From positions 1-43,921 of the forward strand of contig JAAXWO010000016.1 in NCBI GenBank assembly GCA_013334965.1: a DNA stretch of 43,921 nt, in the 5' to 3' direction. The position numbers were made by a program, and so were the translations under genes. The notes beneath the pieces are model-generated. The model saw only the letters and a list, made by a program, of their open reading frames with translations. It was not told the DNA's origin and did no database searches. This stretch comes from Chlorobiaceae bacterium. Lineage in GTDB: Bacteria; Bacteroidota; Chlorobiia; Chlorobiales; Chlorobiaceae. Positions 1 to 43,921 of the stretch are shown piece by piece. The stretch's first letter is position 1. Every line of letters starts with the position of its first letter.

Positions 1-358
1 TGTTGAGGTCTTTTACCAATGAGCCCATGCGCTGTTTGAGGAAGTCGATGCCTTTTCCGTCGAGGGCTGAAATACCGATCACTTCGGCGCTGGTTTCCTG
101 CTGCACTTTTTCTGTCAGCGCTTCGCCTGAGTCTATCCGGTCGATCTTGTTGGCTACGGCGATAAACCTGGCGTTCGGATGGGTTTGCCTTAACTCACGG
201 ATGTCGGCGATCTCTTCTTCGAGCTTGTCGGTGCCGATGTCGAAGAGGTAGAGAATCAGGTCGGCTTCGGCCATTTTCATCCGGCTGCGGCGGATGCCTT
301 CGTGTTCGATCTCTTCGCCGGTTTCGCGCAGGCCTGCCGTGTCGGTCAGGCGGAACAT
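1..358 (-). pseudogene. 3' fragment of mnmE (tandem copy A, cut by window edge)
   Basis: This stretch is nearly identical to 1278-1635 inside the intact mnmE gene, so it is a partial copy covering part of the GTPase domain and the C-terminal helical domain. Its rightmost (5') end stops abruptly at 358, where it joins a 65-bp spacer. The left end leaves the window, so the 3' end is not seen. It lacks the N-terminal folate-binding domain, the P-loop and a start signal. The upstream spacer reads into it out of frame, so it should give no MnmE product. High nucleotide similarity to the intact gene points to a recent duplication. Confidence 0.9.
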
Positions 359-423
359 GGGGGACTTGGGGACGTTGCTCGATAACCGAATAAGCCCTAT
401 TCAAAATCAACCAAAAATCAAAT
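359..423. repeat. Duplication-junction spacer, copy 1
   Basis: About 63 bases are repeated at 985-1048. The repeat begins with GGGACTTGGGGACGTTGC and continues into AT-rich sequence that ends at the mnmE stop codon. The AT-rich part is the natural 3' flank of mnmE. The G-rich start is the novel joint to an internal piece of mnmE. A related G-rich core occurs at 20651-20670 and, in part, at 21646-21655, also at truncated gene ends. Confidence 0.8.
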
Positions 424-984
424 CTATTTCCCGATACAAAACCGCGAGAAAATCGTATTGAGTATCTCCTCGTTTACCACCTTACCCGTAATCTCCCCGA
501 CATAATCCAGCGCGGAGCGCAGTTCAAAGGCGATCAACTCTGTTTCGGACTCCCCAGCGATCAACTCGCTGGCGTTCTGCAGGGCGTCGGCGGCGTTGCG
601 GAGGGCTTCGTAGTGGCGGAGGCTGGTGATGAGGACGCTGGCTTCGTGGAGTTTGTTGAGCTCTTTTACCAATGAGCCCATGCGCTGTTTGAGGAAGTCG
701 ATGCCTTTTCCGTCGAGGGCTGAAATACCGATCACTTCGGCGCTGGTTTCCTGCTGCACTTTTTCTGTCAGCGCTTCGCTTGACTCTATCCGGTCGATCT
801 TGTTGGCTACGGCGATGAACCTTGCGTTCAGATGGGTGTCCTTTAAATCCCTGATGTCGGCGATCTCTTCTTCGAGCTTGTCGGTGGCGATGTCGAAGAG
901 GTAGAGGATCAGGTCGGCTTCGGCCATTTTCATCCGGCTGCGGCGGATGCCTTCGTGTTCGATTTCTTCGCCGGTTTCGCGAAG
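424..984 (-). pseudogene. 3' fragment of mnmE (tandem copy B)
   Basis: This is a second partial copy of the mnmE 3' end, matching roughly 1049-1609 of the intact gene and ending with the same FCIGK C-terminus. The reading frame is undamaged to its stop and stays open upstream through the spacer to a TTG at 1035 (203 codons). It starts after the P-loop and the DTAG motif, so it cannot be a working GTPase. Several residues differ from the intact copy (e.g. KDTHLNARF against RQTHPNARF), so it has drifted or come from another allele. Expression of a C-terminal-domain peptide cannot be excluded but there is no good start signal. Confidence 0.88.
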
Positions 985-1048
985 TGGGACTTGGGGACGT
1001 TGCTCGATAACCGAATAAGCCCTATTCAAAATCAACCAAAAATCAAAT
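985..1048. repeat. Duplication-junction spacer, copy 2
   Basis: Same spacer as 359-423. Here the G-rich start joins mnmE about 28 bases away from the joint used in copy A, so the two joints formed at different internal positions of mnmE while keeping the same spacer. Confidence 0.8.
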
Positions 1049-2473
1049 CTATTTCCCGATACAAAACCGCGAGAAAATCGTATTGAGTATCTCCTCGTTT
1101 ACCACCTTCCCCGTTATCTCACCGACATAATCCAGCGCTGAGCGGAGTTCAAAGGCTATCAGTTCGGTTTCGGACTCCCGAGTTATAAGCTCTTCCGCGT
1201 TCTGCAGGGCGTCGGCGGCGTTGCGGAGGGCTTCGTAGTGGCGGAGGCTGGTGATGAGGACGCTGGCTTCGTGGAGTTTGTTGAGGTCTTTTACCAATGA
1301 GCCCATGCGCTGTTTGAGGAAGTCGATGCCTTTTCCGTCGAGGGCTGAAATACCGATCACTTCGGCGCTGGTTTCCTGCTGCACTTTTTCTGTCAGCGCT
1401 TCGCTTGACTCTATCCGGTCGATCTTGTTGGCTACGGCGATAAACCTGGCGTTCGGATGGGTTTGCCTTAACTCACGGATGTCGGCGATCTCTTCTTCGA
1501 GCTTGTCGGTGGCGATGTCGAAGAGGTAGAGGATCAGGTCGGCTTCGGCCATTTTCATCCGGCTGCGGCGGATGCCTTCGTGTTCGATCTCTTCGCCGGT
1601 TTCGCGAAGGCCGGCGGTGTCGGTCAGGCGGAACATCGTCTTGTCGTATATGAAGCACTCTTCGATGTAGTCGCGTGTCGTGCCGGGCATGTGGCTGACG
1701 ATGGCGCGCTCCTGGCCGAGCAGGGTGTTGAGCAGCGTGGACTTTCCGGCATTCGGGCGTCCGGCGATCACGGTCGCGACCCCTTCGCTGAGCAGGCGGC
1801 CGTGCTGGTATGAGTCGACGAGTTTGTCCACTTCACGCCTGAGGGTATCGATCTGGGCGGAAAGCTCTTCTCGGCTCTGGAACTCCACATCCTCTTCACT
1901 GAAGTCGAGTTCGAGTTCGATCAGGGCGCAGGAGCGGAGGAGCTGCTCTCTAAGGTCGCCGAGCTTTTCGGAGAGGTCGCCCTTCATCTGGGTGACTGCG
2001 GTGCGGTAGGCCGATTCGGAGCGGGCGTGGATCATTTCGCCGATCGCTTCGGCCTGCAGGAGATCGATGCGGCCGTTGAGGAATGCGCGCCGGGTGAACT
2101 CGCCGGCTTCGGCAAGCCGACATCCGTTGTCGAGCAGGAGTTTCAGCACTTGCCTTACCACCACCGGGCCGCCGTGGCAGGTGAATTCGACCATGTCTTC
2201 GGCAGTGAAAGAGAGCGGGGCGCGGAAGACCAGGGCGATGACCTCGTCGACCAGTTCGTCGCCGTCGTACAACCGGCCGAAATGGGCGGTGTAGCCGGGC
2301 GAGGTGGCCAGCGACGGCCCTCCGCCGTTAACCTTACGGAACACCCTGTCGGCCAGTTCATGCACGCCCTTGCCGCTGATGCGCACGATGGCGAGCGCGC
2401 CTACGCCCACTGGTGTGGCTACGGCAGCGATTGGGTCGCACTGTTGGGGCTGAAGCGATACAGACTGGGACAT
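1049..2473 (-). CDS. mnmE: tRNA-5-carboxymethylaminomethyluridine modification GTPase MnmE
   Basis: 474 residues, the usual length for MnmE (TrmE). With MnmG it installs the cmnm5/nm5 modification at wobble U34 of several tRNAs, using methylene-THF and GTP. The N-terminal tetrahydrofolate-binding domain (about 1-120) is followed by a helical domain interrupted by the G domain. G-domain motifs visible are the P-loop GRPNAGKST, the DTAG switch and NKID. The C-terminus keeps the catalytic-type Cys in FCIGK. The start ATG lies 16 bases after the SDR stop codon, so the two genes are probably co-transcribed. The 3' half of this gene is repeated twice downstream (1-984). Confidence 0.97.
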   Translation of the reverse strand: MSQSVSLQPQQCDPIAAVATPVGVGALAIVRISGKGVHELADRVFRKVNGGGPSLATSPGYTAHFGRLYDGDELVDEVIALVFRAPLSFTAEDMVEFTCHGGPVVVRQVLKLLLDNGCRLAEAGEFTRRAFLNGRIDLLQAEAIGEMIHARSESAYRTAVTQMKGDLSEKLGDLREQLLRSCALIELELDFSEEDVEFQSREELSAQIDTLRREVDKLVDSYQHGRLLSEGVATVIAGRPNAGKSTLLNTLLGQERAIVSHMPGTTRDYIEECFIYDKTMFRLTDTAGLRETGEEIEHEGIRRSRMKMAEADLILYLFDIATDKLEEEIADIRELRQTHPNARFIAVANKIDRIESSEALTEKVQQETSAEVIGISALDGKGIDFLKQRMGSLVKDLNKLHEASVLITSLRHYEALRNAADALQNAEELITRESETELIAFELRSALDYVGEITGKVVNEEILNTIFSRFCIGK

Positions 2474-2489
2474 GGTAACAAATGAAGGG

Positions 2490-3161
2490 TTACAGGGGCC
2501 TTACGGTGACCTGGTCGGGCAACATGCCATCGGGAAGCTGCACGAGCGATACGATCAGGCGTGCGACATCGTCACACTGCATGGTTTTTTTGGGTTGGAG
2601 CCCGGCGTGGTCGAAAAACTCCGTGTTGACCGAGCCCGGATTGATGCAGAGCACCCGGATGCCGAACTCACGCAGCTCCTCCATGAGCGATTCGGAGAAG
2701 CCGTTGACGGCAAATTTCGATGCGCAGTAAGCCGTTCCCCCCTTGATGCCCCGCTTGCCGGCGACAGAACCGACGTTGACGATCGTGCCGCTCCGGCCCG
2801 CTTTCATCGACGGAACCACTTTACGTGTGCAGAGGAACATCGCCGTGAGGTTGGTGTCGATAAGGCGGCGCCACTCAGCGGGATCGATCGTCTCGACATC
2901 GCTGAAAAAGCCGAACCCGGCGTTATTGACCAGCAGATCGATGTGGCCATGCCTTCCGAGAACGGCTGCGAAGGCTCGATCGACGTCCTCGTCGCGGGTC
3001 ACATCGGTCGGCAGCCAGTGGAAACGGGCGTGTCCGAGTTCGCTCTTCCGGCGGCTGAGGCCGAAAACTTCCGCGCCCGCGTCGAGCAGGGCGTTCGACA
3101 CTTCGAGCCCTATACCGGAGCTGGAGCCGGTCACTACCGCTATTTTTCCTGCAAGAACCAT
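2490..3161 (-). CDS. Short-chain dehydrogenase/reductase (SDR)
   Basis: 223 residues of classical SDR type. The sequence shows the Rossmann motif TGSSSGIG near the N-terminus, NNAG, and the catalytic serine-YCASK arrangement (YxxxK). It should be an NAD(P)H-dependent oxidoreductase; the substrate cannot be read from sequence. The start was set at the ATG at 3161 because a strong ribosome site (AGGAGGGCGAGT) precedes it; an in-frame ATG 24 bases upstream has none. It is the first gene of a probable two-gene unit with mnmE. Confidence 0.9.
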   Translation of the reverse strand: MVLAGKIAVVTGSSSGIGLEVSNALLDAGAEVFGLSRRKSELGHARFHWLPTDVTRDEDVDRAFAAVLGRHGHIDLLVNNAGFGFFSDVETIDPAEWRRLIDTNLTAMFLCTRKVVPSMKAGRSGTIVNVGSVAGKRGIKGGTAYCASKFAVNGFSESLMEELREFGIRVLCINPGSVNTEFFDHAGLQPKKTMQCDDVARLIVSLVQLPDGMLPDQVTVRPL

Positions 3162-3261
3162 ACTCGCCCTCCTGTTGTCGTGCATCTCACCTGATGATCA
3201 AAGGTAAAGAATATCGCTGCTAAATGGTAACTTCAGGTCAATCCAACAACCCCGTGAAACC

Positions 3262-4080
3262 ATGATCAGAAAAGAGAACCCGTCGATCGCCGAACTGAAG
3301 GATGCCGTCGTCAACCATCAGGCAGTAACGCCTGCCGACCATTTCGACCGGGTGGTGAACCTGGTCAGGGTGCTGCGCTCCGAGTGCCCGTGGGACCGCA
3401 AGCAGACCCCGGAGTCACTCGCCCATCTGCTGCTCGAAGAGAGCTACGAACTGGTGCACGCCATCGACGATGGAGACGACGTCGAGCTCAAGAAAGAGAT
3501 CGGCGACCTCTTCCTGCACCTCTGTTTCCAGGTTTCACTGGCGGACGAGGAGGGCAAGTTCTCGTTCACCGATGTCTTCGAGGCGCTCTGCCACAAGCTC
3601 ATCACCCGCCACCCGCACGTGTTCGCCGACACCCTGGCTGAAACCGAACAGGATGTGCTCGGCAACTGGGAGAGCATCAAGATGAAGGAGGGGCGCAAGA
3701 GCCTGCTCGACGGGGTGCCGAAGGCGATGTCGGAGCTGCTGCGGGCATACCGCGTGCAGAAGAAGGTGGCCGGTGTCGGCTTCGACTGGCCGAGCGACGA
3801 GGGGGTGCTCGACAAACTGGCCGAGGAGATCGCTGAACTGAGGAACGCAGACAGCGACGCCGGGCGTGAGGATGAGTTCGGCGACCTGCTCTTCACCATC
3901 GTCAATTACAGCCGCTTCATCAACGCCAACCCCGAAGACGCGCTGCGCAAGGCGACCAACAAGTTCATGGGTCGCTTCAGGAAGGTCGAGGAGCTGGTGC
4001 AGGCCTCGGGCCGCGACTGGAAGGAGTTCACTCCGGAAGAGCTCGACGCCTTCTGGAACAGGGCGAAAAAAGAGCTGTAA
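3262..4080 (+). CDS. mazG: Nucleoside triphosphate pyrophosphohydrolase MazG
   Basis: 272 residues, the size of a tandem-domain MazG. It hydrolyses (d)NTPs to NMP and pyrophosphate and is a housekeeping enzyme linked to nucleotide sanitation and the stringent response. The first domain shows the conserved CPWDRKQT and the metal-binding EExYE/ExGD signature (LLEESYEL, KKEIGDLFLHL). The second domain repeats it as EEIAEL and DEFGDLLF. It is transcribed divergently from the SDR-mnmE pair, so the 100 bases between them should carry both promoters. Confidence 0.96.
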   Translation: MIRKENPSIAELKDAVVNHQAVTPADHFDRVVNLVRVLRSECPWDRKQTPESLAHLLLEESYELVHAIDDGDDVELKKEIGDLFLHLCFQVSLADEEGKFSFTDVFEALCHKLITRHPHVFADTLAETEQDVLGNWESIKMKEGRKSLLDGVPKAMSELLRAYRVQKKVAGVGFDWPSDEGVLDKLAEEIAELRNADSDAGREDEFGDLLFTIVNYSRFINANPEDALRKATNKFMGRFRKVEELVQASGRDWKEFTPEELDAFWNRAKKEL

Positions 4081-4242
4081 AGCGTTATCATTCCTGCTTT
4101 TCCCGGTGAGTCGTGCAATTATGAGGTTGTACCCTGTAATCGCATGGCTGCCTGGCATACCCGTTGGTCATCCTTGCTGTTTTGGAATATCATTCCGTGA
4201 TTTGCGTGGGTGAATCCGTGACATCGACAGAATACCTGCAGA

Positions 4243-4884
4243 TCACCCTATGGCCTGCAGGAACCTGCCTGCGGAGGCGAGGTAATCGTCGTTCGGGCCG
4301 TGAACGCCCTGGAAGGGGAGGATTTCAACCGGCAAACCGGAGTCGCGAAGTCTTGTCGAGTCGTCATCAAAGCTCTGCAACGGGTAGAGGCTGTCGCGGT
4401 TGCCTCGAGCGATATGGACTTTCCGCATCCGGTCCAGCGCCTGATGTTCAGGGGGAATGTCGCCGCCGAGGAGCATGACTCCGGCGACATCATGCTTGCC
4501 GAGCAATGCTGAACGACAGGCCATGCCGGTGCCTTGCGAGAAACCGTGCAGCACGATGGTGCCGTTGACGGGGTACCCATTAATGATGCGATCGAGCACG
4601 ACATCTACATACCGTACGTTTTCGGCGATGCGCAGTTCGCGGTCGCGCCGGGTCATCCAGCAAGCCCCGAGCTCCCCTTTTGCATTCCTGAATGGGTGCA
4701 GGGCTTCGACCGAGCAACAAATCCAGCGTTCGCTTCCGGATATCTGTTTCAGGATCGCCATTTCATCTTCGGCGGTCTGACCGTAACCGTGAAAACCGGC
4801 AAAAACAGGAAACGGCCCCTCCCCCGCCGGGGATTCGACGAGGTAGCGTCCGCTGATCGTAATTTCGAGATGCTGTTCCTGCAT
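4243..4884 (-). CDS. Alpha/beta hydrolase, phospholipase/carboxylesterase type
   Basis: 213 residues without a signal peptide. Visible catalytic elements are the nucleophile elbow GFSQG in the middle, a likely acidic residue in RGNRDSLYP, and a C-terminal histidine in GVHGPND. This fits the phospholipase/carboxylesterase (Abhydrolase_2-like) group, acting on an unknown cytosolic ester. It converges on mazG across about 160 bases (4081-4242) that hold no recognisable gene. It lies downstream of the glgE-treS operon on the same strand but is separated from it by a strong hairpin. Confidence 0.85.
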   Translation of the reverse strand: MQEQHLEITISGRYLVESPAGEGPFPVFAGFHGYGQTAEDEMAILKQISGSERWICCSVEALHPFRNAKGELGACWMTRRDRELRIAENVRYVDVVLDRIINGYPVNGTIVLHGFSQGTGMACRSALLGKHDVAGVMLLGGDIPPEHQALDRMRKVHIARGNRDSLYPLQSFDDDSTRLRDSGLPVEILPFQGVHGPNDDYLASAGRFLQAIG

Positions 4885-4923
4885 GGCTTGTCTTTCGTGG
4901 AAACAGGAGAATGGTCCGCAGAA

Positions 4924-4953
4924 CCGGCCTCTCCCATTGGTCGGGGAGGCCGG
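4924..4953 (-). terminator. Strong hairpin after the treS fusion gene
   Basis: Inverted repeat CCGGCCTCTCC / GGGGAGGCCGG, with an 11-bp stem including one G-U and an 8-base loop, sits 13 bases past the stop codon of the treS fusion. There is no clear run of T on the minus strand, so termination is likely but not certain. Confidence 0.55.
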
Positions 4954-4965
4954 TGGCGGAAGGCG

Positions 4966-8289
<3,324 letters not shown>

Positions 8290-8316
8290 GGGTAATAATA
8301 AATGCGATGCGTTGTG

Positions 8317-10332
8317 TTATGATGGCAGTATGACTCTGAAAATATGCGCCGGCATGACGGCAGGATTAAGCTCGATAAAATTCCACTCGCCGTGCCATTC
8401 GTAGCTTCGGCCGGTGAGCTGTTCCTCGACCGTGAACACATGGGTGTGAGGCAAGCCAAAAAGTTCGAGAGGGAATCGCAACCAGCCCCCGCGGGTGTTC
8501 CTGTCGTCGAGGTTGACGACCGTGAGGATGACGTTGCTTCCGTCGAGCGAGCGTTTCACGTAGCCGATGATCTGCTCCTGCTCCCGGCCCTGTCCTGCGT
8601 CTATCCGCACGAAAGTTATATCGGCGGTCTGCTGGAGGGCTGGATTGGCCTTCCTGATCCGGTTGACCATGGCGATCTCCAGACGGATGTTTCCGGGTCT
8701 GTCGAGATCCCATTTCTTGATCTCGTACTTTTCCGAGTCGAGATACTCCTCCTTGCCGTGGGCAACAGGCACGTGCTCGCAAAGCTCATAGGCCGGTCCG
8801 TACATGCCGTAGTTCGATGAGAGCGTCGAGGCGAGAATGAACCGGATGACGAACTTGGCCCGGTTTCCGCCCTGCAGCTCCTCATGCAGGATGTCAGGCG
8901 TGTTCGGCCAGAAGTTCGGGCGCATGTACTCCCTGATCTCCGTAGTGGTGAGCTCGGTGAGGTACTCCTGAAGCTCATGCTTGGTGTTGCGCCAGGTGAA
9001 GTAGGTGTATGACTGGCTGTACCCGGCTTTGGCAAGGCGCGCCATCAGCTTGGGACGGGTGAACGCCTCGGCAAGGAAGACGGTATCGGGATGTGCGTCA
9101 CGGATGGAGCCGATGGCCCATTCCCAGAACGGGAAGGCTTTGGTGTGGGGATTGTCAACGCGGAAAATTTTTACCCCTTTGCCAATCCAGAACAGGAAAA
9201 CATCCCTGAGGGCGACCCAGAGGTTCTGCCAATCCTTTGACTCGAAGTCGATCGGAAGGATATCTTCGTAACGCTTCGGGGGGTTTTCGGCGAACTGCAC
9301 CGTTCCGTCCGGACGCCAGCGGAACCACTGCGGATGCTCAAGCACCCAGGGATGGTCCGGCGAACACTGGAAGGCGATGTCGAGCGCCACAGAAATGCCG
9401 TTTCGCTCCGCTTCCTGCACAAAGGCTTCAAAGTCTTCAATCGTACCGAGTTCAGGATGCACGGAGGTGTGGCCGCCATCAGGGCTGCCAATCGCCCAGC
9501 AGCTTCCCGGTTCGTCATGCCCGGCGACAAGCGAGTTGTTTTTGCCCTTTCGTTTGGCCAGGCCGATCGGATGGATCGGCGGCAGGTAGACCACGTCGAA
9601 ACCCATCTGTGCGATGCGGGGCAACAGGATCATGCAGTCGTTGAAGGTGCCGTGTTTTCCGGGCTCGTGCGACCACGACCGGGGAAAAAACTCGTACCAT
9701 GAACTGAACCCTGCCTTTTTCTGGTCGACCTGAAGCAGGAGCACCTTTTCGTACGTGCTCGCCATGGTGCGTTCGGGGCTGCGACGCATCGCTGCCGAAA
9801 GCTCTTCGCCGAAAGCTGCCTCGACGGCCTTTTCAAGCCCGCCGACGGAGAGAAGCCCAACGTTATGGTGCAGTGTGCCTGCATCCTCGTCCTTTGCCCT
9901 CGCGGCGCCGAGTTCAACGATGGTCGCTCCGATCCGTAAGTCGAGACCCACGTCCTGACCGGCGTCGAGCTTCTTCCTGAGCCCCTTCTGCCATGTCTGG
10001 AAATGGTCGACCCAGGCCTGGACGGTGTACTCGTACATGCCCGGAGCTCCGACTTCGAACGTGGCCGTCCAACGGTCGTTGAAGGTAGGGGTCATCGGTT
10101 CGGCTGTCCACTCCTGATCGGGCCGCCTGCGGTACAGGAGTTCGGCAACGATGGTGTCTGCACCGTCGGTGAAAATATCGGCTTCAACGGTCACCCTGTC
10201 GCCATCGACCCGTTTTGCAGGGAACCGGCCTCCGTCGATTTCAGGAGAGACATGCTCAATGACTACTCTTCGACGTCCGTCGAATTGCTGATCCGGACGA
10301 ATTGGGGCTGGTAGTATAAAATCTGGTTTCAT
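8317..10332 (-). CDS. glgE: Alpha-1,4-glucan:maltose-1-phosphate maltosyltransferase GlgE
   Basis: 671 residues, normal for GlgE. It transfers maltosyl units from alpha-maltose-1-phosphate to glucan chains, so with the downstream TreS-Pep2 fusion it turns trehalose into storage glucan. A beta-sandwich N-domain (about 1-110) precedes the GH13 barrel. The likely nucleophile is in IFRVDNPHTKAFPFW and the general acid in FLAEAFTRP. The ATG at 10332 (MKPDFILP) was chosen over a TTG three codons upstream. The 270 bases between it and prfB hold no gene and should carry the divergent promoters. Confidence 0.95.
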   Translation of the reverse strand: MKPDFILPAPIRPDQQFDGRRRVVIEHVSPEIDGGRFPAKRVDGDRVTVEADIFTDGADTIVAELLYRRRPDQEWTAEPMTPTFNDRWTATFEVGAPGMYEYTVQAWVDHFQTWQKGLRKKLDAGQDVGLDLRIGATIVELGAARAKDEDAGTLHHNVGLLSVGGLEKAVEAAFGEELSAAMRRSPERTMASTYEKVLLLQVDQKKAGFSSWYEFFPRSWSHEPGKHGTFNDCMILLPRIAQMGFDVVYLPPIHPIGLAKRKGKNNSLVAGHDEPGSCWAIGSPDGGHTSVHPELGTIEDFEAFVQEAERNGISVALDIAFQCSPDHPWVLEHPQWFRWRPDGTVQFAENPPKRYEDILPIDFESKDWQNLWVALRDVFLFWIGKGVKIFRVDNPHTKAFPFWEWAIGSIRDAHPDTVFLAEAFTRPKLMARLAKAGYSQSYTYFTWRNTKHELQEYLTELTTTEIREYMRPNFWPNTPDILHEELQGGNRAKFVIRFILASTLSSNYGMYGPAYELCEHVPVAHGKEEYLDSEKYEIKKWDLDRPGNIRLEIAMVNRIRKANPALQQTADITFVRIDAGQGREQEQIIGYVKRSLDGSNVILTVVNLDDRNTRGGWLRFPLELFGLPHTHVFTVEEQLTGRSYEWHGEWNFIELNPAVMPAHIFRVILPS

Positions 10333-10605
10333 AGGTTGCAATATGTGGAACTTCCGGCCCGTTCCTTCGGAAACACCGCACAGGAGATGCTCTCCGGCAT
10401 GACCAGACAGGAGTATCCGTGAAGAATCCGGACCAACCTGTGCATTTAATTATAAAAATATGAAATGTAGCATTCTTTTCGCCGGAGGGAGCATCTAATT
10501 TCTTTTACTTCCCAAAAACTTCCAGCCCCGGCCCCGTTTGATTTGATCGAAAAAAATCATTCCTTTCGTGAACAGTTTTTCATCAAGATCTGAACCCATA
10601 CAGCC

Positions 10606-11701
10606 ATGTTCGAAGCCGAAAAAGACCGCCTGCACGCCATCAACCACCGTCTGGATCAGTTACGGGGGTATCTTTAACATAGATGAACGCCAAGAAAAGG
10701 TAAGCGACCTGGAGAAAGTCACTGCTGCACCCGACTTCTGGAACGACCAGAAAGCCGCGCACGAAGTTCTCAAGGAGCTCAACGAAAACAAATCCTGGAC
10801 CGAGGCCTACGAGCGAATTCAGACCGCTGCCCACAACGCCTCTGAAGAGATCATCATCGCCATCGAACTCGAAGACGAGTCGCTGGTTGAGGATCTCGAC
10901 GCGACGCTCGACAGGCTCGACAGCGAGATCTCCGCGATGGAGTTCCGCAACATGCTCTCCGGAAAGGACGATGCAGGCAACGCCATGATCATCATCCACG
11001 CCGGCGCCGGTGGGACGGAAGCACAGGACTGGGCGGAGATGCTCTACCGGATGTACATGCGCTGGGCCGAACGGAAAGGGTTCAAGGTCTTCACCGACGA
11101 CTACCAGGAGGGAGACGGCGCAGGCATAAAATCAGCTACGCTCGAAATCATCGGGCAATATGCCTACGGATACCTCAAGGCCGAAAACGGCGTGCACCGC
11201 CTCGTCAGGGTGTCGCCCTACGATTCGAACGCACGGCGGCACACCTCGTTCGCAAGCGTCTTCACCTATCCGGAAGCCCCGCCGGACGTCGAAATCGAGG
11301 TTCGCAAGGAGGATCTCGAACTCTCGACCTTCCGAAGCGGCGGCAAGGGCGGCCAGAACGTGAACAAGGTCGAAACCGCGGTCCGCATCAAGCACCTCCC
11401 CACGGGCATCGTGGTCGGCTGCCAGGAGGAGCGTTCGCAGTTCCAGAACAGGGAGCGCGCCATGAAGATGCTCATGGCCCAGCTTTACCAGCGCAAGCGC
11501 GAAGAGGAAGAGGCGCAGAAGCGGGAGATCGAGGGCAAGAAAAAGAAGATCGAGTGGGGCAGCCAGATCCGCAGCTACGTGCTCGACGACCGTCGCATCA
11601 AGGACCACCGCACCAACTACGAGCGGTTCGACGTGGAAAACGTGCTCGATGGAGACCTCGACGAGTTCATCCAGCGCTACCTCTCAGAGTTCGGCAACTG
11701 A
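10606..11701 (+). CDS. prfB: Peptide chain release factor 2, made by programmed +1 frameshift
   Basis: RF2 terminates translation at UGA and UAA. The gene is split as in most bacteria. A 23-codon first frame starts at the ATG at 10606 ([20 protein letters not shown]), reaches CTT TAA at 10672-10677 and must slip +1 to continue in the second frame to 11701. The joined protein is about 364 residues, the family norm. The peptidyl-hydrolysis motif GGQ is present ([10 protein letters not shown], around residue 248). The stop-codon-reading tripeptide, normally Ser-Pro-Phe, reads Ser-Pro-Tyr ([14 protein letters not shown], around 203). The in-frame stop is TAA where UGA is usual. An ATG at 10568 in the second frame is not a credible start. 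Confidence 0.95.
10663..10678 (+). promoter_or_regulatory. prfB autoregulatory +1 frameshift site with TAA stop
   Basis: CGGGGGTATCTTTAAC matches the RF2 frameshift cassette: an internal Shine-Dalgarno-like GGGGG three bases before CTT, the slippery CTT, a stop codon, then C. The common form is AGGGGGTATCTTTGAC. Here the stop is TAA, which both RF1 and RF2 read, so feedback would sense the sum of both factors and not RF2 alone. Confidence 0.93.
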
Positions 11702-11712
11702 CAGGGACAGCC

Positions 11713-12627
11713 ATGACCCCGCCTCAACGCCGCACCCTGAAGTTCGGCATCGTCACCGACATACACTACGCACCCGAAGAGAGCGCCGCTGCCGACACCA
11801 CGGCCTGCGACCTCGACGGGTGCATATCGCTCTGGAAAGAGGCGGGAACGGATTTCGTCGTGCAACTCGGCGATCTCATCAGCCGCGAAGGTCCGGAAGC
11901 CGAAACCGACCTGCTCACCGTCAGCAGGATGCTCTCCCGATATCCCGGCCCGATGATGCACGTCGCAGGCAACCACTGCCTCGCCGTAGCGCCTGAAAGG
12001 TTTTTCAGGATCATGGGGCTCCCTGCGCCCAGCTACTCTTTCGCAGCAGGCGGCATCCGCTTCATTGCTCTGCATGCCATGGATGTATCCGTGTTCTCGG
12101 AGCCGGTTAACGATGCCGACCGGCAGATGCTCATGCACTACCGGGACGAACTTCAGGCGCCCTTCTACTGCGGAGCGGTCGGCACCCGGCAACTCGAGTG
12201 GCTGGTCACGGAGCTCGATGCATCAGCAGGAAACAGTGAGCCGGTCATCGTGCTCTCGCACCTCCCGCTGCTCGAAGAGACCACCGACGCGAAGCACGGC
12301 CTGCTCTGGAACCACGAGGCCGTCACGGAGATACTTTTCAGGTACGCCAACGTCAGGGCATGCTTCAGCGGCCACTACCATCCCGGAGGCTATGCTCTCC
12401 GTCACGGCATCCATTTCATCGTGGTTCCCGGGTTCGTCGCTCGTAACGAGCCCCCGTTCTTCCACTGCGGCACCGCTGAAATCTCCGAAGGCAGGCTTCG
12501 CATCAGGGCCAATGACAGCAGTGTGCTGCACGACCTCGAGTTCAGCCTCCAACCAGCTCCCGCACCACCACGTCGATGCTCCGCCGGTTCGTCAGCATCC
12601 ATGGATGCAGCAGCACCGGAAGCCTGA
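11713..12627 (+). CDS. Calcineurin-like metallophosphoesterase
   Basis: 304 residues. The metal-ligand signature is complete in order: TDIHY, GDLISRE, GNHCLA, SHLPLL and GHYHPGG. It is therefore a dinuclear-metal phosphoesterase, cytosolic by lack of a signal peptide; the substrate is unknown (phosphodiesterase or nucleotidase types are possible). The start ATG follows the prfB stop by 11 bases, suggesting co-transcription. The last ~30 residues are Ala/Pro/Ser-rich and overlap by 86 bases the end of the convergent lipase gene. The domain appears to end near FSLQ, so the tail may be read-through of an older stop. Confidence 0.88.
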   Translation: MTPPQRRTLKFGIVTDIHYAPEESAAADTTACDLDGCISLWKEAGTDFVVQLGDLISREGPEAETDLLTVSRMLSRYPGPMMHVAGNHCLAVAPERFFRIMGLPAPSYSFAAGGIRFIALHAMDVSVFSEPVNDADRQMLMHYRDELQAPFYCGAVGTRQLEWLVTELDASAGNSEPVIVLSHLPLLEETTDAKHGLLWNHEAVTEILFRYANVRACFSGHYHPGGYALRHGIHFIVVPGFVARNEPPFFHCGTAEISEGRLRIRANDSSVLHDLEFSLQPAPAPPRRCSAGSSASMDAAAPEA

Positions 12628-13141
12628 CCTCTGTGAACCCAGGCATTATTGAACTTGTGGCAGGAACGATGGACAGGTCGAAGGGCGTCCACATCGAAAC
12701 AGGCCTGAGGCTTTTCAGGATCCCGGCATCACGGTTCAGGTCGTTGAGAAAATCGGATCCGGGGCGCATCTGCACTGCTCCCCTGTGGGGAAATGCATAG
12801 GCGAGCAGGCTTCCGTTATGCGGAGCCGAAAGGGTGATGAACCTGTCGACCCGTCTGATACCGTCAAGCTTCTGCAGATAGTAGCGGCACACGAGACCGC
12901 CCATGCTGAAGCCGATCAGGGAAAACCTGTCATCCCCGGACAAGTGCCGCTCCACATACTCCTGCAATCGAAGGGCAAGATGATCAACTCCTTTACTTCC
13001 GCTGCTCGGCTTCAGATCAGGCATGTAGGTGGTGAATCCGTGCCCGGTCAGGCAATCAGACATCTTCCGGAAAACTTCGCCGGCATCAAAAATTCCGTGT
13101 ACGAGCACGACGTTACCAGACCTGATGACGTCACTCCCCAT
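12542..13141 (-). CDS. Alpha/beta-fold lipase/esterase
   Basis: 199 residues. VLVHGIFDAG provides the oxyanion-hole region, GFSMGGLVCRYY is the nucleophile elbow, and a late histidine (LLHPWMLTN) can complete the triad. This resembles EstA/PGAP1-like bacterial lipases. Its ATG overlaps the stop of the upstream membrane-protein gene by one base (TAATG), so translation is probably coupled. Its 3' end overlaps the convergent phosphoesterase gene by 86 bases. It is the last gene of the operon starting at 15616. Confidence 0.85.
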   Translation of the reverse strand: MGSDVIRSGNVVLVHGIFDAGEVFRKMSDCLTGHGFTTYMPDLKPSSGSKGVDHLALRLQEYVERHLSGDDRFSLIGFSMGGLVCRYYLQKLDGIRRVDRFITLSAPHNGSLLAYAFPHRGAVQMRPGSDFLNDLNRDAGILKSLRPVSMWTPFDLSIVPATSSIMPGFTEVRLPVLLHPWMLTNRRSIDVVVRELVGG

Positions 13142-13905
13142 TACGGTACCGAATAGTCAGGAGTTTGTCCGGCGCCATGTTTTGTCGCCTCGGTGTTGAG
13201 GAAAAAGAGCACCGCCATGGTCTGGGAGTAGGCAAAAAAGAGGTCATAGACGATTTTGGTGGCGACCTGCACGACCAGCACGTTCGGCAACAGGATCATG
13301 ACAGGCTGGATGGCGCTTATGAAGACGACGTAGAAAAGGACAAACACCACATGAAAGCCGAACACCCTCCACCACTGACCCTTGACCAGACCTTTGGAGA
13401 GGTCGAGGGCTGCCTTTCCGGAGAGGCCCCTGAGGGAGACGGCCATAAGGAGAAAGCTGTAGTAGAAGGCCCACATGATTCCAGGCACGATGAGAAGAAG
13501 CGTCATCCCCATCACGATCAGGCTCGCAAGAAGCGAGGTCACGACCGATGGAGCCCATCTGGACAGAGAGTGACGGAAAGCCTCCGGCCATGGCATCGGG
13601 TTGCCGTCCAGCGATGACTCGATCAGCCGGAAGAGCGCCATGAACGAAATGCTCCTGAAAAGAATATCCATAACCACGGAAAAGGTGGTAAAGGGACCCA
13701 TGCCGCGGGCGCTTGCCGACATGGCCGTTTCACTGGCCGGGATCAGCGTGCGGATAAGGTCGAGCGGAATGGCGATCATCAGTACGACAGGCAGTATGGA
13801 ACGGAAATTTCTCCGGTACATGTTCCAGCCGATCGCGATCAGCCTGTCGAGTTCAATCTTGCCGCCGGTAATTTCAGCATGCATGGAAGTCACGTCCTGG
13901 CTCAT
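13141..13905 (-). CDS. Integral membrane protein, polytopic, unknown function
   Basis: 254 residues with about six hydrophobic segments after a short soluble N-terminus (starting at residue ~35, SILPVVLMIAIPLDLI). The general look, a repeated pair of long helices with a WAFYYSFLLMAVSLRGLSG region, resembles membrane domains such as YciC/glycerophosphodiester phosphodiesterase membrane-domain proteins, but no catalytic motif is seen. GGGAG lies 10 bases before the ATG. It sits between a nitroreductase and a lipase gene in one operon. Confidence 0.75.
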   Translation of the reverse strand: MSQDVTSMHAEITGGKIELDRLIAIGWNMYRRNFRSILPVVLMIAIPLDLIRTLIPASETAMSASARGMGPFTTFSVVMDILFRSISFMALFRLIESSLDGNPMPWPEAFRHSLSRWAPSVVTSLLASLIVMGMTLLLIVPGIMWAFYYSFLLMAVSLRGLSGKAALDLSKGLVKGQWWRVFGFHVVFVLFYVVFISAIQPVMILLPNVLVVQVATKIVYDLFFAYSQTMAVLFFLNTEATKHGAGQTPDYSVP

Positions 13906-13942
13906 GGGTCCAACTCCCTGTCGATTCGTTATTGATGAGGAC

Positions 13943-14464
13943 TCACCAGCTTTCGCGGTGAATCTTTTCCGGTCTGTATTTGTCGATCGGCGGCTTCGAG
14001 GCCTTCGGATGGCCGAGGGGAATGACGTTCAGGGGAATCACTCCGTCCGGAATGTTCAGGATGCTCCTGACATGGGCCATCCTGTCCTCGTAAGGATAAG
14101 CCGCTACCCACACGGCACCCAGGCCAAACGCCTCAGCAGCCAGCAGGATATTTTCGCTCGCACAGGTAGCGTCGACGACGGCAAGTTCGACGCTCTGGCC
14201 GTTTGCCTCTTCCGGCAAAGCACATACGGCGATCGCCGCCGTTGCCGTGGCGAGCATCTTGCCGTAAGGCAGGCCTTCGCTGAGCCTGTCGAGAGTTTCG
14301 CGCCCGGTCAGGACGATAAACGACCACGGTTGCATGTTGCGCGCGGTCGGCGCAGACATGCCCGCCCGGACAAGGGCTTCGAGCGCATGCTCGTCTATCC
14401 CCGCATCAGTGAAGTCTCGAACGCTCCTGCGTCTGCAGATGACAGACATCGCGTCCTGTGCCAT
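13943..14464 (-). CDS. Nitroreductase-family flavoprotein
   Basis: About 173 residues. It has the N-terminal FMN-phosphate site RRRSVRDFTD, the APTARNMQPWSF segment, and the C-terminal GAVWVAAYPYEDR and PLGHPKASKPP segments typical of NfnB/FRP-like FMN oxidoreductases, which form dimers. The substrate is unknown. The start at 14464 is preceded by AGAGGAACAA; two further in-frame ATGs lie 5 and 8 codons upstream without a better ribosome site. Confidence 0.88.
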   Translation of the reverse strand: MAQDAMSVICRRRSVRDFTDAGIDEHALEALVRAGMSAPTARNMQPWSFIVLTGRETLDRLSEGLPYGKMLATATAAIAVCALPEEANGQSVELAVVDATCASENILLAAEAFGLGAVWVAAYPYEDRMAHVRSILNIPDGVIPLNVIPLGHPKASKPPIDKYRPEKIHRESW

Positions 14465-14533
14465 TTGTTCCTCTTTCATGTTCAGCATCTCTCTTTAACG
14501 TTTATCCTCTCAGGACAAAGCCTGGGAATCATG

Positions 14534-15616
14534 TCATTCGGCCCGTTCAAGCACTTCGGCAATGCGGGCGGCTGACGCTCCGTCCCATTTTTCAGGAATA
14601 AGGGTCTTGCCTGTAGGTTTGCCGGAGAGGATGACCGAGGCGCGTTCGAGAATCTCCTGCTCATCACATTCGACCAGGACGTTGGTGCCGACTTCAATGG
14701 TTGATGGACGCGCGGTGGTCTCACGCATGGTGAGACAGGGTACGTTCATGACCGTGAGCTCAGCTTCGAACTCGGAGGTGTCAGTCAGCACAAAGGCGGA
14801 ATCCTTGAGCACGCGAAGCATGTCGATATAGCCGGGCATTCCGACGACCTTGATGCCGGGAATGCTGCCGAACACTTCGTGCAGGCTCTCTGCGGGTTTC
14901 GTGCCGCAGGGAAGGAGAACCGTCGTCGTTGCCGCGATCGATTCGAGGATCTTGCAGAGCGTGTCGCTGTTTTGCGCTGTTTCGGCCCGAAGCGGCATGC
15001 CGAGCAGCACCGTGACGAATTTTTTCGGCTCGAACTCAAACGAATCAAGCACGCCGGAATTGTTTGTTTGGCCGATGAGCGTCACGAGGCTGTCGATGGT
15101 GGTGTTTCCGGCAAAGAGCAGGGTGTCGTCGGCGAACCCTTCGTTAATGAGGTTGTAGATGCCGCTGTGTTCGCTGACGAAATGGAGCGTTGCGATCGCG
15201 TCGATGACGAGGCGGGTCACTTCATCGGGTTCGGTGCGGTCGTAACTGCGAAGTCCCGCGTCAAGGCTGACGACGGGAATGCCCATCCGGGAAGCGACGA
15301 GAGAGGCTGCAAGAGCTGCGCTGTCCGGTCCGCCGGGCACCACGAAGTCAGGGGCGATCTCGGTGAAAATCCGCTCAAAGGCAAACATGAGGGCGGCGGT
15401 TTCGCCTACAGGAGTCCCGGCTTCGATCGGCACGGTGCGGATTTCATCCGCGAACCCGAACGCCGCGGTAAGCGCATCGTGCTCGGCGCTGTCTCCGGGA
15501 CGGAGGGCCCGAACCAGCACCGGCTCTAAAAGCGCGTTGTTCTTCAGGACGTTGACAAGCGGAGCGACATGGAGGAACGACGAGCGCTCCTGGGCAATCA
15601 AGACTATTTTTTTCAC
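14534..15616 (-). CDS. UDP-N-acetylglucosamine 2-epimerase-like (WecB fold), divergent
   Basis: 360 residues from a GTG start (VKKIVLIAQERSS). The alternative upstream frame is not related to the family and overlaps the divergent LptA-like gene. Two Rossmann halves of the WecB/GT-B fold are recognisable: DAGLRSYDRTEPDEVTR, then LHFVSEHSGIYNLINEG, GNTTIDSL, and TDTSEFEAE before MRETTARPS. Several hallmark positions of true 2-epimerases are altered: HVEAGLR is SLDAGLR, the TxHRxEN block reads LLGMPLRAE, and TDSGGxQEE is TDTSEFEAE. It may use another substrate or be non-catalytic. First gene of the nitroreductase-membrane protein-lipase operon. Confidence 0.78.
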   Translation of the reverse strand: MKKIVLIAQERSSFLHVAPLVNVLKNNALLEPVLVRALRPGDSAEHDALTAAFGFADEIRTVPIEAGTPVGETAALMFAFERIFTEIAPDFVVPGGPDSAALAASLVASRMGIPVVSLDAGLRSYDRTEPDEVTRLVIDAIATLHFVSEHSGIYNLINEGFADDTLLFAGNTTIDSLVTLIGQTNNSGVLDSFEFEPKKFVTVLLGMPLRAETAQNSDTLCKILESIAATTTVLLPCGTKPAESLHEVFGSIPGIKVVGMPGYIDMLRVLKDSAFVLTDTSEFEAELTVMNVPCLTMRETTARPSTIEVGTNVLVECDEQEILERASVILSGKPTGKTLIPEKWDGASAARIAEVLERAE

Positions 15617-15683
15617 ACCGAAAAGCTTTATTACATTGAGTGACTGAACGATAACCCCACAGATTTCAGGGAGACCAGACCGT

Positions 15684-16607
15684 ATGGGAACAAGACGATT
15701 GATCACAACGGCAGCATCAGGCCTGCTGCTCATGGTCGTCCCGATCCTGTGCCTGACTGATAATACTGCCTCTGCGGATAAAAAGAAAACAATCCTTGAA
15801 CATGCCGACAGCATTGAAGGTGGCGAGAAGCCCGGTCCTTCCGGAAAAAGCGTCCCTTACCGGTCGGTGACGGGCAACGTGCTGTTCACGCACGACAGGA
15901 CGATGCTGAAGTGCGACAGGGCGACGGACTATCCTGAAGGCAATCGGATCGATCTCGAAGGCAACATCTTCGTCAAGGACAACACTGTCGAGACCTACGG
16001 CGATTCCGGAGTCTACCACCCGGACGACGAGACCGGAGAACTGAAGGGCAACGTCCGAGGCAGGGTGATTGACGACAGCCTCGTCACCAGGGCGAAGCGG
16101 GCGGTGTTCAACCAGAAGACGAACGAGGTCTGGCTCTATGACGAGGCGGTGGTGTGGCACCGCGGCAGGCAGCTCAGCGGCGACGTCATCAGGGTGCATG
16201 TGCACGAGGTCGCCGGCAAAAAGAAAGTTGACGAGATCCATGTGCAGGGCCATGCGTTCCTGGCGGCAAGGGATACGCTTTCGAGCACTCCTGCGATCTA
16301 CGACCAGCTCTCCGCGCAGAAAATGGAGGCAACGCTGAACGACCAGTCTCGCCTCACCGGAGTCACGGCGACCGGAAAAGCCAAAAGCCTTTACCATATC
16401 TTCGACGAACACAACCAGCCATCAAGCGTGAACTTCACCGCCGGAGAGCGCATCCGCATCCATTTCAACGATGGCAAGCTAAGCAGGATCTTCGTCACCG
16501 GGAATTCAAACGGTAAAGAGTATCCGAAACGGTTGTGGAACGACAAGGGAATCAATCTCCCGGAGTTCAGGCTTCGCGACAACGAAAAACCCGTTTTCAG
16601 GCAATAA
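15684..16607 (+). CDS. LptA/OstA-like periplasmic protein
   Basis: 307 residues with a signal peptide (MGTRRLITTA then a hydrophobic core, cut near DNTASADK). The body is made of the repeated beta-strand pattern of the OstA/LptA fold: LEGNIFVKDNTVETYGDSGVY, LKGNVRGRV, VWLYDEAVVWHRG. This fits a periplasmic bridge or chaperone for lipopolysaccharide transport, or a related outer-membrane biogenesis role. GGGAG lies 10 bases before the ATG. It is divergent from the WecB-like gene across 67 bases and ends in a shared bidirectional terminator. Confidence 0.85.
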   Translation: MGTRRLITTAASGLLLMVVPILCLTDNTASADKKKTILEHADSIEGGEKPGPSGKSVPYRSVTGNVLFTHDRTMLKCDRATDYPEGNRIDLEGNIFVKDNTVETYGDSGVYHPDDETGELKGNVRGRVIDDSLVTRAKRAVFNQKTNEVWLYDEAVVWHRGRQLSGDVIRVHVHEVAGKKKVDEIHVQGHAFLAARDTLSSTPAIYDQLSAQKMEATLNDQSRLTGVTATGKAKSLYHIFDEHNQPSSVNFTAGERIRIHFNDGKLSRIFVTGNSNGKEYPKRLWNDKGINLPEFRLRDNEKPVFRQ

Positions 16608-16639
16608 AAAAGCCTTCCTGTTGACTGGGAAGGCTTTTT
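16607..16639. terminator. Bidirectional intrinsic terminator
   Basis: Perfect 12-bp stem AAAAAGCCTTCC / GGAAGGCTTTTT with a 9-base loop, placed between the convergent LptA-like and FmdB genes. It has T-runs in both directions. Confidence 0.93.
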
Positions 16640-16660
16640 CTGGTCTATACGATCTATGCG

Positions 16661-16912
16661 TCACTTCGCATGCGGGCAGGACCCTCCGGCGCATCCGCCA
16701 CCGGATTCCGAACCTTTAGACGATTTGCTGCCGCAGTAGTCGGTGCTGTAGAAGCCCGAACCCTTGAGCACAAACCCGCCCTCGGCGCTGATGACGCGCT
16801 CGAAAGTCTCTTTGCCGCACTCGGTGCAGGTCGTCAGCGAGGGATCGGTCATGCGCTGGAAGACTTCGTATTCAAATCCACAACTGTTGCAGCGGTACTG
16901 ATAGGTTGGCAT
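16661..16912 (-). CDS. FmdB-family zinc ribbon protein
   Basis: 83 residues beginning [12 protein letters not shown], with CNSCG and CTECG pairs about 20 residues apart that bind one zinc (FmdB/CxxC_CXXC_SSSS family). The tail is Gly/Ser/Cys-rich ([13 protein letters not shown]). The family is often a putative regulatory protein, with no proven role. The start was chosen by the AACGGAGGAAAAGAGT ribosome site; the open frame upstream of it is spurious. Confidence 0.93.
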
Positions 16913-17046
16913 ACTCTTTTCCTCCGTTAAGAATCTATTTCTGGCTATTTTGATGATACATTTCTTTACGATGCAAAGGCCGGACGACCTCTGCGATGAA
17001 GGTTGTCGTATATAACTATATTTATTTTCAAATAAAAGTTTCACCG

Positions 17047-17826
17047 GTGATCGTAAAAACCCGCGCGGTCGTACTCCGCGAGATCAAGTACAGGGACCAG
17101 TCGAAGATCTGCCTGCTCATGACCAGGGAGTTCGGACAGGTTTCGGTGATCCTGAAAGGAGGGCGAAACCCGAAAAGCAGGATCGGCGTACTGTTCTCAC
17201 CCGGCAACATCATCGATACCGTGCTGTACCGGAAAAGCACACGCGACATCCAGCTGGCGAGCGACGCAAGCCTGGTGCTCAGCCCGCTTTCGTCCGCCCC
17301 GGACCTCGACCGGTTCAGCATGCTGTACCGGGTGCTCGATCTCGCCCGCCACTCTTCCGGCACAGAGGAAAAAAACGTCCCGCTCTTCACGCTCCTGTGC
17401 ACAACGATCGAGCAGCTCTGCAGGTCGAACGAAAATTTCCAGTCTATCCTCGCATGGTTCCTGCTGCGGCTCGTAGGGGTACTCGGCTTCAGCCCGTCGA
17501 TCGACAGATGCGTTTTCAGCAGGGAGGAGCTGATGGAAGCCGTCAACGAATACGGGCTGCAGGAGCTTCATTTCGTGCACGATCCCGGAGGATTCGCCCT
17601 GCCCGGATCATCCCTCGCTTTCGACGCATCAATGCAGACCGTTCCTGTGAGCCGCTACCTGCTCATCCGCGCGCTTTCCGCGAGCGGGGTCTGCACCCAC
17701 CCCGACGCCTGCGCGACCGATGTCAATGCCGTCTGCGATCTCCTGCAGGAGTACTGTTCCAGGCATCTCGACCGGATGCCTCACCGCAAGCACCTCGATA
17801 TCGTGTCGCGCCTCATGTCGGCATGA
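17047..17826 (+). CDS. recO: DNA repair protein RecO
   Basis: 259 residues. RecO anneals ssDNA and, with RecR, loads RecA onto SSB-coated DNA. The N-terminal OB fold is clear ([23 protein letters not shown] is the usual opening), followed by the helical domain. The cysteine cluster sometimes found in RecO is not evident as a full zinc site. A GTG at 17047 (V-IVKTR) matches the family start; an ATG 17 codons upstream gives a lengthened N-terminus and has no better ribosome site. Confidence 0.92.
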
Positions 17827-17930
17827 ATATCGGCGATGCGCAGGTTTTCAATGTTCGGTACTATTTTCTATCTTGACCAGATATTTTTTACTGTCACCCA
17901 TTCGACTAATTCCAAACCGAACGATTCGAC

Positions 17931-19226
17931 ATGCCTCAATTTACCCGATCTGCCGAGCTTTTCGAGAAAGCCAAGAAGTTCATTCCCGGTGGCGTGAACT
18001 CTCCGGTCCGCGCCTTCAAATCCGTTGGCGGCAACCCCATCTTCATGGCCAAGGGCCAGGGCGCATACATGACCGACGTTGACGGCAACACCTACCTGGA
18101 TTATGTCGGGTCATGGGGTCCGTTCATCCTCGGCAGCATGCATCCCCGCATTACCGCGGCAATCGAATACACGCTGAGGAACATCGGCACCAGCTTCGGC
18201 ACCCCGATCGAAATCGAGATCGAGATGGCTGAACTGCTTTCGAAAATCGTTCCATCCATCGACATGGTCCGCATGGTCAACAGCGGCACCGAGGCGACGA
18301 TGTCTGCCGTCCGCCTTGCCCGTGGTTATACCAAGCGCGACAAGATCATCAAATTCGAAGGCTGCTACCACGGCCACGGCGACAGCTTCCTGATCAAGGC
18401 CGGCTCAGGCGTGCTGACCCTCGGCGACCCTGACAGCCCCGGCGTGACCAAAGGCACCGCCAACGACACGCTGAACGCCACCTACAACGATATCGAATCG
18501 GTCAAGGTACTCGTCAACGAGAACAAGGGCCAGATCGCAGCGATCATCATTGAGCCGGTCGCCGGCAACACAGGCGTCATCCCGGCAAAGAAGGAGTTCC
18601 TCGTCGCCCTGCGCGAACTCTGCACCCAGGAAAACATCGTCCTGATCTTCGATGAGGTCATGTGCGGATTCCGCGTGGCTCTCGGCGGCGCACAGGAGCT
18701 CTACGGCGTCACTCCCGACCTGACCACCATGGGCAAGATCATCGGTGGCGGCCTTCCGGTCGGCGCATTCGGCGGCAAGCGCGAGATCATGGAGAACGTT
18801 GCTCCGCTCGGCTCCGTCTACCAGGCAGGCACCCTTTCAGGCAACCCGCTCGCCCTGACCGCAGGTCTTGAAACCCTGAAGATCCTCATGGAAGACAATC
18901 CGTATCCCGAACTCGAAAGGAAAGCGGCGTTCCTCGAAGCCGGTTTCAGGGACAACATGCAGAAGCTAGGCCTGAACTACGTGCAGAACCGCGTCGGTTC
19001 CATGGCATGCCTCTTCTTCACCGAAACCCCGGTCGTCGACTACAAGAGCGCCATCACCGCCGATGCCGCAATGTATGGCAAATACTTCCGTTCGATGCTC
19101 GAACAGGGCATCTACCTCGCCCCCTCACAGTTCGAGGCCATGTTCACCAGCTTCGTGCACACCGACGAAGACCTCGACAAAACCGTCAAGGCGAACTACA
19201 ACGCACTGGTCGCCGCCTGCAAGTAA
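17931..19226 (+). CDS. hemL: Glutamate-1-semialdehyde 2,1-aminomutase
   Basis: 431 residues, full length. This PLP enzyme makes 5-aminolevulinate in the C5 route, feeding haem and bacteriochlorophyll. Family motifs seen are [11 protein letters not shown], the [14 protein letters not shown] loop, FDEVMCGFR, and the PLP lysine in [14 protein letters not shown]. The last 26 codons are repeated at the far side of the accessory island (26141-26218), suggesting that something integrated at the 3' end of this gene. It is followed at once by a strong terminator. Confidence 0.98.
19149..19208 (+). repeat. Direct repeat at hemL 3' end (possible attL)
   Basis: These 60 bases, AGCTTCGTGCACACC... to GCACTG, recur at 26141-26200 in the same orientation with 4 mismatches by eye. 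The pair brackets about 7 kb of accessory DNA. A direct repeat made of a gene's 3' end is the usual trace of site-specific integration. Confidence 0.8.
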
Positions 19227-19249
19227 GCGACAGCGCCAAAAGCATACAC

Positions 19250-19280
19250 AAAAAGGGAGGCCCGACAGCCTCCCTTTTTT
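19250..19280. terminator. Bidirectional terminator after hemL
   Basis: Perfect 12-bp stem AAAAAGGGAGGC / GCCTCCCTTTTT with a 6-base loop and T-runs on both strands. It serves hemL and the convergent DUF4143 gene. Confidence 0.95.
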
Positions 19281-19307
19281 GTTTGGATATGGCCCCGCAT
19301 TCCAGAG

Positions 19308-20498
19308 CTATCTGAACAGTTCAAGCGGATCGATCTGCATGAACTCCTGCCATGGAATACCGGAATTACCGACCAGAAGCACTTTTTTCGGATCGAACAA
19401 TCGCCGGAACATCTCCATGCCAGCAAGTGCACGTGAACGGCTGCTTTTAATCTCAAGACCGATTATCTCGTTCCTGTACTCCAGCACAAAATCAACTTCG
19501 TGGTTGCCTTGCCTCCAGTACAACAGGTTTAAGGGACCGGTTCGTGCGTGGTTCAGAAGATGCGCGCCGATGGAAGACTCAACCCATCGCCCCCAGAGTT
19601 CGGGATTCTGTCGGACTTGCCCGAAAGTCAACGGTTGCTGGGCGCTTTGCAGCGCCATATTGTAAACCTGAAACTTCGGACTTGAAGCCCTGGTTCGGAC
19701 CTCCTGATTACTGAATTTTTCAAGCCCGGCAAGGAGTCCTGCCGTATCAAGCAGATTCAGGTAATGAGCCAGCGTGGTAGTATTGCCAGCATCCTGAAGT
19801 TGTCCAAGCATTTTGGTGTAGGAGAGCATCTGGCCTGAATAGCTGCATCCGAGTTCGAACAATCGCTTCATGAGCGCAGGCTTGTCCACCCTGGTGAGCA
19901 TGAGGATATCTTTCGATATGCTCGTCTCCACAAGCGAATCAGTTATGTACCTTGCCCATCGCGTTTCATCGTCAACAAGAGACGCCGCTCCGGGATATCC
20001 GCCGAACCAGACATACTGTTCGGGCGTAAAATCGAATGCCTGATGCATTTCCCGGTAAGACCAATGACTAAGAGGGATGATCTCGAAACGCCCTGCCAGC
20101 GATTCCGTAAGCCCCTGTTGCAGGAGCAGACGGGACGAGCCAAGGATGATGACTTTGAGCTTCCTCTCGCTGGCGGTATCGGCATCCCACTCTTTTTTAA
20201 CGGTTTCACTCCAGTTGCCGATTTTCTGGATTTCATCGATAACAAGGAGAGCCTCCCGGGCTTCAGTTCCGGTAAGCTTGAGGCGGGCGATCTCCCACTG
20301 CTGACTTATCCAGCTCGACTGACCCGCCGGTATCAGATCGGCAGCCGCAAAATGAACCGGTATCCGGCACTGTTCGATAAACTGCCGGACAAGCGTCGTT
20401 TTGCCGACCTGTCGAGGCCCGGCGATCACCTGGATAAACCGCCGTGGTTCCTCTTCGATCCGTTTTGCCAAAAGCGCTTTTTGCGAACGTTCGATCAT
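19308..20498 (-). CDS. AAA ATPase with DUF4143 (intact copy)
   Basis: 396 residues. The N-terminal P-loop ATPase has Walker A GPRQVGKTT and Walker B LLVIDEIQ, followed by a sensor-like LGSSRLLLQ. The C-terminal DUF4143 region ends in a nuclease-like core (VDFVLEYRNEIIGLEIKSS, i.e. D...ExK). Such proteins are common in accessory regions; their role is unsettled (defence or nucleic-acid handling has been suggested). The ATG at 20498 follows AAGGA; a TTG three codons upstream is weaker. A perfect palindrome lies just upstream. A truncated near-copy follows at 20671-21492. Confidence 0.9.
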   Translation of the reverse strand: MIERSQKALLAKRIEEEPRRFIQVIAGPRQVGKTTLVRQFIEQCRIPVHFAAADLIPAGQSSWISQQWEIARLKLTGTEAREALLVIDEIQKIGNWSETVKKEWDADTASERKLKVIILGSSRLLLQQGLTESLAGRFEIIPLSHWSYREMHQAFDFTPEQYVWFGGYPGAASLVDDETRWARYITDSLVETSISKDILMLTRVDKPALMKRLFELGCSYSGQMLSYTKMLGQLQDAGNTTTLAHYLNLLDTAGLLAGLEKFSNQEVRTRASSPKFQVYNMALQSAQQPLTFGQVRQNPELWGRWVESSIGAHLLNHARTGPLNLLYWRQGNHEVDFVLEYRNEIIGLEIKSSRSRALAGMEMFRRLFDPKKVLLVGNSGIPWQEFMQIDPLELFR

Positions 20499-20516
20499 GT
20501 TGCCCAATCCTTTTTC

Positions 20517-20538
20517 TATTGAGTAAATTTACTCAATA
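20517..20538. promoter_or_regulatory. 22-bp perfect palindrome, candidate operator
   Basis: TA-TTGAGTAAATTTACTCAA-TA is perfectly self-complementary and lies 18 bases before the start codon of the intact DUF4143 gene. The same core is kept at 21513-21530 before the second copy. Its position suggests a binding site for a dimeric repressor, possibly the protein itself or a partner. Confidence 0.6.
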
Positions 20539-20630
20539 CCCTGAGCAAAAAGAAACACAGCAAAAAGTCACCCGTAAAAAAGCCCGCCAAACCAGCCCTC
20601 TTCAGAAAACCGAAAAAGCAACCGCTGTGA

Positions 20631-20670
20631 GTAAGTTGATGTTTTCAGGAACGTCCCCATGTCCCCCCCC
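20631..20670 (-). repeat. G-rich junction element at end of truncated DUF4143 copy
   Basis: On the minus strand the truncated gene runs into a G-run, then GGGACATGGGGACGTT, then CCTGAAAACATCAACTTAC. The tail recurs at 21626-21652 (25 of 26 bases). The GGGAC(A/T)TGGGGACGTT core is also at the mnmE duplication joints. Confidence 0.75.
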
Positions 20671-21492
20671 CGGACTTGAAGCCCTGGTTCGCACCTCCTG
20701 ATTGCTGAATTTTTCAAGCCCGGCAAGGAGTCCTGCCGTATCAAGCAGATTCAGGTAATGGGCAAGCGTGGTGGTATTTCCTGCATCCTGAAGTTGTCCA
20801 AGGATTTTGGTATAGGAAAGAATCTGGCCTGAATAGCTGCATCCGAGTTCGAACAACTGCTTCATGAGCGCAGGCTTGTCCACCCTGGTGAGCATGAGGA
20901 TATCTTTTGAAATGCTCGTCTCAACGAGCGAATCAGTTATGTACCTTGCCCATCGCACTTCATCGTCAACAAGAGAAGCCGCTCCAGGGTATCCGCCGAA
21001 CCAGACATACTGTTCGGGCGTAAAATCGAATGCCTGATGCATTTCCCGGTAAGACCAATGACTAAGAGGGATGATCTCGAAACGCCCTGCCAGCGATTCC
21101 GTAAGCCCCTGTTGCAGGAGCAGACGGGACGAGCCAAGGATGATGACTTTGAGATTCCTCTCGCTGGCGGTATCGGCATCCCACTCTTTTTTAACGATTT
21201 CGCTCCAGTTGCCGATTTTCTGGATTTCATCGATAACGAGGAGAGCCTCATGGGCTTCTGTTCCGGAGAGCTTGAGGCGGGCGACCTCCCACTGCTGACT
21301 GATCCAGCTCGACTGACCAGCCGGTATCAGATCGGCAGCCGCAAAATGTACCGGTATCCGGCACTGTTCGATAAACTGCCGGACAAGAGTCGTCTTGCCG
21401 ACCTGTCGAGGCCCGGCGATCACCTGGATAAACCGCCGTGGCTCCTCTTCGATCCGTTTTGCCAGAAGAGCTTTTTGCGAACGTTCGATCAT
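20671..21492 (-). pseudogene. DUF4143 ATPase, truncated tandem copy
   Basis: This is nearly identical to the intact gene from the start through RTRASSP (about residue 273), including Walker A and Walker B. It then breaks at the G-rich junction and continues for 18 unrelated residues to a stop at 20602. The ATPase half is complete and has a ribosome site (GGAG), so a shortened ATPase may be made. The nuclease-like C-terminus is missing. Confidence 0.9.
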
Positions 21493-21512
21493 GTTGCCCA
21501 CTCCATTTTCTA

Positions 21513-21530
21513 TTGAGTAAATTTACTCAA
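21513..21530. promoter_or_regulatory. 18-bp palindrome before truncated copy
   Basis: TTGAGTAAATTTACTCAA, the same core as at 20517-20538, with the outermost base pair lost by a substitution. It lies 20 bases before the ATG at 21492. Confidence 0.55.
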
Positions 21531-21625
21531 CACTCTGAGCAAAATGAAATACCGCAACAATTGAGCAAGAAAAATGAACCCTAAAACTTGCCCCAGTTTC
21601 AAGTCCTAACAATCAGGGGTTAGCT

Positions 21626-21655
21626 GTAAGTTCATGTTTTCAGGAACGTCCCGGT
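21626..21655 (-). repeat. Junction element at end of the cassette array
   Basis: GTAAGTTCATGTTTTCAGG then AACGTCCCGG on the plus strand matches 20631-20656 in 25 of the first 26 bases. It begins right after the small membrane gene at 21662, where the integron array is cut off. Confidence 0.7.
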
Positions 21656-21661
21656 CTTCTT

Positions 21662-21853
21662 CTACAGTGCCCGCAGAAACTGTTGACCGCTCACGAAGAA
21701 CTCCTCTGCCCATTTTTTCTGGAATTCGGACTGCTTGGCAACCAGTGCCTTAACGCCTTCCACGCGCCGAAGCAGCAAGATGCCGATGATTGCTACAACG
21801 ATTGGGGTTGCAATGCCTGCGACGAGCTTCCCGATCTCTAGCCAAGACTGCAT
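21662..21853 (-). CDS. Small membrane-anchored protein, cassette 4, probably truncated
   Basis: 63 residues: one hydrophobic segment (residues ~10-29, LVAGIATPIVVAIIGILLL) followed by a charged stretch ending at FLRAL. A strong ribosome site (AGGAGGCCACCAG) precedes the ATG. The frame stops just before the junction element at 21626-21655 and the cassette has no attC, so the original gene was probably longer. Function unknown. Confidence 0.7.
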   Translation of the reverse strand: MQSWLEIGKLVAGIATPIVVAIIGILLLRRVEGVKALVAKQSEFQKKWAEEFFVSGQQFLRAL

Positions 21854-21871
21854 CTGGTGGCCTCCTGTGCT

Positions 21872-21945
21872 GCCGAACGCTTGGGCTCAACCGACCCGAA
21901 AACGCTCCAGCGTTTTGGGGGTCGGCTGGAGCCCATTGTTATGCG
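21872..21945 (-). repeat. attC site between cassettes 3 and 4
   Basis: On the minus strand it begins CGCATAAC (R'') and ends GTTCGGC (R'). Between them GGGCTCcAGCCGACCC pairs with GGGTCGGTtGAGCCC, leaving unpaired single bases on one arm, the hallmark of folded attC. The inner part is AAAACGC/GCGTTTT. Confidence 0.88.
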
Positions 21946-21952
21946 ATTTTTA

Positions 21953-22717
21953 TCAACGCTCATTGAGCAATTCTGCTATTTCTTTGGCGATTTCTTCAAC
22001 AGTATGAGTAGCTGTACTTCTTGCTACTTTATCAGCAAGTGAAGGGCTAAAATCCACGACCTGCTGTTTGGTTATATTGTGCCAAATAGGTAGAAGAATT
22101 TGCTCACCAGATACGGCTCTGGTGACGATTCCATCAAGTTCGTAGTTCGTCCAGCCTTTGCTTATAAATGATGGAGACAACACAACAAGACCGACACGGC
22201 TTGTAGCTAAGCCCCTATCGATTTTCTGGCGCAAGCTGTCACCAATGCGCAAACTGAATTCGTCATACCAGACGTTTAATCCGTGCGAAACCAATGCGTT
22301 TGCTAGTGACCTTACAATCTCATCTTTATCTTCTGATGCGTGTGAAATAAAAACATCATGTGTTCTGCCTCCTGATTCGACCGGAGGAGGAACGTCCCTT
22401 TGAACAAGGCTAGGAACGTCAGAAAGCGGCGCTTGACGAATTTCTGGCAAAGGCCCTGGCAGCATTCTTACTGATGCTCTGGTGCTTCCACGCAAGCCTT
22501 GCATATCAACGGCTACATGCCAATAGCCTGTGTTTGGAATAGCAAGCCGTATAGGTGACTGCTTGGCAAGCCCACCATAGAAATCGTGTTTCCGACCATT
22601 TTTGTAATTAGAGAAATTCGAGCTATCCATTAGCCGGACATTGGCACCACTCGTGAGAGTAATTTCAACAATCTCTCCTCTTTGCTTGTAGCCAAGATTC
22701 TTGTGAATAAATTGCAC
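21953..22717 (-). CDS. DUF1883-TIR protein, cassette 3 (putative NADase defence effector)
   Basis: 254 residues. The N-terminal ~90 match the DUF1883 pattern (MQFIHKNLGYKQRG, then GYWHVAVDM). After a Pro-rich linker comes a TIR domain from about 120: HDVFISHASEDKD, NVWYDEF, VVLSPSFISKGWTNYEL. The Glu of WTNYEL sits at the catalytic position of NAD-cleaving TIR domains. Prokaryotic TIR proteins often deplete NAD+ as an anti-phage response; that role here is inference. The GTG start follows AGGAGATAGAA. The DUF1883 part may be the sensor or binding half. Confidence 0.9.
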   Translation of the reverse strand: MQFIHKNLGYKQRGEIVEITLTSGANVRLMDSSNFSNYKNGRKHDFYGGLAKQSPIRLAIPNTGYWHVAVDMQGLRGSTRASVRMLPGPLPEIRQAPLSDVPSLVQRDVPPPVESGGRTHDVFISHASEDKDEIVRSLANALVSHGLNVWYDEFSLRIGDSLRQKIDRGLATSRVGLVVLSPSFISKGWTNYELDGIVTRAVSGEQILLPIWHNITKQQVVDFSPSLADKVARSTATHTVEEIAKEIAELLNER

Positions 22718-22732
22718 TTCTATCTCCTTTTA

Positions 22733-22811
22733 CGCATAACGTGGAGCTAACCGGCGCGCGGAATGCCGCGAAGCGGCATGTAGGGCGTCCGAGTTGAGCG
22801 CATAGTTATAC
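22733..22811 (-). repeat. attC site between cassettes 2 and 3
   Basis: The minus strand begins GTATAAC and ends GTTATGCG. The arms GCGCTCAACTCGGACGC and GCGCCGGTTAGCTCC pair imperfectly, and the hairpin tip is ATGCCGCTTCGCGGCAT. Confidence 0.88.
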
Positions 22812-22813
22812 AT

Positions 22814-23779
22814 TTATGCTGCTTCCTTTAGGACTTTTGAAAGCTGGTCAATAGTGGTTACAACGATTTTTTCATTCCCAAGATTGCCCAGAGGCATTGC
22901 GGTTTGCTTTCGCGTTACCAATATTGCCTTATCGATCTTTTCTGAAGCCAGCAATTGCTGCAAATAATCCTGTGTACGGCGAACAAAGTGTAGCGGAACA
23001 GGGCCATCCCATGCCTTTGCTTCAATAGCAACTTTCTTTCCATTTATCTCAACTAGAAAGTCGGGTGTTAGATTTCCCAAACGTGGCTCAATAATGAATG
23101 CATGGCCGGATTTAGCCAATATCTTGGCTATCTCTGTTTCAAACTCTGAGTCATGCAAAAATTCTGTCCTTCTTGATGAGACGGTTTCTGTTTCCTTTGT
23201 TTTTCTATATACAGACAGTACCGCGATACTCAAAACCAAAACACCTAGAGCCGAGAATATCCATTCAACTTGAATAGTCTTGGTTTCTACAAACTTGAAT
23301 AGAACTGAAGCCAAGGCACCCAAGATTGAAGCAGAGAGTACCATTGCCGAAAGACTATCTTTTGTGGATTTTCGTTCTAATTTAATTTGCTGATATTCGG
23401 CAAAACTTGGTTTCGAAGATTCTTTTTCGGCTTTATCGAGACAGCCATTGAGCCGTTTTTCGATCTCCACTCTTTGTGATGGAGAAATCAAGTCACTATC
23501 AAACACCTCAGTGAATAAGCTGTTTAGTACTTGATCTTCGCTCCAGAGATCATTGATTGACACCTGAAACTCTCGGGCTTTGCCTTCAATCAATCTCGTG
23601 ATGTCTGAATAAACTGGCGCGTACTCTTCTAGCACCATTCTGCGTAATATTGCTCTATGTATGGACAGGTTGGCATTTCGTGCACGTTCTTTTTTTGCGC
23701 CGATTGTCTGGCGGTAGCCAATTACGAACAGAACTAGCGAAACCAGTATGCCAAGGCCTGTTTGAATGTAGCCGTCCAT
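22814..23779 (-). CDS. Membrane-anchored PD-(D/E)XK nuclease-like protein, cassette 2
   Basis: 321 residues. A hydrophobic segment opens the protein (IQTGLGILVSLVLFVIGY), and two more near residues 150-200 (SAMVLSASILGALASVLF, WIFSALGVLVLSIAVL) form a hairpin. The C-terminal ~110 residues form a restriction-like core: FETEIAKIL, then TPDFLVEING and VAIEAKAW (D...ExK), and ILVTRKQ. It is probably a nuclease tethered at the membrane. The start at 23779 follows AGGAGCTCTT; the longer frame runs back into attC. Possible defence role, unproven. Confidence 0.82.
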   Translation of the reverse strand: MDGYIQTGLGILVSLVLFVIGYRQTIGAKKERARNANLSIHRAILRRMVLEEYAPVYSDITRLIEGKAREFQVSINDLWSEDQVLNSLFTEVFDSDLISPSQRVEIEKRLNGCLDKAEKESSKPSFAEYQQIKLERKSTKDSLSAMVLSASILGALASVLFKFVETKTIQVEWIFSALGVLVLSIAVLSVYRKTKETETVSSRRTEFLHDSEFETEIAKILAKSGHAFIIEPRLGNLTPDFLVEINGKKVAIEAKAWDGPVPLHFVRRTQDYLQQLLASEKIDKAILVTRKQTAMPLGNLGNEKIVVTTIDQLSKVLKEAA

Positions 23780-23800
23780 AAGAGCTCCTAGTTCTTGTAT

Positions 23801-23882
23801 GTATAACGCCAGCCGTAACCGGCGCATTTGTAGTGAGCAACGCGAACGAAAAATGCGTCCGTGTTTACGGCCTTGTTAGGGC
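23801..23882 (-). repeat. attC site between cassettes 1 and 2
   Basis: The minus strand begins GCCCTAAC and ends GTTATAC. The arms AAGGCCGTaAACACGG and CCGGTTACGGCtGG pair with extrahelical bases; the inner stem is ACGCATTT/AAATGCG. Confidence 0.9.
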
Positions 23883-23884
23883 TT

Positions 23885-24826
23885 TTATTTAGCATGTGTA
23901 ACGGCGTTCCGTGAATCTGAAATTATCCTGTCGTAACGCTCTATAAAGATAAGCATCTTGTCAGGGTTTTCTTGAAAGGCATGAATCCATTGAGCCAGCG
24001 CTTGCGCAATCTCGTCGATCAAATCTTTGAGGTTAAAGTATTGAGAATCCAAATCAGGATTCGGAACGTATCCGCTTCTTGCGATGCAAAAGCTTATTCT
24101 CTTCTCTTTTCCTGCAAGCACTTTTCTGGAGTCCAGATTAGACATATGAAGGACGGAGTTCCGGTGCTCCCACAGCTGCTGTTCAGTAATTCCTAGCTTC
24201 TCGATTGACGCATACGTCTTTAGCCACTGGACAAAGCCTCCGGGAATATCCCCAAATTCCAGATATGAGACCGTATCAATGAACGAGACAATAAGTTTCA
24301 TGCATGATACGTAATACTTTGAGTTGAAGAGTAGCTTAATAGCATTGAAATAATCGTCGTTTAGTAATCTTGGCATATCAAAACCATCTGGTGTAGTGTA
24401 GAACTCCAGATAGTCTGCCATCTTTCCTTTGCCTAATTTCGGATGGTCTTCGAAAGAACTCACATAGAAGGGCTCATGACCCTGTGCGATATCTATCTGT
24501 GGCTCTCCGTTTACTATGGGGGTAATGCAGCACAGTGGATTCGCAGAGGCATCGTACCGAGCGAAGAATTCCTTAAAAATTTCCAAACTACGACCGGATC
24601 TTACAAGAGCCATGTAGGAGGAGTATTTAAATATACCATCTGACGTTCCAATCGAGCATGATCGTACATTAGCAAGAGTCGCTATTAAACAGTCGCTATG
24701 AACAGAACGTCTTAGGAACTCCATTTTTTCCTCATCAGAACCATCCATCTCATGGACAGCCACCCCAAGTTGACTAATTTCTGTTCCGTCAGTGTAGAGG
24801 AAGCAGTTGAAAATTCTTTCCTTCAT
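23885..24826 (-). CDS. Unknown protein with HEPN-like motif, cassette 1
   Basis: 313 residues, soluble, not recognised as a whole. A helical C-terminal half (from ~165, AIKLLFNSKYYVSCMKLIVSFIDTV) contains WEHRNSVLHMSN. RNxxxH fits the R-x4-6-H motif of HEPN RNases with a polar residue after Arg, and it is followed by helices ending in IFIERYDR. A toxin-like or abortive-infection RNase is possible but rests on this motif alone. The ribosome site overlaps the cassette head; base composition is more AT-rich than the core genes, fitting acquisition. Confidence 0.65.
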   Translation of the reverse strand: MKERIFNCFLYTDGTEISQLGVAVHEMDGSDEEKMEFLRRSVHSDCLIATLANVRSCSIGTSDGIFKYSSYMALVRSGRSLEIFKEFFARYDASANPLCCITPIVNGEPQIDIAQGHEPFYVSSFEDHPKLGKGKMADYLEFYTTPDGFDMPRLLNDDYFNAIKLLFNSKYYVSCMKLIVSFIDTVSYLEFGDIPGGFVQWLKTYASIEKLGITEQQLWEHRNSVLHMSNLDSRKVLAGKEKRISFCIARSGYVPNPDLDSQYFNLKDLIDEIAQALAQWIHAFQENPDKMLIFIERYDRIISDSRNAVTHAK

Positions 24827-24856
24827 ATGCCCCTCCGGTGATGTCCGGTGCTAGGT

Positions 24857-24864
24857 GCCCTAAC
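24857..24864 (-). other. Cassette insertion point (attI-side half-site)
   Basis: GTTAGGGC on the minus strand is the R'-type core at the head of cassette 1; recombination would fall between G and TT. The attI region should lie in 24865-25030, now partly occupied by an inverted-repeat element. Confidence 0.7.
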
Positions 24865-24910
24865 AATAATTAGATTGATCCGCCTAAACCGAAAATTATT
24901 GAATTACAGC

Positions 24911-25011
24911 CCATATAAGACGCAATCGAAAAAAAACTCAGAGTACCGCCAACCACATAATTATCAGTATGTTATAGTTCGTATTGCTTTTTATTTCTAC
25001 GTCTTATATGG
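24911..25011. repeat. 101-bp inverted-repeat element (MITE-like)
   Basis: CCATATAAGACG at 24911-24922 is matched by its exact complement CGTCTTATATGG at 25000-25011, and the arms stay partly complementary inward. There is no coding capacity. A third, partial end (CCATATAAACTGCAAT) lies at 25227. It may be a miniature transposable element that landed in the attI region. Confidence 0.5.
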
Positions 25012-25030
25012 ATCGGCATAAAAACGTTGC

Positions 25031-25168
25031 CTACAAGCCGTTTGCCGGACGTCGGACACCAGACGACCCTCGGTTCAAGACATGCGTATAAATCATGGTA
25101 TTGCGAACATCATTATGTCCAAGTAGTTCCTGAACGGTTCGAATTGGCTTTTGAGCTTCACTACGTAG
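25031..25168 (-). pseudogene. C-terminal remnant of an integron integrase (IntI)
   Basis: 45 codons read [18 protein letters not shown] and then [16 protein letters not shown], ending GVRRPANGL and stop. This is the very recognisable end of integron integrases ([26 protein letters not shown]), including the box II arginine-side LLGH and the catalytic tyrosine. Upstream the frame is closed by a TGA and the rest of the gene is gone. Its 3' end faces the cassette array and it is on the same strand as the cassettes. Confidence 0.92.
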
Positions 25169-25442
25169 TCAAGAGAACAACATTTCTTCAAGCTACATAA
25201 CGTTATCCCGACCTCAAAATTATACGCCATATAAACTGCAATAAGATATCATCGAGTAAGCGAGATTCAGCGTTCCAGCTCGATGTGGAATGTTTTCCCG
25301 AGCACTTGCACTGGATCGCCCAGCACAGATCGGGAACGTTTTTTTATTCAACAATCGAAACAGGCAAGAGGACACCTCTAATTATTAATCACATCTGACT
25401 ATCGGTGTTTTTGGCTGGAAAAGAATGCTGTCGCTGGCGACT
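25169..25442. other. Gene-poor stretch with decayed sequence
   Basis: No intact gene. On the minus strand 25330-25269 there is a short open end, LGDPVQVLGKTFHIELER then stop, which looks like the tail of a lost gene that I do not recognise. CATAACGTTATC at 25196-25207 juxtaposes two attC-type core halves and could be a scar. Confidence 0.4.
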
Positions 25443-25778
25443 TTATGTCGTCCACTGCTTCACGTTTTCTCTTGTCACCATCGCTTCGGCTCCGGCTTCG
25501 TGGAGCAACGTCTCAAGGAAAGGAAGGAATTCTTCCACTTTTTCGGTGGTGTCGACGATCTCGACGACTATCGGCAGGTCTCCGGCCAGCTCCAGGATCT
25601 TTGCAGTATGCACCTTGTGGCGCAGGCCGAATGAAAGCAGCCCTCGGAACACGGTCGCGCCGGCCATGCCACGATCCAAAGCCTCGCTGACCAGCAGTTC
25701 GTAGATGGGCCGGTGGTGAAGCTTCTCCTTTTCACCGACGAAGACCCTCAGCAGTTCACATTCGATGAAGTTCATCAT
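25443..25778 (-). CDS. DUF190 protein, second copy
   Basis: 111 residues, closely similar to the DUF190 protein at 36225-36560 (opening MMNFIECELLRVFVGEKEK, ending TRENVKQWTT). DUF190 proteins form small ferredoxin-like/PII-like folds and often accompany the CrcB fluoride channel. The frame is intact and starts inside the stop of the adjoining crcB scrap (ATGA), exactly as in the complete operon. It therefore came with that segment as a duplication. It has lost its normal promoter, so it may be silent. Confidence 0.85.
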   Translation of the reverse strand: MMNFIECELLRVFVGEKEKLHHRPIYELLVSEALDRGMAGATVFRGLLSFGLRHKVHTAKILELAGDLPIVVEIVDTTEKVEEFLPFLETLLHEAGAEAMVTRENVKQWTT

Positions 25779-25855
25779 TGCCAGAGTTTAGCGAGTTGAG
25801 TCCCGGTGAAGATGCAGGCCATGCCTCCGACGAAGCTGCCTGCGACGTACAGGAT
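25775..25855 (-). pseudogene. 3' scrap of crcB
   Basis: 26 codons ILYVAGSFVGGMACIFTGT to LAKLWQ and stop match the end of CrcB at 36557-36637 (MYVAGSIVGGMACIFSGT...LAKIWQ). The rest of the gene is absent. It breaks just before GTTGGGGACATGAATTCATG, which contains part of the G-rich motif seen at other joints. Confidence 0.9.
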
Positions 25856-26140
25856 AAATAAGTGCGTTGGGGACATGAATTCATGCACTTACATCAAAAC
25901 AAGCCAAACCTTCAAATAAAAAATTGAGCGTAACTTTCGTTGTGCCAGAAGTAGTATACGCTCAACTGACCGCGGATATTGTCACTGAACTGGTCATATG
26001 GTCGCCGCCTCGGGAGGAAGTAGTAAACCCAACGATCAGGCCTACATTTTTATGTAAGAAGAATACGCCGAATTTTCAAACCATCTCCGGTAGATCGTCG
26101 CAAATCGGCTGACGGGCAAAGCAGAAAATACGAGTAACTT
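25856..26140. other. Gene-free stretch
   Basis: I see no convincing gene. A palindrome CATGAATTCATG lies at 25873-25884 inside a longer AAGTGC...GCACTT hairpin. A 62-codon open frame on the plus strand from 25927 has no ribosome site or recognisable motif. Confidence 0.5.
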
Positions 26141-26218
26141 AGCTTCGTACACACCGACAAAGACCTCGACAAGACCGTCAAGGCGAACGACAACGCACTG
26201 AAGGCCGCCATCGGCTGA
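26141..26218 (+). pseudogene. 3' end of hemL (island-distal direct repeat, possible attR)
   Basis: The plus strand reads [19 protein letters not shown] then KAAIG and stop, against [19 protein letters not shown] in the intact gene. 26141-26200 matches 19149-19208 with 4 mismatches. The fragment is followed by its own terminator, as the intact gene is. It marks the right edge of the accessory island; kdp genes follow. Confidence 0.88.
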
Positions 26219-26252
26219 CATGCGCGACTGGTCACTGGCCAAGGCTCATTAA

Positions 26253-26282
26253 AAAAAGCCGTCTCTTCCGAGGCGGCTTTTT
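26253..26282. terminator. Bidirectional terminator between hemL scrap and kdp operon
   Basis: Stem AAAAAGCCGTCTC / GAGGCGGCTTTTT with a TTCC loop and T-runs on both strands. It would end the kdp operon on the minus strand. Confidence 0.93.
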
Positions 26283-26302
26283 CGTTTTCATTGTTCACAC
26301 AA

Positions 26303-27982
26303 TCATCTCTTTTTTTGCCCGTCGACCCAGTGCCTCAGGCTCTGCATGACTTCGATTTCCGACCCGGCCTTACGCATTTCGCCGCGCCACTGGCTGTCAC
26401 GGGCCATTTTGCTGAGCGTTCCGAGCAGCTTGACGTGGCTGTCCGGACGGTTGACCGGGGAAAGCATGAGAAACATGATCGTTGCCGTGTCGTTTGAACC
26501 AGGATCATAAATCCCGAGTTTGTTGACACCTATGGCAAGCACTGTCGATTCGATTCCTTCGAGCCGGGCATGGGGAATGGCGATCTCTTCGCCGATAAAG
26601 GTCGCGCCCTGTTTTTCACGCTCCATTATAGCTCTCCAGGCATAATCGAAAGGTATGTCGGAGTGTGTTCGGCAAATGGTATCGAGCAGTTGACGAATGG
26701 CAACATCTTTTTCGAGCACCTCGTTCCAGATCATGACATTGGCATGAAAAATCGAAGCCTCACGGTCATCAGGGGGTTGTTGCCGGCCCATCAGGGTTTC
26801 CCGAATACCAGAGAGATAATTCGCGGCAAGCGGCTTCTTCCCGTTTTCGCCCGGTTGGCGAATGTCGGGGACAACGATCGTAATCCCCTGGCTCTCCTGC
26901 ATAAGCCGTTCGACCATCGTGCGTTTCCCGGTAAGACGGTGCAACAGGGAGAGCCGTTCCCCTGAATTGCCGACCACGATATGGCCGACCCGGTACTCCC
27001 TCGCAAATTGAAGGACGGTCGAAACAATATCGTCTCCCTTGTAGATGAAAACGGTCGCACCAAGCTGCTGGGCGAGGGCAAGCGAATTGGACAACCTGCG
27101 CTGGATGCCCGCATCGATCACCTCGGGGCGTTCCGAAAGACTCTGGACATAGACGGCATACCAGTTGCGATTCAGCCTTCCTGCGATTCGGGATGCGTAC
27201 CGAAGCAACGCCTCGCTGTTTTCGGACCTTGAACTCAGGCAGACCATAACCTGGTCCGGACTGGAAGCCTGCTCCTCCTGCAGGGGACTTCTTCTGTTGG
27301 AATCGATCTGGGCAGCAACTTCGCGAAGAGTCAGCTCCCTGAGCTGTTCAAGGTTTTCCTGCCTGAAAAAATTGATGAGCGCAGATTCCGCCTTGCCGAC
27401 CACATAGACTTTTCCCTCTTTCAGGCGCTGCAGCAGGTCATCGGTGGCGATATCGACATTGACCAGTTGATCTGCCTGCAGGACAACCCGGTCGGGCAGG
27501 CGCTCCTTGACCTTGACTCCGGTTGCCTGCTCGACGGTTTCATAAAGACTTTCAAGATGCTGGACGTTAAGCGTCGAAACCACGTGGATACCTGAAGCCA
27601 GGATCTCCTCGACATCCTGGAAACGCTTCGCATTCCTGGACCCCGGAACATTGGTATGGGCAAGCTCATCGACCATGACCACTGACGGACGACGCCTGAG
27701 AATGGCATCGATATCCATTTCCGTGATTTCGATGCCGCGGTAGGTCAGGGTTTTGCGTGGAATGATGTCAAGGCTTTCGAGCAAGGCTTCGGTCTCTTTC
27801 CTGCCATGCGTTTCGACAATGCCGACGACGACATCGATTCCAGTTTCCCGAAGCCGTTTCGCTTCGAGCAGCATCTGGTAGGTTTTTCCCACACCTGCGC
27901 AGTAGCCGAGGTAGATCCTCAGGCGACCGCGCTGCGAACGTTGGATCAGGCGGAGAAAACTGTCTGCCCTGTTTTCTTCCAT
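26303..27982 (-). CDS. KdpD sensor domain-Usp-EIIA(Ntr) fusion without kinase
   Basis: 559 residues. The N-terminal KdpD domain (about 15-225) has Walker A GYCAGVGKT, THGRKETE and VDELAHTN. A universal-stress-like domain follows (about 235-365, ending HIVVGNSGERL and TIVVPD). The C-terminal ~150 residues are a PTS EIIA type-2/Ntr domain with the phosphorylatable histidine in GEEIAIPHARLEG (about His471). The usual KdpD membrane segments, GAF and histidine kinase are absent. In E. coli dephosphorylated EIIA(Ntr) binds and stimulates KdpD, so the fusion joins known partners. The start at 27982 was chosen for GGAGG eight bases before it; it follows kdpC by 19 bases. Confidence 0.92.
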   Translation of the reverse strand: MEENRADSFLRLIQRSQRGRLRIYLGYCAGVGKTYQMLLEAKRLRETGIDVVVGIVETHGRKETEALLESLDIIPRKTLTYRGIEITEMDIDAILRRRPSVVMVDELAHTNVPGSRNAKRFQDVEEILASGIHVVSTLNVQHLESLYETVEQATGVKVKERLPDRVVLQADQLVNVDIATDDLLQRLKEGKVYVVGKAESALINFFRQENLEQLRELTLREVAAQIDSNRRSPLQEEQASSPDQVMVCLSSRSENSEALLRYASRIAGRLNRNWYAVYVQSLSERPEVIDAGIQRRLSNSLALAQQLGATVFIYKGDDIVSTVLQFAREYRVGHIVVGNSGERLSLLHRLTGKRTMVERLMQESQGITIVVPDIRQPGENGKKPLAANYLSGIRETLMGRQQPPDDREASIFHANVMIWNEVLEKDVAIRQLLDTICRTHSDIPFDYAWRAIMEREKQGATFIGEEIAIPHARLEGIESTVLAIGVNKLGIYDPGSNDTATIMFLMLSPVNRPDSHVKLLGTLSKMARDSQWRGEMRKAGSEIEVMQSLRHWVDGQKKR

Positions 27983-28001
27983 CGGAGATGCCTCCATGTG
28001 T

Positions 28002-28607
28002 TTACTGGCGGGAATGGATTGGTTTTTTCTGCATATCATCAAGCGCCATATTCAGGGCCAGCACATTGACCAGACCCTCGCCGGACAGGAATATCCGCTG
28101 TCCGGCGGCCTGGCGATGTATCGCCGCCTCCACATCATCAAGAGATATCCCCCGTGCAAGGGCTACATTCGGAGCCTGGTAAAGCGCAGCCTGAAGCGTA
28201 ATGAAGGGATCCAGTCCGCTTCCGGACGTTGACGCCAGATCCGCAGGCAGCGGCCTTGCAGAATCTGCACCGAACTCCTTGACGGTCTGCAGGGCACGTT
28301 GCCTCACTTCAGGGCCCGCCGGCGAAAGATTGCTTCCCCCGGCTGCTGATGCGTCGTACTTGATCGCCGATGGCCTGGGGCGAAAATAAACCGGTTTGCT
28401 GAATGCCTGGCTGATCAGGCGGCTGCCCACAACCTTTCCTTCATGATCCCGAACCAACGATCCGGAGGCGCTCTCCGGAACGACAAGCCGGGCAAAGACG
28501 AAAATAACCAGCGGATAGATGCCGCCGCACAACAATACGCTCACCAGTGCGATTCTGAGTGATGTCGCCAGATCGGCTCCCGCATTCTCCAAAGTATTGG
28601 TTTTCAT
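28002..28607 (-). CDS. kdpC: Potassium-transporting ATPase subunit C
   Basis: 201 residues. KdpC has one N-terminal membrane helix (LRIALVSVLLCGGIYPLVIFVFARLV begins about residue 17) and a soluble periplasmic body, and stabilises the KdpFABC pump. Family features are the YFRPRPSAIKYDASAAGGSNL block and DPFITLQAALYQAPNVALARG near the end. AAGGAGGACAATCAT gives a strong ribosome site. It lies between kdpB (14-base gap) and the KdpD-EIIA gene. Confidence 0.97.
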   Translation of the reverse strand: MKTNTLENAGADLATSLRIALVSVLLCGGIYPLVIFVFARLVVPESASGSLVRDHEGKVVGSRLISQAFSKPVYFRPRPSAIKYDASAAGGSNLSPAGPEVRQRALQTVKEFGADSARPLPADLASTSGSGLDPFITLQAALYQAPNVALARGISLDDVEAAIHRQAAGQRIFLSGEGLVNVLALNMALDDMQKKPIHSRQ

Positions 28608-28621
28608 ATGATTGTCCTCCT

Positions 28622-30727
28622 TCAGAACAAACCGGTGATTGATAACAGCATGTCGATCAGCTTGATGCCAACAAAAGGCACCAGGACTCCGCCGACCCCA
28701 TAAACGAGAAGATTGTTGCGCAGCAGCGCCTCGGCCCCGAGGGGACGGTATTTGACTCCCCTGATGGCGATCGGGATCAGCATCGGGATGATGATCGCGT
28801 TGAAGATCAGGGCGGAAAGAATGGCGCTTTCCGGCGTAGCGAGCCCCATGATGTTCAGCACGCGAAGCCCCGGAATGGCCAGCAGGAACATGGCAGGAAT
28901 GATGGCGAAATATTTCGCGACGTCGTTGGCGATGGAAAAGGTGGTCAAGGCTCCACGTGTCATCAGGAGCTGCTTGCCGATCTCGATGATCTCGATGAGC
29001 TTGGTCGGGTCGCTGTCCAGATCGACCATGTTGCCTGCCTCCTTGGCCGCCTGCGTGCCGGAGTTCATGGCCACCCCGATATCCGCCTGGGCAAGGGCCG
29101 GAGCGTCGTTGGTACCGTCACCCATCATGGCCACAAGCCGTCCCTTCTGCTGCTCTTTTCTGATATACTGCAGCTTGTCCTCGGGTTTGGCTTCGGCGAT
29201 ATAGTCGTCAACACCTGACTGCCTCGCGATTTCAGCCGCCGTCAGCGGGTTGTCGCCGGTCACCATCACGACCCGAAGTCCCATGGAGCGCAAACGCCTG
29301 AACCGGTCGGTGATCCCCGGCTTGAGCACATCGGACAACTCGACGACCCCAAGCGCCCGGTTATTCTCGGCCACAACGAGCGGAGTCATCCCTTTGCGGG
29401 CAACCGCATCGACGACCGCCTGCAGTTCTGCGGGAATGGCGCCGCCCTGTTCCGCGACGTATTTGCGAACCGCATCGCCGGCCCCCTTGCGCAACTGCCT
29501 ACCGTCGGGCATATCCAGCCCGCTGAGCCTTGTCTGGGCTGAAAAGGCGATGACCTCCGCCTCCGCCGTTTCAGAAGGGGCCTCCCCTCCGAGAATGCTT
29601 TCCCCGAGTATAACAATCGAGCGTCCTTCAGGAGTCTGGTCACCGAACGAAGCCTCCATGGCGACCCTGGCAAGATGCCGGGAGTCCACTCCGTTCACGG
29701 CGGTGAAACTGGTAGCCTGGCGGTTGCCCATCGTGATGGTGCCGGTCTTGTCGAGAAGCAGGGTGTCGATGTCCCCCGCAAGCTCGACGGCTTTGCCGCT
29801 TTTTGCAAGCACGTTGGCCGAAAGCGCCCGGTCCATGCCGGCAAGGCCTATGGCGGATAGCAACGCACCGATGGTGGTCGGTATGAGGCACACCAGCAGG
29901 GCAACCAGGGTGGGAACCGGAATGGCGATACCGAAATACCGGCCGATCGGCCAGAGTGTACCGGTCACCATCAGGAAGGCCAGGGTCAACCCGGCAAGTG
30001 TAACCGTCAGGGCCAGTTCATTCGGGGTTTTCTGACGGACGGCACCTTCGACCAGGGCGATCATCCTGTCGAGGAACGAGTTGCCGGCAGAAACAGTGAT
30101 TTTCACCACGATCCGGTCCGATATGACCCTGGTTCCACCGACGACCCCGGAGCGGTCCCCGCCGGCCTCCCTCACCACCGGCGCCGATTCGCCGGTGATG
30201 GCCGACTCGTCGACCATCGCGACACCTTCGAAAACCTCTCCGTCACCGGGAATGAGTTCGCCGACGGAAACCACGACCAGGTCGCCCTCCTGAAGCTCAT
30301 CCGAATTCACCTGCGTCACTTTGCCGTCACGAAGCCTGTTGGCAACCGTGTTCTGCCGTGTCCGTTTGAGCGTGTCGGCCTGCGCCTTTCCGCGGGCCTC
30401 GGCAAGCGATTCGGCAAAGTTCGAAAACAGCACGGTCAGCCAGAGAACCAGCAGCACGGCAAGATTGTAGACCAGCCCCGGCCTGCCGGTCGAGGCGTCG
30501 TAAACCGTGATTATCGTCGTCAGCACCGCACCGATTTCGGTAATGAACATGACTGGATTTTTTGCCATGACCACAGGATTGAGCATCCTGAACGACTGCC
30601 CGATCGCAGACTGGACCAGCGAAGCTTCGAAGATCGAGGCATTTCGCGATTTCCGCCGCTCTATCTTCCCGGGCAAAGCTTCTGCTGGCATGCTGCCCGG
30701 GTTACCTGAATTAGGGATATTCATCAT
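28622..30727 (-). CDS. kdpB: Potassium-transporting P-type ATPase subunit B
   Basis: 701 residues, full length. This is the catalytic P-type ATPase subunit of the Kdp pump. The phosphorylated aspartate is in LLLDKTGTITMGN. Also present are the TGES actuator loop (AITGESAPVV), the MVTGDNPLTA and MMGDGTNDAPALAQAD hinge motifs, and the membrane segments expected. It is 15 bases downstream of kdpA. Confidence 0.98.
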   Translation of the reverse strand: MMNIPNSGNPGSMPAEALPGKIERRKSRNASIFEASLVQSAIGQSFRMLNPVVMAKNPVMFITEIGAVLTTIITVYDASTGRPGLVYNLAVLLVLWLTVLFSNFAESLAEARGKAQADTLKRTRQNTVANRLRDGKVTQVNSDELQEGDLVVVSVGELIPGDGEVFEGVAMVDESAITGESAPVVREAGGDRSGVVGGTRVISDRIVVKITVSAGNSFLDRMIALVEGAVRQKTPNELALTVTLAGLTLAFLMVTGTLWPIGRYFGIAIPVPTLVALLVCLIPTTIGALLSAIGLAGMDRALSANVLAKSGKAVELAGDIDTLLLDKTGTITMGNRQATSFTAVNGVDSRHLARVAMEASFGDQTPEGRSIVILGESILGGEAPSETAEAEVIAFSAQTRLSGLDMPDGRQLRKGAGDAVRKYVAEQGGAIPAELQAVVDAVARKGMTPLVVAENNRALGVVELSDVLKPGITDRFRRLRSMGLRVVMVTGDNPLTAAEIARQSGVDDYIAEAKPEDKLQYIRKEQQKGRLVAMMGDGTNDAPALAQADIGVAMNSGTQAAKEAGNMVDLDSDPTKLIEIIEIGKQLLMTRGALTTFSIANDVAKYFAIIPAMFLLAIPGLRVLNIMGLATPESAILSALIFNAIIIPMLIPIAIRGVKYRPLGAEALLRNNLLVYGVGGVLVPFVGIKLIDMLLSITGLF

Positions 30728-30742
30728 TGTTGCAGAATTCTT

Positions 30743-32413
30743 TTATTGGATTGATGTCGAAAGGTAGTCGGCTACCGGCCCAAGCACGGCGACAGGCATG
30801 AAGAGCAGTGCGCCGATCAGCAGCACGCTGCCGAGAATGACGACGGCGAAAAGCGGGGTATCGATTCGCAACGTACCGGTGGTTTCCGGAACCGGTTTCT
30901 TTGCCGCCATGGAACCGGCTATCGCCAGCGGCAGAATGATGGGGATATACCGCCCCAGCAGCATAACCAGGCCGGTCGCCACATTCCACGGCACCGTATT
31001 GTCGCCGAGTCCTTCGAACCCGGAGCCGTTGTTGGCCGCCGCCGAACTGAACTCATAGAGAATTTCAGTGAAGCCGTGAGCACCCTTGTTGAGCACGGTG
31101 CCCGCCCCCCATGGTGTAGAGGCGAAAACGGCAGTCCCGACAAGAATCAGCAGCGGATGGACCAGCAAAGCGAGCAGCGCGAGCTTCATTTCGTGGGTTT
31201 CCACCTTCCGGGCGCAGTATTCGGGTGTCCTGCCGACCATCATTCCGCAGATAAAAACTCCGACGATGATAAAAATGAACATGTTGATGAATCCGACCCC
31301 GACGCCACCGAAGATCACGTTCAGCCACATTCCGGCAAGAGGCACCAGACCGGTCAGCGGGTTGAGGCTGTCATGCATACAGTTGACCGAACCGTTGCTG
31401 GTGGCCGTCGTGACGGCGGCCCATACCGCTGCGGTACCGGGCCCGAAACGCAGTTCCTTTCCTTCGAGGTTCGAGAAAGCCTCGATCGGCAAGCCCTTGA
31501 ATGCCATGGCAGGAGTGCTCTCCAGATAAATCGCGATACCCGATTTCAGGATGAGCAGCAGCAGCATTACGGAAAAAATCACGGCCGCATGACGCATCCG
31601 CCCGGTAATGCGTCCGAACATCCATACCGATGCCATCGCAATCAGGGGAATGCTTATGCATTCGAGATAGTTGGTCAGGAATGAGGGATTCTCAAACGGA
31701 TGCGTCGAGTTGGGGCCGAAAAACCCTCCTCCGTTCGTCCCGAGCTGTTTGATGGCTATCATGGCTGCGACCGGCCCCCTGGCGATGGTCTGCGTCGCTC
31801 CTTCGAGAGTCCGGGCCAGGGCTGCCCCTTCAAACGTCATGGGCACCCCGCCAACGGCCAGCAACAAGGCAACGACAACCGAAAGCGGCATGAGGATGAA
31901 CAGCACGGACCTGAGCAGGTCACGGTAGAAATTGCCGACGAGCGTGTTGCCGGCCAGCGCCCTCGACAAAGCCGCAAGACAGGCGATACCGGTCGCTGCC
32001 GAAACGAATTGCATCCATGTCAACGCAAAGAGCTGGGAGAAATAGCTCATCGAAACTTCACCGGCGTAATGCTGCAGGTTGGTGTTGGTCACGAATGAAA
32101 CCGCCGTATTGAAAATCAGGCTCGCTTCAAGAGGCCCCTTTCCGTCCGGATTGAGCGGAAGCAACTGCTGAAGCGAAAGCATGAGAACGACGGCACCGAA
32201 CATGACAGCATTGAAGATCAGCATGGAGACCAGATACCCTTTCCACTCCTGTTCCCGGTCGAGCATCCGTCCACCGGTTTTTTTAAGAAGGTTTTCAATC
32301 CTGCCATCACCGGATCCGGATGAGGGATTCATGATTTCCGTCATGTACCGGCCCAGCGGCCATGAGAGCAATACCGGCATGGCAAGCAAGAGCAACAGCA
32401 TGAGTATCGACAT
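30743..32413 (-). CDS. kdpA: Potassium-transporting ATPase subunit A
   Basis: 556 residues, polytopic. This is the K+-selective channel-like subunit related to Trk/Ktr. Four selectivity loops are visible: TNTNLQHYAGE, GTNGGGFFGPNSTHPFENP, ATSNGSVN and AANNGSGFEGLG. AAAGGAG lies six bases before the ATG. It directly follows kdpF. Confidence 0.98.
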   Translation of the reverse strand: MSILMLLLLLAMPVLLSWPLGRYMTEIMNPSSGSGDGRIENLLKKTGGRMLDREQEWKGYLVSMLIFNAVMFGAVVLMLSLQQLLPLNPDGKGPLEASLIFNTAVSFVTNTNLQHYAGEVSMSYFSQLFALTWMQFVSAATGIACLAALSRALAGNTLVGNFYRDLLRSVLFILMPLSVVVALLLAVGGVPMTFEGAALARTLEGATQTIARGPVAAMIAIKQLGTNGGGFFGPNSTHPFENPSFLTNYLECISIPLIAMASVWMFGRITGRMRHAAVIFSVMLLLLILKSGIAIYLESTPAMAFKGLPIEAFSNLEGKELRFGPGTAAVWAAVTTATSNGSVNCMHDSLNPLTGLVPLAGMWLNVIFGGVGVGFINMFIFIIVGVFICGMMVGRTPEYCARKVETHEMKLALLALLVHPLLILVGTAVFASTPWGAGTVLNKGAHGFTEILYEFSSAAANNGSGFEGLGDNTVPWNVATGLVMLLGRYIPIILPLAIAGSMAAKKPVPETTGTLRIDTPLFAVVILGSVLLIGALLFMPVAVLGPVADYLSTSIQ

Positions 32414-32424
32414 AAAAGACTCCT

Positions 32425-32505
32425 TTAGAATTTTTCGGGAGAAACAACAGCGATCATGAGATAGATCGCACAGGCGACCAGGACAGGTAAAACGAAATAT
32501 TCCAT
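32425..32505 (-). CDS. kdpF: KdpF small membrane subunit
   Basis: 26 residues: MEYFVLPVLVACAIYLMIAV and a tail ending SPEKF. Length, a single hydrophobic helix, the tyrosine-leucine pattern and the acidic-aromatic end fit KdpF, which stabilises the pump complex. GGAGGTTATTGAA precedes the ATG, and the gene ends 11 bases before kdpA. Confidence 0.9.
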   Translation of the reverse strand: MEYFVLPVLVACAIYLMIAVVSPEKF

Positions 32506-32506
32506 T

Positions 32507-32608
32507 TCAATAACCTCCGAGTAAAGGATGAATACAGGCCGCAAGGCCCATTAACAGCAGAAATATCAATAGCCCCAGATACATCGCTTGATAGACGTTT
32601 AACTTCAT
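32507..32608 (-). CDS. Unannotated 33-residue membrane peptide in the kdp operon
   Basis: 33 residues starting MKLNVYQAMYLG, with one hydrophobic stretch (LLIFLLLMGLAACIHPLL) and ending GGY. Its ATG overlaps the kinase stop (ATGA), GGAG lies just upstream inside the kinase gene, and its stop is one base before kdpF. Such tight coupling on both sides argues that it is translated. It resembles KdpF in size but not in sequence. It could be a second small pump subunit or a link between kinase and pump. Too short for most annotation pipelines. Confidence 0.75.
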   Translation of the reverse strand: MKLNVYQAMYLGLLIFLLLMGLAACIHPLLGGY

Positions 32609-34476
32609 GTCACATCTCCTTCTTTGATGAGAATTTTTTCTATAGAACCCCCTTGGATATAAACTGGTATCGTGAAGCTGAAGCAAGAGCCTTTGCCCGG
32701 CTGGCTTATTGAAGAAACCTGTCCTCCCTGGGCTTCTACAAGCTCCTTCACGATGGAAAGCCCCAGACCGACTCCGGAACGCACATCCTGACCGGGAGCC
32801 CTGAAAAACTGCTCAAACAGATGAGCCATGTGTTCAGAAGCGATCCCTGATCCGGTGTCCTCGACGAAAAACCTGACAAACTCACCCTCTTTTCCGGCTC
32901 CGACCTTCACGGTACCGCCGGGCATGGTAAATCGCAGTGCATTTGAAAGGAGATTTGCGAAAACATGCCGGACACCTCCGGGATCGGCAAACACCTCCGG
33001 CAGATCATCGGCAATGGCATCCGAAAGGGTTACGTTCCTGTCTTTCGCTTCATTCAGGAAAGGCTCCATACCTTGACGAACAAGTACCGATGCATGCACG
33101 GGGCGAGGCTCAAGGTATGCCTTGCCCGATTCGATGCGGTTCAGGTCGAGCAGGTCATCGAGCATTTCGACAAGGCGCTCGCAATCTTCCCTCGCACCGA
33201 CCATCAGTTCAGTCTGCTGCCTGTTCAGGGCGCCAACATCTTCATCGAGCAGCAGGTGAATCGACATGCGCAGCGAAGTCAGCGGCGTTTTGAGTTGATG
33301 AGAAACAGTGGACACAAGCCCCTGCTTCATCTCCTGCTGATCGTGAAGTTGCGTCACATCGGTCAGAACCAGAATCGAACCTCCGATATCGTCCGATTCC
33401 GGTCCCGATACGATCGGCACGGCTTCCGGCCTGAAGAAATATTCCTTGTTGCCTACGAACTGCTGCACAAACCCTTTGGCCTCAAGTGACGCCGGTCGCT
33501 GGGATACAAAAGACTTTTCAAGCAGAACGGACATCCAGGAATAGGGAAGATCCCTGACCGAAACTCCAGGTTTCAGCCCGAAAAGCCGGACTGCCGTTTC
33601 GGTCGAAACCCCGACCTGCCCCTGGGAGTCAAGGACAGCCACCGGCACCGGCAATGCCCTGAACACATCCTCCGTCAACTTGCGGCTCCTGATAAGGTTT
33701 GCCATGTCACTGTTCCTGTTCTGACGTAGCACCGTCAACATCGCATTGTAAGACCGGGACAACTGGCCAACCTCGTCATGCGAACCAGTCTGGATAACAA
33801 CTTCAAGATTACCCCGACGGATCTCTTCGGTCGTTTCAATCAGGCTTCGCAATGGATGGAGCACCCAGCGCTGGATCTGGTATCCCAGTAGCATGGCGAG
33901 CAAAACACTGACCATACCGATGGACAGCACCCGCCAACGGGCTGAAATGGAGAGGTTTCGTGCGGCATTCTTTTCCGATATCATGTTCGCCTGATTCATC
34001 TCGAGTATCTCGTGAGCAACCGTCTTGATTTCGTTGAATACCGGCACCAGCCTTGTGTAGTAAAGCGTCCGGCGAACAGACCCGGGTCTGGAGCTGTCCA
34101 TGATCCCGGAAAGAGTCCCGAAATACTCTTCTGACAGATGACGAACCTTTTCTGCCCGTTCCTGTTCTCCCGGCAAGGTGATATTGTGCAGTTCACGATC
34201 GAGCGCATCGTTGAACTTCGCTTTATGCTCGCTCACCATCCGCATCCCGTCATCATGATTGCCGAGGAAAGAGTCCAGCACCACCCTGTCGATACTCTCC
34301 AAAGCCTCTTTCATATCCTGGCAAGCCACCACGCTCAGGTAATTCTGCTTCAGCACGATGGCCAGGGTCGTTCCGAGTTCGTCGATCTGCCTGATGGTCA
34401 TGAAGCTGATGGCCATAACAATGACCAGCATTCCACTCAGGCCGAGCAACAGTTTCTGTCTGATTCCGATTTTCAT
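32605..34476 (-). CDS. Membrane histidine kinase (4-helix sensor, HAMP, PAS, HisKA, HATPase)
   Basis: 623 residues from the ATG at 34476 (MKIGIRQKLLLGLSG). Two membrane helices (about 8-28 and 165-185) flank a ~135-residue helical periplasmic sensor. Next come HAMP, a PAS-like region (about 285-375), HisKA with the phospho-histidine in STVSHQLKTPLTS (about 393), and HATPase (NLLSNALRF, DTGSGI, GVGLGLSIVKEL). The longer open frame from 34614 is rejected because a sigma-54 promoter lies at 34501-34515. It is first in the operon with kdp, so it probably takes over the kinase role that the short KdpD lacks. The signal is unknown. Confidence 0.93.
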   Translation of the reverse strand: MKIGIRQKLLLGLSGMLVIVMAISFMTIRQIDELGTTLAIVLKQNYLSVVACQDMKEALESIDRVVLDSFLGNHDDGMRMVSEHKAKFNDALDRELHNITLPGEQERAEKVRHLSEEYFGTLSGIMDSSRPGSVRRTLYYTRLVPVFNEIKTVAHEILEMNQANMISEKNAARNLSISARWRVLSIGMVSVLLAMLLGYQIQRWVLHPLRSLIETTEEIRRGNLEVVIQTGSHDEVGQLSRSYNAMLTVLRQNRNSDMANLIRSRKLTEDVFRALPVPVAVLDSQGQVGVSTETAVRLFGLKPGVSVRDLPYSWMSVLLEKSFVSQRPASLEAKGFVQQFVGNKEYFFRPEAVPIVSGPESDDIGGSILVLTDVTQLHDQQEMKQGLVSTVSHQLKTPLTSLRMSIHLLLDEDVGALNRQQTELMVGAREDCERLVEMLDDLLDLNRIESGKAYLEPRPVHASVLVRQGMEPFLNEAKDRNVTLSDAIADDLPEVFADPGGVRHVFANLLSNALRFTMPGGTVKVGAGKEGEFVRFFVEDTGSGIASEHMAHLFEQFFRAPGQDVRSGVGLGLSIVKELVEAQGGQVSSISQPGKGSCFSFTIPVYIQGGSIEKILIKEGDVT

Positions 34477-34500
34477 GATGCACGTTTTATGTACCATAAG

Positions 34501-34515
34501 GCAAATAGCGTGCCA
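34501..34515 (-). promoter_or_regulatory. Sigma-54 (-24/-12) promoter of the kinase-kdp operon
   Basis: The minus strand reads TGGCACGCTATTTGC, an exact match to TGGCAC-N5-TTGC. With -12 at the last base, transcription would begin near 34489, 13 bases before the kinase ATG. The gene just upstream codes an NtrC-type activator. Confidence 0.88.
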
Positions 34516-34609
34516 GACATACGAACAAGGAAAACAAGAAGGAAACGGCTGGTAAAAGGAGGTTTTAGGTTTAAAAAAGCACGCTCTCCGGATGCGGAAG
34601 GGTGCAAAA

Positions 34610-34641
34610 TTCAACGTCGACTTACAGCGGTAAGCGTCGAA
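34610..34641. promoter_or_regulatory. Imperfect palindrome, candidate activator site
   Basis: The minus strand TTCGACGCTTAC-CGCT-GTAAGTCGACGTTGAA is a near-palindrome with a two-base slip, about 135 bases upstream of the predicted start. That is the usual range for an enhancer site bound by an NtrC-type protein. Confidence 0.5.
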
Positions 34642-34755
34642 GGGAAATCAGTTGCTGATGTTTTGGGATCCTGGAGATGAGAAGAATGGGATCGGAAAGG
34701 ACCGAAAGGGAAATAGAGCGGGATATTCAGGGAACAAAAACTGAGAGGAGCACGC

Positions 34756-36123
34756 CTATAGGCCATACTGTTTGCGTTTTCTCCAAAGGGTCGCCTTGTC
34801 GATACCGAGGACCTCGGCAGCTTCATGCATGGAGGAGGTAGAAGCCAGCACCCTTCGAATATGGAGCTCTTCGATGGTTTCAAGTTTTACCCTGTCGCCG
34901 ATTCTTGTCTGCGGCTGCAGGACGGAAACCATGGTTTCAGGAAGAAGTTCAACACCGATAGAGGAAGAGGAACACAGGATCACCGCCCGTTCAATTACGT
35001 TCCTGAGCTCCCGGATGTTTCCCGGCCAGCCATAGTCACGAAAAATGCGTAGCGCTTCAGGGGTAAATCCCGCAATGGCCTTGTGGTTCTGTGCGTTGAA
35101 AAAAGCAAGCATGTTTCCCGCTATTGCTTCGACATCATCGGAACGTTCAGCCAGGGAGGGCAGTGTTATCTGAATGACGTTAAGTCGATAATAGAGATCC
35201 TCACGGAAACGGCCCGATGAGACTGCTGAATCGAGATCGACATTTGTGGCGGCGATGATTCGCACATCTGCTTTCCGGGTGCGCTGGTCACCCACGCGTT
35301 CATACTCCCGATCCTGCAGGAAACGCAGCAGTTTCGACTGGATCGATAGTGGAAGGTCGCCGATTTCGTCCAGGAACAGGGTTCCTCCCTCGCAACCAGC
35401 GACGCGCCCGGGATTATCCCTGAAGGCGCTGGTGAATGCACCCTTGACGTGTCCGAACAACTCGCTTTCGAGCAATTCCTGACTCAGGGAAGGGCATGAG
35501 ATAACACTGAATGGCTTGCCTGATCGATTGCTCCAGCGGTGTATGAGTCGGGCAAGCATGGTTTTTCCCGTGCCGCTCGCTCCTCGAAGCATCACGACAA
35601 CATCGGATGTAGATACCTGCCTGGCCAGCTCGATAACCTTTTGCATCGCCGGGTAATTGGAACTCAGTGTCACATCCGGTTCCTTTCGACTGAGGTCATC
35701 CTGGAGGAGAGTGATGCGCTGTTCAAGTATCCGGATGGCGGCCAGTCGCTCAAGAACCAGTTTGAGCTGCTCCGGCAAAAACGGTTTCGGGAGGTAATCA
35801 GCCGCCCCGCGTTTCATCGCTTCAACCGCCGTATCAACCGAGGCGAACGCCGTCATGACGACGATCTTAAGCCAGGGAGATGCGGCAAGCAGCGAAGTCA
35901 ACAGGTCAAGACCGTTATCAAGGCCCAGGCGGAGATCGACAAATGCGAGGTCAAAATTCTGGAGAGCCGCTTCAGTCAAAGCGTCGCGGACATTTGACAC
36001 TGCGGTAACCTTATGACGTCGAAACTCGAAAAACATCGTCATCGTCTTTCTGATGTTACTCTCGTCATCGACGACCAGCACATTCATCACGGGAGATGCT
36101 GACGCTTGTTCAGGACTTTCCAT
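34756..36123 (-). CDS. NtrC-family sigma-54-dependent response regulator
   Basis: 455 residues: receiver (phospho-acceptor Asp63 in FVDLRLG, acidic pair D19/D20), AAA+ domain with Walker A GASGTGKT and Walker B GGTLFLDEIG, arginine finger region FREDLYYRLN, and a Fis-type HTH at the C-terminus (HEAAEVLGIDKATLWRKRKQ). The sigma-54 contact loop, normally GAFTGA, reads GAFTSA (GHVKGAFTSAFRD). It is encoded just upstream of the kinase-kdp operon, whose promoter is of the sigma-54 type, so it very likely controls it in place of KdpE. An in-frame ATG 12 codons inside (MNVLVVDDES) is an alternative start. Confidence 0.95.
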   Translation of the reverse strand: MESPEQASASPVMNVLVVDDESNIRKTMTMFFEFRRHKVTAVSNVRDALTEAALQNFDLAFVDLRLGLDNGLDLLTSLLAASPWLKIVVMTAFASVDTAVEAMKRGAADYLPKPFLPEQLKLVLERLAAIRILEQRITLLQDDLSRKEPDVTLSSNYPAMQKVIELARQVSTSDVVVMLRGASGTGKTMLARLIHRWSNRSGKPFSVISCPSLSQELLESELFGHVKGAFTSAFRDNPGRVAGCEGGTLFLDEIGDLPLSIQSKLLRFLQDREYERVGDQRTRKADVRIIAATNVDLDSAVSSGRFREDLYYRLNVIQITLPSLAERSDDVEAIAGNMLAFFNAQNHKAIAGFTPEALRIFRDYGWPGNIRELRNVIERAVILCSSSSIGVELLPETMVSVLQPQTRIGDRVKLETIEELHIRRVLASTSSMHEAAEVLGIDKATLWRKRKQYGL

Positions 36124-36224
36124 TATGATTTACATGACAATCTTCTAAGCCAGAAATGACAACAGCTGTGGATCTTATCTATCAAAAACCATGCCGGATT
36201 ACTGGCGGAATCCATACGACACCA

Positions 36225-36560
36225 TTATGTGGTCCACTGCCTGACATTCTCCCTGGTCACCATCGCCTCGGCTCCGGCTTCACGGAGCAATGCTTCAAGG
36301 AACGGAAGGAACTCTTCGATCTTTTCCGTCGTATCGACGATTTCGACTACCATCGGCAGGTCTCCGGCAAGTTCGAGGATCTTTGCGGTATGCACCTTGT
36401 GCCGAAGTCCGAACGAGAGGATGCCGCGAATAACGGTCGCGCCAGCCAAACCCCGCTCAAGTGCTTCGCTGACGAGCAGCTCGTAGATAGGTCGGTGGTG
36501 AAGCTTTTCCTTTTCGCCGACGAAAACCCGAAGCAGTTCACTTTCGATGAAGTTCATCAT
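36225..36560 (-). CDS. DUF190 protein (with crcB)
   Basis: 111 residues, MMNFIESELLRVFVGEKEK to TRENVRQWTT. DUF190 proteins have a small alpha/beta fold and frequently follow crcB. Its ATG overlaps the crcB stop (ATGA), so the two are coupled. The partner channel exports fluoride; DUF190 may modulate it, but this is not established. A second copy lies at 25443-25778. Confidence 0.9.
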   Translation of the reverse strand: MMNFIESELLRVFVGEKEKLHHRPIYELLVSEALERGLAGATVIRGILSFGLRHKVHTAKILELAGDLPMVVEIVDTTEKIEEFLPFLEALLREAGAEAMVTRENVRQWTT

Positions 36561-36931
36561 TGCCAGATTTTAGCGAGAAGAGTTCCGGAAAAAATACAGG
36601 CCATGCCTCCGACGATACTGCCTGCGACATACATCCCTGCATAGAGTGACTGGCCATCCTTTACCAGCCCCATGGTTTCGTACATGGCCGTCGAGAAGGT
36701 GGTGAAACCTCCGCAGAACCCGGTGGTCAGCAGGAGCCTTGTTTCCGGAGAAACCAGCGTGGTCGACAGCGCAAGCTCGCTGATGAAACCGATCAGGAAA
36801 GAGCCGAGGAGGTTTACCGCGAGTGTGGCATAGGGAAACCCGGCACTGGCAAAAGGAATTGCAAGGGCGACAAGGTATCGCGCGATTGACCCGACAAACC
36901 CGCCGACGCCGACGATAAGCACCCCTTTCAT
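36557..36931 (-). CDS. crcB: Fluoride ion channel CrcB/Fluc
   Basis: 124 residues, four membrane helices. Family marks: GGFVGSIARY at the start, a TLAVNLLGSFLIGF helix, and the pore stretch GFCGGFTTFSTAMYE. It forms a dual-topology dimer that exports fluoride. GGGGAGAGTGCGCC precedes the ATG. I could not fit the consensus of the fluoride riboswitch to the upstream 50 bases. Confidence 0.95.
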   Translation of the reverse strand: MKGVLIVGVGGFVGSIARYLVALAIPFASAGFPYATLAVNLLGSFLIGFISELALSTTLVSPETRLLLTTGFCGGFTTFSTAMYETMGLVKDGQSLYAGMYVAGSIVGGMACIFSGTLLAKIWQ

Positions 36932-36982
36932 GGCGCACTCTCCCCTGCCGGTTTTCCCCTGCCAGACATCGATCCCCTCAGC

Positions 36983-37213
36983 TTAACGGTCATTCTGGCC
37001 GGTCTGCCGGTCCTCGATGCGTTTGTGGGTACAGCACATCTCATCGTGCATGGCGATAAGCGTGTTGAAAATGCCGAGACAGATGATGGTCGGCGGCCAG
37101 AGCCCTATAAAAATGGCTATGCTCTGGTTGTTCCCGCCTGTACCGAAAATAAATACGTAAATGGACAGCAGGATCGAAAGTGCTGCAGCGACGAGATAAT
37201 ACATCGGCTTCAT
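36983..37213 (-). CDS. Small two-helix membrane protein, unknown
   Basis: 76 residues with two hydrophobic helices (YYLVAAALSILLSIYVFIFG and SIAIFIGLWPPTIICLGIF), followed by a charged, Cys/His-containing tail (MHDEMCCTHKRIEDRQ). I do not recognise the family. The CCxH in the tail might bind a metal, as the ZnuABC-type operon is next door, but this is guesswork. Confidence 0.65.
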   Translation of the reverse strand: MKPMYYLVAAALSILLSIYVFIFGTGGNNQSIAIFIGLWPPTIICLGIFNTLIAMHDEMCCTHKRIEDRQTGQNDR

Positions 37214-37312
37214 AACGGGAGCTTTTTTGGTGAACGGTTTCGATATTGAAATGTAACATTTTGCCTCTTTTCCCTAAACCGGGCAGGCAATTGAGCAAAG
37301 ACGACATGCCGC

Positions 37313-38128
37313 TCACCGCGACAGGCTGATTCTGCGAGCCTTAACAAGAGCGGTTGCCAGAAACACGATCGATGCGACCAGGATGATGGTGGCGCCGGAA
37401 GCCACATCGAATACCCATGACAGCCAGAGGCCGGCGATGCTGAAGGCGACAGAAAAGAGTATGGACAGGCCCATCATGCCATGCAGCGTCCGGCTGAAGT
37501 TCCTGGCAACGGCGGCGGGAATGGTCAGGAGTGCGATGACCATGACGATGCCGACGACCCGTACCATGATCACGACGGTGAGGGCTATGAGGCAAAGCAT
37601 GAGCATGTCGAGCCTCACCGTTTTCAGCCCGGAGATCCGCGCATACTCTTCGTCGAAGGAGATGGCGAGAAACTCCTTGCTGAAAAGCCAGACCATGACT
37701 GCGATCATGAGGTCGAGGATGAGGATGAGCGCCAGGTCTGACAAGGGAACCGTCAGGATATTGCCGAAAAGATAGCTGAAAAGGTTGGGCGCATACCCCG
37801 GCGTCAATCCGATCAGGATGACGCCGATCGCCATGCCGGCAGCCCAGAACGCGCCAATGGCAGTATCTTCGGCGATTTTGGCCTTGCGGGTGAGCAGGCC
37901 GATCCCGAGGGCTGCGGCAAGACTGAAGGGAATGATCCCTAAAAGCGGGTTCACTCCGAGATAGTATCCGAGCCCGATGCCGCCGAAAGCCGTATGCGCA
38001 ATGCCACCGCTGATAAAGCCGATTTTCCTGACGACGACGTAGGTGCCGATGATCCCGCAGGCTACGCTCGACAGAATGGCCGCCAGAAGGGCGTTGCGCA
38101 TGAATTCAAAATGCAGGATATCAGGCAT
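37313..38128 (-). CDS. znuB: Zinc/manganese-type ABC transporter permease
   Basis: 271 residues, about eight membrane helices, ABC-3 family (ZnuB/MntB). Typical stretches: MRNALLAAILSSVACGIIGTYVV, GLGYYLG, and FDEEYARISGL (coupling region). The start at 38128 overlaps the ATPase stop by 8 bases, the usual arrangement; a longer frame from 38167 runs further into the ATPase gene. Confidence 0.93.
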   Translation of the reverse strand: MPDILHFEFMRNALLAAILSSVACGIIGTYVVVRKIGFISGGIAHTAFGGIGLGYYLGVNPLLGIIPFSLAAALGIGLLTRKAKIAEDTAIGAFWAAGMAIGVILIGLTPGYAPNLFSYLFGNILTVPLSDLALILILDLMIAVMVWLFSKEFLAISFDEEYARISGLKTVRLDMLMLCLIALTVVIMVRVVGIVMVIALLTIPAAVARNFSRTLHGMMGLSILFSVAFSIAGLWLSWVFDVASGATIILVASIVFLATALVKARRISLSR

Positions 38129-38891
38129 GGTCGTGATGTTCACCAGTTGAGCCGCCATGGGAATCAATATGCTCGACGATATCGACCGGGTAGCGGTAGA
38201 GGCTGTCGAGGGCTTTACGTCCGAGCGTGGAGCCCTTTTCGTGCATGTCGAGCGAGCAGTTCAGGCAGGCGATCCTCGACACATGTCGCCCGATGGTGCC
38301 GGTATCGTGGGTGACCAGCATGATCGTGTGACGCTCCCTGAGCCGATCGAGCAGATCGTAAATCGTGGTCTTCATCTCCGGATCGACGCTTGCCGTCGGC
38401 TCGTCGAGCAGCAGCAGGTCTGGATCGGCGGCAAGGGCCCTTGCGATGAGCACCCGCTGAAGCTCGCCTCCGGAAAGGGCTCCAATCCTGCGGCTCCCGA
38501 GATCGGAGAGGCCTGTTATTTCGAGCGCTTCGGCAACTTTCCTCCGGTCGGCGCTATTGTATCGCTGCATGAGCTTTTTTCTTGAAAGCCGTCCCATCAG
38601 GACGACGTCCCATGCGCTGATCGGAAACTCACGGTCGAAAAACATGCTCTGCGGCACATACCCGATCCGGCCGGTTGCGTGCCCGGGGGGCTCCCCGAAA
38701 ACCGTTACCGTTCCGGACGTCGGCTTTACAAGGCCAAGGATAGTCTTGAGCAGGGTGGTCTTGCCTCCCCCGTTCGGTCCGAGCACGGCGATAAAATCAC
38801 CCTCATAGACAGACAGGGAGACTCCAAGAAGCACGCTTGTGCCCCCAAGTTCGACGCAAAGCCGGTCACAGACTATTACTGGGTCACTCAT
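38121..38891 (-). CDS. znuC: Zinc/manganese-type ABC transporter ATP-binding protein
   Basis: 256 residues. Walker A GPNGGGKTT, signature LSGGELQRV, Walker B DLLLLDEPTASVD and the switch His in LVTHDTG are all present. The C-terminus is His-rich (GEHHDHA), which fits a metal transporter. Its ATG overlaps the substrate-binding protein stop by four bases (ATGA). Confidence 0.95.
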   Translation of the reverse strand: MSDPVIVCDRLCVELGGTSVLLGVSLSVYEGDFIAVLGPNGGGKTTLLKTILGLVKPTSGTVTVFGEPPGHATGRIGYVPQSMFFDREFPISAWDVVLMGRLSRKKLMQRYNSADRRKVAEALEITGLSDLGSRRIGALSGGELQRVLIARALAADPDLLLLDEPTASVDPEMKTTIYDLLDRLRERHTIMLVTHDTGTIGRHVSRIACLNCSLDMHEKGSTLGRKALDSLYRYPVDIVEHIDSHGGSTGEHHDHA

Positions 38892-39823
38892 TGCATGCTT
38901 CCCATGAAAGCCGCCGTAGCACGGCGGAGATTTTGCTGATAGTCGCGGGATAGGGGATCGACCATAACCGTCTTGCCGCCGATATCCCGTGCAATGGCTT
39001 CCGCCTGCGTCGTACTGAACTGTGGGGAAACGAACACGACCCCGATCCGGTCACGACGTGCAAGGTCGATCACCATCGACATCTGCACCGGCGTCAGGGT
39101 CTTCCCTTCACCTTCCGCCGCTATCTGTTCCAGGCCATATGCCTTTGCATAGTAGCCCCATGCTGGATGAAATACCAGGAAACGGCGCTCTTTCAGTCCC
39201 GAGAGCCGATTGCGGATTTCACTGTCGAGCCCTTCGAGCTCCCTGTCCAGGACTGCCCTGTTGGTTGCATAGTACTCCCGGTTCGAGGGATCGACGGCGG
39301 CAAGCGAGCGTTCGACGTTGGCCGCTATATGCCGTGCATTCTGCGGACTGAGCCAGAAATGGGGATCATCCCTGCCATGACGATGTTGTCCTGCAGCGGC
39401 AGACTCTTCATGCGATTCAGTCAATGAGGTCATTGGTTGAAGACTCACCCCTTCAGAGGCATCGCAGACGACGAGGTTTTTATTGAGGTCAAGGAATCGC
39501 CGCATCCAGTCAAGTTCGAACTCCACTCCAGAACCGGCTTTTACGAACAGGGCCGACTCGCCGAGGCGCACCATCTGCTTTGGGGTAGGCTCATAGCTGT
39601 GCGGGTTGCCGCCGGGAGGCACCATGACCGATACGGATACCCGGTCTCCACCCACCCGGTCGACGAAATAGGCAATCGGTTCGATCGATGCGACGACCTG
39701 AAGTTTTCGTGAAACTGGCTGAGGCTTACATCCATTGAGCAACATGAGGATAAGCAGCAGGCAGTTGATGCTTCGAGAAGGGACAAAAGAGGTGATCACC
39801 TTGCTGCCGGGACCGTTTCCCAT
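38888..39823 (-). CDS. znuA: Metal ABC transporter substrate-binding lipoprotein
   Basis: 311 residues. The signal peptide ends in a lipobox (LMLLNGC), so it is lipid-anchored. This is a cluster A-I/ZnuA-type binding protein: PHSYEPTPKQ carries the first His ligand, a short His loop (GQHRHGRDDPHFWLSP) the second, and FHPAWGYYAKAYG the third. Zinc is likely, manganese possible. GGGAG lies seven bases before the ATG. First gene of znuA-znuC-znuB. Confidence 0.93.
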   Translation of the reverse strand: MGNGPGSKVITSFVPSRSINCLLLILMLLNGCKPQPVSRKLQVVASIEPIAYFVDRVGGDRVSVSVMVPPGGNPHSYEPTPKQMVRLGESALFVKAGSGVEFELDWMRRFLDLNKNLVVCDASEGVSLQPMTSLTESHEESAAAGQHRHGRDDPHFWLSPQNARHIAANVERSLAAVDPSNREYYATNRAVLDRELEGLDSEIRNRLSGLKERRFLVFHPAWGYYAKAYGLEQIAAEGEGKTLTPVQMSMVIDLARRDRIGVVFVSPQFSTTQAEAIARDIGGKTVMVDPLSRDYQQNLRRATAAFMGSMQ

Positions 39824-39853
39824 GCGTGAGCTCCCGATTCGTTCAAAGAGACC

Positions 39854-39881
39854 GTCTATAGTTCGGACTGGAACGATAGAC
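39854..39881. promoter_or_regulatory. Inverted repeat upstream of znuA, candidate metal-repressor operator
   Basis: GTCTATAGTTC / GAACGATAGAC: 11-base arms with one mismatch around a 6-base centre, 31 bases before the znuA start. There is no T-run, so it is not a clear terminator for leuA. Its position suits a Zur/Fur-family site, but the sequence does not match a consensus I can name. Confidence 0.5.
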
Positions 39882-39976
39882 CATTTAAGATAGAGGAACA
39901 GGAGTAAATCCGAAAAGGTTGCTTGTCATGCCTTGAAGGGCCCACATTGGAAATGAAGGCCCTTCCGGCAGAGGGA

Positions 39977-41659
39977 TCAGTGAAGGCGGTTAAGTGCGCT
40001 GACGATCGCCTTGATGGATGCGAGGCTGATGTTGGAATCGATGCCCGATCCGCAGGAAAGACGTCCGTCGCCGCAGGAGATGCGGATATACGAGATGGCC
40101 AATGCATCGGAACTGTGGCCGATGGAGTGCTCGACGTATTCGTCCACATGAAAATCGAGACCCGTCTGGCTGGACATGCCCCGCACGAATGCATCAAGCG
40201 GACCGTTGCCCTTTGCCTTGAACGAGATGTCCCCGTCCGGCCCGAGGATAGAGCAGTTGATGATCGTCGCGACCTCGTCATTGGCCTCGGGATCCTCGTC
40301 GTCCCAGCTGATGTGGCACTTTTTGAGATGATATGGCTCTTTGGCGCCGATATACTCTTTCTGGAACAGCTCATGAATCTGGTCGGCAGAGAGCTCCTCG
40401 CCGGTCCTGTCGGTAACCTCCTGGACAGCCATGCCGAAATCGGGCTGCATCCATTTCGGAATCTGGATGCCATACTCCTTGTCGAGCACGAAAGCGATAC
40501 CGCCCTTGCCGGACTGGCTGTTGATCCGGACGATGGCCTCATAGGTGCATCCGACATCCTGGGGATCGATTGGAAGGTATGGTACGTCCCACAACCCTTC
40601 GGCCGAGCGCGCATGGGCCTTCATCCCCTTGCTGATGGCGTCCTGGTGCGAACCGGAGAATGCCGTATATACCAGCTCGCCGGAGTAGGGGTGCCGGGGA
40701 TGAATATCCATGCGGGTGCACCGCCTGTAGACTTCGCGGACGGTCGGCATATCGGAAAAATCGAGTTCGGGGTCTATCCCCTGCGTCAGCAGGTTCAGGG
40801 CCATGGTCACGATATCCATGTTGCCGCAACGCTCTCCGTTACCGAACAACGCCCCCTCGATACGGTCAGCCCCTGCGAGGATCGCAAGTTCGCTGGTGGC
40901 GACCGCCGTGCCGCGGTCGTTATGGGCATGAACGCTGATGATAACCGCTTCACGATCCTTGATATGCCTGCAGAACCACTCGATACGGTCGGCATAGATG
41001 TTCGGCATCGAAAGCTCGACGGTCGAAGGGAGGTTCAGGATGACCTTGTTGTCGGCTGATGCGCCCCAGGTGTCCATGACCGCATGGCATACTTCGAGGG
41101 CGTAGTCCAGCTCAGTGCCCGTAAAGCTTTCAGGACTGTACTCGAAGCGGATCCCAGAATTGCCGCTCTCCTCCTTCAGCGACTTGACGAGTTTGGTGCC
41201 GGAAACGGCAATCGCCATGATCTCCTCCCTGCTCATGCGGAACACTACGTCGCGCTGCTGGCGGGAGGTGGAGTTGTAAAGGTGCACGATGGCGTTCTTC
41301 GCACCGCGAATCGACTCGAAGGTACGGCGGATGAGATGCTCCCTCGACTGTGTCAGCACCTGGATGGTAACATCGTCTGGGATGAGCCGGTCCTCGATCA
41401 GCTTGCGCACAAAGGAGAACTCCGTAGCCGAAGCCGACGGAAACCCCACCTCGATCTCCTTGAAGCCGACCGAGACGAGCAGCTTGAACATGGAGACCTT
41501 TTCATCGACGCTCATGGGTATCGGAAGCGCCTGGTTTCCGTCGCGAAGATCGACGCTGCTCCAAATCGGGGCTTTGGTTATTCGCTTGTCTGGCCACGTC
41601 CGGTCAGGGATATCGACCGTCTGGTAAGCTGCATACTTCTGGTAGTTCATCCTTTTCAT
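39977..41659 (-). CDS. leuA: 2-isopropylmalate synthase (LeuA2 type)
   Basis: 560 residues, the long form of the enzyme (as in Actinobacteria). It condenses acetyl-CoA with 2-oxoisovalerate in the first step of leucine synthesis. The HMGL-like barrel shows DLRDGNQALPIPM with the metal/catalytic residues, SVHAHNDRGTAVA and GNGERCGNMD. The C-terminal regulatory (LeuA dimer) domain, site of leucine feedback, follows. A leucine-rich leader peptide and a terminator lie directly upstream, so attenuation is likely. Confidence 0.96.
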   Translation of the reverse strand: MKRMNYQKYAAYQTVDIPDRTWPDKRITKAPIWSSVDLRDGNQALPIPMSVDEKVSMFKLLVSVGFKEIEVGFPSASATEFSFVRKLIEDRLIPDDVTIQVLTQSREHLIRRTFESIRGAKNAIVHLYNSTSRQQRDVVFRMSREEIMAIAVSGTKLVKSLKEESGNSGIRFEYSPESFTGTELDYALEVCHAVMDTWGASADNKVILNLPSTVELSMPNIYADRIEWFCRHIKDREAVIISVHAHNDRGTAVATSELAILAGADRIEGALFGNGERCGNMDIVTMALNLLTQGIDPELDFSDMPTVREVYRRCTRMDIHPRHPYSGELVYTAFSGSHQDAISKGMKAHARSAEGLWDVPYLPIDPQDVGCTYEAIVRINSQSGKGGIAFVLDKEYGIQIPKWMQPDFGMAVQEVTDRTGEELSADQIHELFQKEYIGAKEPYHLKKCHISWDDEDPEANDEVATIINCSILGPDGDISFKAKGNGPLDAFVRGMSSQTGLDFHVDEYVEHSIGHSSDALAISYIRISCGDGRLSCGSGIDSNISLASIKAIVSALNRLH

Positions 41660-41703
41660 GTCTGCCTCTTATTTTAACGCTATAATAATTATTCTCTTAA
41701 ACG

Positions 41704-41735
41704 AAAAAAGCCACCTAACCTGAGTGGTTGGCGGC
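41704..41735 (-). terminator. Leader terminator (attenuator) of leuA
   Basis: The minus strand reads GCCGCCAACC-ACTCA-GGTTAGGTGGC-TTTTTT: a stem of about ten pairs with one bulged A and one G-U, then six T. It lies 45 bases before the leuA start and 24 bases after the leader peptide stop. Confidence 0.85.
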
Positions 41736-41758
41736 CTTGAATCAATGTTCCTGACTGT

Positions 41759-41833
41759 TTACGAAATGAACCGAAACGCGCCTTCCCTCAGTGCCCACGA
41801 GCCTGATAGCCTTAGGTTTAGAAGAAGAAGCAT
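41759..41833 (-). CDS. Leucine leader peptide (leuL-like)
   Basis: 24 residues beginning MLLLLNLRLSGSW; six of residues 2-9 are leucine (CTT CTT CTT CTA AAC CTA AGG CTA). ACGGACAAC provides a weak ribosome site. An ATG six codons upstream (MNATDN-) is an alternative. Ribosome stalling at the Leu codons when charged tRNA-Leu is scarce would prevent the downstream terminator from forming. CTGAG in the later leader can pair with CTCAG in the terminator loop. Confidence 0.82.
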   Translation of the reverse strand: MLLLLNLRLSGSWALREGAFRFIS

Positions 41834-41896
41834 GTTGTCCGTTGCGTTCATACAAAGTACAGTAACCGTCAAGTCTGTTGTGCTATTGCTTTTTTT

Positions 41897-41924
41897 AATA
41901 TAATAATTTCTGTCCTGCCTGCAA
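41897..41924 (-). promoter_or_regulatory. Possible promoter of the leuL-leuA transcript
   Basis: On the minus strand TTGCAG (-35) and TATATT (-10) are spaced by 16 bases and would start transcription about 55 bases before the leader ATG. The match is moderate. Confidence 0.4.
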
Positions 41925-41974
41925 CTCCATTGACAACCAACACAAAAAACCCGATCGCTCACGAGAGGTCAGAG

Positions 41975-41995
41975 TTAACAGCCGAATGCTGCTCT
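41975..41995 (-). repeat. tRNA-Asn anticodon-arm scrap
   Basis: The minus strand AGAGCAGCATTCGGCTGTTAA is the D-stem end and anticodon arm of a tRNA-Asn (anticodon GTT), with no remaining T-arm or acceptor. It lies just past the stop of the first GIY-YIG gene, where the other GIY-YIG genes abut full 68-bp repeats. Confidence 0.6.
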
Positions 41996-42003
41996 ATCCT
42001 GAT

Positions 42004-42279
42004 TCAAATCGAAAGTTCACCGGCAATCAATCTCGCAATCATTTTGCGGCTCTTCCAGTTCTTGACTTTAGATTCAGCTGCATGGGCATCGGTTTTGGAG
42101 GCATACTGCCTGAACCAGACCAGACACCAAGGACGGCAGCGGGAAGTGAACCCCTTTTCAAAAGTATTGTGATAGGCCAAACGACGCTCCGGACCGGAGG
42201 ATATGCCGACATAATATCGATCGGCACTTTCCGAATGCAGGATGTAGAGACTGTAACGTTCTTGATTATCCGCGACCAT
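42004..42279 (-). CDS. GIY-YIG nuclease, copy 1
   Basis: 91 residues from ATG 42279 (MVADNQERYSLYILHSES). The GIY-YIG core is YSLYILHS...RYYVGISS, followed by the conserved Arg/His region (ERRLAYHN) and the ending AAESKVKNWKSRKMIARLI typical of small stand-alone (UPF0213-like) members. These are putative single-strand or structure-specific nucleases; role unknown. It is the most diverged of the three copies. A longer frame would start inside the terminator at 42326-42358. Confidence 0.82.
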   Translation of the reverse strand: MVADNQERYSLYILHSESADRYYVGISSGPERRLAYHNTFEKGFTSRCRPWCLVWFRQYASKTDAHAAESKVKNWKSRKMIARLIAGELSI

Positions 42280-42325
42280 GGTTTTAGGGGAACCGGTTTG
42301 CGGGGGCAGTTGACTATAAATAAAA

Positions 42326-42358
42326 AAAGGAAGCACCGCTTACTCAAGTACTTCCTTT
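42326..42358 (-). terminator. Terminator between tRNA-repeat array and GIY-YIG copy 1
   Basis: AAAGGAAG / CTTCCTTT stem with a 17-base loop that can fold further. The minus strand ends in seven T, so a transcript through the repeat array would stop before the nuclease gene. Confidence 0.75.
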
Positions 42359-42363
42359 CTTAT

Positions 42364-42895
42364 GGCTCCGTGAGCAGTATTCGAGCCTACATCCCGACAC
42401 GTCAGGATAACAGCCGAATTCTCTCTCTCTTGGCTCCGCGAGTAGGATTCGAACCTGCATCCCGACACGTCGGGATAACAGCCGAATGCTCTCTCTCTTG
42501 GCTCCGTGAGCAGGATTCGAACCTACATCCCGACACGTCGGGATAACAGCCGAATTCTCTCTCTCTTGGCTCCGCGAGTAGGATTCGAACCTGCATCCCG
42601 ACACGTCGGGATAACAGCCGAATGCTCTCTCTCTTGGCTCCGCGAGTAGGATTCGAACCTGCATCCCGACACGTCGGGATAACAGCCGAATGCTCTCTCT
42701 TGGCTCCGCGAGTAGGATTCGAACCTACATCCCGACACGTCGGGATAACAGCCGAATTCTCTCTCTCTTGGCTCCGCGAGCAGGATTCGAACCTACATCC
42801 CGACACGTCGGGATAACAGCCGAATTCTCTCTCTCTTGGCTCCGCGAGCAGGATTCGAACCTACATCCCGACACGTCGGGATAACAACCGAATGC
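42364..42895 (-). repeat. Array of eight 68-bp tRNA-Asn-derived repeats
   Basis: Units begin at 42364, 42432, 42500, 42568, 42636, 42702, 42770 and 42838 (spacing 68, once 66). Each, read on the minus strand, has AGAGC, the anticodon-arm start CATTCGGCTGTTAT, a hairpin ATCCCGAC-GT-GTCGGGAT in place of the rest of that arm, an intact T-arm GTAGGTTCGAATCCTAC, and the acceptor 3' strand TCGCGGAGCCA with encoded CCA. The 5' acceptor strand and most of the D-arm are missing, so no unit is a full tRNA. Frames reading GSNPTRGAK through it are not genes. Confidence 0.92.
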
Positions 42896-42903
42896 TTCAG
42901 GAC

Positions 42904-43179
42904 TTATATCGTGAGATCACCAGCTATCAATCGCTCGATCATCTTCCTGCTTTTCCAGCTTTTGACTTTAGTTTCAGCTGCATGGTCATCAGCTTTCGAG
43001 GGATACTCCTTCACAAAAACCTGCGACCATGGCCGATAACGGGAGGTAAAGCCTTTTTCGATCGTGTTGTGAAAATGCCGACGACGCTCCGGATCGGAGG
43101 ATATGCCGACATAATATCGATCGGCACTTTCCGAATGCAGGATGTAGAGGCTGTAACGTTCTTGATTATCCGCGACCAT
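42904..43179 (-). CDS. GIY-YIG nuclease, copy 2
   Basis: 91 residues, same family and start as copy 1 (MVADNQERYSLYILHSES, RYYVGISSDPERRRHFHN). It differs from copy 3 at only a few bases (e.g. KADDHAAE against KADAHAAE). It abuts the 68-bp repeat array on its 3' side and a terminator on its 5' side. With the two repeats that follow it forms a block of about 494 bases that is duplicated. Confidence 0.82.
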   Translation of the reverse strand: MVADNQERYSLYILHSESADRYYVGISSDPERRRHFHNTIEKGFTSRYRPWSQVFVKEYPSKADDHAAETKVKSWKSRKMIERLIAGDLTI

Positions 43180-43225
43180 GGTTTTAGGGGAACCGGTTTG
43201 CGGGGGCAGTTGACTATAAATAAAA

Positions 43226-43258
43226 AAAGGAAGCACCGCTTACTCAAGTACTTCCTTT
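43226..43258 (-). terminator. Terminator before GIY-YIG copy 2
   Basis: Identical to the hairpin at 42326-42358. Confidence 0.75.
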
Positions 43259-43263
43259 CTTAT

Positions 43264-43389
43264 GGATCCGTGAGCAGTATTCGAGCCTGCATCCCGACAC
43301 GTCGGGATAACAGCCGAATTCTCTCTCTCTTGGCTCCGCGAGTAGGATTCGAACCTACATCCCGACACGTCGGGATAACAGCCGAATGC
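43264..43389 (-). repeat. Array of two tRNA-Asn-derived repeats
   Basis: Units begin at 43264 (variant GGATCCG) and 43332. They have the same structure as the 42364 array, and the end abuts the stop of GIY-YIG copy 3. Confidence 0.9.
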
Positions 43390-43397
43390 TTCAGGAC

Positions 43398-43673
43398 TTA
43401 TATCGTGAGATCACCAGCTATCAATCGCTCGATCATCTTCCTGCTTTTCCAGCTTTTGACTTTAGTTTCAGCTGCATGGGCATCAGCTTTCGAGGGATAC
43501 TCCTTCACAAAAACCTGCGACCATGGCCGATAACGGGAGGTAAAGCCTTTTTCGATCGTGTTGTGAAAATGCCGACGACGCTCCGGATCGGAGGATATGC
43601 CGACATAATATCGATCGGCACTTTCCGAATGCAGGATGTAGAGGCTGTAACGTTCTTGATTATCCGCGACCAT
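43398..43673 (-). CDS. GIY-YIG nuclease, copy 3
   Basis: 91 residues, almost identical to copy 2, shifted by 494 bases. The near-identity includes flanking terminator and repeats, so the whole block was duplicated recently. Family features as for copy 1. Confidence 0.82.
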   Translation of the reverse strand: MVADNQERYSLYILHSESADRYYVGISSDPERRRHFHNTIEKGFTSRYRPWSQVFVKEYPSKADAHAAETKVKSWKSRKMIERLIAGDLTI

Positions 43674-43719
43674 GGTTTTAGGGGAACCGGTTTGCGGGGG
43701 CAGTTGACTATAAATAAAA

Positions 43720-43752
43720 AAAGGAAGCACCGCTTACTCAAGTACTTCCTTT
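43720..43752 (-). terminator. Terminator before GIY-YIG copy 3
   Basis: Same hairpin as at 42326-42358 and 43226-43258. Confidence 0.75.
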
Positions 43753-43757
43753 CTTAT

Positions 43758-43921
43758 GGATCCGTGAGCAGTATTCGAGCCTACATCCCGACACGTCGGG
43801 ATAACAGCCGAATGCTCTCTCTCTTGGCTCCGCGAGTAGGATTCGAACCTGCATCCCGACACGTCGGGATAACAGCCGAATGCTCTCTCTCTTGGCTCCG
43901 CGAGTAGGATTCGAACCTACA
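43758..43921 (-). repeat. tRNA-Asn-derived repeat array running out of the window
   Basis: Units begin at 43758 (GGATCCG variant), 43826 and 43894; the last is cut by the window end. A complete tRNA-Asn gene, if it is the parent, would lie beyond 43921. Confidence 0.9.

Follow-up and report, generated by a model that had tools for sequence, protein, structure and literature searches.

The question raised by this locus is what kind of genetic element, if any, would cause a small nuclease gene to alternate with broken copies of a tRNA gene, and whether such a pairing is accidental. The window (the whole stretch of DNA analysed, 43,921 nucleotides) represents the terminal 43.9 kb of contig C14 in a genome of 2.48 Mb and 20 contigs, the closest named relatives of which belong to the Chlorobiaceae. 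The array of tRNA-Asn 3' fragments interleaved with three GIY-YIG genes that had been described in a first-pass annotation is real and located where it had been placed, with all units and GIY-YIG genes of the window read on the minus strand. Its features, in window coordinates, are the following:

41972-41995, minus strand: degenerate tRNA-Asn remnant AGAGCAGCATTCGGCTGTTAACTC behind GIY gene 1, at the distal end of the element stack
42004-42279, minus strand: GIY-YIG nuclease gene 1 (open reading frame to 42336), a mosaic 82% identical to gene 3
42317-42362, minus strand: terminator hairpin and T run (GGAAGTACTTGAGTAAGCGGTGCTTCC TTTTTTT) in the interval between unit and GIY gene 1
42363-42896, minus strand: array A, eight partial tRNA-Asn units (starts 42363, 42431, 42499, 42567, 42635, 42701, 42769, 42837)
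42459-42476, no strand assigned: palindrome ATCCCGAC-AC-GTCGGGAT within a unit, recurring at 42527, 42595, 42663, 42729, 42797, 42865, 43291, 43359, 43785 and 43853
42904-43179, minus strand: GIY-YIG nuclease gene 2 (open reading frame to 43236; PF01541, E 6e-11)
43217-43262, minus strand: same terminator as at GIY gene 1, ahead of GIY gene 2
43263-43390, minus strand: array B, two partial tRNA-Asn units (starts 43263, 43331)
43398-43673, minus strand: GIY-YIG nuclease gene 3 (PF01541, E 1.3e-12; family alignment)
43711-43756, minus strand: same terminator as at GIY gene 1, ahead of GIY gene 3
43757-43921, minus strand: array C, full units at 43757 and 43825 and a unit at 43893 cut by the contig end, continuing on C17:1-181

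The three blocks of units, separated by the three nuclease genes, contain 12 full units and one partial of 29 nt (TRF score 936). The earlier count of at least 13 copies of a 68-bp unit therefore stands for 12 full copies, of which most measure 68 bp and one 66 bp, and two units adjacent to GIY genes carry a different linker. The same terminator is present 5' of all three nuclease genes, as had been claimed, whereas an array immediately 3' of each nuclease gene, as also claimed, is found for two of them, GIY1 (42004-42336) being followed by the remnant 41972-41995 only. ARAGORN and Rfam called no tRNA in the window, as is expected for broken copies. Between 42344 and 42884 the arrays yield long spurious open reading frames on both strands (e.g. 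'VRILLAEPRERE...'), which are likely to be annotated as hypothetical proteins.

The assembly break falls within the array, with C14 ending and C17 starting inside it, and the parental gene that had been expected beyond the contig end was recovered there: C17:1-181 contains two more full units and one partial, abutting an intact parental tRNA-Asn(GTT) at C17:256-182. Considering that units extend on C17 up to the intact tRNA and continue on C14, the order in the direction of transcription is tRNA-Asn, units, a contig gap, units, terminator, GIY3, two units, terminator, GIY2, eight units, terminator, GIY1 and the degenerate tRNA remnant. An assembly artefact was rejected because the same layout is found in the single-contig genomes G001, G002, G316, G190, G270 and G233. 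Contigs of many relatives also stop at the tRNA-Asn element locus.

Each unit corresponds to tRNA-Asn positions 21-75 including CCA, in which positions 37-46 are replaced by the palindrome TCCCGACGTGTCGGGA. The description of the units as lacking the 5' half of the tRNA was correct in that positions 1-20 are missing, but the D arm keeps its 3' side, and the 5' strand of the anticodon arm and the loop to A37 are also retained. Similarly, the hairpin that had been reported for every unit is TCCCGACGTGTCGGGA in most of them, with ATCCTGAC in one unit and GGTTGTTAT in another. The C17 unit adjoining the intact tRNA represents an intermediate form, with GGGTTG as in the parental gene and a palindrome with one end base altered. 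The 18-mer palindrome pattern occurs 14 times genome-wide, 13 of these in this array, as compared to 0 occurrences of a reversed control.

The three open reading frames match PF01541 with E values of 6e-11 to 1e-12 (47.3, 42.9 and 48.3 bits against the Pfam cut-off of 22.6). For gene 3, the longest reading frame (43398-43730) starts from GTG, and the ATG at 43673 gives a protein of 91 aa which fits the family, whose element nucleases are single-domain proteins of about 85-110 aa. Three near-identical genes had been reported: genes 2 and 3 are indeed about 99% identical, with one amino-acid-changing difference, but gene 1 is a mosaic, in which about 240 nt at the module start are 95-100% identical to the other two and the remainder about 62-82%. 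The dN/dS ratio is about 0.16 between genes 1 and 3 and about 0.1-0.3 among intact GIY genes where computable, and the intact genes are thus under purifying selection. An alignment of 30 GIY sequences contains invariant Y, G, R, H-N and E columns, the conserved Tyr, Arg and Glu of which we take to be the catalytic positions of the GIY-YIG domain. The predicted fold of the window protein is a plain GIY-YIG domain (pLDDT 89), for which the nearest solved folds are Slx1 and UPF0213, and these are also the nearest proteins by sequence (UPF0213, E 7e-11; Slx1, E 2.5e-7). NCBIfam holds no model for these proteins, and PHROGs gave a weak endonuclease match for one relative.

The association of nuclease and repeat was then evaluated in 86 genomes of the same family as the window genome, where every strong GIY homologue with enough flanking sequence is located directly behind tRNA-Asn, whether palindrome units are present or absent. 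The first-pass idea that nuclease and tRNA-like repeat form one propagating element thus survives the refuting condition that had been set for it. The tRNA-Asn locus is found occupied in some relatives and empty in others, with yceD-rpmF and leuA flanking the tRNA in both cases alike, and the identical neighbours therefore indicate that the tRNA-Asn is at its ancestral place and that the element comes and goes. Decay is frequent: the GIY reading frame is absent or broken in many relatives, with stops or frameshifts in L093, L099, L102, L108 and L111, units lacking a detected GIY gene in L094 and L103, and neither units nor GIY gene in L098. At L091, L096, L103 and L108, copies of the 5' side (positions 1 to about 58, with the same palindrome) are present upstream of tRNA-Asn; such copies are tandemly repeated in some genomes, no GIY gene separates them from the intact tRNA, and they constitute a second form of the element, possibly a non-autonomous one.

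A scan of named genomes retrieved 47 relatives, almost exclusively in Chlorobi, Ignavibacteria, Melioribacteraceae and other Bacteroidota; 35 of the 47 have a tRNA gene within 500 nt, nearly always tRNA-Asn, and most of the others are near contig ends. At the level of the phylum, a relative is present in 177 of 296 genomes at E <= 1e-4, frequently as tandem GIY arrays, which also occur in single-contig genomes. From these, 80 loci were picked by protein score alone, half of them low-ranked, and at 71 of the 80 a tRNA gene of the same strand is no more than 500 nt away, as compared to a chance proximity of about 2% (estimated from about 45 tRNA genes per 2.5-4.5 Mb). The tRNAs concerned belong to 10 isotypes (Asn, Asp, Ser, Arg, Pro, Val, Ala, Gly, Met and Phe), and this recurrence at other tRNAs argues that the nuclease-tRNA pairing is not accidental. 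UPF0213-like genes of the same bacterial family are unlike the element genes in being located away from tRNAs (0 of 10 loci beside one) and in grouping apart, with full support, in a rapidly built tree with few columns; the element proteins fall outside that clade. Intact tRNA genes are tandemly multiplied beside GIY genes at L223 and L246 (Pro-Arg pairs; Asp and Gly), much like the multiplication brought about by SegB in phages.

The flanks of these loci are informative as to the origin of the repeats. At L148, L152, L165, L175, L184 and L188 a species-specific terminator is doubled, being present once after the tRNA and once after the fragment beyond the GIY gene, and therefore the flanking direct repeat consists of host DNA (the 3' part of the tRNA plus terminator), as would be expected from recombination at the tRNA and not from ends carried by an element. 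The order is reversed at L162, L164 and L168 (broken 5' copy, GIY gene, intact tRNA).

Because the nuclease tree of the 80 phylum loci is based on few columns and contains many weak forks, reliance was placed on counts of changes rather than on single branches. The tRNA isotype requires 25 changes on this tree, as compared to a mean of 49 (lowest 44) when shuffled and 44 (lowest 37) when shuffled inside host families, and host family requires 36, i.e. more than isotype. After thinning to one row per family and isotype, 22 changes remain against 29 when shuffled (lowest 25). The nuclease tree, with its isotype-specific clades, tracks tRNA isotype better than host family, and part of the isotype signal may reflect descent.

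The neighbouring tRNA has partial copies at 105 of 118 loci, and a palindrome is contained in 170 of 216 such copies, being undetectable in the other 46. Palindrome density is 11.4 per kb in the tRNA copies and 0.49 per kb at the same loci away from the element, a 23-fold difference. What the palindrome replaces is either one strand or an entire arm (D, anticodon or T), and its position is characteristic of isotype and clade. In Asn copies it begins after +3 from the anticodon and the tRNA resumes at +14 (25 loci, 22 different palindromes); in Asp copies it occupies +15 to +24 (9 loci, 9 palindromes, 5 host families), which destroys the T arm itself; in Met copies +3 to +14 (3 host families); and in Val and Arg copies -6 to +8. 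Most palindromes start with TCC and finish with GGA. Among 29 distinct Asn-site inserts, gathered without requiring symmetry, 20 have at least 5 perfect outer pairs, some of them with changes on both sides (TC/GA, TT/AA). Because a mere defect needs no symmetry, the palindrome is either used or kept by DNA-level correction of near-palindromes.

The same 18-mer is also found solo elsewhere in Chlorobiaceae, often central in larger palindromes, and solo copies at L134, L137, L142 and other loci are centred in palindromes with unrelated outer arms. In G010 (C31:45785-46863, L136), a Y1 (RAYT-like) transposase gene has a solo ATCCCGACNNGTCGGGAT palindrome on either side. Solo palindromes were considered as markers of further GIY loci, but the 20 that were checked had neither GIY gene nor tRNA. 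Outside the locus, the pattern TCCCGA-N(2-8)-TCGGGA has a median of 19 occurrences in 19 element-bearing Chlorobiaceae and of 2 in 46 others (P 8e-9, phylogeny uncorrected). No Y1 transposase gene was found in or beside an element, the unit carrying no other gene at the element loci, and the Y1 genes of the window genome (G000) are on contigs other than that of the element.

Taken together, the nuclease-repeat association is strongly upheld, and is far wider than first proposed. As to what the locus is, we favour, with a rough probability of 0.58, stacked copies of a small chromosomal element that consists of a single-domain GIY-YIG gene and part of the adjacent tRNA gene and that most likely behaves like SegB, as a free-standing homing element of tRNA genes; in the gene family as a whole, a GIY-YIG gene with palindrome-broken tRNA copies probably represents a home-seeking selfish element of Bacteroidota/Chlorobi chromosomes. 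The nuclease would break DNA related to tRNA-Asn, the break would be repaired by recombination of the tRNA gene with its partial copies, with one intact tRNA retained, and the same recombination would copy the nuclease gene and multiply the repeats in tandem. The palindrome, at its fixed position, would stop the partial copies from being tRNAs, and could be either a disarmed target site or a structure recognised by the nuclease. Cleavage, its site, homing or mobility, and break-driven amplification are what we infer from the arrangement of these loci. The occurrence of occupied and empty versions of one tRNA-Asn locus among relatives is as expected of a free-standing homing endonuclease, and the isotype-specific nuclease clades and fixed palindrome positions would suit an enzyme with a defined target. 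The intact neighbouring tRNA keeps the presumed target, and therefore self-cutting must somehow be avoided; free-standing GIY-YIG enzymes usually cut their donor allele poorly (PMC13096335). Counting against homing are the nearest folds (UPF0213/Slx1), the lack of a separate DNA-binding domain, unlike known homing endonucleases, and the distribution of relatives, none of which turned up on viral contigs or in phages and only distant Sinorhizobium ones on the plasmids searched, so that no vehicle between cells is apparent.

The palindrome could itself be the substrate, because the nearest solved folds include Slx1, which structure entry titles describe as acting on branched DNA. A structure-specific Slx1/UPF0213-like nuclease would then cut extruded hairpins during replication, by which the unit would be multiplied or mobilised. 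This reading, which we regard as unlikely but as deserving serious consideration, accounts for the nearest relatives by sequence and fold, and for perfect pairing that stays while the sequence drifts at a fixed place (20/29 Asn inserts), although template-switch correction of near-palindromes can also keep palindromes perfect, and 46/216 copies have none that is detectable. Also doubtful, and a little more so, is a hitherto unknown class of bacterial mobile element in which a single-domain, Slx1-like GIY-YIG nuclease recognises the palindrome within a broken tRNA copy as an isotype-positioned mobility site and has also seeded the related palindromes elsewhere. The dispersed copies may instead reflect ordinary REP/RAYT biology, because two of them flank the Y1 gene in G010; in an extended form that we consider improbable, all palindromes are REP-type repeats moved by Y1 (RAYT) transposases and tolerated by broken tRNAs, the nuclease being unrelated. 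The solo 18-mers inside larger palindromes and the correlation of Y1 with palindrome counts (rho 0.47) agree with this, but it does not predict the 23-fold enrichment in tRNA copies or the same nucleotide position across host families, and the excess of dispersed palindromes with the element persists among genomes with at least 2 Y1 transposases (P about 1e-5, phylogeny uncorrected).

Passive tandem duplication, in which slippage and RecA recombination multiply tRNA pieces beside a GIY gene that is incidental or serves the host, is rather improbable: nuclease-free expansion of tandem repeats does occur, and L094 and L103 have arrays in which no GIY gene was detected, but pairing at about 10 isotypes with isotype-specific nuclease clades would be unexpected, and frequent decay of the GIY gene disfavours a host role. 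Transcription of the repeats as tRNA-fragment RNAs, regulatory or acting as decoys (e.g. against anticodon nucleases), would be in keeping with units that are downstream of the tRNA promoter, retain T arm, acceptor strand and CCA, and fold as RNA modestly better than shuffles (z -1.7); we hold it to be very improbable, given that the T arm is destroyed in the Asp type and that copies may be either 5' or 3' of the gene. Duplication of the 3' end of a tRNA gene is typical of integrase-type islands, and the copies resemble such duplications, yet the earlier suggestion of abandoned att sites stacked at tRNA-Asn has proved weak and has hardly any likelihood left: only GIY-YIG reading frames and no integrase are found between or beside the copies, the unit measures no more than about 68-494 bp, the duplication runs on through the host terminator, there are 5'-side copies ahead of the tRNA as well (L091, L096, L103, L108), and the copies hold a maintained palindrome.

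SegB, a GIY-YIG homing enzyme encoded beside phage tRNAs of many isotypes, drives segmental tandem amplification (PMC13096335). With SegB and the T-even free-standing GIY-YIG genes the present elements share a GIY-YIG gene beside tRNAs, tandem amplification of tRNA DNA and many isotypes (PMC13096335). They differ in being located on bacterial chromosomes across a phylum, in the small single-domain protein, in isotype-specific clades and in partial tRNA copies broken by a palindrome, while cutting is here presumptive. The likeness is one of layout and outcome, by analogy with which membership of the homing endonucleases is proposed. UPF0213/Slx1-type proteins are the nearest to the element nuclease by sequence and fold. 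REP/BIME systems with RAYT (Y1) have in common short palindromes whose arms are also dispersed in these genomes, whereas here the mobiliser would be GIY-YIG or none, and the palindrome position is fixed in tRNA copies. With tRNA-targeting integrative elements, a duplicated 3' part of the tRNA and one retained intact tRNA are shared, but here an integrase is lacking, partial copies of the 5' as well as the 3' side occur, the palindrome is internal and only a nuclease gene is carried. The literature searched, from which most subscription journals and all preprints were outside scope, contains no description of this element family, only SegB and organelle introns. A categorically new element is a live possibility, should the palindrome prove to be the nuclease substrate.

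In these genomes the element accounts for many spurious short open reading frames as well as for orphan 'GIY-YIG nuclease family' genes. If the favoured reading is true, these loci would constitute an undescribed family of tiny nuclease elements on essential tRNA genes throughout the phylum, each line being tied to one tRNA, and a bacterial counterpart to the phage SegB. Target-specific single-domain GIY-YIG nucleases would be available as a natural collection, and the amplification of tRNA genes, like the assembly breaks at tRNA loci, would have a cause that is open to testing.
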